DNA of 64,000 bases, taken from contig JAHDQK010000033.1 in NCBI GenBank assembly GCA_018433885.1, positions 1 through 64,000 of the forward strand, written 5' to 3'. This DNA comes from Candidatus Cloacimonadota bacterium. Its GTDB lineage: Bacteria; Cloacimonadota; Cloacimonadia; Cloacimonadales; Cloacimonadaceae. Position 1 is the stretch's first letter. Each line of letters begins with the position of its first letter. Below, piece after piece: positions 1 to 64,000 of this stretch. The position numbers were made by a program, and so were the translations under genes. Below the pieces are notes generated by a model. It had not been told where the DNA came from and did no database searches. It saw only the letters and a program-made list of their open reading frames with translations.

Positions 1-147
1 ACCACTGGAATGAGATTGGAAAGAATGCAATTGGTCGCTTGGCCTAACATAGAATGTGAGAAACGAGGACTATAAGATGTTCTCAAATAACCTGAGAAAC
101 AATGAGTTGGAATTTACACCAACATTTGGGACTTAACACGCTGGGAA

Positions 148-1200
148 GTGATTCCCTATGGTTTATGCTGCGATGGTGATATTCGTGGTGAACTAGTGTA
201 TCTGGAGAATCTCGATGCTCTTGCCCATCGTTTGGGAGCATACGACGATAAGATAGTGCTCTATTACCATTCATCGCGTCCGGTCTTTGAACTGCTGGAA
301 AGCGCAAGATTAAAAGCCTTGATAAATGTATCCACACCTCACAAGAAAGCTGGAGTGCGGGCTCTAAGACAAAATCAGGATTCACCTATTCCGCAGATGA
401 CAATCAGTTATCAAGACGCAGAAGAACTGATGGATATCTGCGGGAAGGAGATCACGATCTCTATCAGACAAAATATGGAAGAGCGTAAGGCCAGAAACAT
501 TGTAGCAGAAATACCGGGAACCGGACATGATAACAGCCTTACTATGTTGGTGGGACATTACGATAGCGTAGCCCGCAGCCACGGATCGTGCGATAATGCA
601 GCGGGATCTGTATGCTTGCTTCAGGCGGCAGAATACTTCAGCAAAAATCCGCCCAAGAGAGATCTCCGCATCGTATGGTTTTCGGGAGAAGAGATGGGAC
701 TTCTGGGTAGCACAGCATACATGGAACTCCACAAAGAGGAACTTCTTGCCCGGTTGCGCTTGGTAATCAACATAGATCTGGCTGGAGAAGTAATCGGTAG
801 GAACGTTCTGATGGTGTTGGGCACCAAGGAGTTGATGGGATATGCTTCTGGTTTGCTTAGGGAAGAGGGCATCTTCTTCCAGGAAGTACTAAACATCTAT
901 AGCAGCGATTGTATGCCTTTCGCCACCTACGAGATACCTTCGCTGAACATCGCCCGATTGGGAGGCAAAGCTCTGTTCTATATCCATACCGAAGACGATC
1001 AGGCTAAGTACTGCAACCAGGAAGGGATTGATGTGGTGGCAGAAGCAGGAATAACCCTTCTGAGAAGAATCCTGAATGCGGAATTCTATCCCGTCAACAA
1101 AGCTATCGACGACAGCCTCCGGGAGAAGATCGAGAAGTATATGTACAACAGCACATTAGGCAAACCAGAGATGCATTGGCGGGAATCCTACAAGAAGTAG
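148..1200 (+). CDS. M28-family zinc aminopeptidase, 5' end uncertain
   Basis: Probable metallo-exopeptidase of the M28 family. The catalytic core is complete: GHYDSV (first metal His), the bridging Asp in CDNAAG, the GEEMGLLGS acid pair, INIDLAG, and a late His in YIHTEDD. The part before the core looks like the inserted PA-type region of the family. The frame opens with GTG at 148, but GGGAA touches that codon, so it is not a convincing start. Family members usually have roughly 80 more residues in front. All three plus frames carry stops between 45 and 147, so the gene may be frameshifted or truncated. The peptidase assignment is firm; the start and intactness are not. Confidence 0.65.
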   Translation: MIPYGLCCDGDIRGELVYLENLDALAHRLGAYDDKIVLYYHSSRPVFELLESARLKALINVSTPHKKAGVRALRQNQDSPIPQMTISYQDAEELMDICGKEITISIRQNMEERKARNIVAEIPGTGHDNSLTMLVGHYDSVARSHGSCDNAAGSVCLLQAAEYFSKNPPKRDLRIVWFSGEEMGLLGSTAYMELHKEELLARLRLVINIDLAGEVIGRNVLMVLGTKELMGYASGLLREEGIFFQEVLNIYSSDCMPFATYEIPSLNIARLGGKALFYIHTEDDQAKYCNQEGIDVVAEAGITLLRRILNAEFYPVNKAIDDSLREKIEKYMYNSTLGKPEMHWRESYKK

Positions 1201-1210
1201 CAAGAGTTAG

Positions 1211-1327
1211 CGTCCCAGTAAGATTGTTGGCTTGTGCAATAACCCTCAGCGACGTGCCTATCTGTATGAGGATGCAGATGATCTGCCGTTCAATCGCGAT
1301 AGCATCAGATTTGTATTGACATTATAG
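1211..1327 (+). pseudogene. Possible orphan carboxy-terminal coding remnant
   Basis: An open frame of 38 codons runs from just after a stop at 1208 to a TAG at 1325. Its composition looks like protein and it ends in alternating hydrophobics (DSIRFVLTL), as seen at the end of outer-membrane barrels. It has no ATG and no ribosome-binding site. It could be the relic of an exported protein gene or a chance open frame. This stretch (1201-1372) holds nothing else I recognise. Confidence 0.25.
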
Positions 1328-1372
1328 TGCAGTCCTAAACATTTGTGCTAACCAAATGTGCGGGAGAATCGA

Positions 1373-2470
1373 ATGCCTAAATATCTGATACTAATAGTGC
1401 TTCTATTGTGTGGCATGATGCTCTGTGCGGATGAATTGGACGACAAAGTGCGTCAACTTCAGCAACTACAGAGTCAGCTCGAGACTGCCGAACGTAAAGC
1501 TAAGCAAACGGCAGACAAGAGGAAACAAACGGACAGCGAGATTCAACGCACTTCTTCGTTGAAACGCATTACAGATCAAAATGTGAAGAAATATCGATCT
1601 GAAGAGCGGGTGGTGCGGGATTCCCTGAGCGAGGTTCAACGCAGGCTGGTAACCGCAGAAGAGCGCATTGATGGCTTGCACGACGCTCAAAATGCCGAGC
1701 TGAACATGCTTCTCCGGGTGGATCGAAGCTACTCTCCCCGCCGTATCTCGCATCGAGATCACCGGTATCTGCAAAGCCTGATGGTTCAACACAAACGTGA
1801 TGTGGATATTATCAGTGGATACCGGGCGGCACTGATGCAATCCCAGGAAATCCACAACGCGGAAGCCGCGCGCATCAAACGTGATCTTCAAAAAGAGAGC
1901 AGTCAAGCCCGAAGATACAGCAATCAAATCAGTAAACTAAATAATGAAAAGAAAAAGCTGAGTAAAGAAGAACAGGCTTTGCAACAGAATATTGCCAAAC
2001 TAAAGAAAGATGCTAAAGAACTGGAAAGCCTGATCAACAGATTGATAGCGGATAGCGGTAGGGAATTGCCCTCCTACGAGTTTACGCAGATAAAAATTGC
2101 ATGGCCAGTTAAAGGCAAGATTATCCGCAAGTTTGGTCAGGAAACAAAAAGCTACAACACTAGCGTAGTGAGCAACGGGATCGATATAGCAGTGCGAGAA
2201 GGCACAAACGTGGTGGCTGTGGATGATGGCGAGGTAATATTTTCGGATCGTTATGGTGGACAGGGCAAGCTGATCATTATCGACCATAAAAATGGCTATT
2301 TTAGTCTCTATGGATACAACAGCGACCTTTTGGTAAGCCGAAACGCCACTGTAAAGAGGGGTCAAGTGATAGCCCGAAGTGGAGTCACAGGTTCGGCGGC
2401 GGAACCTTCCCTGCATTTTGAATTGCGCAAGGACGGCAAGGCGATCAATCCGGTGCCATACTTCGAATGA
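1373..2470 (+). CDS. EnvC-like murein hydrolase activator (degenerate M23/LytM)
   Basis: Exported cell-wall protein of 365 aa. It has a signal peptide (about residues 1-19), a long coiled coil rich in K/E/Q (about 20-240) and a carboxy-terminal LytM/M23 fold. The zinc ligands are missing: SNGID stands where HxxxD is expected, SLYGYN replaces the YxHL histidine, and PSLHFEL keeps one His of HxH. E. coli EnvC shows the same pattern, including the YGYN motif, and activates amidases rather than cutting peptidoglycan itself. A role in cell separation is therefore inferred. ATG 1373 has GGGAG seven bases upstream and is preferred over the GTG at 1358. Confidence 0.85.
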   Translation: MPKYLILIVLLLCGMMLCADELDDKVRQLQQLQSQLETAERKAKQTADKRKQTDSEIQRTSSLKRITDQNVKKYRSEERVVRDSLSEVQRRLVTAEERIDGLHDAQNAELNMLLRVDRSYSPRRISHRDHRYLQSLMVQHKRDVDIISGYRAALMQSQEIHNAEAARIKRDLQKESSQARRYSNQISKLNNEKKKLSKEEQALQQNIAKLKKDAKELESLINRLIADSGRELPSYEFTQIKIAWPVKGKIIRKFGQETKSYNTSVVSNGIDIAVREGTNVVAVDDGEVIFSDRYGGQGKLIIIDHKNGYFSLYGYNSDLLVSRNATVKRGQVIARSGVTGSAAEPSLHFELRKDGKAINPVPYFE

Positions 2471-2518
2471 GATCACTAATACTGAAATGCAAGATATACC
2501 AATGGATAAGGACTTTGA

Positions 2519-3634
2519 ATGTTAAAAATTAAAAATCCCTCCGACAAGAAGCTGATCAAGATACTGAAGAAAGAGCCGTTTACAAATTCCACTATCATGC
2601 ACTATACAGGCAATATGTGGGGTATCGGCTGTCGGCTTTCTTCTCTGGAGTCTGTAGAGCGCATTAATCGGTTGAAACAGCGCAGCAAGGGGGGGATGAT
2701 CGTGTTGGTTCCGGATCTGGCATGGTTCGAATCCTGGCAGATCGAAGTCCCAGAACGCGTTCAATCATTGATGCAACAGTATTTCCCGGGGAACCTGAGT
2801 ATTGCTTTCACGCTTGAAGATCCTCGCTTTGAACATGTTGCCGTGAATGGTAAAGTGGCATTTAGAGTTCCTACAGACCCGTTACTGAGGTATTTTATCG
2901 ATCTTCTGGGAGAGCCACTTATCTCCACCAGTATAAATATTTCCAGCTTGCCTGCAGAAAATGATCCGGTGAGGCTGGAAAAGATGTTTGGATCTTGGTT
3001 CGATGTGGCACTATTTCCTCCCGCTAAAGCTCTCAGCGAGGGCGATAATCCATCGACTCTGGTGGAATATGTGGCAAAAAGCGAAGGTTCCTTGGAGGAG
3101 CTGAAATGTCTGCGAGAAGGGTCCATTCCATTTTACCAGATCAAGCAGTCATTTTCTTTGCCCGTGGTAATGTTTGTATGTACAGCCAATATATGCCGTA
3201 GCCCCATTGCCGAAAAGCTATTCGCGCGTAAAATCAAAGAACAGCAATTGCGGCTTACTACAGATAGCAGTGGGCTGTTGGAAGGTGGGCACATGATCTC
3301 CCTATCCTCCATGCAACTACTAATGGAACAAGGAATATTGGATGCTCAGGAACATGTCTCGAAGAAGATAAGTCCGGATATGGTGTCCGGTAGCTGGCTA
3401 ATCCTCACCATGGAGGAGCGTCAGCGCGACTTCCTGAGAGAAGCCTATCCGGATGCTACCCGCAAGATATTCACCTTGAATGAGATAGCTGGATTTGCGG
3501 GAGATATTACAGATCCCTATGGAAGTGAGCTGGAATTTTATAGAGAGACCTACAAAATCATCGAGGAGCGTTTGGATATCCTGATCCAGCGCATCCGCAA
3601 CAACGATATTAATAACAATACCAAGGATGAATAA
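2519..3634 (+). CDS. Fusion: TsaC/Sua5 (YrdC) domain + low-molecular-weight tyrosine phosphatase
   Basis: Two-domain protein of 371 aa. Residues 1-210 align by eye with the YrdC/Sua5/TsaC family, which makes threonylcarbamoyl-AMP for the t6A modification of t[23 protein letters not shown] and STSINISS match conserved blocks, but the usual amino-terminal PTDT block reads MHYTGNM. Residues 216-371 are a low-molecular-weight protein tyrosine phosphatase: the P-loop CTANICRS fits C-x5-R-S, and the general-acid loop is DPYG. Bacillus keeps the two functions as neighbouring genes (ywlC, ywlE); here they are one chain. ATG 2519 follows AAGGA. The stop overlaps the purL start by one base (TAATG). Confidence 0.88.
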
Positions 3635-5838
3635 TGAGCCCGATTACAGATACTATTATCGCCGAACACGGCATTTCTCCGGATGAGTACGATTACATCC
3701 TGAAGATCTTGGGACGCGAGCCAAATCTAGTAGAGCTTGGCATCTTCAGCGTGATGTGGAGCGAACATGCCAGCTACAAGAACTCCATCCTGCAGCTCAA
3801 GACCCTACCTAAAGAAGGTAGCATGATGCTTGCCAAAGCCGGCGAAGAAAACGCTGGCGTGGTAGATATCGGAGACGATCTGGCAATAAGTTTCAAGATT
3901 GAGAGCCACAATCACCCTTCCGCTCTGGAGCCTTATCATGGTGCAGCAACAGGCGTTGGCGGTATCCTAAGAGATATCTTCACCATGGGAGCGAGGCCTA
4001 TTGCCGCACTCAACTCATTGCGGTTTGGAAACCCCGATAATCCTCAAGTAAAGCACCTTTTGGCAGAGGTTGTGCATGGGATAGCCGATTATGGTAATTG
4101 CTTTGGTGTTCCCACTGTGGGCGGCGAAATCTATTTTGAAGATAGCTACGAAGGAAATCCCTTGGTGAATGCAATGGCAATAGGTCTTTTGCGCCACACC
4201 AATCTGGCAAAATCTGCCGCCGCGGGAGTGGGTAATGCCGTTATCATCGTAGGAGCCAAGACCGGCAGAGACGGTATCCATGGGGCTACATTCGCTTCCA
4301 TCGAACTCACAGAAGAAAGCGAAGAAAAGCGCACGGCGGTGCAAGTGGGAGACCCCTTCTACGAAAAGCTGCTGCTGGAAGCTACTCTAGAGATCATCAA
4401 CGCTGGTCTGGTGGTGGGGATTCAGGATATGGGTGCAGCTGGCTTGACCTGTAGTAGTAGCGAGATGGCGGGCAAGGGAGAAGTAGGAATCGAGATCGAT
4501 GTGAGCAAGGTACCTCAGCGTGAAACCGGGATGAGTACTTATGAGATCATGCTTTCAGAATCCCAGGAGCGCATGCTGGTGATCGTGGAACCCCAAAACA
4601 TTGAACGGGTATTGGCGATCTTCCAAAAGTGGGATCTGGATGCTGTACAGATAGGCATCATCACAGATGACAAAAAGTTACGAGTGTTGAACAACGGGAG
4701 TTTGGAAGCGGAGATCCCCGCCGAATATCTGGTATTGGGTGGCAAAGCCCCTGTTTACAAAAGGGACAGCCAGCGCCCGGATTATCTGGATGAACTACAA
4801 GGCATGGATCTAAGCCTGCTCAACCATCCAGTTGATTTCAACGAAGTGCTGATCAAGTTACTCAAAAGCCCCAATATTGCCTCTAAGAGAAAGGTATTCT
4901 GTCAATATGACCACATGGTAGGAATCGGAACCACCATCGAACCTGGTAGTGACGCCGCCGTGATCCGCATCGGAGGATCAGATAAAGCCATCGCTGCTGC
5001 CACAGATTGTAATGGTCGTTATTGCTACCTGAATCCTTATGAAGGAGCAAAAGCAGCGGTTGCAGAAGCAGCCCGTAATGTAGCTTGCAGTGGGGCAACA
5101 CCGATTGCCATTACAAATTGTCTGAACTTCGGAAATCCACATAAACCAGAAGTTTATTATGGATTCAGCGAATGTATCAGGGGCATGAAAGACGCGTGTC
5201 TAGCCTTTGAAACTCCCGTTACCGGCGGTAATGTTAGCTTTTACAACGAAAATCCCGATGGCGCGATCTATCCCACCCCGGTGATCGGTATGCTGGGTGT
5301 GATGCAGGACTTTCGAAAAGCATGCACTCAGTATTTTAAACACGCTGGAGACCAAGTATATCTTTTAGGAACCAGAAGCAAAAATCTCGGTGGTAGTGAG
5401 TATCTGAAAGTAATCCACAACATCGTGGGCGGAGATATCACCCCAGTGGATCTGGTGGCAGAAAAAGCTCTGCAGGATTGTATTCTGGAACTGATCAACT
5501 CTGATATCGTAAATAGTGCTCACGATCTCAGCGATGGTGGACTGGCAGTAGCTCTGGCAGAATGCTGTTTCCACCCACAGAGGAGTTTTGGGCTGAAAGC
5601 GGAATTCGTAATAGAGCAAGACGAAGCTACGGCTTATTTCGGCGAGAGCGGAGCAAACATCATCGTATCCCTGAATCCTGCTTCTGCAAGTGATTTGGAA
5701 GCAGTAACCGCAAAGCATGGAATAGAATGTACAAAAATCGGTGTTGTAACCGAGAGCGAGGCTTTTATAATCAACGAAGCCATTGCAAATTGTGTGTTGA
5801 CCCTGAGAGAAGCATTTGAACAGGGCCTTGATATCTAG
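3634..5838 (+). CDS. purL: Phosphoribosylformylglycinamidine synthase, PurL subunit
   Basis: ATP-dependent step of purine synthesis converting FGAR to FGAM. At 734 aa it is the small-type PurL that works with PurQ and PurS. Recognisable blocks are [16 protein letters not shown] near the start, [25 protein letters not shown], the [16 protein letters not shown] motif, and the second half-repeat with FGNP and [15 protein letters not shown]. Neither purQ nor purS is in the window. Translation is coupled to the fusion gene upstream by the one-base overlap; an AAGGA lies ten bases before the ATG. Confidence 0.97.
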
Positions 5839-5854
5839 AAAATTGGAGTTTTAA

Positions 5855-6430
5855 ATGCGTATGAACTTCTTCTTTGGAAACATCTTCTGGGGGATATTGC
5901 TGGTACTTTGGGGAGCTTCATTGATCCTGAAGACCTTCAATATCAATATGCCTTTGGCAAAGATCTTTTTGGCAGTCATCATCATCCTGTTTGGAGTCAA
6001 ACTTCTGCTCGGTACAGGATCCAAGTCCTTCGTTCGGGGTTCCAAGGACAAAGACAGTTACTACAGAATCAACAATAGCGGTGAATATACTATCGTCTTT
6101 GGCAGCGGGACAATTGACTTAAGAGACATCCAGGAAAACGCTAAAGACATCGAAATCACGGTCGTCTTCGGCAATGCCACCGTGCTATTGCCGCGTCACC
6201 TTCATTTTGATATCGAACCGACTAGTGTGTTTGGTTCCACGATTTTGCCCGACAAGAGCCAATATGGTTTTGGGGTAAATCGATACAATACCAAAGGTGA
6301 TGGTCGCGCCATCCACATCGAGTCGAACGCGGTATTCGGGCGCATGGAGTATATCTTCGAGGACGTTAACCCGGCAATGGATCCCAGCCAGGAAGCGACT
6401 GACACTACCAATACCAGATCTGATTTTTAG
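5855..6430 (+). CDS. LiaF-like membrane protein
   Basis: 191 aa. Two or more short membrane segments (about residues 7-50: NIFWGILLVLWGASLIL and IFLAVIIILFGVKLLL) precede a soluble beta-rich part with repeated VFG motifs (VFGSGTIDL, VVFGNATVLLP, VFGSTILPD, AVFGRMEY). This matches the LiaF transmembrane region plus the cell-wall-active antibiotic response domain. LiaF modulates an envelope-stress two-component system in Firmicutes, but no kinase or regulator of that kind is adjacent, so the role here is open. It sits 16 bases after purL and runs into the patatin gene. Confidence 0.75.
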   Translation: MRMNFFFGNIFWGILLVLWGASLILKTFNINMPLAKIFLAVIIILFGVKLLLGTGSKSFVRGSKDKDSYYRINNSGEYTIVFGSGTIDLRDIQENAKDIEITVVFGNATVLLPRHLHFDIEPTSVFGSTILPDKSQYGFGVNRYNTKGDGRAIHIESNAVFGRMEYIFEDVNPAMDPSQEATDTTNTRSDF

Positions 6431-6437
6431 GGTTTTT

Positions 6438-8594
6438 TTGAAACGACTTCTTCTGATCTTGATCCTAGTAACGACGCTATCCAGTGGATTTGCGAAGGGC
6501 TTGGGTTATGCCTTTTCGGGAGGCGGTGCGCGAGGATTTGCTCACATCGGGATCCTGAAAGTTCTGGAAGAAGAAGGTCTTAAGCCGGATTACATCTCCG
6601 GAACCAGTATCGGCGCCGTTATCGGCGCTTTTTACTCTATGGGCTATACCGCAGCGGAGGTTGAAAGCCTGGCATTGGCTTTCAACTGGAATTCTCTCTT
6701 GCAGGATGGCATCCAGCGCAGGGATCTGTATGTAGGTCAGAAGCGGTGGGCTCCCTTTGGGAACATTATTCTGGAGCTGGATGAAGGCTGGAGCCCCCAA
6801 TTGCCATCCAGCTTGTATCGTGCTAACAACCTGAACCTGGAACTGTTCAGGGTATATGCTCCCGCTTCAAATTATCGAAATTTTCGGGATCTGCCCATCC
6901 CCTTCACTTGTGTAGCCACCAATTTGCTGACAGGTGAGGCGGAAGTGTTTCAGCACGGTTCTCTGATGCAAGCGGTACGTGCCAGTCTATCAGTACCCAG
7001 CTTGATGTTGCCGTTCGAAATCGAAGATCAGCTTTACATAGATGGCGGGATATCCAGAAACCTCCCGATAACAGAACTCAGGGAATTGGGGGCGGAACAG
7101 ATAATCGGGTTTAAAGTAAATTCGTCCCTAAGAACTTCCGATGATCTCGGAAGCCTGATCGATGTGCTGGATCAAACCATCAATATCGGTATGACGCGCA
7201 ATCTCAGTTTGGAACTGGTGGATTGCGATTTGTTGTTGGAGCCGGATTTGTTGGATTACACATCTCAGGATTTCAAGTATGTAAAGGAAATTATCGAGAT
7301 TGGTGAACGCTATGCCAGGGAACACATTGGTAGCATCAGGGATTTTGTGCAAAGATCTCAAGCTCAAGAGCATATTGATTTGCCCAGATTCCACGAAGAT
7401 GTGAAGTATGATATCGTGAAACTGGATGTAGTAGGAAACAACCGGATAAGTTATGCGAAGATCAAAGAATACCTGGGCATGGAAATCCCCGGGTATTATA
7501 GTGTGGAGGACATTTACAATGCGGCTCGCAGAGCGCTAAACTCTCAATACTTCAACGTCCTGTATCCCGAGCTTGAACCTTTGGGAAATTCCGGTTTTGT
7601 ACTCCGTGTTCATCTGAAAGAGCGACAACCCAAGATTCTGGCGCTGAACAATGCGTACAACGACGAAGTAAAGCTCACCGCCAGTGCTATCCTGAGTATC
7701 GATAACCAGCTTCTGAAAAACTCACGGTTGTTAGCACAGATCGTGCTGGGCGGGAAAAACGAGCTTAATGTAGATTACGTAAAAAACTTCGGCGAGTTTT
7801 GGGGGATCTATTATCGCATCTTTAGTTACGCAAACGAGAAGACAATCTATGCTTATAACGCCGATCATCACCAAGTAAACAGCAGCAAATCCCTGGAATG
7901 GGGTGCGACCTCCGGGATTGGGCTTTTTACCAGCCACAACATAATCTCCGAAGCATTCGTCTATTACAGCAATACCAGTATTTACCGGGGGATATCCGAA
8001 TCTGATATGCCATCCAGATTCTATTCTGTCTCGGGATTTGGCGCGAAATTGTATTACGAAAGCTTGGATGATTATAGCTTCCCCAAACGGGGAGTGATGG
8101 CAAACATGAAGCTAAACTTTGCCCGAGATGAGGATTACTCGGATTTCATCTACAGCAGTCTGCGGGGGAAGTATGAAGCCCATGTTCCTATAGTGCATAA
8201 TCTTAGCGTCATCCTTGGGATGCAGATTGGAACCTATTTTGACGTGAACGAAGGGCAGGAATTCGATCCCTTCGCGATAGGGGGGATGGATGGGTTCAAA
8301 GGTTACTCCCGCTACGAGATAAACGCCCCTCACTATCGGGTGATGCAGTTTGGCATCAGCTCTACTTTGGGAAAACTGATGAATGTGCAACTTGGAGTTC
8401 AGGGATTGACCTACGATGATAATGAGTTCATCGGTAACCGCATCAGCGACGAATTCTGTTACTATTTAGGTGTGGGCATGAAGGCGTTCACATTACCTAT
8501 TCGTGCGCAAATAGCTCTCAACGAACGCAATGAGATAAACACCATGTTTTCTATCGGTAACGATTGGGATATCTTCCACTTTTCCCGCAAATGA
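6438..8594 (+). CDS. Patatin-like phospholipase with POTRA and outer-membrane barrel (PlpD type)
   Basis: Outer-membrane lipolytic protein of about 718 aa. After a signal peptide the patatin domain has SGGGARG (oxyanion hole, about residue 26), GTSIG (nucleophile Ser, about 55) and DGG (catalytic Asp, about 201). A POTRA-like segment follows (about 320-390, KLDVVGNNRIS), then a D15/BamA-type beta-barrel to the end. This is the order found in type Vd secretion proteins such as PlpD. The open frame runs back to 6297 inside the LiaF-like gene, but the signal peptide implies a start near TTG 6438. No ATG is available there, so the exact start is uncertain. Confidence 0.85.
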   Translation: MKRLLLILILVTTLSSGFAKGLGYAFSGGGARGFAHIGILKVLEEEGLKPDYISGTSIGAVIGAFYSMGYTAAEVESLALAFNWNSLLQDGIQRRDLYVGQKRWAPFGNIILELDEGWSPQLPSSLYRANNLNLELFRVYAPASNYRNFRDLPIPFTCVATNLLTGEAEVFQHGSLMQAVRASLSVPSLMLPFEIEDQLYIDGGISRNLPITELRELGAEQIIGFKVNSSLRTSDDLGSLIDVLDQTINIGMTRNLSLELVDCDLLLEPDLLDYTSQDFKYVKEIIEIGERYAREHIGSIRDFVQRSQAQEHIDLPRFHEDVKYDIVKLDVVGNNRISYAKIKEYLGMEIPGYYSVEDIYNAARRALNSQYFNVLYPELEPLGNSGFVLRVHLKERQPKILALNNAYNDEVKLTASAILSIDNQLLKNSRLLAQIVLGGKNELNVDYVKNFGEFWGIYYRIFSYANEKTIYAYNADHHQVNSSKSLEWGATSGIGLFTSHNIISEAFVYYSNTSIYRGISESDMPSRFYSVSGFGAKLYYESLDDYSFPKRGVMANMKLNFARDEDYSDFIYSSLRGKYEAHVPIVHNLSVILGMQIGTYFDVNEGQEFDPFAIGGMDGFKGYSRYEINAPHYRVMQFGISSTLGKLMNVQLGVQGLTYDDNEFIGNRISDEFCYYLGVGMKAFTLPIRAQIALNERNEINTMFSIGNDWDIFHFSRK

Positions 8595-8715
8595 TAGATG
8601 CCGGAAGGTGGTTATCCCCGTTGCTACATTAAGATAAAATGTCACAATTAAACGTTCCATCGTATGTACTACAGGCAAGAATCCTGGGTAGGCTTGATCA
8701 GCTTCAAGAAATTCA

Positions 8716-8743
8716 TTGACTACATTTCAGCATTTGCAATAAT
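8716..8743 (+). promoter_or_regulatory. Putative promoter of the ABC binding-protein gene
   Basis: TTGACT (8716-8721), a 16-base spacer and AATAAT (8738-8743), 62 bases before the ATG at 8805. It lies in the 210-bp gap after the patatin gene. No clear terminator is visible in that gap. Confidence 0.5.
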
Positions 8744-8804
8744 TGAAAAAAGAGTATAAACGGCTGTGTGGCAAACATCAGCAAGATAGTTTATAGGAGT
8801 TAAT

Positions 8805-10082
8805 ATGCGTCGCTTAGTGATCGCTTTGATCATTTTCAGCCTGCTTTTGGGCGCTTGTGGTAAAACACTTACATCGTCCAAGACCAAGGTGACCTTCTGG
8901 CATGGGCTCAGTGGGCCTTTGGGTGATACGTTGAATGAGATGATACGCGAGTTCAACCGGAATCACGATGATATTGAGGTAGTTGCAAATCCGATCAGCA
9001 GTTACACCGCGTTGTCTCAGAAGTTGATGGCATCGATCCAAGCTGGCAAACAGCCTGATATTGCGCAGGTATTTGAAAGCTGGGCTACCAAGTATATTGA
9101 ATCCGGAGTATTGGCTTCTCTAGACGATCTGATAGCTCAAGATCCTGATTTTGGCGAAGAGCAATTGGCGGACATATATCCTGTTTTCCGGGAGTCCAAT
9201 ACCTTCAATGGAACGTTATACTCTTTCCCCTTCAATAAAAGCGTACGGGCATATTTCTATAACAAGGATGAGTTCTATAGAAATGGGTTGGATCCCAACT
9301 ACTTTCCCAAAACCTGGCAAGAGTTTCGCGACTATGCCATGAAGCTAACCCGGGATAGCGATCAGGACGGGAAGATGGATCGTTTTGGCACAAATTTCAA
9401 CGTGAATGAATGGCAGTTTATCAACCTCTTGCACCAGGCTGGGGGAACCCTTATTGATGAAGAGGGAAACCCCACCTTGAATAGTCCGGAAGGCGTGGAA
9501 GCTCTTACTTATATTACCGATATGATGTTCAAGGATAAAAGCGTGTATCTGGTTCGCGAATACGAGGGGCAGAATGATTTTTTGGCAGGCATAGCCGCAA
9601 TGTATGAAGGCTCCAGCGTATCCATTACCCATATGCGTCAACAACCGATCAATTTCAACATAGGTTACGCGCCGCTTCCCACATATCGCACGGATCGAAG
9701 CGCTGTATCCGGTGCCAACATCGTGGTCTTTAAATCCGGAGACGCAAAACGTGAACGAGCGGCGTGGGAATTCATCAAATGGTTTACCGATACCGAGCAA
9801 ACTGCCCGCTGGAGTGTAGCGACCAGTTATATGCCGGTGCGAAAAAGCGCGATGAACAGCGAAGTTATCATGAGTTTCCTAGAAAAAAATCCACAATTCA
9901 GTGGCATTTATGCACAGCTTGAGAACGCTGTTTACGAGCCTCAAACCGGGGCTTGGTTCAAGGCAAGACCGGAGCTAAAGGGTTATCTTGAAAAGGCGAT
10001 GCGCAATCAGGTTACCCCACAGGAAGCCTTGGATGGTGCTTCAAATAAATTCCGAGAACTGATTCTTGAGGAAACCCGTTAA
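8805..10082 (+). CDS. Extracellular solute-binding lipoprotein (family 1, UgpB/MalE-like)
   Basis: 425 aa. A lipobox signal peptide (LLLGAC, Cys about residue 18) predicts anchoring to a membrane. The mature part has the family-1 carbohydrate-binding signature: VTFWHGLSGP near the amino end, then the PDIAQVFESW and WEFIKWFTDTEQTARWS regions. The expected role is to bind a sugar or glycerol-phosphate-type ligand for an ABC importer. No permease or ATPase genes are next to it, so the partner is elsewhere. GGAG precedes ATG 8805 by a good distance. Confidence 0.9.
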   Translation: MRRLVIALIIFSLLLGACGKTLTSSKTKVTFWHGLSGPLGDTLNEMIREFNRNHDDIEVVANPISSYTALSQKLMASIQAGKQPDIAQVFESWATKYIESGVLASLDDLIAQDPDFGEEQLADIYPVFRESNTFNGTLYSFPFNKSVRAYFYNKDEFYRNGLDPNYFPKTWQEFRDYAMKLTRDSDQDGKMDRFGTNFNVNEWQFINLLHQAGGTLIDEEGNPTLNSPEGVEALTYITDMMFKDKSVYLVREYEGQNDFLAGIAAMYEGSSVSITHMRQQPINFNIGYAPLPTYRTDRSAVSGANIVVFKSGDAKRERAAWEFIKWFTDTEQTARWSVATSYMPVRKSAMNSEVIMSFLEKNPQFSGIYAQLENAVYEPQTGAWFKARPELKGYLEKAMRNQVTPQEALDGASNKFRELILEETR

Positions 10083-10093
10083 GTTTTTTTCCC

Positions 10094-10122
10094 TTGACAA
10101 AGAACGGGATTTTTAAGTTTTG
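10094..10122 (+). promoter_or_regulatory. Putative promoter of tRNA-Leu
   Basis: Perfect TTGACA at 10094-10099, then 19 bases and TTTG at 10119-10122 preceded by AAGT. No TATAAT-like box lies at the usual distance. The spacing matches three other sites in this window and resembles the Bacteroidetes -33/-7 (TTG / TAnnTTTG) arrangement. Confidence 0.5.
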
Positions 10123-10134
10123 AAACATACGCGT

Positions 10135-10222
10135 GCCGAAGTGGTGAAATTGGTAGACGCAGTGGACTCAAAATCCACCGGGCTTCTTGCCCGTGCCGGT
10201 TCGATTCCGGCCTTCGGCACCA
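10135..10222 (+). tRNA. tRNA-Leu (CAA)
   Basis: 88 nt including an encoded CCA. Acceptor stem GCCGAAG / CTTCGGC, D-arm with TGGTAGACGC, anticodon stem GTGGA / TCCAC around loop CTCAAAA giving anticodon CAA (reads UUG), a long variable arm GGGCTTCTTGCCC as expected for tRNA-Leu, and T-arm GCCGGTTCGATTCCGGC. Confidence 0.97.
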
Positions 10223-10240
10223 TAATTTGCAAGGAGCATA

Positions 10241-10269
10241 TTGGCAAAATTGCTATCCGGCAGTATTCT
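10241..10269 (+). promoter_or_regulatory. Putative promoter before the PorV-like gene
   Basis: TTGGCA (10241-10246), 17-base spacer, TATTCT (10264-10269). It is the best sigma-70-like match in the 182-bp gap between the tRNA and the gene at 10405; the leader would be about 130 nt. Confidence 0.35.
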
Positions 10270-10404
10270 ATGGTAATGGCGAGCCGCCATCCACAACCTG
10301 TTTATTCGTTTTCAAGTGAATGTGCGAAAATCGCTACGTATTACACGGGGATACTTTGTGCCCTGTTGAAACCACTAATTAGCCTGAAACCTGTGGAGGT
10401 ATAG

Positions 10405-11430
10405 ATGTCACTCAGACGTATAACCCTTAGCCTTTGCCTTGTCCTGCTTTCTGCTGCACCTCTGGCAGCAATCTCACAAGGCTCATTACTATTTCTTACA
10501 TTCGAACCCGGTGGTCGTGCCAACGGTATGGGCAGAGCATATTCTGCAATAGCAGACGATGGATTTGGCATGTGGTGGAATCCTGGTGCTGCCGCTTTCA
10601 ACCGTAAAGGTCAGATCGCCCTAAACCACATCCCGTGGCTACAAGGTTCGGGATTGAACGATATGTTCTACGAATACCTGGGCTGGAACCAGCATTTTGA
10701 AGAAATCGGAACCATTAGCGCGCATATTGTGCTGTTGGATGCTGGAACGCAAGAACAAACCAACTCCAGTGGGGTATCTCAGGGTACTTTCCATCCCTTT
10801 GATATCGCAGGAGCGATTGGATATGCCTACGAAGTAATCCCTCAGACCTTGGGTGTGGGGGCAAACTTCAAGCTTATATACAGCTATCTTGCTCCAGCTA
10901 CCGGATTTACGGATTCGGAAGGGAAGGCCTTCAGCTTTGCCTTCGACCTAGGCACCAAGTATCGTAATGCCATGAATGTAGATGGTTTGGACCTTGCGCT
11001 TGTAGTGCAGAATATAGGTCCGGATGTAACGTTTGTGGATCAGGAACAAGCAGATCCTGCTCCGATGACAGTGCGTGCCGGAGCAGCTTACAGGGTAATG
11101 GAAGATCCCATGAGCAAGCTAACCGTTTCAGCAGAAGCCAGTAAGATGCTAGCCAATCAAGATCCATTGTTCGAACGTTTTGTATCTGGTTGGGAACATA
11201 TAGATGAGACCATCTACGGGGCTGGTGCGGAATTTGTCTATCTGGATCTTATAGCTCTGCGTGGTGGTTACTTCGCGGATACCGCCGGGAAAATCACCGG
11301 ACCCAGCGTAGGCGTTGGTATCCAATATACGTTTGATAACCGTTATAAATTCAATGTAGATTTCTCGATGGTACCCGGCGGAGAACTTACAGACTTCAAC
11401 AAGGTCTTCTCTCTGGGTGTCGAATTCTAA
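10405..11430 (+). CDS. PorV/PorQ-like outer-membrane beta-barrel protein
   Basis: 341 aa with a signal peptide (about 1-22) followed by FEPGGRANGMGRAYSAIADDGFG and WWNPGAA, the hallmark opening of the PorV/PorQ (UPF0164) group of FadL-like barrels. It ends in a barrel-type strand (FSLGVEF). In Bacteroidetes PorV carries type IX secretion cargo to the surface. Its position directly before a protease with a T9SS-type tail fits that role, but this is inference. GGAGG five bases before ATG 10405 fixes the start. Confidence 0.85.
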   Translation: MSLRRITLSLCLVLLSAAPLAAISQGSLLFLTFEPGGRANGMGRAYSAIADDGFGMWWNPGAAAFNRKGQIALNHIPWLQGSGLNDMFYEYLGWNQHFEEIGTISAHIVLLDAGTQEQTNSSGVSQGTFHPFDIAGAIGYAYEVIPQTLGVGANFKLIYSYLAPATGFTDSEGKAFSFAFDLGTKYRNAMNVDGLDLALVVQNIGPDVTFVDQEQADPAPMTVRAGAAYRVMEDPMSKLTVSAEASKMLANQDPLFERFVSGWEHIDETIYGAGAEFVYLDLIALRGGYFADTAGKITGPSVGVGIQYTFDNRYKFNVDFSMVPGGELTDFNKVFSLGVEF

Positions 11431-11448
11431 GAAACAAGAAAGACTAGG

Positions 11449-11478
11449 CAGAAGCAGGCCCTACGAGGTCTGCTTCTG
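11449..11478 (+). promoter_or_regulatory. Strong hairpin between the PorV-like and M6 protease genes
   Basis: CAGAAGCAG pairs perfectly with CTGCTTCTG (9 bp, 12-nt loop). No T-run follows, so it is not a classical terminator. It could be a partial terminator, attenuator or RNA processing site that lowers protease expression relative to the barrel gene. It ends 41 bases before the protease ATG. Confidence 0.55.
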
Positions 11479-11519
11479 TGAACATTTTCGGAGCTAAAGC
11501 TCTGAAGCATAAGGAATCC

Positions 11520-14500
11520 ATGAAGCTATCAAGAAAACCTAGGCTTACCTTGTACGGATTGATGATGCTTTATGCGGCCTTCTCCATGGCGCCGCTAACC
11601 GCTCAAAAACTTCATCTACGTCCTCTGGCTGAAAGCCCAAAAACTCGTAAACACCCTCACACCCATCTTCTACGCCAAACTTCAGATCCACAAGCGATGG
11701 ATACACGCAAAAGCGAATTCAGCAAGCTGCTAGTGATCTTGGTGGACTTTCAGGAAGACGATGATCCCATGAGCACCGGCAACGGAAAATTCATGCTGGA
11801 AGCAGATCCGGATTATATCTATTCCATCGGAGCTCCTCCGCATAACAGAGAATATTTCGAGACAAACCTGGAAGCGATGCGGTACTATTATAGAGCTGTA
11901 TCGGCAAATGAATATAATCTGGAATACGACGTTTGGCCCAAAGATAAGGCTGCATATACGCTATCCAACCCTATGTCCTACTACAATCCCCCTCATGCCG
12001 AATCCAGCCTGTTCGTGAGCAAGATGGAAGATTATTTCAAAGAAGCCTTTGAAACCGCGGATCGGGATGATCCCGAGATCGACTTCGCTCAATATGCCCA
12101 TTACATGATTATTCACGCTGGTTCAGACTGGCAACACGACAGGATGGGCGATAGCCCCATCGATATCCCTTCCTTCTTCATCAGAGTAGGGGAAGGAAAA
12201 GAGGCAGTGGTCGATGGTGGATCTACCAGGATATCCCATGCCTGCAACGTACCCGCGACAATATCCCAAGATTTCAGCATCCAAGAGGATAACGGTCAAG
12301 TATACCATACTGGTTACGGAGCTTTAAACTCTGTGTTGTTTCATGAATTTGGACACTCACTGGGTTTGGTGGATCTCTACAATGTGCAAACCTTCAGCCC
12401 GATGGTAGGGGCGTTTGACATCATGGATAGCGGAGGTGCCGGCATTTTGGTGGATGAACTGGAAAATGGCGAGTACGTTTATATAGAAGGCATCTTGCCG
12501 GCATTACCAGGGGCGTTCAGCAGGGCTTTACTCTTCGAAGATAGATTTCGTGAGCTGGGTTTGATGAAAGACATCATGGAACTAAAGCCAGAAGCCGAGC
12601 ATCAAATTGCGGCTAGCAGTCTTCAACAAACCGGATCTTACATACCATCGATAATCAAGATACCCATCAGCAACGATGAGTATTATCTGGTGGAGAACCG
12701 TTGCTTGGATCCCGATAACGATGGTGGAACACCCGTTTTTGGAGCCTTGGATGGAAGAGTGGTTTTGTATCCTACGGCTCTTGATGATCCCACTAACCAG
12801 CCTACTTTTGAGTATGATTATCTATTGCCATCTTTCATACTACCCGATGGTTCGGCTCGCGGTGGCGGCATCCTGGCATGGTATGTGAATGAAAAGGTTC
12901 TGTATCAGGAGGGAAGGATCATCGAAGATGGCTCGTTGTGGACGAACTTTCAGAACAACAGCGTAAATACTAACTTCGATCGGCCTGGGGTGATGGTCTT
13001 GGAGGCGGATGGAATCAGGGATTTGGGTGAATATTATTCATGGTATTGGACCGGTACAGCCTACGAATACTTCCATGCCCGCAAACCGCTTTTAAACAGT
13101 GATGGACAATTTGTGCAATGGACAAACCAAGCATGGCGACCTACTCTGAGCTCGACCACAAAACCTCCGATGGTGGGGGAAAACGGTTTAGGGAGCGTAT
13201 ATCGCCTGGAAAACATCAGCGATCCCTTGCCCCTAATGAGTTTTACGCTTAAATCTTCTTGGTTTGACACCACGGATTTTCGTAGTTTTTGGGGAAAATA
13301 CTACGCCGGGGAACCAATCAACACGCACTTTAGTGATCTATCCATTCCGTATCCAGGAATAAATGGCGTACATCTGATCAGCAGTCTGTTTGATGAATGG
13401 CTGGAAATGGTAGATCCCGCATCTCTGGATGTCTGGAGCTTTGATCATCCCACTGTAAGTGCGGATACAAACGCGGATGGATTCAAGGAGCTTGTGGGAG
13501 TAAAAGGCTCTCTTATCAGATTCATGGATTGGGCTGAAGGGCAAGCTACTGTTCACAACCTGAGCTGTGAGGATGATCTGGGTAAACCGCTGGCGTATCT
13601 TAACTCAGTTTATACGTACTCCTCGCAAATCCTTTATAAATTTAATGACTTCAGTGTAAGAGCATTTTTGGACCTGCCCGGTATAAGAAGTCTTGGCGCG
13701 TTCGGCACCAAACTGCTTGCGGTTCAAGATCATCAGGTAAGTATCCTGGATGCTGAACTTCTTCAAGTTATTCACACCGTCCATTTTCCTGAAGCGCTTG
13801 GGGATTATACACCGATAACGTGTGTGGATTCAGAATGGGCCGAGATATATGTTACTGCAAATAGTGGTAATATATATAGCTTTAGTATTGTGGGGGATCG
13901 TGCGGAACCTAGTCAGTTAAAACAAGTTTTCGTTAATGACACTTCTTTTAAGCCTTCCCAACCAGGTTTGCTAGCTACTCCGGATAATGGTACGAAGATC
14001 TTCTTCGGATTAGGTAACAATGCCTATTTGCTGGCTTACAACGGGATGCTGGAGCCCGGGTTTCCCCGTTATCTTTCTGACATTTACATTAAAGAAAGAG
14101 CTGATGGCAGGGCATTGAAGCTCTTGGGTGAAACTCTATTACATCTTCCCATCCACCCCCATGGTTACTACGCGATATCCATCAACGGTGAACCAAAACC
14201 CCAATATGCTTTGGGATTGCCCGGGCACACAATGTCGGAAGCGGCTACTTGGACTGATACGATGATTTATGACGCGGATAATCAGAGACTTCTTTGGTAC
14301 TACACTTTAGCTGGGGAAGATAACACCAGTAGCTACATTCATGAGCTTGCTATTGAAGAAAACCCGCTATTGTGGAACGGTTTCACTGATGGTGGAGGTG
14401 CTACCGTTTCTGGCAATCTTTTGCAAGCTCCCGGATCATCCCCTCTGGATGCGTATGTGTTTCCAAACCCGGTAAAGAAAGGCAGTTTTCGGCTTCGAGT

Positions 14501-14690
14501 TCTAAATGCCACGGATTATACTACGATCGATATCTATGATATCGGGGGCACCAAGGTACAAAGCCATGCCCACCATGACCCCGGATTTGATCTTCAGCTT
14601 GAATCCCGAAACCTAAGTTCGGGTATTTATCTGGTACGAGTGAAAAGCGGAGATCAGGTAAAACGATTCAAATTTGCCGTAGAGAAATAA
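11520..14690 (+). CDS. Secreted M6-like metalloprotease with type-A (Por/T9SS) sorting domain
   Basis: 1056 aa. Signal peptide about 1-28 (ends MAPLTAQ). The protease domain carries the zinc motif HEFGHSLGLVD at about residue 275, with the upstream KLLVILVDFQEDDDP block usual in M6 (immune-inhibitor-A-like) enzymes. A long middle region of beta-rich repeats follows. The last ~80 residues form a sorting tail: VFPNPVKKGSF, IDIYDIGGTKVQ, LSSGIYLVRVKSG, ending KFAVEK. Such tails direct export and anchoring through the type IX system. ATG 11520 has AAGGA just upstream and starts a clean signal peptide; the longer frame from GTG 11478 would begin inside the hairpin. Confidence 0.9.
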   Translation: MKLSRKPRLTLYGLMMLYAAFSMAPLTAQKLHLRPLAESPKTRKHPHTHLLRQTSDPQAMDTRKSEFSKLLVILVDFQEDDDPMSTGNGKFMLEADPDYIYSIGAPPHNREYFETNLEAMRYYYRAVSANEYNLEYDVWPKDKAAYTLSNPMSYYNPPHAESSLFVSKMEDYFKEAFETADRDDPEIDFAQYAHYMIIHAGSDWQHDRMGDSPIDIPSFFIRVGEGKEAVVDGGSTRISHACNVPATISQDFSIQEDNGQVYHTGYGALNSVLFHEFGHSLGLVDLYNVQTFSPMVGAFDIMDSGGAGILVDELENGEYVYIEGILPALPGAFSRALLFEDRFRELGLMKDIMELKPEAEHQIAASSLQQTGSYIPSIIKIPISNDEYYLVENRCLDPDNDGGTPVFGALDGRVVLYPTALDDPTNQPTFEYDYLLPSFILPDGSARGGGILAWYVNEKVLYQEGRIIEDGSLWTNFQNNSVNTNFDRPGVMVLEADGIRDLGEYYSWYWTGTAYEYFHARKPLLNSDGQFVQWTNQAWRPTLSSTTKPPMVGENGLGSVYRLENISDPLPLMSFTLKSSWFDTTDFRSFWGKYYAGEPINTHFSDLSIPYPGINGVHLISSLFDEWLEMVDPASLDVWSFDHPTVSADTNADGFKELVGVKGSLIRFMDWAEGQATVHNLSCEDDLGKPLAYLNSVYTYSSQILYKFNDFSVRAFLDLPGIRSLGAFGTKLLAVQDHQVSILDAELLQVIHTVHFPEALGDYTPITCVDSEWAEIYVTANSGNIYSFSIVGDRAEPSQLKQVFVNDTSFKPSQPGLLATPDNGTKIFFGLGNNAYLLAYNGMLEPGFPRYLSDIYIKERADGRALKLLGETLLHLPIHPHGYYAISINGEPKPQYALGLPGHTMSEAATWTDTMIYDADNQRLLWYYTLAGEDNTSSYIHELAIEENPLLWNGFTDGGGATVSGNLLQAPGSSPLDAYVFPNPVKKGSFRLRVLNATDYTTIDIYDIGGTKVQSHAHHDPGFDLQLESRNLSSGIYLVRVKSGDQVKRFKFAVEK

Positions 14691-14703
14691 AGGATGGATA
14701 TCT

Positions 14704-15666
14704 ATGCCTAAGATTATACTATGTTTGATACTATGTTCAATGCTCACTGCGTTATCTGCCCAAGGAGCCGAAGACTGGCTTTGGGAAGAAGAAAAACCGG
14801 AAGCAGAGAAACTTGAAGCGGATTTTATCAAAGTAAACTATGAGAAAAAGGATGCTCGCCTGGCGATGCTGATGTCCATGGTTCTGCCGGGTGCAGGGCA
14901 GTTTTATGCTAATAAAAGCGCGTTTACTACATATTTATTCCCCATCCTGGAGATCGGTTTGGCGGCAGGGATCATCTACTACAATGACCGGGGAAACGAT
15001 AAAACGGATATCTTCGAGAAATATGCCAATGGCGAAGAGATAGAATTCACTTTGGGCGATGGCACTACCATCGTCACAACTCGCTACGATAGGGAACGGC
15101 AACACCGCGTGGAAGGGATTTTGATGAATCTAAACCCTGTGGACATCTACGAACAAAGCTATTTCAGGCTGGAGGATGCAAACAGTCAACATTTCTACGA
15201 AGATATCGGGAAATATCCTCACTACGTATTTGGTTGGGCGGATTGGTATTACACCTTTGCTACGGACACCAGTGGCAACTTTATTGGCCCAAACTGGTAT
15301 CCCGGGGGTTACGACTCTACTCCCGCTGATCCCAATTGGATTTGGGGCGGAAACTACCCCCTCTACGACGATCCGGAGAATGGACTCTCCACCACCGTTA
15401 TGGTTAGCAACGAATCTCACTCCTCGAGTCCGATGCGGAAGAAATATGTTCAGCTACGCAATGATGCCAAGGACGAATACGCCATCGCCAGAGCTTTTAC
15501 TTTTGGATTGGCGGCAAATCATATTGCTGCTGGATTAGATGCAATCCGGGTCACCCGAAAAGTCAACCGGGGCGCGATAACGGATAATGGAATCAGATTG
15601 AAGTACTACACAGGGTTGAGAAACGATCAACTGACTCCCACACTAGCATTGAACTGGAAATTCTGA
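14704..15666 (+). CDS. Exported/membrane protein, first of three tandem PGxGQ (DUF5683-like) proteins
   Basis: 320 aa. Signal peptide (about 1-19), an acidic stretch EEEKPEAEKLEAD, then LMSMVLPGAGQFYANK and a hydrophobic helix (FPILEIGLAAGIIYY). The centre is rich in Trp, Tyr and Pro (YPHYVFGWADWYY). A second short helix near the carboxy end (FGLAANHIAAGLDAIR) is shared with the next two genes. The PGxGQ-helix pattern resembles DUF5683 proteins of Bacteroidetes; function unknown. It lies 13 bases after the protease and its stop overlaps the next ATG region. Confidence 0.65.
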   Translation: MPKIILCLILCSMLTALSAQGAEDWLWEEEKPEAEKLEADFIKVNYEKKDARLAMLMSMVLPGAGQFYANKSAFTTYLFPILEIGLAAGIIYYNDRGNDKTDIFEKYANGEEIEFTLGDGTTIVTTRYDRERQHRVEGILMNLNPVDIYEQSYFRLEDANSQHFYEDIGKYPHYVFGWADWYYTFATDTSGNFIGPNWYPGGYDSTPADPNWIWGGNYPLYDDPENGLSTTVMVSNESHSSSPMRKKYVQLRNDAKDEYAIARAFTFGLAANHIAAGLDAIRVTRKVNRGAITDNGIRLKYYTGLRNDQLTPTLALNWKF

Positions 15667-16307
15667 TGAAGCGGAGCATAATCTCTCTGATCTTGCTTAC
15701 CATAATTAGTGTAAGTGTGTCCGCTCAATCCAGAATAACCTATATCGGAATGAGCGCATTGTTGCCAGGCAGCGGAGAGATAGCCCTAGGGAAGACGCAA
15801 AGGGGAGTTGCCCTACTTGCATCAGAGCTATTAGCTACTTATGCGTTTCTTAAGACCGATACCGATATGGCTTTACAGAAAGAGAACTACAAGATATATG
15901 CAAACCGTTATGCCGGAGTGCCATTGGATATGCCGCAGGATCACTATCAATCGATCCAAGCGTATCAAAGTAGCGAGGATTACAATCAATATCTGGAGAT
16001 GATAGCCCGGAACTACTACCTTATCACAAACTACGACCCTCAAGGCTATGAAGAATTTATGGCGGAAGAGAGTTTTAGCGGAAATGAACAATGGACATGG
16101 CAATCCGAAATGCACTGGCAACGTTATATCGATATGCGTAAGAAGCATCAGAAGACCAAGATAAACCATAATCTTGCCTTAGGCGTAATGCTCTTCAATC
16201 GCGCCCTGAGTATGGTAGATACCGCATTAATCAGCCGCAACCTGCATCTTCATGCCCAACTTTCCGGCACAGATGGGATGATGCTCAATTGCGAATTGAG
16301 GTTCTAA
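15666..16307 (+). CDS. Second tandem PGxGQ (DUF5683-like) membrane protein
   Basis: 213 aa. Signal peptide about 1-20, then GMSALLPGSGEIALGKTQRG and a helix (VALLASELLATYAF). The central part is Tyr-rich (NYYLITNYDPQGYEEF, WTWQSEMHWQRYIDMR), followed by LALGVMLFNRALSMVDTAL. The layout matches both neighbours, so the three are diverged tandem paralogues. No catalytic motif seen. ATG 15666 overlaps the previous stop by one base; the stop again overlaps the next start. Confidence 0.65.
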   Translation: MKRSIISLILLTIISVSVSAQSRITYIGMSALLPGSGEIALGKTQRGVALLASELLATYAFLKTDTDMALQKENYKIYANRYAGVPLDMPQDHYQSIQAYQSSEDYNQYLEMIARNYYLITNYDPQGYEEFMAEESFSGNEQWTWQSEMHWQRYIDMRKKHQKTKINHNLALGVMLFNRALSMVDTALISRNLHLHAQLSGTDGMMLNCELRF

Positions 16308-16957
16308 TGAAGATTACCCGCGCCACAGCTCTTATATTGCTGTTCATGTTAACTATCAGTACCTTACCCGCCAAAAGCAAGGATTTTCTGTTGTCCTTGG
16401 CAGTTCCGGGATTCGCTCAGATCAAGGATGGAAGAGGCTATGGATATTCTCTTCTCGCCGCCGAAGCGTTACTCATCGGAGGTCAGCTTTATCTGAAAAG
16501 CGAAGCCAACCTCTTGAGAGATGATTCCTACACATATGCCCTGAAGTTTGCCCATATCAATCCTGGAGATTATGACAGCGAGTTCTTGAAGAACTTGGGT
16601 AAATACGAATCCAGCGGCTATGATGCCATGGGTTATAACTCAACGGTGCGAAATCAAGCTGTAATGTTATATCCCGACGATCCCGAGGGACAACAGCTCT
16701 ACATCGAAGCCAATGCTTATGGTGACGATAAATACTGGGATTGGGATAGTCAGACCCATAAGAGTGAATATAACCGAATGAGAAACGACGCTCAGGATCT
16801 GGAGTCCTTCGCCAAACTGGCTTTTGGTGTAACGATTCTGAACCACTTAGTGAGTGGATTTGACGTGCTAAGATACAACGCTTCAGAATCGAGAGCAAGG
16901 TTCTCTATGGACTATCGTTCTCGCACCCCTCAACTGAAGTTATCGGTGAAGTTCTGA
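16307..16957 (+). CDS. Third tandem PGxGQ (DUF5683-like) membrane protein
   Basis: 216 aa. Signal peptide about 1-22, then LSLAVPGFAQIKDGRGYGYS and a helix (LLAAEALLIGGQLYLKS). A Tyr-rich centre (YDAMGYNSTVRNQ, DDKYWDWDSQTHKSEYNRMR) precedes a carboxy-terminal helix (LAFGVTILNHLVSGFDVLR), parallel to the two genes before it. ATG 16307 overlaps the previous TAA by one base; the open frame from 16289 starts inside the previous gene and is not used. The stop overlaps the coaBC ATG (TGATG). Confidence 0.65.
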   Translation: MKITRATALILLFMLTISTLPAKSKDFLLSLAVPGFAQIKDGRGYGYSLLAAEALLIGGQLYLKSEANLLRDDSYTYALKFAHINPGDYDSEFLKNLGKYESSGYDAMGYNSTVRNQAVMLYPDDPEGQQLYIEANAYGDDKYWDWDSQTHKSEYNRMRNDAQDLESFAKLAFGVTILNHLVSGFDVLRYNASESRARFSMDYRSRTPQLKLSVKF

Positions 16958-18123
16958 TGTCCAAGCTCAAGATTGTTCTCGGGGTGACAGGCGGAATCGC
17001 TGCTTATAAAGCGATTGATCTTGCCAGCAGATTGTTCAAAGAAGGGTTTCAGGTACGAACCGTTTTCACAGAAGCCGCAGCTAAGTTTGTAAGTCCGATC
17101 AATTTTGCCGCCATCACCCATGAAAGCGTTCATGATTCCTTGTGGGAAGATGACGACCCAATTCCGCATATATCGTTGGCAGATTGGGCTGATCTGGTAG
17201 TGATAGCCCCTGCAACGGCAAACACCATTGCTAAGGCTGTAGCTGGAATCTCGGACAACTTATTAAGTTCTATCCTATTGGCCCACACCAAGCCTGTGTT
17301 GTGGGTTCCCGCTATGAATGTGAACATGTATCAAAACCCCGTTACCCAAAGGAATCTTGCCATTTTAGCGGAACGGGGTCACCATGTTCTGGACCCTGCC
17401 ACAGGGCTGCTGGCTTGCGCTTATACCGGCAAAGGCAAGTATCCTCCAAATATCGAGATAGTTTACGCCATCAAGACCTATCTGAATTACAGACGTGATC
17501 TCATTGGTATTAGAGCGCTGGTTTCCGCTGGAGCGACCGTGGAAGCGATAGATCCCATGCGAGTTATCAGCAACAGAAGCTCCGGCAAAATGGGGCTTGC
17601 TCTTGCCAGAGCGTTAAGCCTACGCGGTGCAAGTGTAAAACTTGTGTATGCCTCCATCAACCAGGAGATTCCATACTACCTGAGCGATGCTATCCAAGCG
17701 CTTTCTGTTCAAGAAATGAGGGACGTCATTGTGCCATTGGCGGAGGAATGCGATTGGATCTTTAAGTGTGCTGCTGTTTCAGACTACAAGCCAAGTAGCT
17801 ACAGCGAGCAAAAGATCAAAAAAGGCGAAGACCTTAGCATTCATCTTGAACAAACGATTGACATACTTACTGAACTCGGGAACAATAAAAAGTGCTCACA
17901 AAAGCTAGTAGGCTTTGCGGCTGAGACTCAGGATATTATCGACAACGCAAAGGGAAAACTTGAGCGTAAGAACTTGGATATGATTGTGGCAAATCATCTG
18001 GAAAACGCTGGTAAGGATACCAACCGGATTGTGGTGATAGATAAAAAGGGTGAAACAAAGAGCATCGAAGGATGCAAGTTTGAACTCGCACACAAGATCA
18101 TCGACCATCTGAAGGAGATTTGA
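16957..18123 (+). CDS. coaBC: Bifunctional phosphopantothenoylcysteine decarboxylase / ligase
   Basis: 388 aa, the usual length for CoaBC. It joins cysteine to 4'-phosphopantothenate and decarboxylates the product in coenzyme A synthesis. The CoaC half (about 1-185) shows GVTGGIAAYKA, the FMN-site block PAMNVNMY and the active-site Cys loop LLACAYTGKGK. The CoaB half has ALVSAGATVEAIDPMR, ISNRSSGKMG and CAAVSDYKP, with GFAAET later. It is the first of a run of cofactor and modification genes (coaBC, SDR, queA, birA). Confidence 0.97.
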   Translation: MSKLKIVLGVTGGIAAYKAIDLASRLFKEGFQVRTVFTEAAAKFVSPINFAAITHESVHDSLWEDDDPIPHISLADWADLVVIAPATANTIAKAVAGISDNLLSSILLAHTKPVLWVPAMNVNMYQNPVTQRNLAILAERGHHVLDPATGLLACAYTGKGKYPPNIEIVYAIKTYLNYRRDLIGIRALVSAGATVEAIDPMRVISNRSSGKMGLALARALSLRGASVKLVYASINQEIPYYLSDAIQALSVQEMRDVIVPLAEECDWIFKCAAVSDYKPSSYSEQKIKKGEDLSIHLEQTIDILTELGNNKKCSQKLVGFAAETQDIIDNAKGKLERKNLDMIVANHLENAGKDTNRIVVIDKKGETKSIEGCKFELAHKIIDHLKEI

Positions 18124-18127
18124 ACAG

Positions 18128-18841
18128 GTGCTCCTGATAAGCGGTGCAAATTCTCAGATCGGCAGTTTTCTTGCCCGAGCTTATCAAGCTGAGGGGAGAG
18201 AGCTGATATGCCTTTATCATGAACGCAAACAACGACTTGAGGGCATTCAAGCTCCCCTTTTACAAGCTGATCTGATGAATTACCATGCCACCGAAGCAAT
18301 TCTGCAACAATATCTTCCCAGAATAACCCAGGCCATTCACTGTAGCGCTGTGCGCAGCGAAGATCACCGTGCTTTAGCGGATACAGAACCAATTATTTTT
18401 CACAAAGTGATCGAACAGAATATCTACCCGGCGTATCATATTCTACGGTTGCTGCTACCTGCCATGCGAGCCCAGGCTTTTGGCAGGATCGTGTTGTTCA
18501 GTTCAGACGTGAGTCAAACCGGATTGCCAATGGGGAGTGCCTACGCTGCAGCCAAAGCCGCGATAGCCAATATGGCAAAAAGCAGTGCGCAGGAAAACGC
18601 CGGGATGGATGTATTGATTAACAGCATTGCTCCTGGTCCTGTAGAAACGGCTATGGAACAAGATTTCAGCGAAGAGTATCTGGAGTTTCGCAGGAAGTAT
18701 TTTAGCGCACACTTACAGCGTACGGCTTCCGGTAAACTGGTTACTATGGAAGAAATTAAACTGTTGACAGATATGCTGATATCCGCGAAGCTCCGGAATT
18801 TGTGCGGGGAAGAGCTTGTTATCAATGGAGGCAAGAAGTGA
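18128..18841 (+). CDS. Short-chain dehydrogenase/reductase
   Basis: 237 aa NAD(P)-dependent oxidoreductase of the classical SDR type. The nucleotide-binding loop is SGANSQIG, a variant of TGxxxGIG. The catalytic Ser lies in VLFSSDVSQ and the YxxxK pair in AYAAAKAA; INSIAPGPVETAM follows. The product resembles FabG-like reductases, but the substrate cannot be told. It starts with GTG 18128 four bases after coaBC and ends overlapping the next gene by four bases (GTGA). Confidence 0.85.
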   Translation: MLLISGANSQIGSFLARAYQAEGRELICLYHERKQRLEGIQAPLLQADLMNYHATEAILQQYLPRITQAIHCSAVRSEDHRALADTEPIIFHKVIEQNIYPAYHILRLLLPAMRAQAFGRIVLFSSDVSQTGLPMGSAYAAAKAAIANMAKSSAQENAGMDVLINSIAPGPVETAMEQDFSEEYLEFRRKYFSAHLQRTASGKLVTMEEIKLLTDMLISAKLRNLCGEELVINGGKK

Positions 18842-19590
18842 AACGATTTATAATAGCAATCATCCTGCTTAGCGCAATGAGCCTGAGTGCGGCAGTGTTT
18901 ATGGATGGTGAGAAGCTCACCTTCAACGTGAAATATGGCATCGTCAACGCCGCTGAAGCCACTCTGGAAGCCAGAACTTCAGTTTATCAAGGTACCCCGG
19001 TGTGGTATTTAACAACAAATGCCAGAACTCACAATTTCTTCGATAAGTTCTTTAAGATCAGGGACCGCGTGGAATCCTGGTGGGATAAAGAATCTCTACT
19101 ACCTTACAAGTTTTCCAAGAATTTGCAGGAAGGCAGATACAGGCAGCACAGGGTACACATTTACGACCATGCGCGCCGTCGCACCACGTATCAAAGATGG
19201 TCGTTTCGAGAGAATAGATTTGAGAACAGCGAAATGGATATGCCGATCGATGCCCAAGATATCCTTAGCGCGTTCTATTATGTACGCAGTCAGCCCCTAC
19301 AAGTAGGAAAGAGTGTGATGGTAAACATCACTGCCGATGGCAGAAACATGCCCACTGAAGTACTTGTGCATCGCAAAGAAAAGGTAAAGAGCATCTTTGG
19401 AGAAGTGGAGTGTCTGGTGATCGAGCCCAAGCTGAAGGGAGAAGCTCTATTCAAACAAACCGGCAATATCTTGATCTGGGTAACAAACGATGCCTTCAAG
19501 ATTCCCGTGAAACTTGAAAGTAAGATCAGTTTTGGTTCGTTTACCGCAACTCTGGAAAGCGCTCAAAAGGTTCCTTTGAAACTGAAATGA
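18838..19590 (+). CDS. DUF3108-type exported protein
   Basis: 250 aa. Signal peptide (VKRFIIAIILLSAMSLSAA) and then FMDGEKLTFNVKYGIVNAAEATLE, the typical start of DUF3108 proteins, which are periplasmic beta-rich proteins of unknown role. Other family-like blocks are ARTHNFFDKFFKIRDRVESW and YYVRSQPLQVGKS. GTG 18838 is chosen because it begins the signal peptide, has GGAGG upstream and overlaps the SDR stop by four bases. Its own stop overlaps the queA ATG (ATGA). Confidence 0.8.
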   Translation: MKRFIIAIILLSAMSLSAAVFMDGEKLTFNVKYGIVNAAEATLEARTSVYQGTPVWYLTTNARTHNFFDKFFKIRDRVESWWDKESLLPYKFSKNLQEGRYRQHRVHIYDHARRRTTYQRWSFRENRFENSEMDMPIDAQDILSAFYYVRSQPLQVGKSVMVNITADGRNMPTEVLVHRKEKVKSIFGEVECLVIEPKLKGEALFKQTGNILIWVTNDAFKIPVKLESKISFGSFTATLESAQKVPLKLK

Positions 19591-20630
19591 AAGCTGATTT
19601 GCTGCAACGAAACTCTTACCATTATGAACTTCCTGCAGAGCTGATCGCCCAGTATCCTGCTCAGAAACGTGACGAATCCAGGTTGATGCATCTGCAGCGA
19701 GGGGATAAGACAATAGATCACAAGTTGTTCAGTGATCTCCCGGATTTGTTGCGGGAGGGAGACCTATTGGTACTGAACAACAGCAAGGTATTCCCTGCCA
19801 GACTCTTCGGTGAGAAATCCAATGGCACGAAAATCGAGGTTTTGCTCCTAAGTCCAGATTCCGCCCATGATACTTGGAAATGTCTGGTGTATCCGGGAAA
19901 GAGATTGAAGGAGGAGCAGTACATTACTTTCTCGGAAAACATGAGGGGTTATGTGTTTTCTGGGGCAAATGACGGTACCCGCCTGATTCGTTTGGAGTAT
20001 GAAGGAGATTTCTGGGCAGCCATCGATAAAGTTGGTCATATACCCCTTCCGCCCTATATCAACCGTCCGGATGAAGACGAGGATAGAGAGCGGTATCAAA
20101 CCATATATGCCCGCGAGCCCGGATCGGTGGCGGCACCCACCGCGGGATTGCATTTCAGCCCTGTTTTGATGGATACCCTCAAGGCAAAAGGAGTGCAGTT
20201 TGCCGAACTGACTCTTCATGTAGGCATTGGCACTTTCCGACCCGTTAAAACAGACGATATCACCCAGCACTTGATGCATAGCGAATGTGTAGAAATACCG
20301 GAAACAACAGCGGAGCTTGTTAACTGTGCCAAGCAGGAGAACCGCAGAGTAATAGCCGTGGGTAGCACCAGTGTGCGCAGCTTGGAGAGTTTTTGGGAAG
20401 ATGGCAGATTGCAAGCTGGAAATCGCTGGACAGATATCTTTATATATCCTGGTTACAATTTCAAGGTTGCGGATGCGATGATCACAAATTTTCATCTGCC
20501 GGAATCTACTCTATTAATGATGATTTCCGCATTTGCCGGGTATGATTTCGTGATGGAAGCATATCGACTTGCGGTTTCCGAACGGTATAGATTTTTTAGT
20601 TATGGCGACGCCATGTTGATCGAACTATGA
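19587..20630 (+). CDS. queA: S-adenosylmethionine:tRNA ribosyltransferase-isomerase
   Basis: 347 aa. Transfers and isomerises the ribosyl part of SAM onto preQ1-modified tRNA to give epoxyqueuosine. Signature blocks: YELPAELIAQYPAQKRDESRLM, LVLNNSKVFPARLFG, AAPTAGLHFSP, TLHVGIGTFRPV, the THR-like SVRSLES region, and TNFHLPESTLLMMISAFAG. It is coupled by four-base overlaps on both sides (DUF3108 gene and birA). Confidence 0.97.
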   Translation: MKADLLQRNSYHYELPAELIAQYPAQKRDESRLMHLQRGDKTIDHKLFSDLPDLLREGDLLVLNNSKVFPARLFGEKSNGTKIEVLLLSPDSAHDTWKCLVYPGKRLKEEQYITFSENMRGYVFSGANDGTRLIRLEYEGDFWAAIDKVGHIPLPPYINRPDEDEDRERYQTIYAREPGSVAAPTAGLHFSPVLMDTLKAKGVQFAELTLHVGIGTFRPVKTDDITQHLMHSECVEIPETTAELVNCAKQENRRVIAVGSTSVRSLESFWEDGRLQAGNRWTDIFIYPGYNFKVADAMITNFHLPESTLLMMISAFAGYDFVMEAYRLAVSERYRFFSYGDAMLIEL

Positions 20631-21346
20631 AAGAGAGAAGCTATTTCTATTATGACGAATTGGACAGCACAATGCTGGAGTACAAAAGACTCCGTGAGGT
20701 TCATAAGGGCTTGATATCCGTACGAACGGAAAAGCAAGAAGATGGCGTAGGCAGAAACGACAAGGTCTGGCTATCTCCTCCTGGTGGTTTGTGGTTTACT
20801 TTTGATATCAGATACAGCGGATTTGTGGCATCCTTTGGCTTGTATACGGGATATTGTATCCATCGCGAGCTATGTAACTTATTCTCTCCGCTGGTTGACA
20901 AGTTACAGATCAAATGGACAAACGACATCATCTATGACGGAAAGAAGTTGGGGGGATTGCTGTGTCAGAGTCGCCCGGGTTATTATACAATCGGGGTGGG
21001 AATCAATACTAATAATGAGATAGACTCGCATCTGGGCAAGTTTGGTGCTACCAGCATGAAAGAGATTCTCGGTTGTGAGATATCCAACGAACAGCTCTGC
21101 TACAGCCTGATCAATGCGGTGGAAAAGTGCGAAAGATTATTAAATCACGAAATCACCTATATCACCTATTGCAACGAGCACTTGTTCGGTAAGAACCAGT
21201 TAGCTCTAATAGATGTCGGAACCACACCTTTTGAGGCGGAAATCCTAGGAATAGATCTCAAAGGAGCTTTAATCGTTCGTAAAGAAATGGGGGAGATCCT
21301 GAATCTGAACTCCGGCTCCATCCTTAGTATAAAAGCTTTTTCTTGA
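20627..21346 (+). CDS. birA: Biotin--[acetyl-CoA-carboxylase] ligase (BirA catalytic type)
   Basis: 239 aa, so only the ligase and carboxy-terminal domains are present; there is no DNA-binding helix-turn-helix and it should not act as a repressor. DELDSTM near the start, EDGVGRNDKVWLSPPGGLW (the biotinyl-AMP GRGR-type loop), and IKWTNDIIYDGKKLGG are the family motifs. It activates biotin and attaches it to carboxylases. It overlaps queA by four bases; its last codons overlap a TTGACA that serves the next gene. Confidence 0.93.
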   Translation: MKERSYFYYDELDSTMLEYKRLREVHKGLISVRTEKQEDGVGRNDKVWLSPPGGLWFTFDIRYSGFVASFGLYTGYCIHRELCNLFSPLVDKLQIKWTNDIIYDGKKLGGLLCQSRPGYYTIGVGINTNNEIDSHLGKFGATSMKEILGCEISNEQLCYSLINAVEKCERLLNHEITYITYCNEHLFGKNQLALIDVGTTPFEAEILGIDLKGALIVRKEMGEILNLNSGSILSIKAFS

Positions 21347-21371
21347 CAGATACACATACCTTAAATCTTTG
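21343..21371 (+). promoter_or_regulatory. Putative promoter of the TPR lipoprotein gene
   Basis: Perfect TTGACA (21343-21348) overlapping the birA stop, 19 bases, then TTTG (21368-21371) preceded by AATC. Same layout as the tRNA-Leu promoter. The ATG at 21412 is 40 bases further. Confidence 0.5.
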
Positions 21372-21411
21372 TAAAAGACAAGAATCGAATATCCATACCC
21401 TGGAGGATCTA

Positions 21412-23070
21412 ATGAACAGATTGTTGCTGATTGCCATGGTTGCCTTCTTGCTGATTTCAGCTTGCTCGGTGAATAGTGGCATGCCCGAACTTAACGTAGC
21501 TCAGGATGAATACACCGGTTTAGTTACCAAAGTTGCCTTCCTGCCAATCAAAGCCATGGATGCCAGAAGCAGAAACGTACGCAAAATTCTCACCGTAAGA
21601 GATTTGGACTATGTTTTTTCCGCTTATCCGCAGTATGAGCTGATGAACATGGAAGTAGTCGCCGATGAATTCAACGCTTTCCGCTTTCCTGATGTTGATG
21701 ATATTGATCTTGATGAAATGGTCGAAGTAGCCGAAGCCATGGGCGCGAACGTTTTGATATTGGGGAACATCGCTTCTCTGCGTGCGGATCTTTTTGCCAT
21801 GAACCTCAGGTTTTTCAGTGCTCGCACAAACGAGCTACGGCAGGTGAATTTCAATGTGGCAAACCTCAAAGAAACCCGCTGGAAACAGCTTAATGAATCT
21901 TTGATGGCAGAATTGGATCGCTTTATCTCCACCGAAGTTGACCGTATCTTCAACGTTGCTACAAACTTCTATGCCGGCGCAAAATATGCCGATGCCGAAA
22001 GCCAGCTGCAAACCGCCATTGGCTTGGATCCGGAAAACGTGGATGCTTATTACTACTTGGGCGCAACATATTATAAAACAGATAGATACGCTTTAGCGGA
22101 AACCAGCTTTAACCAAGCTTTGGAATTGGATCCTACGCATTACCAGACCTTGGTGATGATGAACGAGATGTACGAGAAAACAGGCGAAAACCTCAAGCGC
22201 ATCGGAGTCATGGAAAGAATTGCTGATATCAACGACGATGTAGAACTCTGGCTAGCGATTGGAAACCTGTATGCCGAAGCGGGAGAGATGGTAAAATCTG
22301 AGACTGCATTCAGAAACGCTTTGGCTTTGGATGAATCCAGCACCACCGTACAAACACGTCTTGCATTCCTCTTGTTTGATCAGGAACGCTTTGCCGAGGC
22401 TATTCCATATCTGGAAAGCGCTTACGACAACCTCCCCGAGAACGACCTCCTTTCCAGACGCCTGGCTGTATCCTATCAGCGTAGCGGACGCATGGCAGAA
22501 GCCATCGCCAGATATGAAGGCTTGATTCGCACCAATCCGAACAACGTTAACGCTTATCTGAACGTCGTGAGCCTGTATCGCAACCAGGCTACCGAAGCTG
22601 CAGACCAGGCCGTGAAAAACGAGATGAATGCCAAAGCTATCGCCACCATGAATCAATTGATCGCGATAGCCCCGAATAATCCCATGGCATATTTGAATCT
22701 GGCAAGTATCTACCTGGCTCAGAGCAACAATGTTGAGGCAGAAAAGAATGCTAATGCCACCATCCAAAGAGATCCCAGCTTGTACCAGCCCTACATGATA
22801 TTAGCAACAGTCAGCCAATCCAAAGGGACTCTTGATTACAACCGCTTTGCTGATTTGGAAAAACGTGCTGCCGCTGCTGTTGGTCGCCAAGCCACCACAC
22901 TCTCCAGGGAACGGGATGCTGCCAAAGCTAGTGCAAACAACCATTTCCGCACGGCTGTAACTCATTTGAATACTGCCAGAACTCTAAGCTCCGAACCTGA
23001 AATTCTGAGAGATATCCAGACCCGGCTCAACTCTCTGAGCAATCTGGTATCAGCCACTACTGGATATTAA
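21412..23070 (+). CDS. TPR-repeat lipoprotein
   Basis: 552 aa. Lipobox LLISAC (Cys about residue 19) gives a membrane-anchored protein. Residues about 30-170 form a domain beginning TKVAFLPIKAMDARSR, possibly like the small periplasmic domains that precede TPRs. From about 180 on there are at least six to seven tetratricopeptide repeats (for example YADAESQLQTAIGLDPENVDAYYYLG and RYALAETSFNQALELDP). The role is probably as a scaffold for an envelope complex; the partner is unknown. GGAGG before ATG 21412 decides the start. Confidence 0.85.
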   Translation: MNRLLLIAMVAFLLISACSVNSGMPELNVAQDEYTGLVTKVAFLPIKAMDARSRNVRKILTVRDLDYVFSAYPQYELMNMEVVADEFNAFRFPDVDDIDLDEMVEVAEAMGANVLILGNIASLRADLFAMNLRFFSARTNELRQVNFNVANLKETRWKQLNESLMAELDRFISTEVDRIFNVATNFYAGAKYADAESQLQTAIGLDPENVDAYYYLGATYYKTDRYALAETSFNQALELDPTHYQTLVMMNEMYEKTGENLKRIGVMERIADINDDVELWLAIGNLYAEAGEMVKSETAFRNALALDESSTTVQTRLAFLLFDQERFAEAIPYLESAYDNLPENDLLSRRLAVSYQRSGRMAEAIARYEGLIRTNPNNVNAYLNVVSLYRNQATEAADQAVKNEMNAKAIATMNQLIAIAPNNPMAYLNLASIYLAQSNNVEAEKNANATIQRDPSLYQPYMILATVSQSKGTLDYNRFADLEKRAAAAVGRQATTLSRERDAAKASANNHFRTAVTHLNTARTLSSEPEILRDIQTRLNSLSNLVSATTGY

Positions 23071-23093
23071 TATAGATCCATTCACATAGAAAG

Positions 23094-23125
23094 AAAAAAG
23101 CCACTCTCCAGAGTGGCTTTTTTTT
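23094..23125 (+). terminator. Rho-independent terminator after the TPR lipoprotein gene
   Basis: Stem GCCACTC / GAGTGGC with loop TCCA, preceded by six A and followed by eight T. It closes the long plus-strand block. Confidence 0.95.
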
Positions 23126-23594
23126 GCGGTCGCGGCATTCTGCGATTATTTAAAAATCACGTCAATGTGATGTAGTGTGGGCGACACAAATTATTGATAT
23201 CCCGGGTTTTCAAATATCGGATCAAATGGTATTCTCAATGATGCCGGATGTATGGGCACGAGAATCCCGCCAAGGGAGACACAATTGTAACGGAGGATTT
23301 CGAACCCCCGAATAATGGAACGACAGATTGACGTGACCGTCAAACAGCCCCGCCAGGGTCGACACCGATCTTAGCGAGGGTGTGTAGCGTAGCGAAGCCC
23401 CTCGTAGTAAGGAAAAAGCGATCCCGAGTCCCTCGCGGGCGACACAAGTCAATGGGATAGCATGTAGCACAATAACAACACCAACATGTTTCTATGGTTA
23501 TGTAATTTAAGCTTGGAGAATCCTGTTCCAGATCATTCCACAGAAAAAAGAACCAGGAGATGGCAGCGGATATAATGGCCTCGAATCATGCAAT
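23126..23594. repeat. Gene-free stretch with GGGCGACACAA repeats and small palindromes
   Basis: No credible gene. GGGCGACACAA occurs at 23179-23189 and 23437-23447, and GGGAGACACAA at 23274-23284, all in the same orientation. TTGACG-tgac-CGTCAA (23328-23343) is an inverted repeat, and CGAGGG / CCCTCG can pair around 23375-23405. The composition is patchy, suggesting a compound of small dispersed repeats. The short open frames here have no start signals. Confidence 0.5.
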
Positions 23595-23690
23595 CTCGCC
23601 CCCATTGCTTGAAGCAGTGGCGAAGCTGTGTTGATACAGTGGCTACTGCTGCAAAGAAGCATCGCGATACTTACGACGAATGGGGGAGAA
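23595..23690 (-). repeat. 96-bp inverted-repeat element, copy A
   Basis: Begins CTCGCCCCCATTGC and ends GAATGGGGGAGAA, so CCCCCATT (23599-23606) and AATGGGGG (23679-23686) form perfect ends. It aligns without gaps to copies at 38118-38213 and 54773-54868; I count about 57 of 96 identical bases with the latter. Shared inner blocks include GCAGT and TTGA. Strand is given relative to copy B. It lies between convergent genes, away from any coding region. Confidence 0.7.
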
Positions 23691-23845
23691 ACAGGCTGGA
23701 GCTTAAGATTGAATTCCGGGGAAAGCTATGTCGTTATCCCGTAACATGGCATTTTATATCTGTATGTGGAACTTGATATTGAGAAGTGGTTTTCTAACGA
23801 GTGTGCCGGAAGCAATTACTCAATTCATCTAGTGAAAATGGTCTG

Positions 23846-23885
23846 GATAAATAAATGGGCACGCTTCCTTAGTGGAGGCATGCCC
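23846..23885 (-). terminator. Terminator of the minus-strand lspA-downstream operon
   Basis: Hairpin 23857-23885 (GGGCA..GCTTCC / GGAGGC..TGCCC, one mismatch, loop TTAGT). Read on the minus strand it is followed by a T-rich stretch (ATTTATTTAT). It is 20 bases beyond the stop of the gene ending at 23906. Confidence 0.7.
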
Positions 23886-23905
23886 AAACACTTTGGAAAC
23901 AAGGA

Positions 23906-24187
23906 TCAGTAGAAGAAGATTTTTACACCGATCGCGATAAGCAGAACGCTATTGATAGCTAACCAGATCATTACTTTTCCGGCGATCTTTTCATATGTCT
24001 CGCGATTGTGTTGTATCTTTCTTTCCAGACGTACAAGCATGTGTTCCATGGTTGCCATCTTTTCGGCAGTGTGATCTTTTTTTCTGATGTTTCCATTATG
24101 GTTCATATCTCTCTTAAGGTGTCTGAAGAGTTCGAACACCAAGGGTAAATAGGCGGGTAAAAAACGTCTCAAACCGGCTCCTGCCAT
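23906..24187 (-). CDS. Small membrane-anchored hypothetical protein
   Basis: 93 aa, not recognised. It starts MAGAGLRRFLPAYLPLV, has a charged helical middle that could be a short coiled coil (ATMEHMLVRLERKIQHNRETYEKI), and ends with one membrane helix (VMIWLAINSVLLIAIGVKIF). ATG 24187 has AAAGGAG upstream; the longer frame would run back into the PorV-like gene. It follows that gene by ten bases and is the last of the operon. Confidence 0.7.
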   Translation of the reverse strand: MAGAGLRRFLPAYLPLVFELFRHLKRDMNHNGNIRKKDHTAEKMATMEHMLVRLERKIQHNRETYEKIAGKVMIWLAINSVLLIAIGVKIFFY

Positions 24188-24197
24188 TTCGTCTCCT

Positions 24198-25040
24198 TTA
24201 GAATTCATAACCGAGGTTGAAGTAATGAGTGGGTGAGAGCACCGAGTGCATGGTGAATGAATAATCCAGATTTACACCTTCCATGATGAAAGATGCACCA
24301 GCGGAGTAGGTCGCGGGGTTTTGATGCACGCCAGCGCGAAGATACAGAGGTTCGAAGATTTTGGCTTCTACGCCTCCCATAAACTCCGTGGCTTCGGCAA
24401 AATCTTTTTTCACTTCCACAGTGGTGGTGACACCGTCGTAGGGGATGTATGAGATTCCGAGTGCTAGCTTATTGGGAAGGTCGATCTGGTTCTCAAATCC
24501 CATTTTAGCTTTTGTTAAGTTTGTAACCGCAAAGCCAAGCTTGGTGCGGTTGTGAAGAAGAGCAGTTACTCCGAGATCTACGCCATAAGCTTCATCGCTG
24601 TCGTCATCGTCGAAAGTCAAGCCATAGTAATTCAGATTGTAGCCAACGTTGATTGTGGAATGAATGTCCTTCTGCAGAACGAAAGCATGGGATAAAGTTA
24701 GGATTTGATCTTGATACAAGGTATAGTCCTCAAAATCCACATCCATCATCCGGATACCGGCACCAAAAGTTCCCAGCTTTTTGGGGAGCTTGATGCCGAA
24801 AGCGGCGGTCTTGTATTCCGAGAATTTCTCGCCATTGATCTGAGACAAACCGATCTTGGCTTCGTAACCGCTATCTGCGAGGCCGGCGGGGTTATAAAAG
24901 ATCGTATTCACGTCGTTAGCAACGCCGGTGAAAGCTCCACCCATGCCACGAGCACGAGCAGAGGGCTGGTAATCGTTGAAGACTGCCAACAGCATGGCGC
25001 AGGGGATCAGGATCAGGGTAAGTAATAATATCTTTTTCAT
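24198..25040 (-). CDS. PorV/PorQ-like outer-membrane barrel protein
   Basis: 280 aa. Signal peptide (MKKILLLTLILIPCAMLLA), then PSARARGMGGAFTGVANDVN and IFYNPAGLAD, the standard opening of PorV/PorQ-like (FadL-related) barrels. It ends in LGYEF as barrel proteins do. It is a second family member besides 10405-11430 but clearly shorter and different in sequence. It sits ten bases after an exported OB-fold protein that carries a FlgD-like tail, so export through a Por-like route is again suggested. Confidence 0.85.
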   Translation of the reverse strand: MKKILLLTLILIPCAMLLAVFNDYQPSARARGMGGAFTGVANDVNTIFYNPAGLADSGYEAKIGLSQINGEKFSEYKTAAFGIKLPKKLGTFGAGIRMMDVDFEDYTLYQDQILTLSHAFVLQKDIHSTINVGYNLNYYGLTFDDDDSDEAYGVDLGVTALLHNRTKLGFAVTNLTKAKMGFENQIDLPNKLALGISYIPYDGVTTTVEVKKDFAEATEFMGGVEAKIFEPLYLRAGVHQNPATYSAGASFIMEGVNLDYSFTMHSVLSPTHYFNLGYEF

Positions 25041-25050
25041 GTTAACTCCC

Positions 25051-26493
25051 TCATTTCAGACGTGATTTGATCACGATGGGCTGAACGGTGGTATAGCGTT
25101 TACTGGTTTCACGGTTACTGATTTCGGTATGGCAATAGTAGATGCCGGGTTCCAATAGCTTCATATTGCTATCTCTGCCATTCCACGTGGTGTTTACGAT
25201 ACCGGTGGGGCTGGTGAAGTTCTGGTGCACAGGAGTGGCTACCAGGCGACCTTGTGCGTCGTAGATGCGAATCAAAGCACGGGCAAGGAATCCGGTCTTT
25301 GTGCCGTATTCGATGTTCAACACTTCGTTCATGGAAGGATCAAAACTATTCTTGGAACTGCTCGCCGTGCCAATGCTGAGATAAGCGATGTTATCCTGAA
25401 TCTTCACTTGGAGGCGACCGTTATAAATTGTGCTGATAGCTTGGTCGTCGAACTTAAAATTCGTGATGATGATCGGGATTTCACCGTAGATTTTTGGCTC
25501 GAACTTCAGTTTGATAAGTATCATATCCGTAGCAGAAACAATGCCGTCCTGGGATCCATAATGAAATGTGATTACATCTCCGGCACTGGAAACTGTAACA
25601 GATGGCGCTGCAGTAGTTACTGTGCCATCGATATCAAATCCCTGGTAGATAACTTTGGCGGGATCGATATTGATGTCGAAGGAGTATTCACGAACGCCCC
25701 ATTCGCTGAGTAGCTTGGTAGAACTCAGTTCCAGAGTGCTGATTTTATCAATCTCCGCTAAGGGGTCTGAACTAAGGCGGATAGTGGAGTTTGCCACGCT
25801 ATCTTCTTTAATTAAGTCGTCTCTATCACGAGGGTTCACTTTCCAACCTGCGCTGCTGGTTCCCCAATAATCCACCATACCCCGGATCACGTACCACCAA
25901 TCGCCAACAACAATCGAGTGTTGGCTGGGGATGGAGAAGAATCCATCATCAACCATCGCCTGGATGTTGCTGGTGTCGGCTATATTGAACTGCCCATAGC
26001 TGTCTGTCGCGGATTTGATCTGCACGTTGTAAAAAGCTACCAGCACACCTTCCCATTGTTCGGAAATGGCGTTGTTGCGGGGGAGCTCGGAAGTGCTGAG
26101 GATCGCCGCAGGGGGAACGGGATTGCCGGAAGAAAGGATATCCACGTTGCTGACATCGGTAATCTGAGTAAGGGTATGAGTCCATTGGTTGTTGTAGTTA
26201 AACTCAAGAACCTTTCCAGTGACTATCACTTCATCGCCCACTTGAACCAGATTTGAAGAATCGCGATGATACACATACAGTCCGCTCCAGGGGCCACCAT
26301 CAGGATCTCCGAGATAATAGAAATTGTTTGCTTTCACAGCTGTTACAATCGCTTGAATATCCACAATCTGGTTCTCGTAAGGAGAACGTCCGTTGGGATT
26401 TTCGGTAAATTGAATATCATAACAGCTAAGGGGATCTGCCATGATCCCGACCGCGATGGTCAGGGCTAAAAATGTAAGAACGATACCTTTCAT
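25051..26493 (-). CDS. Secreted OB-fold / cohesin-like protein with FlgD-like carboxy-terminal domain
   Basis: 480 aa. Signal peptide (about 1-19). Residues ~20-215 look like two OB-fold modules of the kind found in YhcR/endonuclease-type secreted proteins (QIVDIQAIVTAV, GDEVIVTGKVLEFN; VGDWWYVIRGMVDYWG), but no nuclease motif follows. Residues ~240-370 resemble a cohesin/type-I dockerin-binding beta sandwich (YSFDINIDPAKVIYQGFDID). The last ~95 are FlgD-Ig-like (ALIRIYDAQGRLV, TTWNGRD, LEPGIYYCHTE). Function is unknown; nucleic-acid or carbohydrate binding at the surface is possible. It starts directly after the lspA stop with AAGGAG upstream. Confidence 0.75.
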   Translation of the reverse strand: MKGIVLTFLALTIAVGIMADPLSCYDIQFTENPNGRSPYENQIVDIQAIVTAVKANNFYYLGDPDGGPWSGLYVYHRDSSNLVQVGDEVIVTGKVLEFNYNNQWTHTLTQITDVSNVDILSSGNPVPPAAILSTSELPRNNAISEQWEGVLVAFYNVQIKSATDSYGQFNIADTSNIQAMVDDGFFSIPSQHSIVVGDWWYVIRGMVDYWGTSSAGWKVNPRDRDDLIKEDSVANSTIRLSSDPLAEIDKISTLELSSTKLLSEWGVREYSFDINIDPAKVIYQGFDIDGTVTTAAPSVTVSSAGDVITFHYGSQDGIVSATDMILIKLKFEPKIYGEIPIIITNFKFDDQAISTIYNGRLQVKIQDNIAYLSIGTASSSKNSFDPSMNEVLNIEYGTKTGFLARALIRIYDAQGRLVATPVHQNFTSPTGIVNTTWNGRDSNMKLLEPGIYYCHTEISNRETSKRYTTVQPIVIKSRLK

Positions 26494-27051
26494 TTATATC
26501 TCCTTGGTATGAATCTCTTCACTAATGTGCTCCGCTAGCTGGGGTGAATCAGCAGGTTGAGCATCTTTGATAAAAAACATATCAATGATCAAGAGACATA
26601 CTGCGATAAAAATCGAGCTGTCTGCGATATTGAATATAGGAAAGCGGTGCATTATAAAATCCGGAAAGTCCACATTGATAAAATCCGTAACACCACCCAT
26701 GATAATGCGATCAATTAGGTTGCCAATCGCTCCGCCCATCACCAATCCAAAGGCAATCACCTGGATACGGTGGGTGCTCTGATAGAGTAGATAGATGATG
26801 AAGACAATGGCCAAGAGAGTGGTCGTGATGAAGAAAATGCGATTTACCACATCACTTGAAAAACCGATGCTAAAGGCTGCACCTGTGTTTGTGACATGGG
26901 TGAACATGAAAGTATCGCCAAAAATTCCGGATAGAACAGGTACGGAGTGGTGTAGCTCTATGCTGGCGCGAACTATTACCTTTGTGATTTGATCTGCGAT
27001 AAGGATGACGAGCATTATCAGATAAGCGGAGTAGGGCTTTACTTTGGGCAT
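26494..27051 (-). CDS. lspA: Lipoprotein signal peptidase (signal peptidase II)
   Basis: 185 aa inner-membrane aspartyl protease that removes signal peptides of prolipoproteins, such as the two lipoproteins in this window. Four membrane helices are visible. The catalytic Asp motifs are GNLIDRI..GGVTDFI and FNIADSSIF; LIADQITK and NTGAAFS are further family blocks. It is followed at once by the OB-fold protein gene and preceded by the DksA-like gene seven bases upstream. Confidence 0.95.
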   Translation of the reverse strand: MPKVKPYSAYLIMLVILIADQITKVIVRASIELHHSVPVLSGIFGDTFMFTHVTNTGAAFSIGFSSDVVNRIFFITTTLLAIVFIIYLLYQSTHRIQVIAFGLVMGGAIGNLIDRIIMGGVTDFINVDFPDFIMHRFPIFNIADSSIFIAVCLLIIDMFFIKDAQPADSPQLAEHISEEIHTKEI

Positions 27052-27057
27052 CTATCC

Positions 27058-27459
27058 TCAGCGCCTCTGCTTGCGTTTCTTGGTTTCCATCTTCTCTTTG
27101 CATTCTATGCACAAAGTTGCATAAGGGATGATCTGAAGACGGGTATCGGGGATCAACTCGCCACACATCTCGCAATTGCCAAAAGTACCGTCTTGAATGC
27201 GTCGCATGGCATCGTTCAGAAGACGGATCTTCTCGCGTTCGCTTTCCATCATCATCACAGTGTGCTCCATATAGTTGGTATCAGAACCCTGATCTGCCTG
27301 ATGGTAGGCGTAGGATGAGAGGTCCCCGCTACTTTCGCGGGCACCGACGCTCTGCTCTTTGTTTATATTCTCTATGTACTGCATACTTTCTTGAAGCTCC
27401 TTACGGATCAGTTCCTCAAAGTATTGCAGCTTTTCGGCTGTAAGCTTTTTGCTGGCCAT
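27058..27459 (-). CDS. DksA/TraR-type C4 zinc-finger protein
   Basis: 133 aa. A helical amino-terminal half (coiled coil, about 5-90) is followed by the four-cysteine zinc finger CEMCGELI...CIECKEKM at about 96-122. DksA-type proteins bind RNA polymerase and modulate initiation with ppGpp. The coiled-coil tip lacks an obvious DxxDxA motif (DLSSYAYHQADQGSD stands there), so it may be a DksA relative rather than true DksA. ATG 27459 follows AAGGAGA. A perfect TTGACA at 27523-27518 on the minus strand lies upstream, but no clear -10 box follows. Confidence 0.85.
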   Translation of the reverse strand: MASKKLTAEKLQYFEELIRKELQESMQYIENINKEQSVGARESSGDLSSYAYHQADQGSDTNYMEHTVMMMESEREKIRLLNDAMRRIQDGTFGNCEMCGELIPDTRLQIIPYATLCIECKEKMETKKRKQRR

Positions 27460-27531
27460 AGGGTCTCCTTGTCTCTCAATATCTCTAATATCTCATGTAA
27501 TAAAAACAGTACCAAGGTGTCAATAAAAATA

Positions 27532-28338
27532 TCAGATCCTGCGGATAAAGTCGCTGATGATCTGTTTCAGATTGGCAGAGGCGATACCGGCATGATGGCG
27601 GATCTCTTCTTGGGAATGTGCTTCACTATGGAATAAATTGCTATAGTTAGTTACAATGGAATAAGCCAGAACGCGCATTCCAGCATGACGGGCAGCGATA
27701 ACTTCCGGGACGGTGGACATCCCCACGAGATCTGCTCCCAACATGGCAAATGCGGCGCATTCTGCACGGGTCTCCAGGCTGGGTCCGGGAACAGCGAGAT
27801 ATATCCCCTTATGCACTTGTATGTGATACTCTTCCGCGATGCTATCGCACAGTTCCCGGTATTTGGGGTCGTAGAGATCGTTCATGGAAGGGAACCTTTC
27901 TCCCATTGCGTCGTCATTTTCTCCGATTAATGGATTGATGCCCATGAAATTGATATGGTCTGTGAGTTGCACTATCGCACCTGGATAAAGCTCTTTGCGC
28001 AGACTGCCAGCGGCATTGGTTACAACAAGGGTCTTGATGCCCATAGCGGCAATCACGCGGGTTGGGAAGATCACTTGTTTGATCGAATGACCTTCATAAA
28101 AGTGGAATCTTCCCTGAAGGAATAAAATGGTGTCTTCGCCATTTTCTGCCAAGATCAAATTTCCTTTGTGGGAAGGGGCGGTGCTTTGAGCAAAGCCGGG
28201 GATATCTGAGTATGGAATGGAACTTATGATCTTGAAGGTCTCAGCCATATCGCTGAGCCCGGTGCCCAGAATTATCGCGGCTTTGGGGGTCGCAGGGAGG
28301 CGTTCTCTAAGCCATTTAGCGGTTTCAAGATAGTTCAT
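27532..28338 (-). CDS. Purine-nucleoside phosphorylase
   Basis: 268 aa, the length of trimeric (class I, PunA-like) enzymes. Cleaves (deoxy)inosine and guanosine with phosphate. Motifs: ILGTGLSDMA (phosphate loop), GRFHFYEGHS, VTNAAGSLR, AVPGPSLETRAE, and the base-binding VGMSTVPEVIAARHAG...YSIVTNYS. With tdk in the same operon it suggests nucleoside salvage. Start overlaps the DivIVA gene by four bases and has GGAG upstream. Confidence 0.95.
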   Translation of the reverse strand: MNYLETAKWLRERLPATPKAAIILGTGLSDMAETFKIISSIPYSDIPGFAQSTAPSHKGNLILAENGEDTILFLQGRFHFYEGHSIKQVIFPTRVIAAMGIKTLVVTNAAGSLRKELYPGAIVQLTDHINFMGINPLIGENDDAMGERFPSMNDLYDPKYRELCDSIAEEYHIQVHKGIYLAVPGPSLETRAECAAFAMLGADLVGMSTVPEVIAARHAGMRVLAYSIVTNYSNLFHSEAHSQEEIRHHAGIASANLKQIISDFIRRI

Positions 28339-28904
28339 TTGTGGTCTCCTGGCTGCGCTTTGGGTACAATTTCTTCTTTGATCTGTTTAAAATCTCCATC
28401 CATCAATTGTTCTGTATCTTTACTGAGCAGGGGGTCTTTGCTAATGCGATCCTGAAAACTCTGAAGCTCTACCCGGAATTGGAGCAGGAACTGACGCTTC
28501 TGTTCTTTCATGGCAAGGTACTGGTGTTCCAGAACTCCGAGGTGCTGTTTGGCTTCGTTGATGGCGCGCTTAGCTTTTAGTTCCGCTTCATGGATGATGT
28601 TCTCGGCTTCTTTACGGGCGTTGGCGATGATATCTGCCTTGGTTTTCTCGGCGAAAACAAGGGTGCGGCTGATCAACTCTTCCCGACGCTTCAGATCTTC
28701 CACTGCGCTATTGGCAGATACAGCTTCCTGTTTTACTTCATACTGCATCTGCTCTCTTCTAGCCAACTCGCGTTCTTGCTTCTTCAGCAGTTCATCCATT
28801 TCGGTGGCGAGCTGTTCCAAGAAAGCGCGTACCTCTTTTTTATTGTATCCGAACATCTGCCCGGAAAACTCCTGGTGTCTAATATCCAAAGGGAAAAGGG
28901 GCAT
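28335..28904 (-). CDS. DivIVA-domain coiled-coil protein
   Basis: 189 aa. The amino end PLDIRHQEFSGQMFGYNKKEVRAFLEQL is the DivIVA membrane-curvature-sensing segment; nearly all of the rest (about 30-170) is charged coiled coil. Such proteins sit at poles and septa and organise growth or division machinery. A YggT protein is encoded directly upstream, as in the ylm-divIVA cluster of Gram-positive bacteria. GGAGG before ATG 28904. Confidence 0.88.
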   Translation of the reverse strand: MPLFPLDIRHQEFSGQMFGYNKKEVRAFLEQLATEMDELLKKQERELARREQMQYEVKQEAVSANSAVEDLKRREELISRTLVFAEKTKADIIANARKEAENIIHEAELKAKRAINEAKQHLGVLEHQYLAMKEQKRQFLLQFRVELQSFQDRISKDPLLSKDTEQLMDGDFKQIKEEIVPKAQPGDHK

Positions 28905-28919
28905 TAGCTGTTCCTCCCG

Positions 28920-29180
28920 CTAAATAATGCTGAGTAATATCCTTTGCAGGATGTTTATAAGAAGATAAGCCACAATCGGGGAAAAATCAAGCCCCATATT
29001 GGGCATCATGCGGCGTATAGGACCCATGATGGGTTCGGTCATAGTAAATAGAAAACGGTAGATTGGGTTGTAGGGATCTTGAACGATCCAGCTAGCGATG
29101 ACTCTGGCAAAGATGATCATGTTATAGATGTCAAGGATCCTGATGATAAGCAGGACCATCATTCCGGAGCTACTATACAT
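28920..29180 (-). CDS. YggT-family membrane protein
   Basis: 86 aa with two membrane helices. The family pattern is IIFARVIASWIVQDPYNPIYRFLFTMTEPIMGPIRRMMP, in which the WI..DP.NP and TEP...PIRR blocks are recognisable. YggT proteins have been linked to osmotic tolerance and lie near division genes. ATG 29180 overlaps the tdk stop (TGATG), so it is preferred over the longer frame from 29210 that would run inside tdk. Confidence 0.88.
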   Translation of the reverse strand: MYSSSGMMVLLIIRILDIYNMIIFARVIASWIVQDPYNPIYRFLFTMTEPIMGPIRRMMPNMGLDFSPIVAYLLINILQRILLSII

Positions 29181-29740
29181 CAGTCCAATACCTCGTGACA
29201 ATTCCGGCATCTGGCTTCATAAGCGTCGGTGGAGCCTACTAAAATCTGATGTCCATCATGGATTGTCCTCTGTGTACGATTTGCGGGATTCCCGCACTTC
29301 ACGCAGATGGCAAGGTTCTTGGTAACATATTCCGCGATAGCCAGGAGCTGAGGCATACTTCCGAATGGTGCGCCTTTGTAATCCTGATCCAATCCGGCGA
29401 TGATCACCCGGTAGCCTTGATCCGCAAGATCATTACATATACCCACTATCGATTCATCAAAGAACTGTGCTTCATCGATGGCGATGATCTGAGTGTCTTC
29501 CTGCAAATAGGGATATATCTCCGAGGCTTCATTGATCGGGATGGAGGGAGCCTGCATATTGGAGTGAGACACTATGTTATTCAGATCATAACGATCGTCA
29601 ATGGCTGGTTTGAAGACTAAAACCTTTTGTTTGGCATATTCGGCGCGGCGAATTCTGCGGATGAGTTCCTCGGTTTTTCCGCTGAACATACTGCCACAGA
29701 TCACTTCGATCCAGCCGGTTTTGTTATTGATGATATTCAC
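29180..29740 (-). CDS. tdk: Thymidine kinase (type II)
   Basis: 186 aa. Phosphorylates thymidine. P-loop GSMFSGKTEE (about 16-25), DEAQFFD (Mg site), and the structural zinc ligands CVKCG and CRNCH near the carboxy end. First gene of the operon tdk-yggT-divIVA-pnp. A promoter and the iorAB terminator lie just upstream. Confidence 0.97.
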   Translation of the reverse strand: MNIINNKTGWIEVICGSMFSGKTEELIRRIRRAEYAKQKVLVFKPAIDDRYDLNNIVSHSNMQAPSIPINEASEIYPYLQEDTQIIAIDEAQFFDESIVGICNDLADQGYRVIIAGLDQDYKGAPFGSMPQLLAIAEYVTKNLAICVKCGNPANRTQRTIHDGHQILVGSTDAYEARCRNCHEVLD

Positions 29741-29772
29741 TCTCTCTCCTTAAGGGAAGCATCCCGATTATC

Positions 29773-29801
29773 CAAGCTCTGGGTAAGGGGATTTTTGTCA
29801 A
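29773..29801 (-). promoter_or_regulatory. Putative promoter of the tdk operon
   Basis: On the minus strand, perfect TTGACA (29801-29796), 19 bases, then CTTG (29776-29773) followed by GATAAT. Same TTGAC-N19-YTTG layout as the sites at 10094, 21343 and 57004. Confidence 0.5.
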
Positions 29802-29817
29802 ATGCTTTATGAACAAA

Positions 29818-29849
29818 CAATCCCGCAGACAGAGATATCCGCGGGATTG
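29818..29849 (-). terminator. Terminator of iorAB
   Basis: Perfect 9-bp stem CAATCCCGC / GCGGGATTG with a 14-nt loop; TTTGTT follows on the minus strand. It lies 15 bases after the iorB stop. Confidence 0.8.
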
Positions 29850-29863
29850 TAAGGTGATATGGT

Positions 29864-30433
29864 TTAACTAAGGGCAATTCCTGCCTTCAATGCTTTTAGA
29901 TTTGCTTCTACAATGGCTTCCCCTTTGCGGGAGAAGATGGCGGAGATACTATCTGCGATTTCCTGTTCAGAAAATCCCAAATGCTTGATTGCCGCACCCA
30001 ATACTACGATGTTCATGGAACGCGTAGCTTTGATATCTTTGGCTATCTGATCTGCATCAAAGAGCAGGTGATTGGTGGTTTTGCTGATTTCTGTATACAC
30101 ATCTTCCGGGTTGGGATAATTTGGGATGTTCACAAAGGGCTTCGAGTTAGTAATTATCCAGCCATCTGCGGCAAGATAAGGCAGATAGCGCAATGCTTCC
30201 ATCGGTTCTACAGAGAGGATCATATCCGCATCACCCATGGTAATGAGGTCGCTGTGAATATCCTTGTCCGATAGTCTGAGATGGCTTTGCACATCTCCGC
30301 CACGCTGGCTCATGCCATGCACTTCTGCTTGTTTAAGTTGCCAACCTCGGTTCAAGGCTGCATGGCCAAGGATGGTAGCGATGGTCAAGATGCCCTGTCC
30401 GCCCACACCGGCGAGAATAATGTCCTTCTTCAT
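29864..30433 (-). CDS. iorB: Indolepyruvate:ferredoxin oxidoreductase, beta subunit
   Basis: 189 aa. The gamma-type domain of 2-oxoacid oxidoreductases: KDIILAGVGGQGILT and HGMSQRGGDVQSHLR are the family signature, with PMEALRYLP later. With IorA it oxidises aryl pyruvates from aromatic amino-acid transamination and reduces ferredoxin. ATG 30433 has GGGAGG upstream and lies one base after the iorA stop; the longer frame to 30481 would overlap iorA for no reason. Confidence 0.95.
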   Translation of the reverse strand: MKKDIILAGVGGQGILTIATILGHAALNRGWQLKQAEVHGMSQRGGDVQSHLRLSDKDIHSDLITMGDADMILSVEPMEALRYLPYLAADGWIITNSKPFVNIPNYPNPEDVYTEISKTTNHLLFDADQIAKDIKATRSMNIVVLGAAIKHLGFSEQEIADSISAIFSRKGEAIVEANLKALKAGIALS

Positions 30434-30434
30434 C

Positions 30435-32036
30435 TTATGCCTCCCTTTTGTTCTTTTTCTTAAGTGTTTGCACACACTCACGGCGAGGGATGATCACGGA
30501 GACACCTTCATAGGCTATCTCTTCTTTGTAGATCCGGATCATCTCTTCGTGGTTTTTTACAAAGGGGAAGAAGGTACGGATATGGTCTTTTTCCACGCCC
30601 AATCCCAAGCAGATCTCTTCCAGACGGCCGAAAGCAGTGTAGTCCTGCCCACCAGTCATTCCAGTAGTGCTGTTATCCAGAATCACGATTACTACGTTGG
30701 ATTTGTCGTAGATGCAATCCATCAGGCCAGTCATTCCGCTGTGGGTGAAGGTGCTGTCTCCAATCACTGCGATGGCGGGGAAGTGTCCACTATCGGCGGC
30801 ACCTTTTGCCATGGTTATCGAGGCACCCATATCTACGCATGAGTTGATCGCATTGTAGGGGGGCATGAAGCCTAAGGTATAACAGCCGATATCGCTGAAG
30901 ACATGACCTCTTCCATACTCTTTAATGGCTTCGTTGAGCGCAAGGTAGCTATCTGCATGAGGGCAGCCTACGCACAGCGCTGGGGGGCGACCGGCAACTA
31001 TTTCAGGAACGTCTTTTCCATATTTGGAGGGCAGTCCCAAGGCTTTTGCCACTTTATTTGGGTTCAATTCTCCGTCACGATCCAATGTGCCATCCAATCT
31101 ACCGTGAATCGGTTTCATACCACTAAATCCTAGGCCTTTGATCTGTTCTTCAACGATCGGCATACCCTCTTCGAAGAAATACAGACTCTCACACTTGTTG
31201 TAAAGCTCATGGATTTTACTCGCAGGCAAGGGGTACTGGCAAATTTTAAGAACCGGATAAGGGATGGGGGCATCGCCATACACTTCGCGAAGGTAATTGT
31301 AAGCCAATCCGGTAGTGATCAATCCCTTGCTATAATCCTTGGCATCGAGATAATACTCGTTGAAGGGGCTTTGGGTGGATTCTTCCACAAACCTTTCTTG
31401 CAGATTGATCAGGTTCTTGTACTTCTTTCTGGCAACAGCAGGCAGAAGCATGAACTGGAAGATATCTTCCGGTTTGTTGCAAGGTTTTTGCGGCAAAGTG
31501 TTTCTGCGAACAACTCCGCTTCGGGAGTGGGAAAGGCGGGTGGTGAGTCTGATCATCACTGGGATATGGTACTTCTCTGAAAGCTCGAAACCATAAAAAG
31601 CCATGTCGTAGCATTCTTGCTGGTTGGAGGGTTCCAGGACGGGGATCATGGCAAAGCGGCCGTAGAAGCGGGAATCCTGCTCGTTTTGAGATGAGTGCAT
31701 GGAGGGATCATCCGCCACAGTGATAAGAAGACCTCCATGAGCCCCGGTCATCGCAGAGTTCATAAAAGGATCTGCGGCAACGTTCAAGCCCACGTGTTTC
31801 ATCGTAACCATCGCTCGCTTGCCGGTATAACTCATGCCCAAAGCGGATTCCATGGCTGTTTTTTCGTTTGATGACCAGGTCCGGTGAACCTTGTCTGTAA
31901 TTGCTTGTTTGGATCGTTGAACATACTCAATGATCTCGGTGGAGGGAGTGCCGGGGTAGCCGTAGAAACCGGAAATTCCGGCATCCAGAGCGCCTTGTGC
32001 AAGGGCTTCATCGCCCAATAGCATTAGTTTTTCCAC
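30435..32036 (-). CDS. iorA: Indolepyruvate:ferredoxin oxidoreductase, alpha subunit, without ferredoxin domain
   Basis: 533 aa. Amino-terminal pyrimidine-binding domain (GFYGYPGTPSTEI, WSSNEKTAMESALG) and a TPP-binding domain near the end with GDSTFTHSGMTGLMD and DNSTTGMTGGQ, plus a CVGCPHADS motif in between. The protein stops shortly after VIIPRRECVQTL; the two-cluster ferredoxin domain that archaeal IorA carries at this point is absent. GTG 32036 is chosen because AGGAG stands seven bases before it; the TTG at 32078 has no such site. Catabolises aromatic amino acids and fits an amino-acid fermenter. Confidence 0.95.
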   Translation of the reverse strand: MEKLMLLGDEALAQGALDAGISGFYGYPGTPSTEIIEYVQRSKQAITDKVHRTWSSNEKTAMESALGMSYTGKRAMVTMKHVGLNVAADPFMNSAMTGAHGGLLITVADDPSMHSSQNEQDSRFYGRFAMIPVLEPSNQQECYDMAFYGFELSEKYHIPVMIRLTTRLSHSRSGVVRRNTLPQKPCNKPEDIFQFMLLPAVARKKYKNLINLQERFVEESTQSPFNEYYLDAKDYSKGLITTGLAYNYLREVYGDAPIPYPVLKICQYPLPASKIHELYNKCESLYFFEEGMPIVEEQIKGLGFSGMKPIHGRLDGTLDRDGELNPNKVAKALGLPSKYGKDVPEIVAGRPPALCVGCPHADSYLALNEAIKEYGRGHVFSDIGCYTLGFMPPYNAINSCVDMGASITMAKGAADSGHFPAIAVIGDSTFTHSGMTGLMDCIYDKSNVVIVILDNSTTGMTGGQDYTAFGRLEEICLGLGVEKDHIRTFFPFVKNHEEMIRIYKEEIAYEGVSVIIPRRECVQTLKKKNKREA

Positions 32037-32391
32037 AAAGGGACTCCTTTTATTCTTTATTTTGTTTGATATATTCAATCAATGTGGTATCAAACGCCAA
32101 AACACCAATGCACAAGCCTTTAACACCGCTTTCCAAGTTCTGGAATTAACTACTATTCGTCAAGAATTTTATGAGAACGTACAATGTAGATGTGGACACT
32201 AAATACTTGAAAGATGAACTTGAGTGCAAAGACTCCGCTTATATATGCCTAATGTTATCTATCGCTGTAGCCTGAAACATCAGCGTGAAATAAAGATTTT
32301 GCTTTACATAAATTCCACAATCCAAATAATGCGTTTATTGATGGATGAGATAGTAGAGGGGAATAATTATTGATCCGTTGAGAGGTATATT
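32037..32391. promoter_or_regulatory. Divergent intergenic region iorA / receiver protein
   Basis: 355 bases with no gene. Toward iorA on the minus strand a weak promoter can be read: TTGATA (32093-32088), 16 bases, TATCAA (32071-32066). Toward the receiver gene a better one lies at 32303-32330 (listed separately). The middle part (about 32100-32290) shows nothing I recognise. Confidence 0.35.
32303..32330 (+). promoter_or_regulatory. Putative promoter of the receiver-domain gene
   Basis: TTTACA (32303-32308), 16-base spacer, AATAAT (32325-32330), 62 bases before ATG 32392. The same -10 box and spacing as the site at 8716. Confidence 0.5.
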
Positions 32392-32763
32392 ATGCCCAAA
32401 ATATTAGTGATCGAAGACGACGACAGTTTTCGCAACGTACTGGTGCAAATGCTTTCAAAATCCGGTTTCGACGTCCGCCAGGCGGGAGACGGGAATCAAG
32501 CATTGGAAGTATGTGCTCAGTTTGGTCCGGATTTGGTTCTTACAGACATTATAATGCCGGATAAAGAAGGTCTGGAGACCATTCAAGAGCTGATGGAGAT
32601 CAAGCCGGGAATCAAGATTATCGCCATGAGTGGTGGTGGGAAGTTTGGTCCAAACAGCTACCTGCCTCTGGCGGAAAAGTTGGGTGCCAAAGCAACTCTT
32701 CAGAAGCCATTCATGCGGGAAGAGCTTTTTAACACCATAAACTCTGTTCTAGAAGGGGATTAG
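32392..32763 (+). CDS. Stand-alone response-regulator receiver protein
   Basis: 123 aa, a CheY-like receiver and nothing else. Acid pocket EDDDS near the start, phospho-acceptor Asp in LTDIIMPD (about 53), Ser in AMSGGGKFG at the Thr/Ser switch position, and Lys in LQKPF. There is no output domain, so it acts through protein contacts or a phosphorelay. No histidine kinase is nearby. Its last four bases overlap the convergent glycosyltransferase gene. The loop after MSGGG (KFGPNSYLPLAEKLGA) is longer than in CheY. Confidence 0.9.
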   Translation: MPKILVIEDDDSFRNVLVQMLSKSGFDVRQAGDGNQALEVCAQFGPDLVLTDIIMPDKEGLETIQELMEIKPGIKIIAMSGGGKFGPNSYLPLAEKLGAKATLQKPFMREELFNTINSVLEGD

Positions 32764-33815
32764 GTTAGCTCACAAATAGCGTTATGTAGTTTTGAAGTTC
32801 TCTTTTCTAGGCTAAAGCGAGTGGAGATACTTTGGGAGATCGCTTGACGGTCAGCATCGGTTTCCATACATCTTTTCAAGGCTTCAATAAGCTTTTGAGG
32901 ATCTCTTCTATTCAGGATAATCCCTTGATTATCGATGATTGTAGGTATTCCCGCGACGTTCGATCCGATCGGTTTGCATCCATAAAGCATGGCTTCCATG
33001 AGGGCGTTTGGCATACCTTCGGAAATGGATGCTTGTACGTAGATATCCGTTTCACTCATGATCTGCAACACCCGGGAATGGGGTAGAGAGTGATGGATGG
33101 TGAGATTGGGCATTAGAGGAGTATGATATTTATCTTTAACGGCATCAAGCCAGCGCGGATCAAGACCAATAAACACAAACTGCCAATCTGGAAACTCTAG
33201 TGCCGCATCCAGCATGAGGTCATAACCTTTATTGTAAAAATCCTCAAAGCGGGGGGTGGTGCCCACACATAGGATCTGCCGGGTACGGATTGGCGGTACA
33301 TACGCCGGAGCCTTGGTTGTAATACAGTTTTCCACCACGATCGCTTTGGTATGTAGATTCGGAATTAGCTTAAACAATCCTTCTGGGTGTCCGTCAGGGT
33401 TATAATATGTGTTGTTCGAACTTAGCAAAGCACTGTGATTGGCGATGATAAGATCGCAGTTCTTCAATGCCCAGGTGGCGCAAAACCGCCGGAGCGGCTT
33501 GTGGAACACCCCATAAGCAAACTCCGGATAATGAACGGCATCGAAGCCACCTACCATCACCACAGACTTCTTTGCGCAGATTTTTGCAGCCAAAACCATC
33601 AGAAAAGCATGATAATCTGCAAACCAACAGATTGTGAGCCTGCTGCGGAAGCTGAGTAGAACTCTTGGGATAATGCCTATTAGAGCCAGCAGATAATGCC
33701 CCTTACCTTTGGGTTGATTCAAACAATAGCTCCGGATATGCAAGAACCGCCGGAAGATGCTTTGATCCACATTGATGAACGAGCTTTCATTAGGATAGAA
33801 AAAAAGTGTCATCAT
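32760..33815 (-). CDS. GT4-type glycosyltransferase
   Basis: 351 aa. Carboxy-terminal half has the GT4 donor-site signature: ILCVGTTPRFEDFYNKGYDLML, QFVFIGLD, then the E-x7-E motif in EGMPNALMEAMLYG and KPIGSNVAGIPTII. The amino-terminal half (VMVGGFDAV) binds the acceptor, which cannot be identified. Probably builds a surface polysaccharide with the flippase encoded just upstream, whose stop it overlaps by four bases. Confidence 0.85.
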   Translation of the reverse strand: MMTLFFYPNESSFINVDQSIFRRFLHIRSYCLNQPKGKGHYLLALIGIIPRVLLSFRSRLTICWFADYHAFLMVLAAKICAKKSVVMVGGFDAVHYPEFAYGVFHKPLRRFCATWALKNCDLIIANHSALLSSNNTYYNPDGHPEGLFKLIPNLHTKAIVVENCITTKAPAYVPPIRTRQILCVGTTPRFEDFYNKGYDLMLDAALEFPDWQFVFIGLDPRWLDAVKDKYHTPLMPNLTIHHSLPHSRVLQIMSETDIYVQASISEGMPNALMEAMLYGCKPIGSNVAGIPTIIDNQGIILNRRDPQKLIEALKRCMETDADRQAISQSISTRFSLEKRTSKLHNAICELT

Positions 33816-35275
33816 CTGTTTCCTCGCCTTATAAGCCCCTGAAGAAACTCGCCCAACATCCTGATATCGTAGTCTTTGATCACTCTCAGAATGTACGCCA
33901 GGATCAGATACAGAACCAAATACCCAGAGCCCCCCAGAATCATGCGCAGAAAAGGAGTATCTATCATCCCGCTGAGTGGAATAATGATTAAAACAGGCAG
34001 GATTGCAGCCACCAGATTCAGCGCCAGGCTAATCGGTGGGAAGAGCTCTAAAAGTTTGAGCTGCAGAGAATATCGCATTTGCCACAAATAGACGATAACA
34101 ATCAACCACGAAACCACCACAGTTGCCAGCGCTGCGCCTTTCATCCCATAAAGGCGAATAAAGAAGTAGTTCAGGATAGCGTTCAGCAAGAGCATGATGA
34201 TGGAATCGATCATTACCAGACGTGTCTTGCCCATGGCTTGGAAGACTATGCCATAGGTAGCCACTCTTAAGGGCAGGATCAACAGATAAATCCGGAAATA
34301 AAGTGCGGCAGAAGCATATACCGTGCCATACACAAAGATCATGAATTCTGTAGCAAAAAGAAAAAACACCGTGGCTAATGGAAAAACGATGATGGCGTTT
34401 TTTCTTACTGAAGCCCTATAAAGGGTAGTAAGTCCGGCAGGATCCCTGCCACTCAGATTGGGCAACAGGATGGAATTTACAGAATTGATCAAAATCCCTA
34501 TCAGTGGCAGTTCCATTGCTCCCAATGAGAAAACGGCAAACTCCTCGGGCTTGAAGAATCCACTGATCATCAGTTTATCCAGTTGCACACTCAAAACACC
34601 TATCAAGAGCGACAATCCCAAGGGAATGGTGTAAGCCAGTTGATCTTTGAACCCAGTAAAATTCGCCAGAGAAAAGGTCAATCTATGCTTTTGGATGCCA
34701 AACCATGCCCAAGCCCATTGCAAAAAAGCGGAGATCACTACAGCCCAGATAATGTATTGGATGTCCTTTAGGATCAGGGCAGCGCCCAGCACCAGCACAA
34801 AATCGCAGGAAATACTGAAGATGGAAAACCACGCGCTTTTTGCCGGTTGTTTGAGCCCCAGCATGATCGATGAATACATCTGGGTTACAAACATGAAAAG
34901 TGGATAGATACTGAATACGGGAAGCAGTTTACTCAGGGCGGGATTGTTGAAAGTCCCAGCTATCGCATCTCTTGCCAGCCAGATGCCAAGGGCACAAAGT
35001 ACAGCCAACAGATTAGTTACATTCATGGTGCGGCTGATGATCCGCTTCAGTTCGGTTTCATCTGATGCTTTGGGCAGAAAGTAAAGCATACTTTGCGGAA
35101 ATCCCAGAAGTAATATTCCGGAGGCAGTGGAGAAGATCAAAAACAATTGGCGATATGAACCGAGATCGGCAGGATCCAGCATACGCGCAAGGGCGATCCC
35201 GATCAGTGTCTTGATGAAGAACCGGATAAAGTCTGCCAGAGACAACAGACCTGCTTGCCGGGAAAGTTCGCTCAC
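33812..35275 (-). CDS. Polysaccharide flippase (Wzx/RfbX-like, MOP superfamily)
   Basis: 487 aa with about 12-14 membrane helices. The opening LLSLADFIRFFIKTLIGIALARMLDPADLGSYRQ is typical of O-antigen/teichoic-acid type exporters. Expected to flip lipid-linked sugar units across the inner membrane. GTG 35275 has AGGAG nine bases upstream and follows the preceding stop directly. Works by position with the glycosyltransferase after it. Confidence 0.85.
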   Translation of the reverse strand: MSELSRQAGLLSLADFIRFFIKTLIGIALARMLDPADLGSYRQLFLIFSTASGILLLGFPQSMLYFLPKASDETELKRIISRTMNVTNLLAVLCALGIWLARDAIAGTFNNPALSKLLPVFSIYPLFMFVTQMYSSIMLGLKQPAKSAWFSIFSISCDFVLVLGAALILKDIQYIIWAVVISAFLQWAWAWFGIQKHRLTFSLANFTGFKDQLAYTIPLGLSLLIGVLSVQLDKLMISGFFKPEEFAVFSLGAMELPLIGILINSVNSILLPNLSGRDPAGLTTLYRASVRKNAIIVFPLATVFFLFATEFMIFVYGTVYASAALYFRIYLLILPLRVATYGIVFQAMGKTRLVMIDSIIMLLLNAILNYFFIRLYGMKGAALATVVVSWLIVIVYLWQMRYSLQLKLLELFPPISLALNLVAAILPVLIIIPLSGMIDTPFLRMILGGSGYLVLYLILAYILRVIKDYDIRMLGEFLQGLIRRGNR

Positions 35276-36703
35276 CTACAACTCTCCTAAATGGAGTGGA
35301 ACATAGTAACTTATCGGAGCTTCTTCCCGATAAACCTTCAGGATGTATGTTCCGGGAGGGATTTTGGTACCCTCCTTAGTTTCGCCACTCCAATACAGCT
35401 CATTTAATCCTGTGTTAAAAACGCGTTGTTTATCATGCAGAACATCATTGAAGAGGTTGAGGATTTCGATATTCCATCGCCCTTCGGAGGGAACTGAAAG
35501 CTGGATTACATAGCTACCGGCAACGATGCTGACAGATGCATCCGGGCTGAGAGGTATTTCTGCAAGCTCTTCCACGGTAGGTTCCGGGATTTGTTCCAGA
35601 GCCGGAAAGGCGAGATTTGTGAGGCTGGTAAGAGCCTGGTTTTTGATGATCCCATCGTAACTGAAGAGGGCGATCCCCGCAAAACCTCCTTCCCGGATCA
35701 AAGCGATCCTTTTATTGATGTGCGAGACGTTATAGCTGGGGCTATCCAGCGGCATCAGGGATTTCCCCTTGGCATCCCAAGCGCGGAGCCCGATTACCAG
35801 TTTATCATCCTTGTGCTCGTTCTTCATGCTAGCCAGCTGGTTACGGAAGTTTTCGTAATCCAAATGATATGCCATAGGGTAGATGCGATCGATGATTCCC
35901 TTGTTCAGCCAATCGTACCAATCTTGAGCATAAGCTGTTCTCGCGTCGTTAATGTTTGAAAACACGGCTGCTGTAAGGAGCATCTTGGGGTTGATGCTTT
36001 TTATTCGCTGATAGCACTTCTCTACAAATTCGGTTACTTGTTGGGTGCGCCATTGATTCCAGCTCAAAAGCTCGCCTTCGCGGATGGATTCTTGATATCT
36101 ATTCACAGATATTGGGTGATAACCCCATGCTGAACTGGGATAGCGGATGTAATCCAGATGCAAACCGTCCAACTCCGGATAACCATACACGATATCACTG
36201 AAAACATCCAAGAGATATTCCTGGACTTCGGGGATGCCAGGATCGATAAAGTAGCCAAACTGTTCAGAGGAGCGCATCTGTCTGCCATCTTTATCGTGGG
36301 TAATCCACTCTGGATGGTTGTTATATATGTGGTTGATTGCCACATACTCGCGAGCGGTGGGAGTTGCATTGAAGACAATCACCCATGCCTGCACTTTCAG
36401 GTTCTTGTTCTTGGCAGCATAGATAGTATATTCCAGGGGGTCAAACGATGGATCCTTCAGGATATAGCTCCGCGGTTCCGGATTGAAAAATCTATCGCCT
36501 TTCCGATTTGGGCGATACAGCGCATCTGAACGATAGCGTACTTCTACCAATAGCTCCGTTTGATTTGCCGCAATAGCGTCCTCGATTACTTGATCTATCT
36601 GGCTGGGGCTGGTGATGTTCCAAGGCAGAACCCACAGCGAGCGGATTTCTGCAGATAGACTAAAGATAGTCGAAAGTAGCAAAATTAACAGATATCTCTT
36701 CAT
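35276..36703 (-). CDS. GHL10-type glycoside hydrolase-like protein with FlgD-like tail
   Basis: 475 aa. Signal peptide (about 1-18) followed by IRSLWVLPWNITSPSQID, the start of the DUF187/GHL10 (YngK-like) TIM barrel. LDGLHLDYIRYP and DRIYPMAYHLDY are the typical strand motifs with acidic residues. The last ~90 residues look FlgD-Ig-like (NIEILNLFNDVL, ELYWSGETKEGTKIPPGTYILKVYRE). Likely acts on a cell-wall or surface polysaccharide. ATG 36703 overlaps the xseA stop (TGATG) and has GGAGG upstream. Confidence 0.87.
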   Translation of the reverse strand: MKRYLLILLLSTIFSLSAEIRSLWVLPWNITSPSQIDQVIEDAIAANQTELLVEVRYRSDALYRPNRKGDRFFNPEPRSYILKDPSFDPLEYTIYAAKNKNLKVQAWVIVFNATPTAREYVAINHIYNNHPEWITHDKDGRQMRSSEQFGYFIDPGIPEVQEYLLDVFSDIVYGYPELDGLHLDYIRYPSSAWGYHPISVNRYQESIREGELLSWNQWRTQQVTEFVEKCYQRIKSINPKMLLTAAVFSNINDARTAYAQDWYDWLNKGIIDRIYPMAYHLDYENFRNQLASMKNEHKDDKLVIGLRAWDAKGKSLMPLDSPSYNVSHINKRIALIREGGFAGIALFSYDGIIKNQALTSLTNLAFPALEQIPEPTVEELAEIPLSPDASVSIVAGSYVIQLSVPSEGRWNIEILNLFNDVLHDKQRVFNTGLNELYWSGETKEGTKIPPGTYILKVYREEAPISYYVPLHLGEL

Positions 36704-38031
36704 CAATCCTCCGCAACCACCACATTTTTGGATCCGTCAGACACCATTAGCTGTAGAACATCTCCCGGGGCAAGGTCTTTGATGCTTTTTACTGCTTTAC
36801 CGTCTTTGATTGCCAAAGCCCATCCTTTCTTCAACATGGTATCCGGGGCGAGCTGTGCCAGAAGTCCAGCTTTTGCGTTTAGCTCCAGGTTCTTGTCCGA
36901 TATATATTTATCCTTGATCATCCGCATGCTGTTTGCATTGTTTAGCAGTTGCTGTTTTCCCCGTTCAATACTTCCCATAATACGGTACTCCATACTGCTT
37001 TGTAAACGTTGCTCCAATCTCTGTAGCGATATCTGAGGTTCGCGGATTAGGTGTTTGATGTTTGTAAGAGCCAATTCCGCCATGTCGAAACGTTGTTGAT
37101 AATCCTGCCAAAGCCTTTGGGGATGATACTTGGAAAGCTGCATCCAAAGCTCGCTAACTGCGTGCTTCCCCTCTGTAGTGGAGTTTCTGGCAGCCATGCG
37201 CAAGCGTTGCTCAATGGAAGCCAAATAGGTCAGCAGGTCAGTGCGGTTGGGAACGGCAATCTCTGCGGCTGCGGAGGGTGTGGGTGCCCGGAGGTCTGCT
37301 ACAAAATCGCTGATGCTGAAATCTATTTCGTGGCCTACTGCGGAGATTATGGGAATCCGGGATGCGAAGATAGCTCGTGCCAGGGATTCATCGTTGAAGC
37401 AAAATAGATCTTCCTGAGATCCTCCGCCACGGGTGAGGATAATCAGATCCACAGGTTGCACTTCATTGAAGTATCGGATTCCTTGGATCAGGGTCTTTGC
37501 GGCTTCATTGCCTTGTACGGTAGCTGGAAAAACAAATGCCTGCACGGGATAACGTCTGTTCAGGATGTTTGAAATATCTTGCAGAGCAGCTCCGGTGGGG
37601 GAGGTTACTATTCCGATAGTTTCGGGATATTTGGGGAGCGGTTTCTTATGGATCGATTCAAAGAGCCCCTCAGTTTGGAGTTTCTTCTTCAGGGCGTCTA
37701 TTCTCGCTTGCATTTCTCCCAATCCGGCTTGTAGCATCGAGCTTACGTTCAGGTTGTAACTACCGCCTTTTTCATAGAGCGTTAGCCTTCCAAAACATAC
37801 CACACTTTGCCCATCAGAAGGTTTAAACCCGATCTGATAATTAGAGTTCCGGAAGAATGTACACCTCAAGGTGGCATATTCATCCTTAAGGTTGAAGTAC
37901 ATGTGCCCGGAGCTGTGATGCACAAAGTTCGAGATTTCACCCTTTACATAAAGGGCATCTATGCTGCTCTCGATCACCTGGCGCAGATGCCGTGTGATCT
38001 CAAAAACGCTGAATACTTGAAGATTTTCCAT
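36703..38031 (-). CDS. xseA: Exodeoxyribonuclease VII large subunit
   Basis: 442 aa. Amino-terminal OB-fold (VKGEISNFVHHSSGHMYFNLKD), then the catalytic core with IGIVTSPTGAALQDI, LTRGGGSQEDL and SAVGHEIDFSISDFVADLRAPTPSAAAE. Degrades single-stranded DNA with XseB; no xseB gene is visible around it. The gene upstream is separated by a 183-bp gap holding copy B of the 96-bp element. Confidence 0.96.
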   Translation of the reverse strand: MENLQVFSVFEITRHLRQVIESSIDALYVKGEISNFVHHSSGHMYFNLKDEYATLRCTFFRNSNYQIGFKPSDGQSVVCFGRLTLYEKGGSYNLNVSSMLQAGLGEMQARIDALKKKLQTEGLFESIHKKPLPKYPETIGIVTSPTGAALQDISNILNRRYPVQAFVFPATVQGNEAAKTLIQGIRYFNEVQPVDLIILTRGGGSQEDLFCFNDESLARAIFASRIPIISAVGHEIDFSISDFVADLRAPTPSAAAEIAVPNRTDLLTYLASIEQRLRMAARNSTTEGKHAVSELWMQLSKYHPQRLWQDYQQRFDMAELALTNIKHLIREPQISLQRLEQRLQSSMEYRIMGSIERGKQQLLNNANSMRMIKDKYISDKNLELNAKAGLLAQLAPDTMLKKGWALAIKDGKAVKSIKDLAPGDVLQLMVSDGSKNVVVAED

Positions 38032-38117
38032 AGAAACGCAGTAAATGGATACAAAGGAAATTTGTCAATATCAAAGCAAAGCTCCAAGATTCCCTGTTCA
38101 CAGAATATCCTCCGATA

Positions 38118-38213
38118 CTCATCCCCATTTTGCAAACAAGTGCCGTTGCAGTCTTCTTCCAGTGTGGACTGCATCAAGACGGCATCGGCACTGCTTTGGG
38201 CAAAGGGGGTGAG
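38118..38213 (+). repeat. 96-bp inverted-repeat element, copy B
   Basis: Ends are CTCATCCCCATTTTGC and GCAAAGGGGGTGAG, which pair with few mismatches. Its reverse complement aligns without gaps to copy C (54773-54868); I count about 65 of 96 identical bases, including TGCCC, GCAGT, ATGCCGT and TTGA blocks. It fills the space between the nitroreductase stop (38215) and the xseA start (38031). Confidence 0.72.
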
Positions 38214-38214
38214 C

Positions 38215-38781
38215 TTATCTATTGAGGATCAATGTGTCCAGAATGCGTTTGGGTACGTGATGCCGGTCGCGTTCGTCGCGCCAGTACTCGATGTTATCGC
38301 CAGGACTGAGGTCGTCGATCACAACTTCCTCAGCAGGAACTCCCAGTGCCAAAACGAGAGCGATTTCGTAGTCATTTGGGATGCCTTGCACTTGGTGGAG
38401 TTTTTCGCGATCCACTGCTGCGATCATGCACCCTCCCAGCCCAATCTCCGTGGCGCCCAGCATGATGCTCTGACAAGCGATACCGGTATCGATATAGCTG
38501 TATTTAGAACAGTTTATGGGAGTAAGAACGATGATGTAGGCAGCAGGTCGCTCGCCTTCCAAGGGACCATCCCACTGTTTTAGATAATTCGCCCATTTCA
38601 GGCATTTAAAGACTTCCGAGTTCGGAGAATCAATCAGCCAAAAACGCAGATTTTGCAAGTTGGCGGCGCTGGGGGAGAGGCGTGCCAGCTCTACCAGTTC
38701 CCGCAAAGTTTGTTTGCTGATCACAGTTCCTTGTTCGAATCTTCTAAAACTTCTGTTTCGCACTACTAGTTGACGCATCAT
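38215..38781 (-). CDS. Nitroreductase-family flavoprotein
   Basis: 188 aa. RNRSFRRFEQGTVISKQTLRELVELARLSPSAANLQNLRF is the FMN-binding start of the family; DTGIACQSIMLGATEIGLGGCMI is the second conserved block. Reduces an unknown substrate with NAD(P)H. GGAGG six bases before ATG 38781. Stands alone between two gaps; its stop abuts the 96-bp element. Confidence 0.88.
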   Translation of the reverse strand: MMRQLVVRNRSFRRFEQGTVISKQTLRELVELARLSPSAANLQNLRFWLIDSPNSEVFKCLKWANYLKQWDGPLEGERPAAYIIVLTPINCSKYSYIDTGIACQSIMLGATEIGLGGCMIAAVDREKLHQVQGIPNDYEIALVLALGVPAEEVVIDDLSPGDNIEYWRDERDRHHVPKRILDTLILNR

Positions 38782-38902
38782 CTTTCACCTCCAGAAATGT
38801 GTTTCTTAAAATCAAGATAATCCAACAGATATCCTATCCCACAAGTTCTTTGTTACTTATGTACATATCCGGTGGGATTTCGCTTCGCTTAATCGAAAGT
38901 AA

Positions 38903-41749
38903 TCAACTATCGATGATATTTATACTGGCTCTTACTACTCCTGCCCGGATGCGAGTGTGAGGATCCACCATGCAAAGCTTCCCGTGGTTTTCTCTCATAA
39001 AAGCAAGTTGATGCGGCATGTAGTTGAGCTCTCCAAAACCCTGGACAAGAATCAAACTTGCAGGCAAAACCTCCTGCCCCGTATTGATAACCCCGGGTTC
39101 CAAGCCAAGATAATCCGCGAGTACGGATTCCTGAAGTGCCGGACAAATGATCGCAACTGCTGTTTTTGCCAGATGTTGTAACTGATTGAGATCTGGCATA
39201 AATCGGCAGACAATAATGCTGTTTTGAGGGATGGTGCCGGAGGATGCATCCTCCAGCCAGTGCAAGATGCCATGCACCGCCTTGCCCCAGCCAATGCTTG
39301 CTTCCAAGCGTTTGCCGTGGTATTCGATTTGGATGGCTTTATTTTGCTCTACTTCTCTTACCACACCCTTCACATGTGCTGGGTAAAGGTACGGTTTGCT
39401 CTGATATTGCAATACAATCTCCGCTGTTCTGGGATTAAACTCGATCACTTTACCGGTGATGGGGCTGTTCACGAATGTTACCTGACCTGAAGCGATATTT
39501 TTCGCCAGGATATCGCCCTCATATACAAATTCTCCTACTTGCTTGTTTAAAAATCTGGCAGCCATTCGCGGTTTGACGCCCATCTTTTCAGCAAGATTGA
39601 TGTTCACTGGTTTGTCGCTGTACTTCTGAATCTCGGAAAGCACCAGGAGGCAGGCTTTGTAATCGATAAATTCCACTTTTCCGCGAACTGGAGAATGGCG
39701 GGGTGTGTTTAGCCCCATCTCTGGGATAGCCTTCCGCAGCACTTGCGAATAGGTTACTTCGTCTCCGGTTTGTACGGTGATGGCGTTTCTGGAGGCTGTT
39801 TCAGCGATGGGAGAATTACTTGAATTCATGTTCACCACGAACAATCGCGGTGGTTCGTAGCGATTCTGGGCTACAATATCATCGGGCGAGACATTGTCTC
39901 CCACTTGATACATAATATCACCATTATAGGGCAGGTCCACTTCGTATGTGTATGTGCCATCTATCTCCCGGGAATGGTTCTCGAAAGAGGTGGGATTGCC
40001 TTCGGTTTCGTATAGTCCCAAGATATCCTCAATTCTGGGATCGAATTTTTCCAGATCAAAGCGAGTGTCTATGATTATTGGGAGGTCTGTGTTCAGCTCG
40101 ATTTGTGTGGTATCGCCATCGATCATGCATTTTTTCTGGGCAACCAAGCGCAGTGTTCTCCCCTTCATTGCAGGTAAATATTCCACTTTGTCTGTTTTGA
40201 CAATCATCTTCTTGCCATCGCTATTTTCCACTTGCAAAACAGGAAATCCTTTTTTGGGTGGGAAGATTGGGCGTATATGAATCGCCAGTCGCTTGATGCA
40301 CTCATTGCTAAGCAGCTCTTGGGCAGAAGCTTCGTTTACCGTGGATAACACCCCCAAATGCGGGCTGATAAAGTGTTGATCAATTGCCAGTTCCGTAATG
40401 CCAACAGGCTGGAACCCACTAATCAATATATCGATGCATTCATTGGAACCCGGAGCATGAGCAAAGACACCTCCAGCTCCGATTACCACATTGATGTCGC
40501 TAGGGTAAAAGTAATATAACTTCTCGTTTTCGATATAGTTGAACTTCTGTTCGTATTTATCTTTTCCGTTTTTTTTTAAAGCATCTAGGTAGCCTATCTT
40601 CTTGGTGTTGTAATGCATCATCTGGTGTTGGATAAAGGAGTGTTTGATGGCGCATTTAGCGAGGGCGTGTTCTATGCGGAATTCCTTGGCGCTTCCGGGA
40701 TTCATAGTAGGGTACAAGGTCTTGTTACCGGTGTAATTTCGCAGTTCAGCTTCAGAAATACTTTCTGGTAAGAATTTGAGCACCGAGGGTATATCGCTCT
40801 CCTTCAGCACATTCAATGCGCTGTAGCTCATGCCAAGGTTTGCGCTTACAGTCCTCTGATAGTGACCGTTGATACGCGTAAAGACGTCTGTTGTTGCGCC
40901 TCCGATATCGAATAGGATGGAGTTTCTTGGGGCATCCTGCTCCATGATGCCCAAGCTTTGCATTACTCCCGCAGGTGTAGGCAGGATTGCGGAACTCACA
41001 ATGTTTATTAGATCCCCATAGCCAGGAGCACGTTCCATTACGTTTTCCATGAACAAGGTTTGGATGATTTCCTGGGTGGGTTTCAGGTTTTCTTCATTGA
41101 TCTTGGGACGCAGATTGGGCATGATGTGCAGATCAAAATCCTTGGAGATCATTCCAGTAATCATCTCGGTCGCGTCCTTATTCCCGGCGTAAATAGCGGG
41201 GATTTTTACACTGGTGCTGAATTTTGGCATCGGTTTGGCAATTCGTAAAATCTCTGCTAACCGGAGAACTGTGCTGATGGCTCCGCCATCTGTTCCCCCA
41301 CAGAGAAGGATCATGTCCGGACGCAGGTTTCTCATGGCAAGCATTTGCTCCACGGAACTGCGGCGATCATCGATCGCAAACACATCTAGGATTATCCCCC
41401 CAGCGCCGTAGGCAGCACGTTTGGCACTACTTGCGCTATCAAACAGAGTTAGCCCTATCACCAATATCTGCAAGCCACCGCCTGCGCTGCTGGTGCTGAG
41501 ATACTCCACCTCCGGGGCAAAGATCAGCTCATGAGGGTTTGCAGAGGGAGATAAAAGGGGGATTTGGCATCGTGATTCAAGGTTTTTTACCGCATTGAAT
41601 ACTCCGATTTTTACATCGTTATCGGGAGCTTCCACAGTAGTGTTTGCGTGTTGGATGCCTATGAGTTTGATACCCAATCGATCGATCAGGACAGCCTTGG
41701 TGGTGGTAGATCCGATGTCTGTAATCAAGGTGTATCTTGTTTCTTTCAT
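38903..41749 (-). CDS. MutL-like (glutamate-mutase activator type) ATPase with large carboxy-terminal extension
   Basis: 948 aa, about twice the length of GlmL/MutL. The first ~465 residues are an ASKHA-fold ATPase: TDIGSTTTKAVLID (phosphate 1), ILFDIGGATTDVFTRI (phosphate 2), VVIGAGGVFAHAP (adenosine). MutL proteins are thought to maintain B12-dependent aminomutases. The rest contains beta-rich modules, one resembling a biotinyl/lipoyl-type hammerhead (GQVTFVNSPITGKVIEFNP), and a final segment LILVQGFGELNYMPHQ. No mutase gene is in the window. ATG 41749 has AAGGAAAGG upstream and is preferred to the frame start at 41803. Confidence 0.82.
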   Translation of the reverse strand: MKETRYTLITDIGSTTTKAVLIDRLGIKLIGIQHANTTVEAPDNDVKIGVFNAVKNLESRCQIPLLSPSANPHELIFAPEVEYLSTSSAGGGLQILVIGLTLFDSASSAKRAAYGAGGIILDVFAIDDRRSSVEQMLAMRNLRPDMILLCGGTDGGAISTVLRLAEILRIAKPMPKFSTSVKIPAIYAGNKDATEMITGMISKDFDLHIMPNLRPKINEENLKPTQEIIQTLFMENVMERAPGYGDLINIVSSAILPTPAGVMQSLGIMEQDAPRNSILFDIGGATTDVFTRINGHYQRTVSANLGMSYSALNVLKESDIPSVLKFLPESISEAELRNYTGNKTLYPTMNPGSAKEFRIEHALAKCAIKHSFIQHQMMHYNTKKIGYLDALKKNGKDKYEQKFNYIENEKLYYFYPSDINVVIGAGGVFAHAPGSNECIDILISGFQPVGITELAIDQHFISPHLGVLSTVNEASAQELLSNECIKRLAIHIRPIFPPKKGFPVLQVENSDGKKMIVKTDKVEYLPAMKGRTLRLVAQKKCMIDGDTTQIELNTDLPIIIDTRFDLEKFDPRIEDILGLYETEGNPTSFENHSREIDGTYTYEVDLPYNGDIMYQVGDNVSPDDIVAQNRYEPPRLFVVNMNSSNSPIAETASRNAITVQTGDEVTYSQVLRKAIPEMGLNTPRHSPVRGKVEFIDYKACLLVLSEIQKYSDKPVNINLAEKMGVKPRMAARFLNKQVGEFVYEGDILAKNIASGQVTFVNSPITGKVIEFNPRTAEIVLQYQSKPYLYPAHVKGVVREVEQNKAIQIEYHGKRLEASIGWGKAVHGILHWLEDASSGTIPQNSIIVCRFMPDLNQLQHLAKTAVAIICPALQESVLADYLGLEPGVINTGQEVLPASLILVQGFGELNYMPHQLAFMRENHGKLCMVDPHTRIRAGVVRASINIIDS

Positions 41750-41795
41750 GATGCCTTTCCTTTCTTTAGTTCGAGGTAAACCTGTACTCCCATTT

Positions 41796-42926
41796 TCAAT
41801 CATTATAGAAATCTGCGATGTTTCCCATCCAATGAGGGATATCTATGTGATGCGGACACTTCGGTGCACACGCGCCACATTTGGTGCAACGATCCGCCCG
41901 GCTATCTTCTTTAATAAAGGCGAGATACTCTTTGTGATTCCTATGTCCCTCGCCAAACATCAATGCTTCGCTGTAGAAACCCAATACTCCGGGGATGTTT
42001 ACTCCAAACGGACATAGCATGCAATAACGACATTCTGAACACAGATATGGTATGCGGGATAGGTATGCTTTACGAACTTTGGAATACACAAGTAACTCTT
42101 TTTGAGAAAGGGTGTTTGCTCTGGCATTATTTGCCATACGCAGGTTCTGGAGTACCTGATCCAGATCGGACATCCCAGAGAGCAGGACTGTGCATTCAGG
42201 AATATTCCATACCCAAGTTAAAGCGCGTTCCAGAGGACTAAGAGAACTACCGGATTTCTGCCAGACGTCTTCTACATCCTTGGGCAGAGAGTGGGCAAGC
42301 TTGCCGCCGCGCAAGGGCTCCATGCTGATAATCCCTACTTTTCTCGATGCTGCCAGCTTCAAGCCTCGCAGCCCGGCTTGATATGTGGTATCCAGATAGT
42401 TCAGCATAAACTGGGTAAAATCCCAATCGAAGGCGCGGATTATGCGCGAGAAAGTCGCGTAGTCGTCGTGAAAAGAAAATCCAATGTGGCGGATCTTGCC
42501 ATTGGCTTTTGCTTGGGTTAGGAAATCCAGAACACCCAGATCGAGCATCTGCTTCCAGCTCTTCTTGTTAAGGGCATGGAGCAGGTAATAATCTATATAG
42601 TCTGTTTGCAATCTGTCCAACTGATTGGTGAGGTATTCATCCATATCTTCTCTGGTTTTAACAAGCCAACAGGGAAGCTTGGTGGCTACATATACCTGTT
42701 TGCGGTCAATCTGTTGCAGGAATCTGCCCAGAAATGGTTCGGACTCTCCGTTGTGATAACCCCAAGCGGTATCAAAGTAATTCACTCCCGCTTGAAACGC
42801 TTCGTGCAACATTGCAAAGCTTTGCGCTTCGTCTATCTTGCCATCTGCGTCTGTAGGAAAACGCATGCAACCGAAACCCAATGCGGATAGTTTGTCCTTA
42901 GACCGGGGCATTCTACGATACTTCAC
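41796..42926 (-). CDS. Aldo/keto reductase with carboxy-terminal two-cluster ferredoxin domain
   Basis: 376 aa. The reductase barrel carries the tetrad Asp (NYFDTAWGYHNGESE), Tyr in the same stretch, Lys (VATKLP) and His (YYLLHAL). The last ~90 residues hold two [4Fe-4S] motifs, CSECRYCMLCPFGVNIP and CTKCGACAPKCPHHIDIP. Enzymes of this type probably take electrons from ferredoxin; the substrate is unknown. GTG 42926 follows AAGGAGGG and overlaps the uvrC stop by four bases. Confidence 0.9.
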   Translation of the reverse strand: MKYRRMPRSKDKLSALGFGCMRFPTDADGKIDEAQSFAMLHEAFQAGVNYFDTAWGYHNGESEPFLGRFLQQIDRKQVYVATKLPCWLVKTREDMDEYLTNQLDRLQTDYIDYYLLHALNKKSWKQMLDLGVLDFLTQAKANGKIRHIGFSFHDDYATFSRIIRAFDWDFTQFMLNYLDTTYQAGLRGLKLAASRKVGIISMEPLRGGKLAHSLPKDVEDVWQKSGSSLSPLERALTWVWNIPECTVLLSGMSDLDQVLQNLRMANNARANTLSQKELLVYSKVRKAYLSRIPYLCSECRYCMLCPFGVNIPGVLGFYSEALMFGEGHRNHKEYLAFIKEDSRADRCTKCGACAPKCPHHIDIPHWMGNIADFYND

Positions 42927-44740
42927 TGTCCCTCCTTATGAAAAAAGTCATATATGCTTTGTGCCATTTTGGGGCCAATACCTTTTATTCTGGTAAGAGT
43001 TTCCACATCGGCGTTTCGAATATTTTGGACACTGCCCAATTCTTTGAGCAGGATAAACTTTGTATTTTCCCCTATGCCTTGAATGTCCTCCAGTTCACTT
43101 ACCAGAGTTCTTTTGCTGCGCCTGCTGCGATGGAAGGTGATCGCAAAGCGGTGTGCTTCATCGCGGATCCGGGTGATCAAGCGCAGAGCGGATGATGATC
43201 TGGATAAAATGATCGATTCGCTTCTGTCTGGCATAAAAATCTCTTCTGCCCGCTTGGCTAAAGACACGATGTTGATGTCACCATAGGAGCTCTTGCTGAT
43301 GACCTCGTTGGTGGAGCTTAACTGACCCTTGCCGCCGTCGATGATAAACAGATCGGGTTTCATCTCAGGATCTTTGTCGATCTCGATCAGGTAGCGGGTC
43401 ATAGTTTCTTGCAGAGCTGCAAAGTCGTTTTGGTTTTCGATTTCCCGAATGATGAAGTGGCGGTAGAACTTCTTCTTGGCCTTTCCGTTTTCGAAGTAAA
43501 CCGCGCTGGATACTGTATCCGTACCTTGGATGGTGGAGATATCCATACATACAATCTTTCTGGGCAACTTGCTCATACCCAGGCTTTCCTTGAGTTCTTG
43601 GATGGGGAAGATCGTGCGGTTTGCCTTGCGCATATGCGTCAGCTTCTTCTCTTCTACAAGATGAAAGGCGTTGCGCTTTGCCATCGCCAGCAACTTGGTC
43701 TTTTCACCACGTTGAGGTAGGGATGTCTTTCCATTCAACCACTTCGAGATCGCTTCGTAATCAGTGGGTTCAAAGGGAAGCAGAATCTCTTGGGGTAGTT
43801 CATCTTTCTGGGAGTAGTAGAGTTTTAAGAAGGATGCCAGGATGCTTTCCTTTTCTTCCAGGGCGAAGTTCTTCATCGGATAATTCTCTTGGTTGATGAT
43901 GGAGCCTGCCTGCATCTTCAGAACCAGACAGATGGCATCGTTCTCTTCCTGATAAAATCCGATAATATCCAAGTTGCGCTTGTCTGTATACATCACGCTT
44001 TGCCGCTTCTGGATTCGTTGTATCGCCAGGATGCGATCGCGGATTTTGGCTGCGTCTTCAAACTTGAGTTCCGCGGAGAGTGCGTTCATTTCTTCTCGGT
44101 ATTCATCCAATACTTCGTCGTATTTCCCCTCAAAAAAGCGGATCAGCTTATTCACGATCAACATGTATTGCCCTTGGGAAATCTTTCCGATGCAGGGTGC
44201 GGTGCACTTGCCAAGCTGATAGTTTATGCAGGCTTTTGCGAAGACCACTTTACCGATGGGAATATTGCGGGTGCAATCCCGGATGGGGAACAGCCATTCA
44301 AAATCGCGCAAAGTACGCCTGAGAGAACGAACATCAGTATATGGCCCGAAATACCTTGCTCCGTCCTTCTTGAGATCGCGGGTAACAAACACGCGCGGAA
44401 AGGGTTCATTAAGCGTGACTTTTACATAGGGGTATTGTTTGTCATCCTTTAGCAGGATATTGTATTTGGGCTGATGTTGCTTGATGAGGCTGGCTTCTAG
44501 CAGAAAGGCTTCCGCCTCGGAACTTGTGATGATGTAATCCAAAGCAGCGATGTGGGCTACCAGTTGCTCGGTCTTGGGATCTTTGGGGCTGGATGAGAGG
44601 TAGGATCTCACCCGATTCTTCAGGGATAGCGCTTTGCCTACATAGATCACTTCATCCTGAGCGTTTTTCCAGAGATACACTCCAGGATTATCGGGAAGAT
44701 ATGCTAGTTTCTCCGCTATCTGCGCTGTAGGCGCTTCCAT
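42923..44740 (-). CDS. uvrC: UvrABC excinuclease subunit C
   Basis: 605 aa. GIY-YIG nuclease at the amino end (PGVYLWKNAQDEVIYVGKA), UVR helical motif (LSAELKFEDAAKIRDRI, about 210-230), RNase-H-like nuclease (CMDISTIQGTDTVSSAV, DLFIIDGGKGQLS) and two helix-hairpin-helix motifs at the end (IQGIGENTKFILL, IKGIGPKMAQSI). Makes both incisions in nucleotide excision repair with UvrB, encoded at 54953-56968. Overlaps murJ by 25 bases. Confidence 0.98.
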   Translation of the reverse strand: MEAPTAQIAEKLAYLPDNPGVYLWKNAQDEVIYVGKALSLKNRVRSYLSSSPKDPKTEQLVAHIAALDYIITSSEAEAFLLEASLIKQHQPKYNILLKDDKQYPYVKVTLNEPFPRVFVTRDLKKDGARYFGPYTDVRSLRRTLRDFEWLFPIRDCTRNIPIGKVVFAKACINYQLGKCTAPCIGKISQGQYMLIVNKLIRFFEGKYDEVLDEYREEMNALSAELKFEDAAKIRDRILAIQRIQKRQSVMYTDKRNLDIIGFYQEENDAICLVLKMQAGSIINQENYPMKNFALEEKESILASFLKLYYSQKDELPQEILLPFEPTDYEAISKWLNGKTSLPQRGEKTKLLAMAKRNAFHLVEEKKLTHMRKANRTIFPIQELKESLGMSKLPRKIVCMDISTIQGTDTVSSAVYFENGKAKKKFYRHFIIREIENQNDFAALQETMTRYLIEIDKDPEMKPDLFIIDGGKGQLSSTNEVISKSSYGDINIVSLAKRAEEIFMPDRSESIILSRSSSALRLITRIRDEAHRFAITFHRSRRSKRTLVSELEDIQGIGENTKFILLKELGSVQNIRNADVETLTRIKGIGPKMAQSIYDFFHKEGQ

Positions 44741-46278
44741 AGATTCTCTCCTGCTTCCTTAAGGTATTGCAGCTTCAGGATCATGCCCATGCCATAAAAG
44801 AAGAGCATTCCCACAGAACCGATGATGGCGGATCTCAGGATGAGTCCTCCCCGGGTTTCCCAAGGCAGAGAGCTTTTTAAGTAGATGCTGATGAAGTAAA
44901 TTGCCACAGAGATCGCAGCACTTATAATCAGTGAAGAGCTGATCCCCCGGAATACAATTTCCGGAAAGCTACGCTTGATCAGGGTCATCAGCAGGAGGTA
45001 GTTCACAATGGCTGTGATGGAGGTGGACAGCGCTAAACCACGGTGTTGCAGAACCTGCATTAGGATGTAATTCAGGAGGATGTTCAAACCAACCATCGTG
45101 GCTGCAAGTTTTACTGGTGTTTTGGTATCACCCTTGGCGTAAAACAAAGGTGTCATCACCTGATTCATGCTGTAAAAGAGGAGGCCAATAGAGTAGTAGC
45201 TCAAAGCTTGTGAACTCATGAGTACAGCTAGCTCGTCGAACGCACCATGCGCGAAGAGAATGCGGACAAAATCCTCGGATAGAGTAAGGATCAAGGCGGT
45301 GATCGGGAGCATAATATATGCGAGGTTCAATGTAGTGAAACGCATGCTGTCTGATAACTCCGAGTACTCACCCTTACTTACCAGACGTGAATACATCGGC
45401 AACACAGCGGTTCCTGCGCTGATGGCAAAAATGCCCAAAGGTAACTGCATCAAGCGATTGCCATAGCCCAATGCCGTGATGCTGCCGATGGGTAGAAAAC
45501 TTGCCATCAAGGCATCTGCGATTAGATTGATTTCCCGGATGCCAATGCCGATCAATGCCGGAACAAAGCGTTTCCACATGGTTCCTAATGCTTCGGAACC
45601 AAAATTTAAAAGGATCCTGAACCGATAGCCAATTCTTTTAAGATAAGGGAAGTTTATCGCCGTCTGTAGGAGCCCGCCAATGGCAACTCCCCATCCTGCG
45701 GGATAGATCAGGCTTTCAGCCGGTAAACGCAGAATAAAATGCGGGATCAATATACAAAGCATCATCCCGATATTCAGTAGTGCGCTGGAAAGCCCTGTCA
45801 TAAAGAAATACTCGTGGGAATTTAGTATCGCGATAAAAGTGGAGGATAAACCTATGAAGAAGAGATAGGGAAACATTATCCTGGTTAGCTTGATCGCTAT
45901 TTCTGCCGTTTCTGGTGCAAGCCCAGGATATAAGAGGCTTACGATTTGGGGAGCGAAGATAATACCGATGAATGTGATGAGAAGTAAGAAGAGAGTTAAT
46001 ATACTTAGCACATTGAGCGCAAACTCTATCTGACGCTTGTTGTCTGCCTTGATTCCAATCTCGTTGTAGATGGGAACAAAAGCCGTGGATAATGCTCCTT
46101 CTCCAAATAGCCGACGTAGGAGATTTGGGATGTTATACGCGACGTTGAAGGCATCGTTCAGATATCCGCCCCCAAAGAAGTAAGCCATCACCTGATCCCG
46201 CACCAACCCCAGTATCCGGCTCAGAAACACGGCGATGCTCATGACACTGATGTTTCTGGCGAGTTTCTTCTGACTCAT
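44716..46278 (-). CDS. murJ: Lipid II flippase MurJ (MviN)
   Basis: 520 aa with about 14 membrane helices. NISVMSIAVFLSRILGLVRDQVMAYFFG and RRLFGEGALSTAFVPIY are the MurJ hallmarks, and ATPETAEIAIKLTRIMFPY-like residues follow. Moves lipid II across the inner membrane for peptidoglycan synthesis. ATG overlaps the holB stop (ATGA). Confidence 0.96.
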   Translation of the reverse strand: MSQKKLARNISVMSIAVFLSRILGLVRDQVMAYFFGGGYLNDAFNVAYNIPNLLRRLFGEGALSTAFVPIYNEIGIKADNKRQIEFALNVLSILTLFLLLITFIGIIFAPQIVSLLYPGLAPETAEIAIKLTRIMFPYLFFIGLSSTFIAILNSHEYFFMTGLSSALLNIGMMLCILIPHFILRLPAESLIYPAGWGVAIGGLLQTAINFPYLKRIGYRFRILLNFGSEALGTMWKRFVPALIGIGIREINLIADALMASFLPIGSITALGYGNRLMQLPLGIFAISAGTAVLPMYSRLVSKGEYSELSDSMRFTTLNLAYIMLPITALILTLSEDFVRILFAHGAFDELAVLMSSQALSYYSIGLLFYSMNQVMTPLFYAKGDTKTPVKLAATMVGLNILLNYILMQVLQHRGLALSTSITAIVNYLLLMTLIKRSFPEIVFRGISSSLIISAAISVAIYFISIYLKSSLPWETRGGLILRSAIIGSVGMLFFYGMGMILKLQYLKEAGENLWKRLQRR

Positions 46279-47372
46279 GGTGTTAGCAGGTTTTTTGTGG
46301 CGATAAACAGATTGATGCGGATCAAGCTTGGGTTTACATTGCCATCCACTTTGCGGCTGAAATCATCCAAAAGCAATAGATAATCCGGTACACGATCCGG
46401 GATGCTCGCATGAGATATCCCCTTTAGGAAATCTGTTCTATCGAAATTGGTAACTTCATCGGGAGCGTAGTGGATGTTCACGAGATCATTCGCGATAACT
46501 CCCAGATAGGCTAACATATCCAGCAAAGCATCTGTATTGTCCTTATGATTCAATACATGGTTCAGGTGTTCCAAGCTTTTACTCTTCGCTGCCAGAGCCA
46601 TCAGTTCAAAAGCTTTATCCCGGGTGCTGTTTTCGGTATCATGAGCTACCCTGATGGCTGTCTTCAGGTTTCCTCCGCTGATTCGGGCGGCGCTTTTCGC
46701 TACCACTGTATCTATCTTGAATCCATCAAAGAGAATATCCTGGATTACGCTTTGGGAAAGAGGTTTGAAGTAAACTGGCTGACATCGGGAGAGGATCGTG
46801 GGTAGAACTTGGGGTAGTTTCTCAGTGGTGAGAATTATAACCGTGTTCTGGGGTGGTTCTTCCAGTGTTTTCAGAAAGGCATTCGCCGTTTGCGTATTCA
46901 TCATATCCGCATTCTCGATGATCACCACCCGGTGTTGTGCTTCGTGGATAGAGTATTCCAAGCGCTTGATCAGGAGGCTGATGCTTTCTTTACGAATCTC
47001 GGTTGATCCGCTGAAGAAGAAATCCTGCCAAGGGCTTTCAATCTTATTATTAATATAAGATTCATATTGTTTTAATGCATCGGAATCCTTTATCTCACCT
47101 TCGGGACTCAGTTTTAGGTTTACTGTGGGAAAGAGGTAGATAAAATCTGGATGCTCAAACTGAAGAAACTTGTGGCAAGAGGAGCAGACTCCACAGGGGC
47201 GGTATTCGCTACTGGAATAACAATTGAGCGCCATTCCGAAGTAAAGCGCAGTCATGAACTTCCCCACCCCATCGCTACCATGGAAAAGATAAGCCTGAGC
47301 TATGCGTTGTTGTTCAATCGCCCGTTGTAACAGGTCGACTACTTGGTTCTGCCCCTTTATTCTTCTAAACAT
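46275..47372 (-). CDS. holB: DNA polymerase III delta' / clamp-loader ATPase
   Basis: 365 aa. AAA+ clamp-loader protein. Opening IKGQNQVVDLLQRAIEQQRIAQAYLFHG, P-loop GSDGVGKF, zinc-ligand cysteines CGVCSSC, LEEPP (sensor region) and SRCQ (arginine-finger motif). The atypical P-loop (GVGKFM without the second Ser/Thr) fits the non-hydrolysing delta' subunit. It overlaps the GNAT gene by one base and murJ by four. Confidence 0.9.
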   Translation of the reverse strand: MFRRIKGQNQVVDLLQRAIEQQRIAQAYLFHGSDGVGKFMTALYFGMALNCYSSSEYRPCGVCSSCHKFLQFEHPDFIYLFPTVNLKLSPEGEIKDSDALKQYESYINNKIESPWQDFFFSGSTEIRKESISLLIKRLEYSIHEAQHRVVIIENADMMNTQTANAFLKTLEEPPQNTVIILTTEKLPQVLPTILSRCQPVYFKPLSQSVIQDILFDGFKIDTVVAKSAARISGGNLKTAIRVAHDTENSTRDKAFELMALAAKSKSLEHLNHVLNHKDNTDALLDMLAYLGVIANDLVNIHYAPDEVTNFDRTDFLKGISHASIPDRVPDYLLLLDDFSRKVDGNVNPSLIRINLFIATKNLLTP

Positions 47373-47977
47373 CAGATTATGGAAATCTTGCTTCTTCCCG
47401 CTTCTTCGCTTGTGGCGTAATCGAAGGTCTTCTTCACATATGGGCTTTGAAACTCTTCGGCAAGAATATCATAGATCAATACATCGTGGTAAGCACCTGC
47501 CATATAGTTGTAGTTACGGCGTTTGCCTACATAGCAAAAACCAACTTTCTCATAACACTTCACTGCCCGGCGGTTGTAGGATACTACTTCCAGGCTGATG
47601 TTGTTAAGGTTCATGATGTTGAATCCATAATCTAGGATCAAGCTGGTGGCTTCCGCACCAATCCCTTGATTCCAATAGGTCTTCTCACCGATGAAGATGC
47701 CGAATTGGGCATGCCGGTGCACGTTGTTAACCATATGCAATCCACAGTTACCGATGGCTTTGTTGGTATCTTTTTCCACGATAGCGAAGATCGCGCTTTC
47801 GTTCATCAGAGTTTCCAGAGCCGCCCGTTCTTTGGTGACATCGAAGACTTGGGAGGAGAACAATACAAACTGCCCGATTTCAAGGTCGTTTACCCATTCT
47901 GTATAACGCTCCACATCTTCCAGAGATACCGGAGACAGGTAGCATTTTTCGCCCACAAGCTTTCTGAAGTATTTCAT
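47372..47977 (-). CDS. GNAT-family N-acetyltransferase (RimJ/RimL type)
   Basis: 201 aa. Acetyl-CoA-dependent transferase: FGIFIGEKTYWNQGIGAEATSLILDYGF is the A-motif with Q-x2-G-x-G/A, and SLEVVSYNRRAVKCYEKVGF is the B-motif. Substrate unknown; could be a ribosomal protein amino terminus or a small amine. GAGG lies upstream of ATG 47977, and a TTGACA occurs about 50 bases before it on the minus strand. Confidence 0.87.
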   Translation of the reverse strand: MKYFRKLVGEKCYLSPVSLEDVERYTEWVNDLEIGQFVLFSSQVFDVTKERAALETLMNESAIFAIVEKDTNKAIGNCGLHMVNNVHRHAQFGIFIGEKTYWNQGIGAEATSLILDYGFNIMNLNNISLEVVSYNRRAVKCYEKVGFCYVGKRRNYNYMAGAYHDVLIYDILAEEFQSPYVKKTFDYATSEEAGRSKISII

Positions 47978-48125
47978 AACACATCCTCATATTTCGTTTT
48001 CATCAGTTTGCATGAGTGCTGAATCTGTCAAGCAGATTGTGGTTAGCGTCGGAGTATCTCAGAAATTAATTCCGATTTCTAGCTTTTTCGCTTATCATGT
48101 AGATATTAAGCATTGGAGACTGATT

Positions 48126-48611
48126 ATGATGAAGAACTTAAACTTTCCTCAGAGCTACGCAAAAGTGCACCTGCCTTCCAAGGTGGCGATGGCTGTAACT
48201 GTAAAACCGGATGGAAACTACAACCTGATTACATTGGAATGGTTTATGCGAACTTCCATAGACCCCCCGATGTTCGCGATCTCTGTGGGACACACTCGCT
48301 ATTCCTATGAATGTCTGCAGGACACCAGATACTTCAACCTCGTATTTCCCGGTGCCAATCAAAGAGATATCCTTGCACTATCCGGTTCGCAGAGTGGTAG
48401 AGATATCGATAAATTCTTGGCAGGAGAAGTAGAAAGCTTTCCGGGGAAACTGCGTAAACTGCCAGTTCTGAAAGATGCGGCTGCTTGTTTTGAGTGTGAA
48501 GTTGTGAGCCAGGTGAAGAGCGGCGACCACACGATCTTTATCGGGGAAGTGAAACACTCTTGGATGAATGAAGATATCGATATGTTCTTCTATCCCCAGA
48601 AAACCATTTGA
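48126..48611 (+). CDS. Flavin reductase / flavoredoxin-like FMN-binding protein
   Basis: 161 aa. Split-barrel flavin-binding fold: PSKVAMAVTVKPDGNYNLITLEWFMRTSIDPPMFAISVGHTRYSYECL matches the flavin-reductase-like family, and FFNLVFPG-type residues (YFNLVFPGANQRDI) follow. Probably binds FMN; the electron partner is unknown. ATG 48126 has GGAG seven bases upstream; the frame open to 48012 lacks such a site. Confidence 0.85.
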   Translation: MMKNLNFPQSYAKVHLPSKVAMAVTVKPDGNYNLITLEWFMRTSIDPPMFAISVGHTRYSYECLQDTRYFNLVFPGANQRDILALSGSQSGRDIDKFLAGEVESFPGKLRKLPVLKDAAACFECEVVSQVKSGDHTIFIGEVKHSWMNEDIDMFFYPQKTI

Positions 48612-48688
48612 GGGATAACAGATAACCGGCTATTACCCCGAAGAAGATATACCCTAAATATCGCTTCCAATATTTTCAGCTATATGAA

Positions 48689-48713
48689 AAATGCCGGAGA
48701 ACATCCGGCATTT
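48689..48713. terminator. Bidirectional terminator
   Basis: Perfect 10-bp stem AAATGCCGGA / TCCGGCATTT with 5-nt loop, A-rich on one side and T-rich on the other. It stands between the convergent flavin-reductase and prepilin-peptidase genes and can serve both. Confidence 0.85.
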
Positions 48714-48729
48714 GATTTGCAATAAACAT

Positions 48730-49491
48730 CTACATGAAGGGGATGAGATCAAATATTCTCGAGGAACCGAACACCGCCCATACTACACCTGTGAAGCTGA
48801 TGAAGGTGCCAAAGGCAAATCCCTGGTCCTTATCCCTTACAAAGGCAATGAAGTAAACAATGCCCAACAGAGATGAGATCAAAATCACATAGGGCATACT
48901 GATCAGGCCGAAGAACGCAGCTATTGCGGTTAACAGCCAGATATCTCCTCCTCCCAAACCATCTACTTTCCGCGCCAGACGGTAGGCATAGGCGATGAAC
49001 AACATAAACGAGAAGATGATTCCCGCGGAGACCAAGGAGTTAACCAATGTGACGTCGTTCCCTGGGATCAATGTGAGTAAGATTCCGATTGGGATGAGTG
49101 GAATGGACAGTTTATGCGGAATTATCTGATGAAAGGCATCGATGAAGATAATGGGGATCAAGAACATGCACAGGATGGAGTATTTCAGGAACAACAGATT
49201 CAACAATCCATACTGCAAAAACAGCGCAACCAACACCACCGGGGTGATGATTTCCACCAGGAGGTGATGCCAATGTATCCCGGCTCCGCAGAACTTGCAC
49301 TTACCTCTTAACATGATATAGCTTAGGATCGGGATGTTCAGGTAGAAGGGAATCGCCTTACCGCATTCCCCACAATGGGACGCGGGATATACGATCGATT
49401 CTTTGCGGGGCAAGCGGTAGATCAATACATTAAAAAAGCTGCCCAAGGCGGCACCCAAGACAGCTAACAATATGATTATGACGGTACTCAA
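48730..49491 (-). CDS. Prepilin peptidase (A24, PilD-like)
   Basis: 253 aa integral membrane protein. LGSFFNVLIYRLPR and the zinc-ribbon cysteines (CGECGK, CKFCG) mark the methylase/zinc region; IIFIDAFHQIIPHKL and GLGGGDIWLL carry the two catalytic Asp residues. Cleaves type IV pilin or pseudopilin leaders. The start appears to be TTG 49491, with GGAG eleven bases upstream. No pilus genes are in the window. Confidence 0.92.
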   Translation of the reverse strand: MSTVIIILLAVLGAALGSFFNVLIYRLPRKESIVYPASHCGECGKAIPFYLNIPILSYIMLRGKCKFCGAGIHWHHLLVEIITPVVLVALFLQYGLLNLLFLKYSILCMFLIPIIFIDAFHQIIPHKLSIPLIPIGILLTLIPGNDVTLVNSLVSAGIIFSFMLFIAYAYRLARKVDGLGGGDIWLLTAIAAFFGLISMPYVILISSLLGIVYFIAFVRDKDQGFAFGTFISFTGVVWAVFGSSRIFDLIPFM

Positions 49492-49507
49492 GAGAGGTAG
49501 TTCTCCT

Positions 49508-49936
49508 TTACCATTTTTCGTACCAAGGACGCTGTTGTGTAAGCAGACCCTGGCTCATTCGTATTTCAAAACTCATGGAGTCGCTGGGTTTATAACGCAG
49601 GGAAAACTCCGGTAGTATTTTACTATTGTTGTCATCGTTCAGCGCAAAGCCGGTATTGGTATTCAGGGAGCCGAAATTCACAAAGTTGAGATCCACATCC
49701 AACTCCAGCTTCGGGTTAAACTGATACTTCATATGGTTCGTATAGCGGGATAGATAATAACCGCTGCCCATCGAACTCGTACCAGCTTCAAAGCCCATGG
49801 AATGGGACATCTTCAAATTGCTAAGAGCTGGGTTGTTTATAGAGAAAGGGTTCAAATTTGGACGCGGGAGATTATATGTGGCCATCACCGGCAGGATCAA
49901 GCCCATCAGTAGCAGAGTAATTAATAGATTCTTCAT
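49508..49936 (-). CDS. Small exported protein of unknown function
   Basis: 142 aa, not recognised. Signal peptide (MKNLLITLLLMGLILPVMA), then NLPRPNLNPFSINNPALSNLKMSHSM, which resembles the openings of outer-membrane proteins in this phylum. The remainder alternates polar and hydrophobic residues (LELDVDLNFVNFG, MSFEIRMSQGLL), suggesting a small barrel. AAAGGAG before ATG 49936. Confidence 0.75.
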   Translation of the reverse strand: MKNLLITLLLMGLILPVMATYNLPRPNLNPFSINNPALSNLKMSHSMGFEAGTSSMGSGYYLSRYTNHMKYQFNPKLELDVDLNFVNFGSLNTNTGFALNDDNNSKILPEFSLRYKPSDSMSFEIRMSQGLLTQQRPWYEKW

Positions 49937-49992
49937 GGTGATACTCCTTTGAAGTTTCTCTCATTACAAGATATTGCAAAGCTCGTCAGGCG

Positions 49993-51204
49993 TCAAGTAT
50001 AAAACTCTTCCATCATCCTGCCGAGGCTTTCCAGCCCAACTTCGATCTGTTCCAAGGAGCTATAGCTGAAGTTCAACCTCAGAGCATTGAATTTTTCCTG
50101 GCCAGTGGGGTAGAATTTGCTGCCGGGAATGAAGGTAACTTTATGTGCTTTAGCGATTTCGAACAGTTCATCCGCGTTCATGTCTTCCGGAAGCCTGAGC
50201 CAAGTGAAGATTCCCCCTTCAGGCTTTACATATTGGATGTAGGGGGGGAGATATTTTGCCATGGCATTCAACATGGCATTCAGATATGGACGATAAAAAT
50301 CGCAGCATTTCTGGATATGAGGTTCCATATATCCTTCTGCCAGAAATCTCGCCGCTACGCGTTGTGAAACATTATCCGGAGCTATGTTTACCTTCTGTTG
50401 CCAGGAACACATCCTCTCTATGAGAACACGATTTCCTTTGGCAAATGCCAGACGCATACCGGGCCCCAGAATCTTGGAGAAAGACACCACTTCGGTAACT
50501 ACTTCGTTATTTCCATACTCCATACGTGCCAGTTTGAAGAGGGTGGGTAAAGACTCACCGCTAAAACGGAGACGGGAATAGGGGTTGTCTTCCAAAATGG
50601 GAATTCTGGCTGCTATGGCATATTCGATCAAGTCTTTGCGGCGTTGCAGGCTCATGGTAAGTCCTGCTGGATTATGGAAATCCGGGATCGTATAGATGAA
50701 CTTAACCTTCCTATTCGCTTTTTGCAAAGCTTCTACTTTTTCTTGTAGCTTGTTTAGGTCGATACCTTCGTTATCAAGAGGGATGCCCACTAGTTCCGCG
50801 CCACTTGCCTCGAATGCGACCAGGCTACCAAGGAAGCTTGGTGCTTCGCAGATTATCACATCGCCCGGATCCACCAATGCTCTGGTCATATAGTATATCG
50901 CGTTGGTCGAGCCTGCTGTGATCAACATTTCCGAGGGATCCAGATCATAACCTTCCCATTTAAGAAGTTCTTGCTTGAACAAGGGGTCGCCTTCGCTGGC
51001 TCCGTATTGCAGAACAGAACTACCATCTTCTACGAGGGTTTGGGCGTAGAGTTTGCTCATGATTTCGGAAGGGAAGGTTTTGGGAGATGGAAAACCTCCG
51101 GCAAAGGAGATGAGTCCTTCAATGCCACGGGTACTAGCCACCATTTCCCGGATCATGGACGATTTCATGGTCTTGGTGATGTGTGAGAGCTTGCTGCTAA
51201 TCAT
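49993..51204 (-). CDS. PLP-dependent aminotransferase (class I/II, LysN/2-aminoadipate type)
   Basis: 403 aa. ISFAGGFPSPKTFP, LQYGASEGDP, TAGSTNAIYY, IPDFHNPAGLTMS and the PLP-Lys block VVSFSKILGPGMRLAF are typical of the GntR-fused/2-aminoadipate aminotransferase group, here without a DNA-binding domain. It interconverts amino acids and 2-oxo acids; aromatic or branched substrates are plausible and would feed IorAB. A good promoter lies directly upstream. Confidence 0.92.
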   Translation of the reverse strand: MISSKLSHITKTMKSSMIREMVASTRGIEGLISFAGGFPSPKTFPSEIMSKLYAQTLVEDGSSVLQYGASEGDPLFKQELLKWEGYDLDPSEMLITAGSTNAIYYMTRALVDPGDVIICEAPSFLGSLVAFEASGAELVGIPLDNEGIDLNKLQEKVEALQKANRKVKFIYTIPDFHNPAGLTMSLQRRKDLIEYAIAARIPILEDNPYSRLRFSGESLPTLFKLARMEYGNNEVVTEVVSFSKILGPGMRLAFAKGNRVLIERMCSWQQKVNIAPDNVSQRVAARFLAEGYMEPHIQKCCDFYRPYLNAMLNAMAKYLPPYIQYVKPEGGIFTWLRLPEDMNADELFEIAKAHKVTFIPGSKFYPTGQEKFNALRLNFSYSSLEQIEVGLESLGRMMEEFYT

Positions 51205-51230
51205 CTTGGAATCCTTTATCTCATTTATTT

Positions 51231-51258
51231 ATTATAAATCTCAAAGTATAAGTGTTAA
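51231..51258 (-). promoter_or_regulatory. Putative promoter of the aminotransferase gene
   Basis: Minus strand: TTAACA (51258-51253), 16-base spacer, perfect TATAAT (51236-51231), 27 bases before the ATG. The best sigma-70-type match in the window, just after the asnS terminator. Confidence 0.65.
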
Positions 51259-51262
51259 AGAT

Positions 51263-51298
51263 CAAAAAAGTGATCCCGTGGCACGTATGGTGCCACGG
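51263..51298 (-). terminator. Terminator of the asnS operon
   Basis: Perfect 9-bp stem CCGTGGCAC / GTGCCACGG with a 5-nt loop (51276-51298). The minus strand continues GATCACTTTTTTG, giving the T-run. Confidence 0.85.
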
Positions 51299-51317
51299 AG
51301 ATAAGGATTATGGGGGA

Positions 51318-52613
51318 TCAAGGATAGATGCGATAGATCATCCTGGGGAAGGGGATAGTTTCGCGGATGTGATGGGTTCCACTCATCCAGGTTACCAGGC
51401 GTTCCAGACCTATTCCGAAACCGCTGTGAGGAACGCTTCCGTATTTGCGAAGATCCAAAAACCATTGATATTCTTCCAGATCCATCTTTTCTTCTTTCAT
51501 GCGGGAAAGCAGCAATTCATAATCGTCTTCACGCTGGCTGCCGCCGATGATTTCTCCAAATCCCTCGGGAGCGATGAGATCGCTACCCAATACAAGATTT
51601 TCGTTTTCCGGGGCGCGTTTCATATAAAAAGCTTTGATCTCTTTGGGCCATCTATCAATGAAGATCGGCACGGGAGATCCCTCTGTGAGCAGGGCTTCAT
51701 CCGCAGCACCCAGATCGCTACCATGATCTATCTCGCTGCCTTTGCTGCGCAGATACTCGATCGCTTCATGGTGACTCATGCGTTTGAAGGGAGCATCAGC
51801 TGCCTTCAGCCGATCTTTATCCCGTTCCAGGATGTCCAGTTCTTTATCACACTTCTCAAGAACTTTACGGATAACATGACGGATCAGTCCTTCCTGAATT
51901 GCCATATTCTCGTCGTGTTCTACAAAAGCTGCTTCGGCATCCATCATCCAAAATTCCGTGAGGTGTTTTCGGGTCTTGGAACGTTCTGCACGAAACACAG
52001 GCCCAAAGTCGTAAACTCTACCCAAGCTCATGATCCCGGTTTCCAGATACAGCTGACCGGATTGGGAGAGATATGCCTTCCCTTCGTCAAAATAGTCCAA
52101 TTCAAATAGCGTGGTAGTGCCTTCACAGGCATTGGGGGTAAGTATCGGAGAATCGAAGCGGAAGAAATCGTTGTCGTTCAAATACTCGCAGATCGCGAAA
52201 TATACGGTATGGCGTATTCTGAGAATTGCCCATTGCTTGGATGAGCGGATCCACAAATGCCGGTTTGAAAGAAGGAAATCCGGACCATGTTCTTTTTTGC
52301 TGATGGGGTAGTCTTCCGCATTTTGGATCACTTTTATGGATTTCACATCCAGTTCATATTCGCCGGCTTTTTTCTGATGCTCTTTGGGGATGCCGGTGAG
52401 GATGATGCTGGATTCGATTCCGAGCCTTTTAGCTTCTTCAAAGGATTCTTCGCCCAGCTCGGGTTTGAAGGCTACTGCCTGGATCTCGGCGCTACCATCC
52501 CGAAAGATGATGAAGATGAGCTTCCCACTATGGCGGATGTTTCGTACCCAGCCTTTAAGTCTTACTTCTGTGCCAAGATGTTTTGCGATATCCGATACTA
52601 ATATATCTTGCAT
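51318..52613 (-). CDS. asnS: Asparagine--tRNA ligase (AsnRS/AspRS class IIb)
   Basis: 431 aa. Amino-terminal OB-fold anticodon domain (VRLKGWVRNIRHSGKLIFIIFRDG), class II motif 2 (FGPVFRAERSKTRKHLTEFWMMDAE) and motif 3 (GFGIGLERLVTWM). The GSPVPIFIDRWPKEIKAFYMK region fits AsnRS and archaeal-type AspRS. Called AsnRS; a non-discriminating enzyme cannot be excluded from sequence by eye. Five bases after the Gfo/Idh gene. Confidence 0.9.
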   Translation of the reverse strand: MQDILVSDIAKHLGTEVRLKGWVRNIRHSGKLIFIIFRDGSAEIQAVAFKPELGEESFEEAKRLGIESSIILTGIPKEHQKKAGEYELDVKSIKVIQNAEDYPISKKEHGPDFLLSNRHLWIRSSKQWAILRIRHTVYFAICEYLNDNDFFRFDSPILTPNACEGTTTLFELDYFDEGKAYLSQSGQLYLETGIMSLGRVYDFGPVFRAERSKTRKHLTEFWMMDAEAAFVEHDENMAIQEGLIRHVIRKVLEKCDKELDILERDKDRLKAADAPFKRMSHHEAIEYLRSKGSEIDHGSDLGAADEALLTEGSPVPIFIDRWPKEIKAFYMKRAPENENLVLGSDLIAPEGFGEIIGGSQREDDYELLLSRMKEEKMDLEEYQWFLDLRKYGSVPHSGFGIGLERLVTWMSGTHHIRETIPFPRMIYRIYP

Positions 52614-52617
52614 TGTT

Positions 52618-53616
52618 CTAAACCTTGATTTTACTTTTGGTTACTTGTTCATCGATGATCTTGATGATCTTCACAGCCACTTCCAGGGCTTTGGTGCCGG
52701 CATATCCATCCACGACGGGTTGGCGATCCTCGATGATAGCTTGGATCCAGGATTCCAGTTCCATTGTTAGGGCATCCTTGGGGCTATCCGTGCAATCATA
52801 AAGTTGCTGATCCACAAGTTTTTCGGGATCAATATCTGTAGCACCCATCAATATTTTGGGCAAATACTTCATCACGTTTGCACTTTTCTTGATCACCTTT
52901 GCCTGCTTGGTGTTGAAATCCAGCGTTATATAACAATCTTTTTGGAAGAAACGGATCTTTCGTTCTTGCTTGAGGGATACCCTCGATGATGTCACATTGG
53001 CGATCGCTCCGTTTTCGAACTCGATGCGGGCATTTGCGATATCAATTGAAGGGGTTAGGATACCAATACCCGAAGCGTGAATATCCTTGATGGGGCTATT
53101 CACAAAACTCAGGATTAGGTCTATATCGTGAATCATCACATCCAATACTACCGGGACATCTGTGCCGCGTTTGTGAAAGGTGGAGATGCGGGTGGACTCG
53201 ATGAACATCGGCTCGGAAATTTCGTGTTCTACCTTCATGATCACGGGGTTGAAGCGTTCGATGTGACCCACTTGAATCTTCAATTTTTTCTTTTCGGCGA
53301 TATCCAGAAGCTCGTAGGCTTCTTCCAGCTTGCTGGTGATGGGTTTCTCCAAAAAAACGTGCTTTCCTGCTGTAAGAGCTTGTTTAGCAAGCTCATAATG
53401 GGCAGTGGTGGTGGCGGCTATATCGACGGCGTCGCAGGCGTCTAGCAGCTCGCCATAGCTATCAAATCTATAGGCACCCAAAGTCTTGGCAATCTCTTTG
53501 GCACGGCTGGCTTTTGCATCGTAGATACCAGCCAGACCTGCGTTGTCCATCGCCATGAATTTTCTTGCATGGTGCTGACCAAGGTGCCCAACGCCTACTA
53601 CGCCGATCTTTAACAT
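52618..53616 (-). CDS. Gfo/Idh/MocA-family oxidoreductase
   Basis: 332 aa. Rossmann fold at the start (KIGVVGVGHLGQHHARKF), the EKP motif (VFLEKPITSK) and a second domain with QVGHIERFNPVI and RGTDVPVVLDVMIHDIDLIL. This subtype often lies near lipid A genes in Gram-negative bacteria, but none are here. Reduces or oxidises a sugar-like substrate with NAD(P). AAGGA precedes ATG 53616; nine bases after the threonine dehydrogenase gene. Confidence 0.88.
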   Translation of the reverse strand: MLKIGVVGVGHLGQHHARKFMAMDNAGLAGIYDAKASRAKEIAKTLGAYRFDSYGELLDACDAVDIAATTTAHYELAKQALTAGKHVFLEKPITSKLEEAYELLDIAEKKKLKIQVGHIERFNPVIMKVEHEISEPMFIESTRISTFHKRGTDVPVVLDVMIHDIDLILSFVNSPIKDIHASGIGILTPSIDIANARIEFENGAIANVTSSRVSLKQERKIRFFQKDCYITLDFNTKQAKVIKKSANVMKYLPKILMGATDIDPEKLVDQQLYDCTDSPKDALTMELESWIQAIIEDRQPVVDGYAGTKALEVAVKIIKIIDEQVTKSKIKV

Positions 53617-53625
53617 ATTGGATCC

Positions 53626-54579
53626 TTATTTTTTAAGCTTCAGGGAGACCTTTTCGATCATGTCACGAGTCATGCTATCCAGATCATATTCTGGCTTCCA
53701 ACCCCATTCGTTGCGGGCGGCGGAATCGTCCATGCTGTTTGGCCAGCTATCAGCTATCGCCTTTTTGATGGGATCTGGATTATATTCCAGCACAAATTCT
53801 GGGATGTATTTGCGGATCGCAGCAGCGATGATTTCGGGATCAAAGCTCATGGCGGTAACGTTGAAGCAATTCCGGTGGATAAGTTTGGAGGGATCCGCTT
53901 CCATCAGTTCCACAGCGCTGCGCAGGGCATCCGGCATGTACATCATGTCCAAAAAAGTTCCGGCAGGAAGGTTGCAGGTATATTTCTTCTGCTTGATCGC
54001 TTCGTAATAGATTTCCACGGCATAGTCTGTAGTTCCGCCACCAGGCAGAGTAACGTTTGAGATGATGCCGGGGTATCTAAGACCACGTGCATCAACGCCA
54101 TATTTCAGATAGTAATAATCACCCAGGAGCTCGCCAGCTACTTTGGAGATTCCATAGATCGTAGTAGGCCGCATAATTGTATCCTGCGGAGTATGATCCA
54201 AAGGAGTAGTTGGGCCAAAAGCACCAATTGAGGATGGAGTAAAGAGCGCACCTTTCACTTCCTTCATGATTTCCAGACAGTTGAAAGTAGTATCCATGTT
54301 GATCTTCCAGCTATTGGCAGGGTTTGCTTCCCCTTTGGCAGAAAGCACTGCTACGAGGTTGAAGATGGTATCGATATTGTGTTTACGAACCACCTCGTTC
54401 AAGGAGTTACCTTCGGTGGCGTTTACTTTGGCGGAAGGGCCGGATTCCATCAACTCTTGGGGAAGCGGAGTGTGATTGTAAGTGGCTACTACGTGGTTGT
54501 CTCCGTATATTTTTCTGAGGTAGGGGACAAGCTCCGAACCGATTTGTCCGGCAGCGCCGATCACTAGGATATTCTTCAT
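53626..54579 (-). CDS. L-threonine 3-dehydrogenase (SDR/epimerase-like type)
   Basis: 317 aa. NAD-binding GAAGQIG, then blocks that match the epimerase-like threonine dehydrogenases: AFGPTTPLDHTPQDT, PTTIYGISKVAGELLGDYYY (catalytic YxxxK), GLRYPGIIS, PGGGTTDYAVEIYYEA, MMYMPDALRSA and SWPNSMDDSAARNEWGWKP. Oxidises L-threonine to 2-amino-3-oxobutyrate. No glycine C-acetyltransferase gene is adjacent. ATG 54579 chosen because the family starts there; GGAG lies ten bases upstream. Confidence 0.93.
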   Translation of the reverse strand: MKNILVIGAAGQIGSELVPYLRKIYGDNHVVATYNHTPLPQELMESGPSAKVNATEGNSLNEVVRKHNIDTIFNLVAVLSAKGEANPANSWKINMDTTFNCLEIMKEVKGALFTPSSIGAFGPTTPLDHTPQDTIMRPTTIYGISKVAGELLGDYYYLKYGVDARGLRYPGIISNVTLPGGGTTDYAVEIYYEAIKQKKYTCNLPAGTFLDMMYMPDALRSAVELMEADPSKLIHRNCFNVTAMSFDPEIIAAAIRKYIPEFVLEYNPDPIKKAIADSWPNSMDDSAARNEWGWKPEYDLDSMTRDMIEKVSLKLKK

Positions 54580-54952
54580 AAGTCTATTACTCCTGATAAG
54601 ATTTCTTTTATGATTCACCTATTTTTGATCCTGCTATGTTGTCAATGAATATCCAACATATTGGCGTATCTTGGTTATCAGGGTGCAGTCAGCGGGGTAG
54701 AGAACCCTTATATCAACAGAATGACCTCACTATCACATCTCCATCTCTCATATTAGCTATGTAGCAGATGATTTCAACCCCATTGCCCGAGGCAGTCGCC
54801 ATGCCGTTTTGAAGCTGTGCAGACTGCATGAACACTCCGCAGACATCGCTGGGTGGAATGGGGATGAACTTATGCTCGTTTCGTTATTGTGGGAGGTGGT
54901 GATCAGATAGATATGGTGATCACACAATGATCTTTTATTTCATGGGCGAGCA
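54580..54952. other. Intergenic region between uvrB and threonine dehydrogenase genes
   Basis: 373 bases without a gene. It contains copy C of the 96-bp element (54773-54868) and two direct copies of GGTGATCA (54898-54905, 54915-54922; period 17), with GATCA-TTGTG-TGATC pairing next to them on the minus strand. On the minus strand a TTGACA lies at about 54652-54647 upstream of the dehydrogenase gene, without a clear -10 box. Nothing else recognised. Confidence 0.5.
54773..54868 (-). repeat. 96-bp inverted-repeat element, copy C
   Basis: Ends TTCAACCCCATT and AATGGGGATGAA pair over 12 bases with one mismatch. Gap-free alignment with copies A and B over the full 96 bases. Situated between uvrB and the threonine dehydrogenase gene. 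Strand is relative to copy B. Confidence 0.72.
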
Positions 54953-56968
54953 CTAAGTTTGTTTACTGGGTTCATAGTTTTGCAGTTCCCAAATCCTGTC
55001 CCGCAATTCGGCAGCACGCTCAAAATCCAGATTAGCAGCGGCTTTATTCATTTCCTTCTTAAGAAGTTCCAGCACTTTGTTCACGGAATCCAATTCCAGA
55101 TACTCCTGAAATTCCTCTTTGCCGGGTTTTTCGTCCGATGCTTCTGCCTTTTTTTCATATCCCTCAGCGATAGCGGTGGATTGCATGATTTGCTCCACGG
55201 TCTTCATGATGGTTTGAGGAGTAATGCCATGTTCTTCGTTATATGCAATCTGCTTTTCGCGTCGCCGATTAGTTTCGTCGATGGTCTTCTTCATGGCATC
55301 GGTGATAATATCGGCATAGAATACTACCTTGCCTTGCACGTTTCTTGCCGCTCTTCCGGAGATCTGGATCAGAGATCTTGCAGAACGCAGGAAGCCCGTC
55401 TTATCCGCATCCAAAATCGCTACCAGAGATACTTCGGGAAGATCCAAGCCCTCACGCAGGAGGTTCACGCCCACCAAAACGTCGAATTCTCCCAAACGCA
55501 ACTCCCGGATCAATTTCGCCCTGCCAATGCTGTCGATATCGCTATGCAAATACTTAGCGCGCACTCCGGCTTTGTTCAGGTATGTGCTTAGATCTTCCGC
55601 CATTCTTTTGGTAAGGGTCATTACCAGCACTTTGTGTCCCATCTCCACGCGTTCTTTAGCCTGGGCGATAAGGTCGTCCACCTGGTTCTTGATCGGTTTA
55701 ACTTCGATCATGGGGTCAATCAGTCCCGTGGGACGGATCACTTGCTCCACGATCTCACCATTTGTCTTTTCAAGCTCATAATCTGCAGGAGTAGCGGATA
55801 CGAAGATTACATTACGCAGATAGTTCTCAAATTCCTCGAAGCGCAAGGGGCGGTTATCGAAGGCGGAAGGAAGCCGAAACCCGTATTCCACCAGATTCTT
55901 TTTGCGGGTGTAATCTCCTCCGTACATACCGTGAACTTGGGGGATGGTTACATGAGATTCATCGATTACAAAAAGAAAGTCCTCCGGAAAATAATCCAAC
56001 AGACAGCTGGGAGGTTCGCCAGCTTTTGCTCCGGTGAGGTGACGGCTGTAGTTTTCGATCCCGCTACAATATCCCAATTCCCGCAGCATCTCAATATCGA
56101 ACATCGTACGCTGTTTCAGGCGATCTGCTTCCACATAGCGTTGATTATCCAGATAATAGCGCACACGATCGTTCATTTCGGATTCGATGTTGTGCACAGC
56201 GTTCTGTAATCTATCCTCATTCATGATAAAGTGGATGGCGGGATAAACCGGGTAGTCATCCACTGCACCTAGGCTTTGATACGAGATCGGGTGAAGCTTC
56301 TCCAAATTCACGATTTCATCGCCAAAAAACTCCACTCGCAGGCAGTGTTCCAGATATGCGGGATAAATATCTACAGTATCACCGCGAACGCGGAAAGCAC
56401 CACGCTCGAAAGCAATGTCGTTGCGAGAATAATGAGCCGTGATTAGTTTCTTGAGCAACTCGTCGCGATCCATGGTCATGCCTACCTGCAGCCGAATCAA
56501 CGCCTCCCGGTATTCTTCGGGAACGCCCAAACCGTAGATGCAGGATACCGATGCCACGATGATCACATCTCTGCGTTCCATCAGGCTCATGGTAGCTCTC
56601 AAGCGCAGTTTTTCGATCTCTTGGTTGATATCGGAATCCTTTTCAATATAGATATCCTTGCCGGGGATATAGGCTTCGGGCTGGTAATAATCGTAATACG
56701 AAATGAAGTATTCCACAGCGTTGTGGGGGAACAGTTGTTTGAGTTCGCCATACAATTGCGCAGCGAGTGTTTTGTTATGCGAGAGCACTAAAGTGGGGCG
56801 GTTCAGCTTTTGGATTACATTGGCGATGCTGAATGTTTTGCCGCTTCCGGTTACGCCAAGCAGCACTTGAAAACGCTTTCCCTGATCCACTCCCTCCACC
56901 AGGCTGGCGATCGCCTGCGGTTGATCTCCGGAAGGAGCATATTCTGTTTCCAGCTTGAATTGGGACAT
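54953..56968 (-). CDS. uvrB: UvrABC excinuclease subunit B
   Basis: 671 aa. Helicase-like damage-verification subunit of nucleotide excision repair. YAPSGDQPQAI, Walker A GVTGSGKTF, the beta-hairpin region ISYYDYYQPEAYIP, DESHVT, FVSATPADYE, and the carboxy-terminal UVR motif (AANLDFERAAELRDRIWEL). ATG 56968 has GGGGGA upstream and starts at the usual place; the frame to 57040 adds an unrelated leader. Confidence 0.98.
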   Translation of the reverse strand: MSQFKLETEYAPSGDQPQAIASLVEGVDQGKRFQVLLGVTGSGKTFSIANVIQKLNRPTLVLSHNKTLAAQLYGELKQLFPHNAVEYFISYYDYYQPEAYIPGKDIYIEKDSDINQEIEKLRLRATMSLMERRDVIIVASVSCIYGLGVPEEYREALIRLQVGMTMDRDELLKKLITAHYSRNDIAFERGAFRVRGDTVDIYPAYLEHCLRVEFFGDEIVNLEKLHPISYQSLGAVDDYPVYPAIHFIMNEDRLQNAVHNIESEMNDRVRYYLDNQRYVEADRLKQRTMFDIEMLRELGYCSGIENYSRHLTGAKAGEPPSCLLDYFPEDFLFVIDESHVTIPQVHGMYGGDYTRKKNLVEYGFRLPSAFDNRPLRFEEFENYLRNVIFVSATPADYELEKTNGEIVEQVIRPTGLIDPMIEVKPIKNQVDDLIAQAKERVEMGHKVLVMTLTKRMAEDLSTYLNKAGVRAKYLHSDIDSIGRAKLIRELRLGEFDVLVGVNLLREGLDLPEVSLVAILDADKTGFLRSARSLIQISGRAARNVQGKVVFYADIITDAMKKTIDETNRRREKQIAYNEEHGITPQTIMKTVEQIMQSTAIAEGYEKKAEASDEKPGKEEFQEYLELDSVNKVLELLKKEMNKAAANLDFERAAELRDRIWELQNYEPSKQT

Positions 56969-57003
56969 GATTCCCCCATGAATTTGATTCTCAGAAATTC
57001 TTC

Positions 57004-57032
57004 TTGACGTATTGCCGTAGAATTTCAGCTTG
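57004..57032 (+). promoter_or_regulatory. Putative promoter of the 57094-ndk operon with palindrome
   Basis: TTGACG (57004-57009), 19 bases, CTTG (57029-57032). CTTGG-ATA-CCAAG (57029-57041) is a 13-base palindrome across the presumed -7/start region and could be an operator. Confidence 0.45.
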
Positions 57033-57093
57033 GATACCAAGAAATCCGGCAGGATATATTCTGTCGAGAAAATAAATACCGGGAGTTCCCAAC

Positions 57094-57417
57094 ATGTTGA
57101 ATAACGTAGAATTACAGATCAATTTCGATAACTTGCTAAAACTGGGATACGCCGTGATCGATGTTCGTTTCAAGGATTACGATCTTTGTGGAGATACCCA
57201 GAAGCTTGTAATAGCCAGAGTTGATTCCGATCGCGACGAGTTTTATCAGGATATGCTGAAACTCTATACAGGTCAGGAATTCAAATCCGGTGAGATCTAT
57301 GAGATCTGGACTGAAATCCTCTTACACAAGGTTAAAATGAGCCAGGTTTTGGGTAGGGATATCGCCATAAAAGTAGCCGCTCTGGATTATATCGAAACCA
57401 TTTATGTAAACAGATGA
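57094..57417 (+). CDS. Conserved-looking protein of unknown function upstream of ndk
   Basis: 107 aa, not recognised. Soluble, mixed alpha/beta by eye: INFDNLLKLGYAVIDVRFKDYDLCG, KLVIARVDSDRDEFYQDMLKLY, then EIYEIWTEILLHKVKMSQVLGRDIAIKVAALDYIETIY. No catalytic or metal motif is evident. It overlaps ndk by four bases (ATGA), so it is translated with it and may serve nucleotide metabolism. GGGAG eight bases before ATG 57094; GGGA-GT-TCCC across the ribosome site could form a small hairpin. Confidence 0.75.
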   Translation: MLNNVELQINFDNLLKLGYAVIDVRFKDYDLCGDTQKLVIARVDSDRDEFYQDMLKLYTGQEFKSGEIYEIWTEILLHKVKMSQVLGRDIAIKVAALDYIETIYVNR

Positions 57418-57815
57418 CGCAACTTTGCCTGTTTCTGATCAAACCCAATGCGGTAGAAGACGGTAATGCCGGCAGGATCATCACCATGCTTGAGGATGAC
57501 GGGTTTCGAGTGCTGAACATGAAGATGTTTACCTTTAATCCCGAACTATCTCGCGAATTCTATGCCGAGCATCTTGGCAAAGAATTCTATCCCCGGCTGG
57601 AGAGCTTTATGTGTTCTGGCCCAACGATCGGGATGATCCTGGAAAAAGATAATGCCATTCACGACATCCGCGAACTTCTGGGAGATGTGAAACCGGAAAA
57701 TAGAAAGCCCGGAACTATCCGCGCATTATATGGGAAAGGGATTACCGATAACGGGGGGCACGCGTCGGACTCCCCGGAACATGCGGAAAGGGAGATCAAG
57801 ATAATCTTCGGATAA
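57414..57815 (+). CDS. ndk: Nucleoside diphosphate kinase
   Basis: 133 aa, slightly shorter than the usual 140-150. Transfers the gamma phosphate between nucleoside triphosphates and diphosphates through a phospho-His. FLIKPNAVEDGNAGRII, GPTIGMILEKDNAI and the active-site NGGHASDSPEHAEREI are clear. The active-site block reads NGGHASDS rather than the common NxxHGSDS, a small change of Gly to Ala after the His. Confidence 0.96.
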   Translation: MTQLCLFLIKPNAVEDGNAGRIITMLEDDGFRVLNMKMFTFNPELSREFYAEHLGKEFYPRLESFMCSGPTIGMILEKDNAIHDIRELLGDVKPENRKPGTIRALYGKGITDNGGHASDSPEHAEREIKIIFG

Positions 57816-57846
57816 ACAGCACAGTGTAGGGTTACTGGGTTATCTC

Positions 57847-57868
57847 CGCCTATATATAGGCGATTTTT
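57847..57868 (+). terminator. Terminator after ndk
   Basis: CGCCTA-TATA-TAGGCG followed by ATTTTTG. It overlaps the last codons and stop of the convergent phosphatase gene (stop at 57850). Confidence 0.65.
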
Positions 57869-59025
57869 GTGGATTTCATGTAGCGCTTTTCCAATACCTT
57901 GCAAAATTGGCGCATGAGGTTGCGCCGAATCTCCAGATCTTTGGGCAGGGCTGGATCTTGATGCGCATCGTTGATCTTGGTTCCCACCACGCATTCTATG
58001 ATATCACTATCCTGCAATATTGTCATCAAGCGTTTCACAGCGTTGTCTGGCATTTGTTCAGGATTATCTCCTTCCTGAAGTGCCCTGAGACAACGTGAGA
58101 GGGTGATCGTGCCTTCACAAACAAGGTCAAAGCCCTCCATCTGAGCAGTGGGGGGTATCTCTGATGTGCTGTTGATCTCTTTCAAATTCACTTTTATGGG
58201 GCGCATCAGTTCCCGGGAGAGGATCGCGGCGGTAGTGCCTCCGCATACTATCTTGCGGCCGGGGAACGTGTTTACTATCTCTGCCAAGGTGCTGTCGTGT
58301 TCCTTCTTGTAAGGAGGACCGGTGACCAGCAGGGTGCGGCGCGGGTTTCTGAGATACAACGCAGCGCAGCTGATATCGTCTGCAGCCTTGTTGCCATCGT
58401 ACTCTCTGGCTTTGTTTGCCACTCGTCTGGAAATCTCGGTGGCAGAAATCGCAGGGTTTTCTCCCAATAGTTTTTCCAGATAACTTTCCACTCCGCGTTC
58501 CAGCCAGCCTAAGGGCAGGTGAGGCAATCCCATTCCGGATTGGGTAACGCCATCAGAATAGTAAACTACGCGGTCTCCGGGCTGCAAGTCCAGTTCAGAG
58601 TAGTACAAATGGCTCTTGCGGAATGTTTTGATGGGGATCTCTTGTTTTTCCACAGAGATGCACTTGCCATCGCGCAGAAGGGCAAAGGGCGGGTTATCGT
58701 GTTCAATCACGCGGATATGGCCATCATACCTGGCTTCGATGATGGTGAAAGTGCTGTAGCCTATCTGACGGTAAGAGCAAACAGGGAGGGTTTCCAGAAT
58801 TATCTCGGCTGCGCGTTTGATATCGATGTTGGACATCATGAATTCCGCCGCCATCGTAGTGGTAAGGGTGGAAAGCACACTCGCTTTGATCCCGCTGCCA
58901 AGACCGTCTGCCAGCACGCAGATGATTCCATTCTCGGTTTTTATGCTATAGAAAGAATCTCCGCAGGAATAGTATCCATGCTTACAAATCTGATGATGAT
59001 CGACTTCCAAAAAGAAGGCATTCAC
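57850..59025 (-). CDS. SpoIIE-type (PP2C) protein phosphatase linked to hydrogenase
   Basis: 391 aa. Residues ~15-230 are a SpoIIE/PP2C phosphatase with the metal Asp motifs CVLADGLGSG, VVYYSDGVTQ and ADDISCAAL. Residues ~235-391 form a second region (TLLVTGPPYKKEH, IVCGGTTAAILSREL, EGFDLVCEGTITLSRCLRAL) that I do not recognise by name. It has no membrane segment. It overlaps the sensory hydrogenase gene by four bases, and phosphatases of this type are known partners of group-C hydrogenases. The target phosphoprotein is unknown. Confidence 0.9.
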   Translation of the reverse strand: MNAFFLEVDHHQICKHGYYSCGDSFYSIKTENGIICVLADGLGSGIKASVLSTLTTTMAAEFMMSNIDIKRAAEIILETLPVCSYRQIGYSTFTIIEARYDGHIRVIEHDNPPFALLRDGKCISVEKQEIPIKTFRKSHLYYSELDLQPGDRVVYYSDGVTQSGMGLPHLPLGWLERGVESYLEKLLGENPAISATEISRRVANKAREYDGNKAADDISCAALYLRNPRRTLLVTGPPYKKEHDSTLAEIVNTFPGRKIVCGGTTAAILSRELMRPIKVNLKEINSTSEIPPTAQMEGFDLVCEGTITLSRCLRALQEGDNPEQMPDNAVKRLMTILQDSDIIECVVGTKINDAHQDPALPKDLEIRRNLMRQFCKVLEKRYMKSTKIAYI

Positions 59026-60716
59026 TTAAGAGCGTCCTTGTTACCGAAACTTTGCACAATGGAGGAGAGCAACACTTCGCTGTCTGCCGCATTTTCACCC
59101 AAAAGAAAAGCTATCTGTTGCACTGTGGTGAGGTTCTTGCGCATTACTTCATTGGCTTTGTCGATGATCTGCTCCCGCTGAATAACCGGCTCGGTGATGT
59201 CCTGAAGAATCCCACCTAATACCATATGTTTCTGGATCGAGAATAGGGTAAGGCGGATGATCTTCCCACCCTTGCGGATATCTTGAATCTTTACTTCAGT
59301 ACCTTCGCGCAGGGCATCGGCAAACAGATCATGAAAATCAATAAGTCTTTCCAGATATGCCCCTTCCAGATCCGGATCTGCTTCCGAGATGATGCTGGCA
59401 TCTCCGCCGATAATGCTGATAAAGCGGTCGTTACTCTCGATGATTCTGAGGTTTTCATCCACGATCACCACTCCCGATGGCATAGCCTTGATAAGTGCAG
59501 CAGCCTTGTTTTGGGCGAGTTTACGCAGATAGGAAACACACATGGCGGGCTCTGCTTTTTCTTCGATCAGAGCGCAGGCAAATTCCTTGCAGGTATCATA
59601 GCCACAACCACCACAATTCAATTCTTCTTCAGCGCGCTTTTTGCCAATGCGGAGCAACGCCGCGGCAATCTCTTTCTTGTTGTGTTCGCCTTTACGAATC
59701 TCACGCTCGTGAAACTCCTTGGCTATCTTGATGGATTTCTCGGCTCTTGCCTCTTGAGGCAGGGGGGTGAGGGTCTGAACTTTGTAGCGTTTCTGTGCAA
59801 TCGAGCCGCGTTTACTAACTCCGGGACCGTTCACGCAACCACCCACACAGGCGAGGGTCTCTACAAAAACGGGGTGGTTGAAGCCTTTGATATCGATCTC
59901 ATCAAAAGCTTCCATGATCTCTCTTACGCCGGAAAAGCTCATAAAGAGAGTGTCCGAGGGAGCATTGTAGTACTTTATGCCTTCGATCATCCCGCCATCG
60001 ATGGGATACAATCCGCCTTCCTGGGCAGCTTCCGGTACGAAGTGGCTGTTCACGGGGATCTCATCCCAATTGATGGATTTCAGGTTGAACCAACGGCGCA
60101 GGTCGGTAAAAGTGAGAGCTACATCGAAGCTATCTGTGCTTTCGTTCTTTTTAGCGATGCAGGGTCCGATGAAGACGATCCCAATATCATCACCATAGAG
60201 TTCACGCAACATCGTGCTGTGAGCTTGTAAGGGAGATGCCACGGGAGTGATGTATGGAACCAGATTGGGATAGTATTGCTCTATCAGGTGTACTACGCTG
60301 GGGCAGGCAGATGAGATAAGCAGGGGGTTCTCCCGCTCCCGAAGCATCTGAGCGCAGGCAGATGAAACCACCTGCGCTCCCAATGCGGTTTCGGATACAC
60401 CTACGAAACCCAGGCTAAGAATCGCTCCGATCAGTTTTGCCTCGTTCATCCCATTGAACTCCGTCCGGAAGGTGGGAGCCAAGGATACATAAACGGCTTG
60501 CTTCTTCTTTAGAAGATCCATTGCGAGTATCAGATCATCCCTGATCTTCTTGGCATTTACAGGGCATACTTCCGTGCAATTTCCACACAAGATGCATGCC
60601 TCAGGCATCACCTGAGCGCTGCCATCAACTACTCTGATCGCTTTAACGGGGCATTCACGGACGCATTTGTAGCAATCCTGGCATTGAGTTTTTTCGGTGT
60701 ATATCGGCTTGTTCAT
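59022..60716 (-). CDS. Group-C (HydS-type) sensory [FeFe]-hydrogenase with PAS domain
   Basis: 564 aa. Two amino-terminal [4Fe-4S] motifs (CQDCYKCVRECP, CILCGNCTEVCP), then an H-cluster domain with SSACPSVVHL (about 135), GPCIAKKNE (about 183) and ETLACVGGCVNGPG (about 290). A further four-Cys cluster (CGGCGYDTC...C, about 368-395) and a PAS domain (about 400-510) follow. The first Cys of the usual TSCCP, which serves proton transfer in catalytic enzymes, is Ala here, as in characterised HydS proteins. It is expected to sense H2 or redox state and signal to the phosphatase encoded next. Confidence 0.92.
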   Translation of the reverse strand: MNKPIYTEKTQCQDCYKCVRECPVKAIRVVDGSAQVMPEACILCGNCTEVCPVNAKKIRDDLILAMDLLKKKQAVYVSLAPTFRTEFNGMNEAKLIGAILSLGFVGVSETALGAQVVSSACAQMLRERENPLLISSACPSVVHLIEQYYPNLVPYITPVASPLQAHSTMLRELYGDDIGIVFIGPCIAKKNESTDSFDVALTFTDLRRWFNLKSINWDEIPVNSHFVPEAAQEGGLYPIDGGMIEGIKYYNAPSDTLFMSFSGVREIMEAFDEIDIKGFNHPVFVETLACVGGCVNGPGVSKRGSIAQKRYKVQTLTPLPQEARAEKSIKIAKEFHEREIRKGEHNKKEIAAALLRIGKKRAEEELNCGGCGYDTCKEFACALIEEKAEPAMCVSYLRKLAQNKAAALIKAMPSGVVIVDENLRIIESNDRFISIIGGDASIISEADPDLEGAYLERLIDFHDLFADALREGTEVKIQDIRKGGKIIRLTLFSIQKHMVLGGILQDITEPVIQREQIIDKANEVMRKNLTTVQQIAFLLGENAADSEVLLSSIVQSFGNKDALK

Positions 60717-60955
60717 ATCTCTATCAGCTCTTTACGGAGTATCCCAGAGAGTTCCTCGCTGTTCACTTCGTGATATTCATTTCCATTGATGGTGATATTC
60801 GGACCCTGATGGCATTGCCCCATACAGAGGGATCCTTCTATATGTACACTATCGCTGATCCCGTGACTTTTCAGGAATTCTTCGATCACACGGAGGTTCT
60901 CTCTGTTTTCACGGGCAAAACAGGAGCTTCCCATACAGATCAAGATCTTCTTCAT
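60713..60955 (-). CDS. Small thioredoxin-like [2Fe-2S] ferredoxin
   Basis: 80 aa. Four cysteines in the thioredoxin-like ferredoxin spacing: CMGSSCFARENRENL and LCMGQCHQGPNI. Resembles the HydC/NuoE carboxy-terminal domain and the carboxy-terminal domain of the HydA encoded next door. Probably passes electrons between the two hydrogenases or to the bifurcating complex. Overlaps both neighbours by four bases. Confidence 0.9.
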   Translation of the reverse strand: MKKILICMGSSCFARENRENLRVIEEFLKSHGISDSVHIEGSLCMGQCHQGPNITINGNEYHEVNSEELSGILRKELIEI

Positions 60956-62952
60956 TTTACGCGCTTCTCTGCTTCCTGGGTGATGAGCTCTTTTACATGG
61001 GCAAGTTCTGCTTTATGGATCACCTGGTCGCCGATTCTCACGTTGGGACCTTTATCGCATTTTTCGCTACAGAATGTGGCAGCGATGTCGAAGTGATTTC
61101 CCCAGGCGTTTTCTTCCACCATTTGCAGGGTCTTCGCCAGGATGTCCTGAGAACCGCGTAGATAGCAGGATGTGCCTACGCAGACACGGATCTTGCAGCG
61201 ATCTTCACTACCGGTTCCAGAGAACGAAAGTTCATCGTCGTCGATGCGTTTGCGATGCTTATAAGCTGTGTGTAAAAGCTCATGCGCTTTGTGGCTGTTT
61301 GGTTTCTCGAGGAGCTCTTCATATAGTTCGTTGATGAACGGGTTATCCTGAGCGCGATGCATGGGCATGGTTTTATCCGCATGGTACAGGGATGTGGTGC
61401 GGGCTTTACGTTTCTCACGGTTCATTACGATGGGCTGTCCTGCCCCACCGGTGCAACCACCAGGGCAAGCCATAACTTCCACGATGTCGTATTCCGCTTC
61501 TCCGGCAAGAATCTTGTCGCAAAGCTGTTGTGCGTTTTTAATACCATGTACTACAGCCATTTTAAGATTTCCATCTGCCAGAGTGGCTTCGCGAACTCCG
61601 CTTTCACCACGTACTTCCTGCAGAACGATGCTTTCCGGAACCGGGATGTTGAACTTATCCGCAGCATAGCGCAGAACGGCCTCAGATACACCGCCGCTGT
61701 TACCAAAAATCATGCCCGCGCCGGTGGCAAAGCCCATCGGCAAATCCATGGATTCTGGCTCGAGTGAATCGAAATCTATACCCGCTTCCTTGATCATCCT
61801 GCCCAATTCCTGAGTAGTGAGAGCAAGATCAACATCGGCGATACCATCGTGGGTAAACTCCGGGCGTTTACATTCATACTTCTTCGCTGTGCAAGGCATG
61901 ATGGAAACCACCACGAGATCCTTTTTATCCACTTTCAGTTGTTCCGGAAGGCGTTTTTTAGCTATCGCACCAAACATCTGTTGGGGAGAGCGGCAACTGG
62001 AGAGGTTTCCCAAGAGCTGAGGATAGCTCTGTTCCGCATATTTCACCCAAGCCGGGCAGCAGGAGGTGAAGATGGGGAGCTTCTCACCCTTGCTCTTGCG
62101 GGCTACAAACTCGTTGGCTTCTTCCACAACTGTAAGATCCGCCGCAAAGGCAGTGTCGTAAACTTGGTCGAACCCTATCATGCGCATAGCCGCTACCATC
62201 TTGCCGGTGGTAAGATCGTTTGAGGGCAAACCAAACATCTCGCCCAAGGCTACGCGAACAGCGGGAGCTACTTGGGCTACAACTGTTTTGCTGGAATCGT
62301 GAATCGCTTCCCAAGCTTGGGGGATGTGGCTGCGTACCACAATGGCACCGGTGGGGCAGACTGCGGCACACTGACCGCAATTGATGCAATCTACCTGAGC
62401 CAGGCTCTTGCCATAAGCAGCCGCGACGTTCACGTTTTGACCACGGGCCGCAAAGTCGATCGCGCCAATGCCTTGGATCTCATCACAGAAACGTACGCAG
62501 TCTCCACAAAGTACACATTTGTTGGGATCCCGCACCAGACATTCGCTACCCAGATCCATGGGTTTGGGATCTCTGGTCTTGCGGAATCTTACTTTGTCGA
62601 TACTAAGGCGATTGGAGATATCACGCAGTTTGCAATCATTTGCGCGGGAGCACTTTGGGCATTCCTGATCGTGATTCGCCAGAAGCATTTCCACTATAGT
62701 CTTGCGAAGTTTAAGAATCTGAGCGGTGTGGGTTTTGATCCGCATTCCTTCAAAAGGTGCTGTGGAACATGATGTTACAAGTCCGCGTCCTTCTACTTCC
62801 ACCATACACAATCTGCAAGCTCCATAGAGGCTGAGATCACTGTGATAACAGAAGGTGGGGATGTCGATGTGAGCCTTGCGGGTGAGATCCAGAATATTCT
62901 TCTCATCTTCCCAAAGTACAGGGCGGTCGTTTATATATACATATCTTTCCAT
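60952..62952 (-). CDS. hydA: [FeFe]-hydrogenase catalytic subunit (HydA/HndD, bifurcating type)
   Basis: 666 aa. Amino-terminal [2Fe-2S] domain (CYHSDLSLYGACRLC), HxxxCxxC cluster (HDQECPKCSRANDC), two [4Fe-4S] motifs (CVLCGDCVRFCDE, CINCGQCAAVCP), then the H-cluster: TSCCPAWVKY (about 296), MPCTAKKYE (about 352), MACPGGCTGGAGQP (about 492). A carboxy-terminal thioredoxin-like [2Fe-2S] domain is fused on (CVGTSCYLRGSQ, CSEKCDKGPN). With the NADH-binding subunit upstream it should couple NADH and ferredoxin oxidation to H2 formation in the cytoplasm. Confidence 0.97.
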   Translation of the reverse strand: MERYVYINDRPVLWEDEKNILDLTRKAHIDIPTFCYHSDLSLYGACRLCMVEVEGRGLVTSCSTAPFEGMRIKTHTAQILKLRKTIVEMLLANHDQECPKCSRANDCKLRDISNRLSIDKVRFRKTRDPKPMDLGSECLVRDPNKCVLCGDCVRFCDEIQGIGAIDFAARGQNVNVAAAYGKSLAQVDCINCGQCAAVCPTGAIVVRSHIPQAWEAIHDSSKTVVAQVAPAVRVALGEMFGLPSNDLTTGKMVAAMRMIGFDQVYDTAFAADLTVVEEANEFVARKSKGEKLPIFTSCCPAWVKYAEQSYPQLLGNLSSCRSPQQMFGAIAKKRLPEQLKVDKKDLVVVSIMPCTAKKYECKRPEFTHDGIADVDLALTTQELGRMIKEAGIDFDSLEPESMDLPMGFATGAGMIFGNSGGVSEAVLRYAADKFNIPVPESIVLQEVRGESGVREATLADGNLKMAVVHGIKNAQQLCDKILAGEAEYDIVEVMACPGGCTGGAGQPIVMNREKRKARTTSLYHADKTMPMHRAQDNPFINELYEELLEKPNSHKAHELLHTAYKHRKRIDDDELSFSGTGSEDRCKIRVCVGTSCYLRGSQDILAKTLQMVEENAWGNHFDIAATFCSEKCDKGPNVRIGDQVIHKAELAHVKELITQEAEKRVK

Positions 62953-62968
62953 TTTTTCTTATCTCCTG

Positions 62969-64000
62969 TTAGCTGATGGCTTTGAATTTGCAGGTGGCGA
63001 TGCAAGCTCCGCATTTGATGCAGATCATGGGATCAATCGTGTGCGCTTGTTTTACGTCGCCGGAGATGGCGCCTACAGGACACACTCTCTTACAAAGGGT
63101 GCACCCGCGGCAAAGCTCCGGATTTATACTGATGGGGGATAGGGCTTTACAGGTCTTGGTGGGGCAGAACTTCGCTTTCACATGAGCCTCATATTCATCC
63201 GAGAAATAGCGCATTGTGGATAGAACCGGGTTGGGGGCGGATTTTCCAAGCCCACACAGAGAGGTTATCTTTACCGCCTCTCCGGCTTCTTTAAGGAGTT
63301 CCAGACTCTCTTCCGTAGCCTCGCCTAAAGTGATGTCTTCCAAAATCTCCAGCATTTGGCGGGTACCTTCGCGGCAGGGAACGCATTTACCGCAAGATTC
63401 ATGCTGAGTGAAGGTCATAAAATAACGTGCAGTTTCCACCATGCAGGTGCTGTCGTTCATCACCACCATTCCACCGGAACCTACCATAGCGCCAATGGAA
63501 CCCAGAGAATCAAAATCGAGCGGCAGATCGAGGTGTTCGCGGGTAAGGCATCCACCACTGGGGCCACCAATCTGAACTGCCTTGAAAGCATCGTTGTTGA
63601 TCTTGCCATCTTTATCCAACACTCCACCTCCGATCTCGAAAACGATCTCGCGGATGGTAGTGCCAAAGGGTACTTCTATCAAGCCGGTATTGGCTACGTT
63701 TCCGGTGAGGGCAAAAGTCTTGGTTCCGGGCGATTTCTCGGTACCTACTTTACGATATTCCGCGGGTCCTTGTCGCATTACAACAGGTACCAGAGCCAGT
63801 GTTTCCACGTTGTTGATCACGGTGGGTTTGCCAAAAAGACCTTTCTGGGCAGGGAAAGGTGGTTTCGGAGTAGGCATACCCCGTTTGCCTTCGATCGATG
63901 CCAAAAGCGCGGTTTCTTCTCCGCAAACGAAGGCGCCAGCGCCTTCCATAACGTTGATGCGGAAGCTCTTGCCAGTGCCAAATACATCGTCGCCGAGTAT
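62969..64000 (-). CDS. NADH-binding subunit of bifurcating hydrogenase (HydB/HndC, NuoF-like), partial
   Basis: Carboxy-terminal 343 residues; the gene continues beyond the window, so no start is given. GAGAFVCGEETALLASIEG and FPAQKGLFGKPTVINNVETLA (NADH/FMN site), SCGKCVPCREGTRQM ([4Fe-4S]) and a carboxy-terminal double cluster (CRGCTLCKRVCP, CIKCGACIATC). This added ferredoxin end distinguishes HydB/HndC from plain NuoF. It is 16 bases from hydA. A HydC/NuoE-like gene is expected just outside the window. Confidence 0.95.
   Translation of the reverse strand: MLGDDVFGTGKSFRINVMEGAGAFVCGEETALLASIEGKRGMPTPKPPFPAQKGLFGKPTVINNVETLALVPVVMRQGPAEYRKVGTEKSPGTKTFALTGNVANTGLIEVPFGTTIREIVFEIGGGVLDKDGKINNDAFKAVQIGGPSGGCLTREHLDLPLDFDSLGSIGAMVGSGGMVVMNDSTCMVETARYFMTFTQHESCGKCVPCREGTRQMLEILEDITLGEATEESLELLKEAGEAVKITSLCGLGKSAPNPVLSTMRYFSDEYEAHVKAKFCPTKTCKALSPISINPELCRGCTLCKRVCPVGAISGDVKQAHTIDPMICIKCGACIATCKFKAIS

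Follow-up and report, generated by a model that had tools for sequence, protein, structure and literature searches.

Three intergenic copies (A, B and C) of a 96-bp inverted-repeat element lie in the DNA analysed here, a 64,000-nucleotide stretch of a Candidatus Cloacimonadota genome (the window), and they raise the question of what kind of element this is. The initial annotation, made from the letters of the window, named as possibilities a mobile repeat of MITE or REP type, an RNA with a conserved fold, a binding site for a protein, or coding sequence in decay. We studied the three copies, the family to which they belong in their own genome (G000, 2.42 Mb in 91 contigs, in which the window is contig C8) and comparable sites in related genomes, with one genome analysed per species.

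The three copies aligned without gaps over 96 nt as annotated, where random pairs of 96-mers from the window average 24 identities. On the given strand 57 of the 96 bases agreed between A and C, the number previously counted, and 56 between A and B. The pair B and C also agreed at 57 positions, not at the ~65 given before; 65 identities are obtained when B is compared with C in reverse complement, because the element itself is nearly palindromic. The inverted-repeat ends (CCCC-ATT / AA(T/A)-GGGG) were present in all three copies, and the intergenic position also held for all of them: copy A is 3' of a TPR gene, copy B is between xseA and a nitroreductase gene, 6 bp past the 3' end of the latter, and copy C is between a gene for an SDR/epimerase-type dehydrogenase and uvrB (Table 1). 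Another dispersed intergenic sequence, CCCCGCCAGGG..GCGACAC..TTAGCGAGGGTG..GTAGCGTAGC, was located directly upstream of site A, at 23345-23460 of the window; it also occurs at ~37.1 kb of contig C16 in the same genome, close to another site.

Table 1. Sites in the window and parts of site C (window coordinates).
Feature	Position	Strand	Details
Site A, complete two-arm	23595..23690		86-nt core 23600-23685; own-genome model match 23596-23690, both strands, E 1.4e-19 / 4e-16
Site B, complete two-arm	38118..38213		core 38123-38208; model match 38118-38212, both strands
Site C, complete two-arm	54773..54868		core 54778-54863; model match 54773-54868, both strands
Site C, symmetry axis	between 54820 and 54821		logo of 80 copies
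Site C, left conserved end CCCATT	54779..54784	+	90-100% conserved, 80 copies
Site C, left arm, 11-nt unit 1	54790..54800	+	family consensus AAGCAGTCGCC; alignment of 66 copies, lag-11 identity
Site C, left arm, 11-nt unit 2	54801..54811	+	family consensus ATGCCGTCTTG; alignment of 66 copies, lag-11 identity
Site C, central block around symmetry axis	54812..54829		family consensus ATGCAGTGTGGACTGCAT; logo, central four bases variable
Site C, right arm, 11-nt unit 2', inverted	54830..54840	-	logo and alignment of 66 copies
Site C, right arm, 11-nt unit 1', inverted	54841..54851	-	logo and alignment of 66 copies
Site C, right conserved end AATGGG	54857..54862	+	94-100% conserved, 80 copies

The possibility that only these three copies exist, at chance-level similarity, failed clearly in searches of the own genome. 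BLASTn with copy C found ~45 places, with further copies down to E = 3e-13; a covariance model built from the three copies found ~90, and further places were added by a model of sequence alone, built with 66 copies. An exhaustive local search covered the window and the complete or nearly complete contigs C12, C16, C55, C62, C70, C78 and C87 (829 kb, 34% of the genome, mostly its largest contigs). These eight contigs held 45 sites, all with E < 1e-5, and a single match fell between that level and chance (E 0.0036). Extrapolation from this density gives about 130 sites per genome. Sampled copies were found between main genes, as defined by a simple ORF caller, and their neighbours were codirectional in 43 cases, divergent in 18 and convergent in 16; the placement is neither terminator- nor promoter-like and has no preferred gene orientation.

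The length of the sites is quantised. From CCCC to GGGG, 80 of 89 located copies measured exactly 86 nt, and the variants were mostly longer by ~11 nt (five copies) or ~22 nt; both arms were lengthened in one of the +22 copies, and among the exceptions is the symmetric 4+4-unit copy at 38.5 kb of contig C55. The rough consensus was CAYMCCCATTnCCCGAAGCAGTCGCCATGCCGTCTTGATGCAGTGTGGACTGCATGAACACGGCTTCGCGACTGCTTCGnGGAATGGGKnTGA. The arms are inverted runs of 11-nt units: within-arm identity was high at lags 11 (0.42) and 22 (0.43), as against 0.15-0.27 at other lags. In the central block, core positions 37-41 and 46-50 were conserved at 85-97% and the central bases carried low information (logo of 80 copies). 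Half-site matches were paired in 85 of 89 instances, the other four being located at low-scoring full sites.

The constraint on the sites acts at the level of duplex DNA. In G000, 25.6 of 43 positions paired between the arms of the same copy, as compared with 26.05 +/- 0.25 when arms were shuffled between copies; in the sister species G006 (see below) the within-copy value was lower than the shuffled one (26.9 vs 28.9 +/- 0.7). The arms do not covary in either species and, therefore, hairpin formation is not maintained and the site acts as duplex DNA. Selection for a hairpin, in RNA or in single-stranded DNA, was rejected on the negative outcome of this arm-shuffle test, and the structured RNA of the initial annotation was not supported: pairing was no better within than between copies, and Rfam gave no match at gathering or permissive thresholds. 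Substitutions among G000 copies comprised 746 A-T/C-G swaps, 618 transitions and 439 others, favouring the weak/strong class; the same counts were 348/324/367 in the flanks and 312/154/79 in G006, and they are not independent, as the copies share ancestry. An excess of A-T/C-G swaps over transitions is the opposite of what neutral drift normally leaves. The annotated clustering of substitutions at third codon positions was not reproduced, since the information per position was 1.02, 1.06 and 0.95 across the three phases. Open frames were no commoner, in any frame, than among copies with shuffled columns; a decayed coding origin is thus not supported, because the +11-nt variants would break any frame, besides the absent codon signal. 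A protein-binding site on duplex DNA was the best supported of the options first listed, on account of the constant length, the 11-bp units, the degenerate but position-specific conservation, the two-fold symmetry and the positions kept between species, and the argument that a constant length with a diverged interior reflects selection found support as well.

The sites are also evenly spaced. Intervals in the mapped contigs of G000 (n = 37) had a median of 14.6 kb, a minimum of 9.05 kb and a CV of 0.41; along the chromosome the sites follow one another at about 9 to 18 kb. Neither the minimum nor the CV was reached in 20,000 random placements, nor in another 20,000 drawn among ORF-free runs only; the placements in ORF-free gaps produced on average 9.6-13 intervals shorter than 9 kb and never fewer than three, whereas none was observed. 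A 43-kb gap on contig C16 contains 31 kb absent from G006 and was therefore ~12 kb before; the remaining intervals fitted a hard-core model with a 9-kb exclusion, without any further selection. The segment without counterpart in G006 (~31 kb, C16 ~73.8-104.8 kb, L146-L148) carries a site on its right-hand border but no internal one.

By BLASTn the G000 family was undetected in 59 relatives, and the model gave weak matches in same-genus genomes, which correspond to the same architecture written in other words. We compared mainly G006, a sister species of the same genus, and G020, a closed genome of another genus; the other relatives were only sampled. A palindrome scan alone recovered the G006 family as its top matches. 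The matrix made for this family identified 57 sites in 780 kb. Almost all scored above 80 bits, and 31 were in sequence outside the matrix training; the 41 intervals had a minimum of 5.8 kb, a median of 10.3 kb and a CV of 0.45, and the within-arm identity was 0.53 at lag 11 and 0.45 at lag 22. Several more relatives, of which short pieces were inspected by eye, showed palindromes with 11-nt units of their own. Near-perfect tandem 11-mers (CACTAGGGGAT repeated) were noted in similar intergenic arrays of G018, of a different genus (L210 at 108 and 13076, L211 at 11588). In G020, 436 kb contained 20 sites of three unrelated, interleaved families, and neighbours of different families were never less than 11.7 kb apart (P = 0.0001, families rotated independently).

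Positions were conserved between G000 and G006 with the sequences replaced. A G006 site was present in the orthologous gap for 8 of the 10 G000 sites testable in collinear gaps (241/7/2/8, P = 6e-10), an association that survived gap-length matching (P between 2e-6 and 0.02). Similarity between orthologous sites did not exceed that between non-orthologous ones (23.6 vs 22.1 +/- 6.1); therefore, across the genome, the places persist while their sequences are replaced. Unshared sites in the same comparison numbered 2/10 and 7/15, i.e., sites are gained and lost, and with an information content too high for point mutation some copying step is needed.

Literature searches returned no description of such elements, and the DNA patterns of the G000 and G006 families had no match among collections of genome and viral contigs, from which own-genome records may be left out. 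Known systems resemble the sites in part. ParR/parC and iteron-type centromeres likewise consist of arrays of direct repeats one helical turn long; in plasmid R1 parC these are 11-bp direct repeats, and such arrays are bound cooperatively by a small protein. The sites studied here differ in being chromosomal, in their ~130 dispersed copies and in their inverted arms, and par genes were not recognised beside any of the three sites in the window. With matS/MatP, Noc boxes and parS they share many dispersed copies, action as duplex and, if our reading is right, a role in chromosome organisation. Those motifs, however, are 13-16 bp long and concentrated in chromosomal regions; they show no even spacing along the chromosome, and their sequences are not exchanged as a whole set from one species to the next.

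The reading that we prefer, although it falls just short of an even chance, is that of a duplex site for the docking or wrapping of a multimeric protein, which would partition the chromosome every ~10-15 kb. The site is a two-fold symmetric array of 11-bp units, each one helical turn long, with three or four units in an arm and CCCATT/AATGGG as caps. A putative multimeric DNA-binding or DNA-wrapping assembly would dock on it symmetrically with its subunits one helical turn apart. The ~10-15 kb segments between sites would make these loop, topological or segregation anchors. A locus would need a site of this architecture at some distance from the next one, and the actual letters would be interchangeable; letters that differ between species, and between interchangeable families in one genome, would be expected if binder and site co-evolve. 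The spacing would then be set by selection rather than by an insertion rule. Slightly less probable still, in our judgement, is the fuller proposal of a chromosomal ruler, in which anchor sites defined by their architecture (two inverted arms whose units are one helical turn long), placed about every 10-15 kb around the genome and keeping their positions while their sequences can be replaced, would be read by a DNA-organising machine. That related species have such sites in the same places with different letters hints at a so far undescribed means by which bacterial chromosomes are marked or organised. Bacterial chromosomes are thought to be split into supercoiled domains of ~10 kb with mostly stochastic boundaries, and we know of no bacterium that fixes domain boundaries by evenly spaced sequence marks. 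If the sites do mark domains, the size of a domain would be inherited and could be read and tested, and the concerted exchange of sequences at positions that persist would offer a bacterial counterpart to centromeres, which evolve fast.

Several observations count against the preferred reading, among them the gain and loss of sites with the copying step that it calls for, and the fit of the 9-kb exclusion model without any further selection. A canonical ParB was found in all relatives tested, as a single one in G000 and most relatives, and segregation therefore has another known route; distributed centromeres owing to the absence of ParB were rejected, as ParB is present. Besides, the AT content had no shared 11-bp phase across families, which makes recognition of all of them by one assembly harder to explain.

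The main rival, which we regard as unlikely, is that the sites are selfish, MITE-like repeats mobilised in trans, with arm units that would serve as transposase-binding sites and with target immunity holding new copies several kb from existing ones, the even spacing then resulting from near-saturation. MITE-type repeats (ERIC, Correia/NEMIS, RUP) are likewise ~100 bp long, intergenic and non-coding with inverted-repeat ends, and Mu, Tn3 and Tn7 are known to show target immunity at kb range. The hard-core exclusion (d = 9 kb) fits this explanation, as do the differences in presence between species and the seven G006 copies contained in ~300-bp units with ends CTAGTG..CACTAG, two of them where the G000 genes abut directly. 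Accordingly, the MITE-like part of the annotated mobile repeat may stand as a dispersal step, because species differ through gains and losses of positions and a G006 subfamily rides in such a unit; it leaves the spacing across unrelated sequence families in G020 without explanation. Also unlike MITEs, the sites consist of 11-bp units, keep their positions with a site of a different family in orthologous gaps, and have left no decaying copies or solo arms, as judged from the mapped contigs of G000 and from G006. As for an autonomous element, no separated arms flanking a gene were found in the 829 kb searched. Target immunity of the Mu type is disfavoured, since the occurrence of Mu-transpos_C does not follow that of the sites (4 in G000, 0 in G006); the four Mu-type transposase genes (PF09299) of G000 are on contigs C21, C3, C78 (1.5 kb) and C73. 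Concerning target sites, inverted ends were present, and clean empty sites were found only for the G006 300-bp type I units, at CTAG/TAG; in alignments of orthologous gaps, the flanks of the 96-bp G000 copies were too diverged for target-site duplications to be called. Examples of the seven units, with the site in mid-unit, are at 72412-72687 and 95375-95667 of G006 contig C1 (L179, L180), and for two units the corresponding place in G000 is cleanly empty, at 72.02 and 125.38 kb of C16. If the sites were selfish after all, spacing rules would be acting between unrelated repeat families, which to our knowledge is undescribed.

Strong wrapping sites of DNA gyrase, a type IIA topoisomerase, setting supercoiling domains are a weaker candidate, and an improbable one. 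Gyrase reads a ~130-bp two-fold symmetric motif with a 10.75-bp GC periodicity by indirect readout, and strong gyrase sites, such as the phage Mu SGS and the intergenic BIME-2 of E. coli, thought to contribute to genome organisation, resemble the present sites in being long (~130 bp), two-fold symmetric and periodic near the helical turn (PMC6379681). The sites are symmetric, have an 11-bp period and an even spacing on the scale of domains, and measure ~96-120 bp, somewhat less than 130 bp. A GC periodicity of 10-11 bp was reported for all gyrases tested, with cleavage-domain preferences for -4G/+8C, -2A/+6T and +1G/+4C, of which -2A/+6T is common to all enzymes (PMC12324340). The centre T-GNNC-A, found in all G006 copies, fits +1G/+4C (100% in G006, 54% in G000), but the place of -2A is taken by G, and at -4 G000 has C and G006 either C or G. 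Nor does the AT content agree: almost no 11-bp component was detected in three of five families (power 0.01 in G000, G020a and G020c, as against 0.19-0.22 in G006 and G020b), and the phases differ. The weak/strong profile of the sites misses the phage Mu strong gyrase site, which ranks only within the top 16-34% of positions. High base-specific conservation, above all the ends CCCATT/AATGGG at 90-100%, exceeds indirect readout and, together with the 11-nt sequence repeats, the fixed length and the even spacing, sets the sites apart from gyrase sites and BIME-2.

Still more doubtful is that these are recombination or rearrangement sites, at which pairs lying too close would be lost by deletion of the intervening DNA, leaving wide and even intervals, and between which inversions would occur. 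An inversion in G006 (contig C13) has precisely the extent of a G000 module delimited by two adjacent sites (C12, 60.99-76.91 kb), and breakpoint gaps with sites were in excess over rotated sites in both species (4/8, P 0.011, in G000; 6/11, P 0.0002, in G006). Long collinear gaps, however, hold sites nearly as often (8/24), so that the excess may merely reflect a shared preference for long intergenic gaps, and breakpoint enrichment beyond such gaps was rejected. The copies are, in addition, too diverged for efficient homologous recombination, and a recombinase with sequence specificity would not be expected to cause exclusion across families. The G006 junction of the inverted C12 module holds a degenerate site.

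Hairpin repeats of the REP/REPIN type, structured RNA or remnants of coding repeats are barely credible: the sites share with RAYT-associated (TnpA-REP) repeats that they are palindromic, intergenic, species-specific and dispersed singly, but no Y1_Tnp/RAYT gene exists in G000 (PF01797, 0 matches in a 99.87% complete genome; patchy in relatives), which leaves the RAYT-driven part of the annotated mobile repeat unsupported, and arms without covariation, a constant length varying in 11-nt steps, the even spacing and the empty Rfam and codon searches count against this group of readings. Finally, many contigs start 200-550 bp from a site (C6, C13, C62, C63, C67 and C77 in G000; C2, C5, C8 and C16 in G006), perhaps because other repeats in the same intergenic gaps break the assembly.
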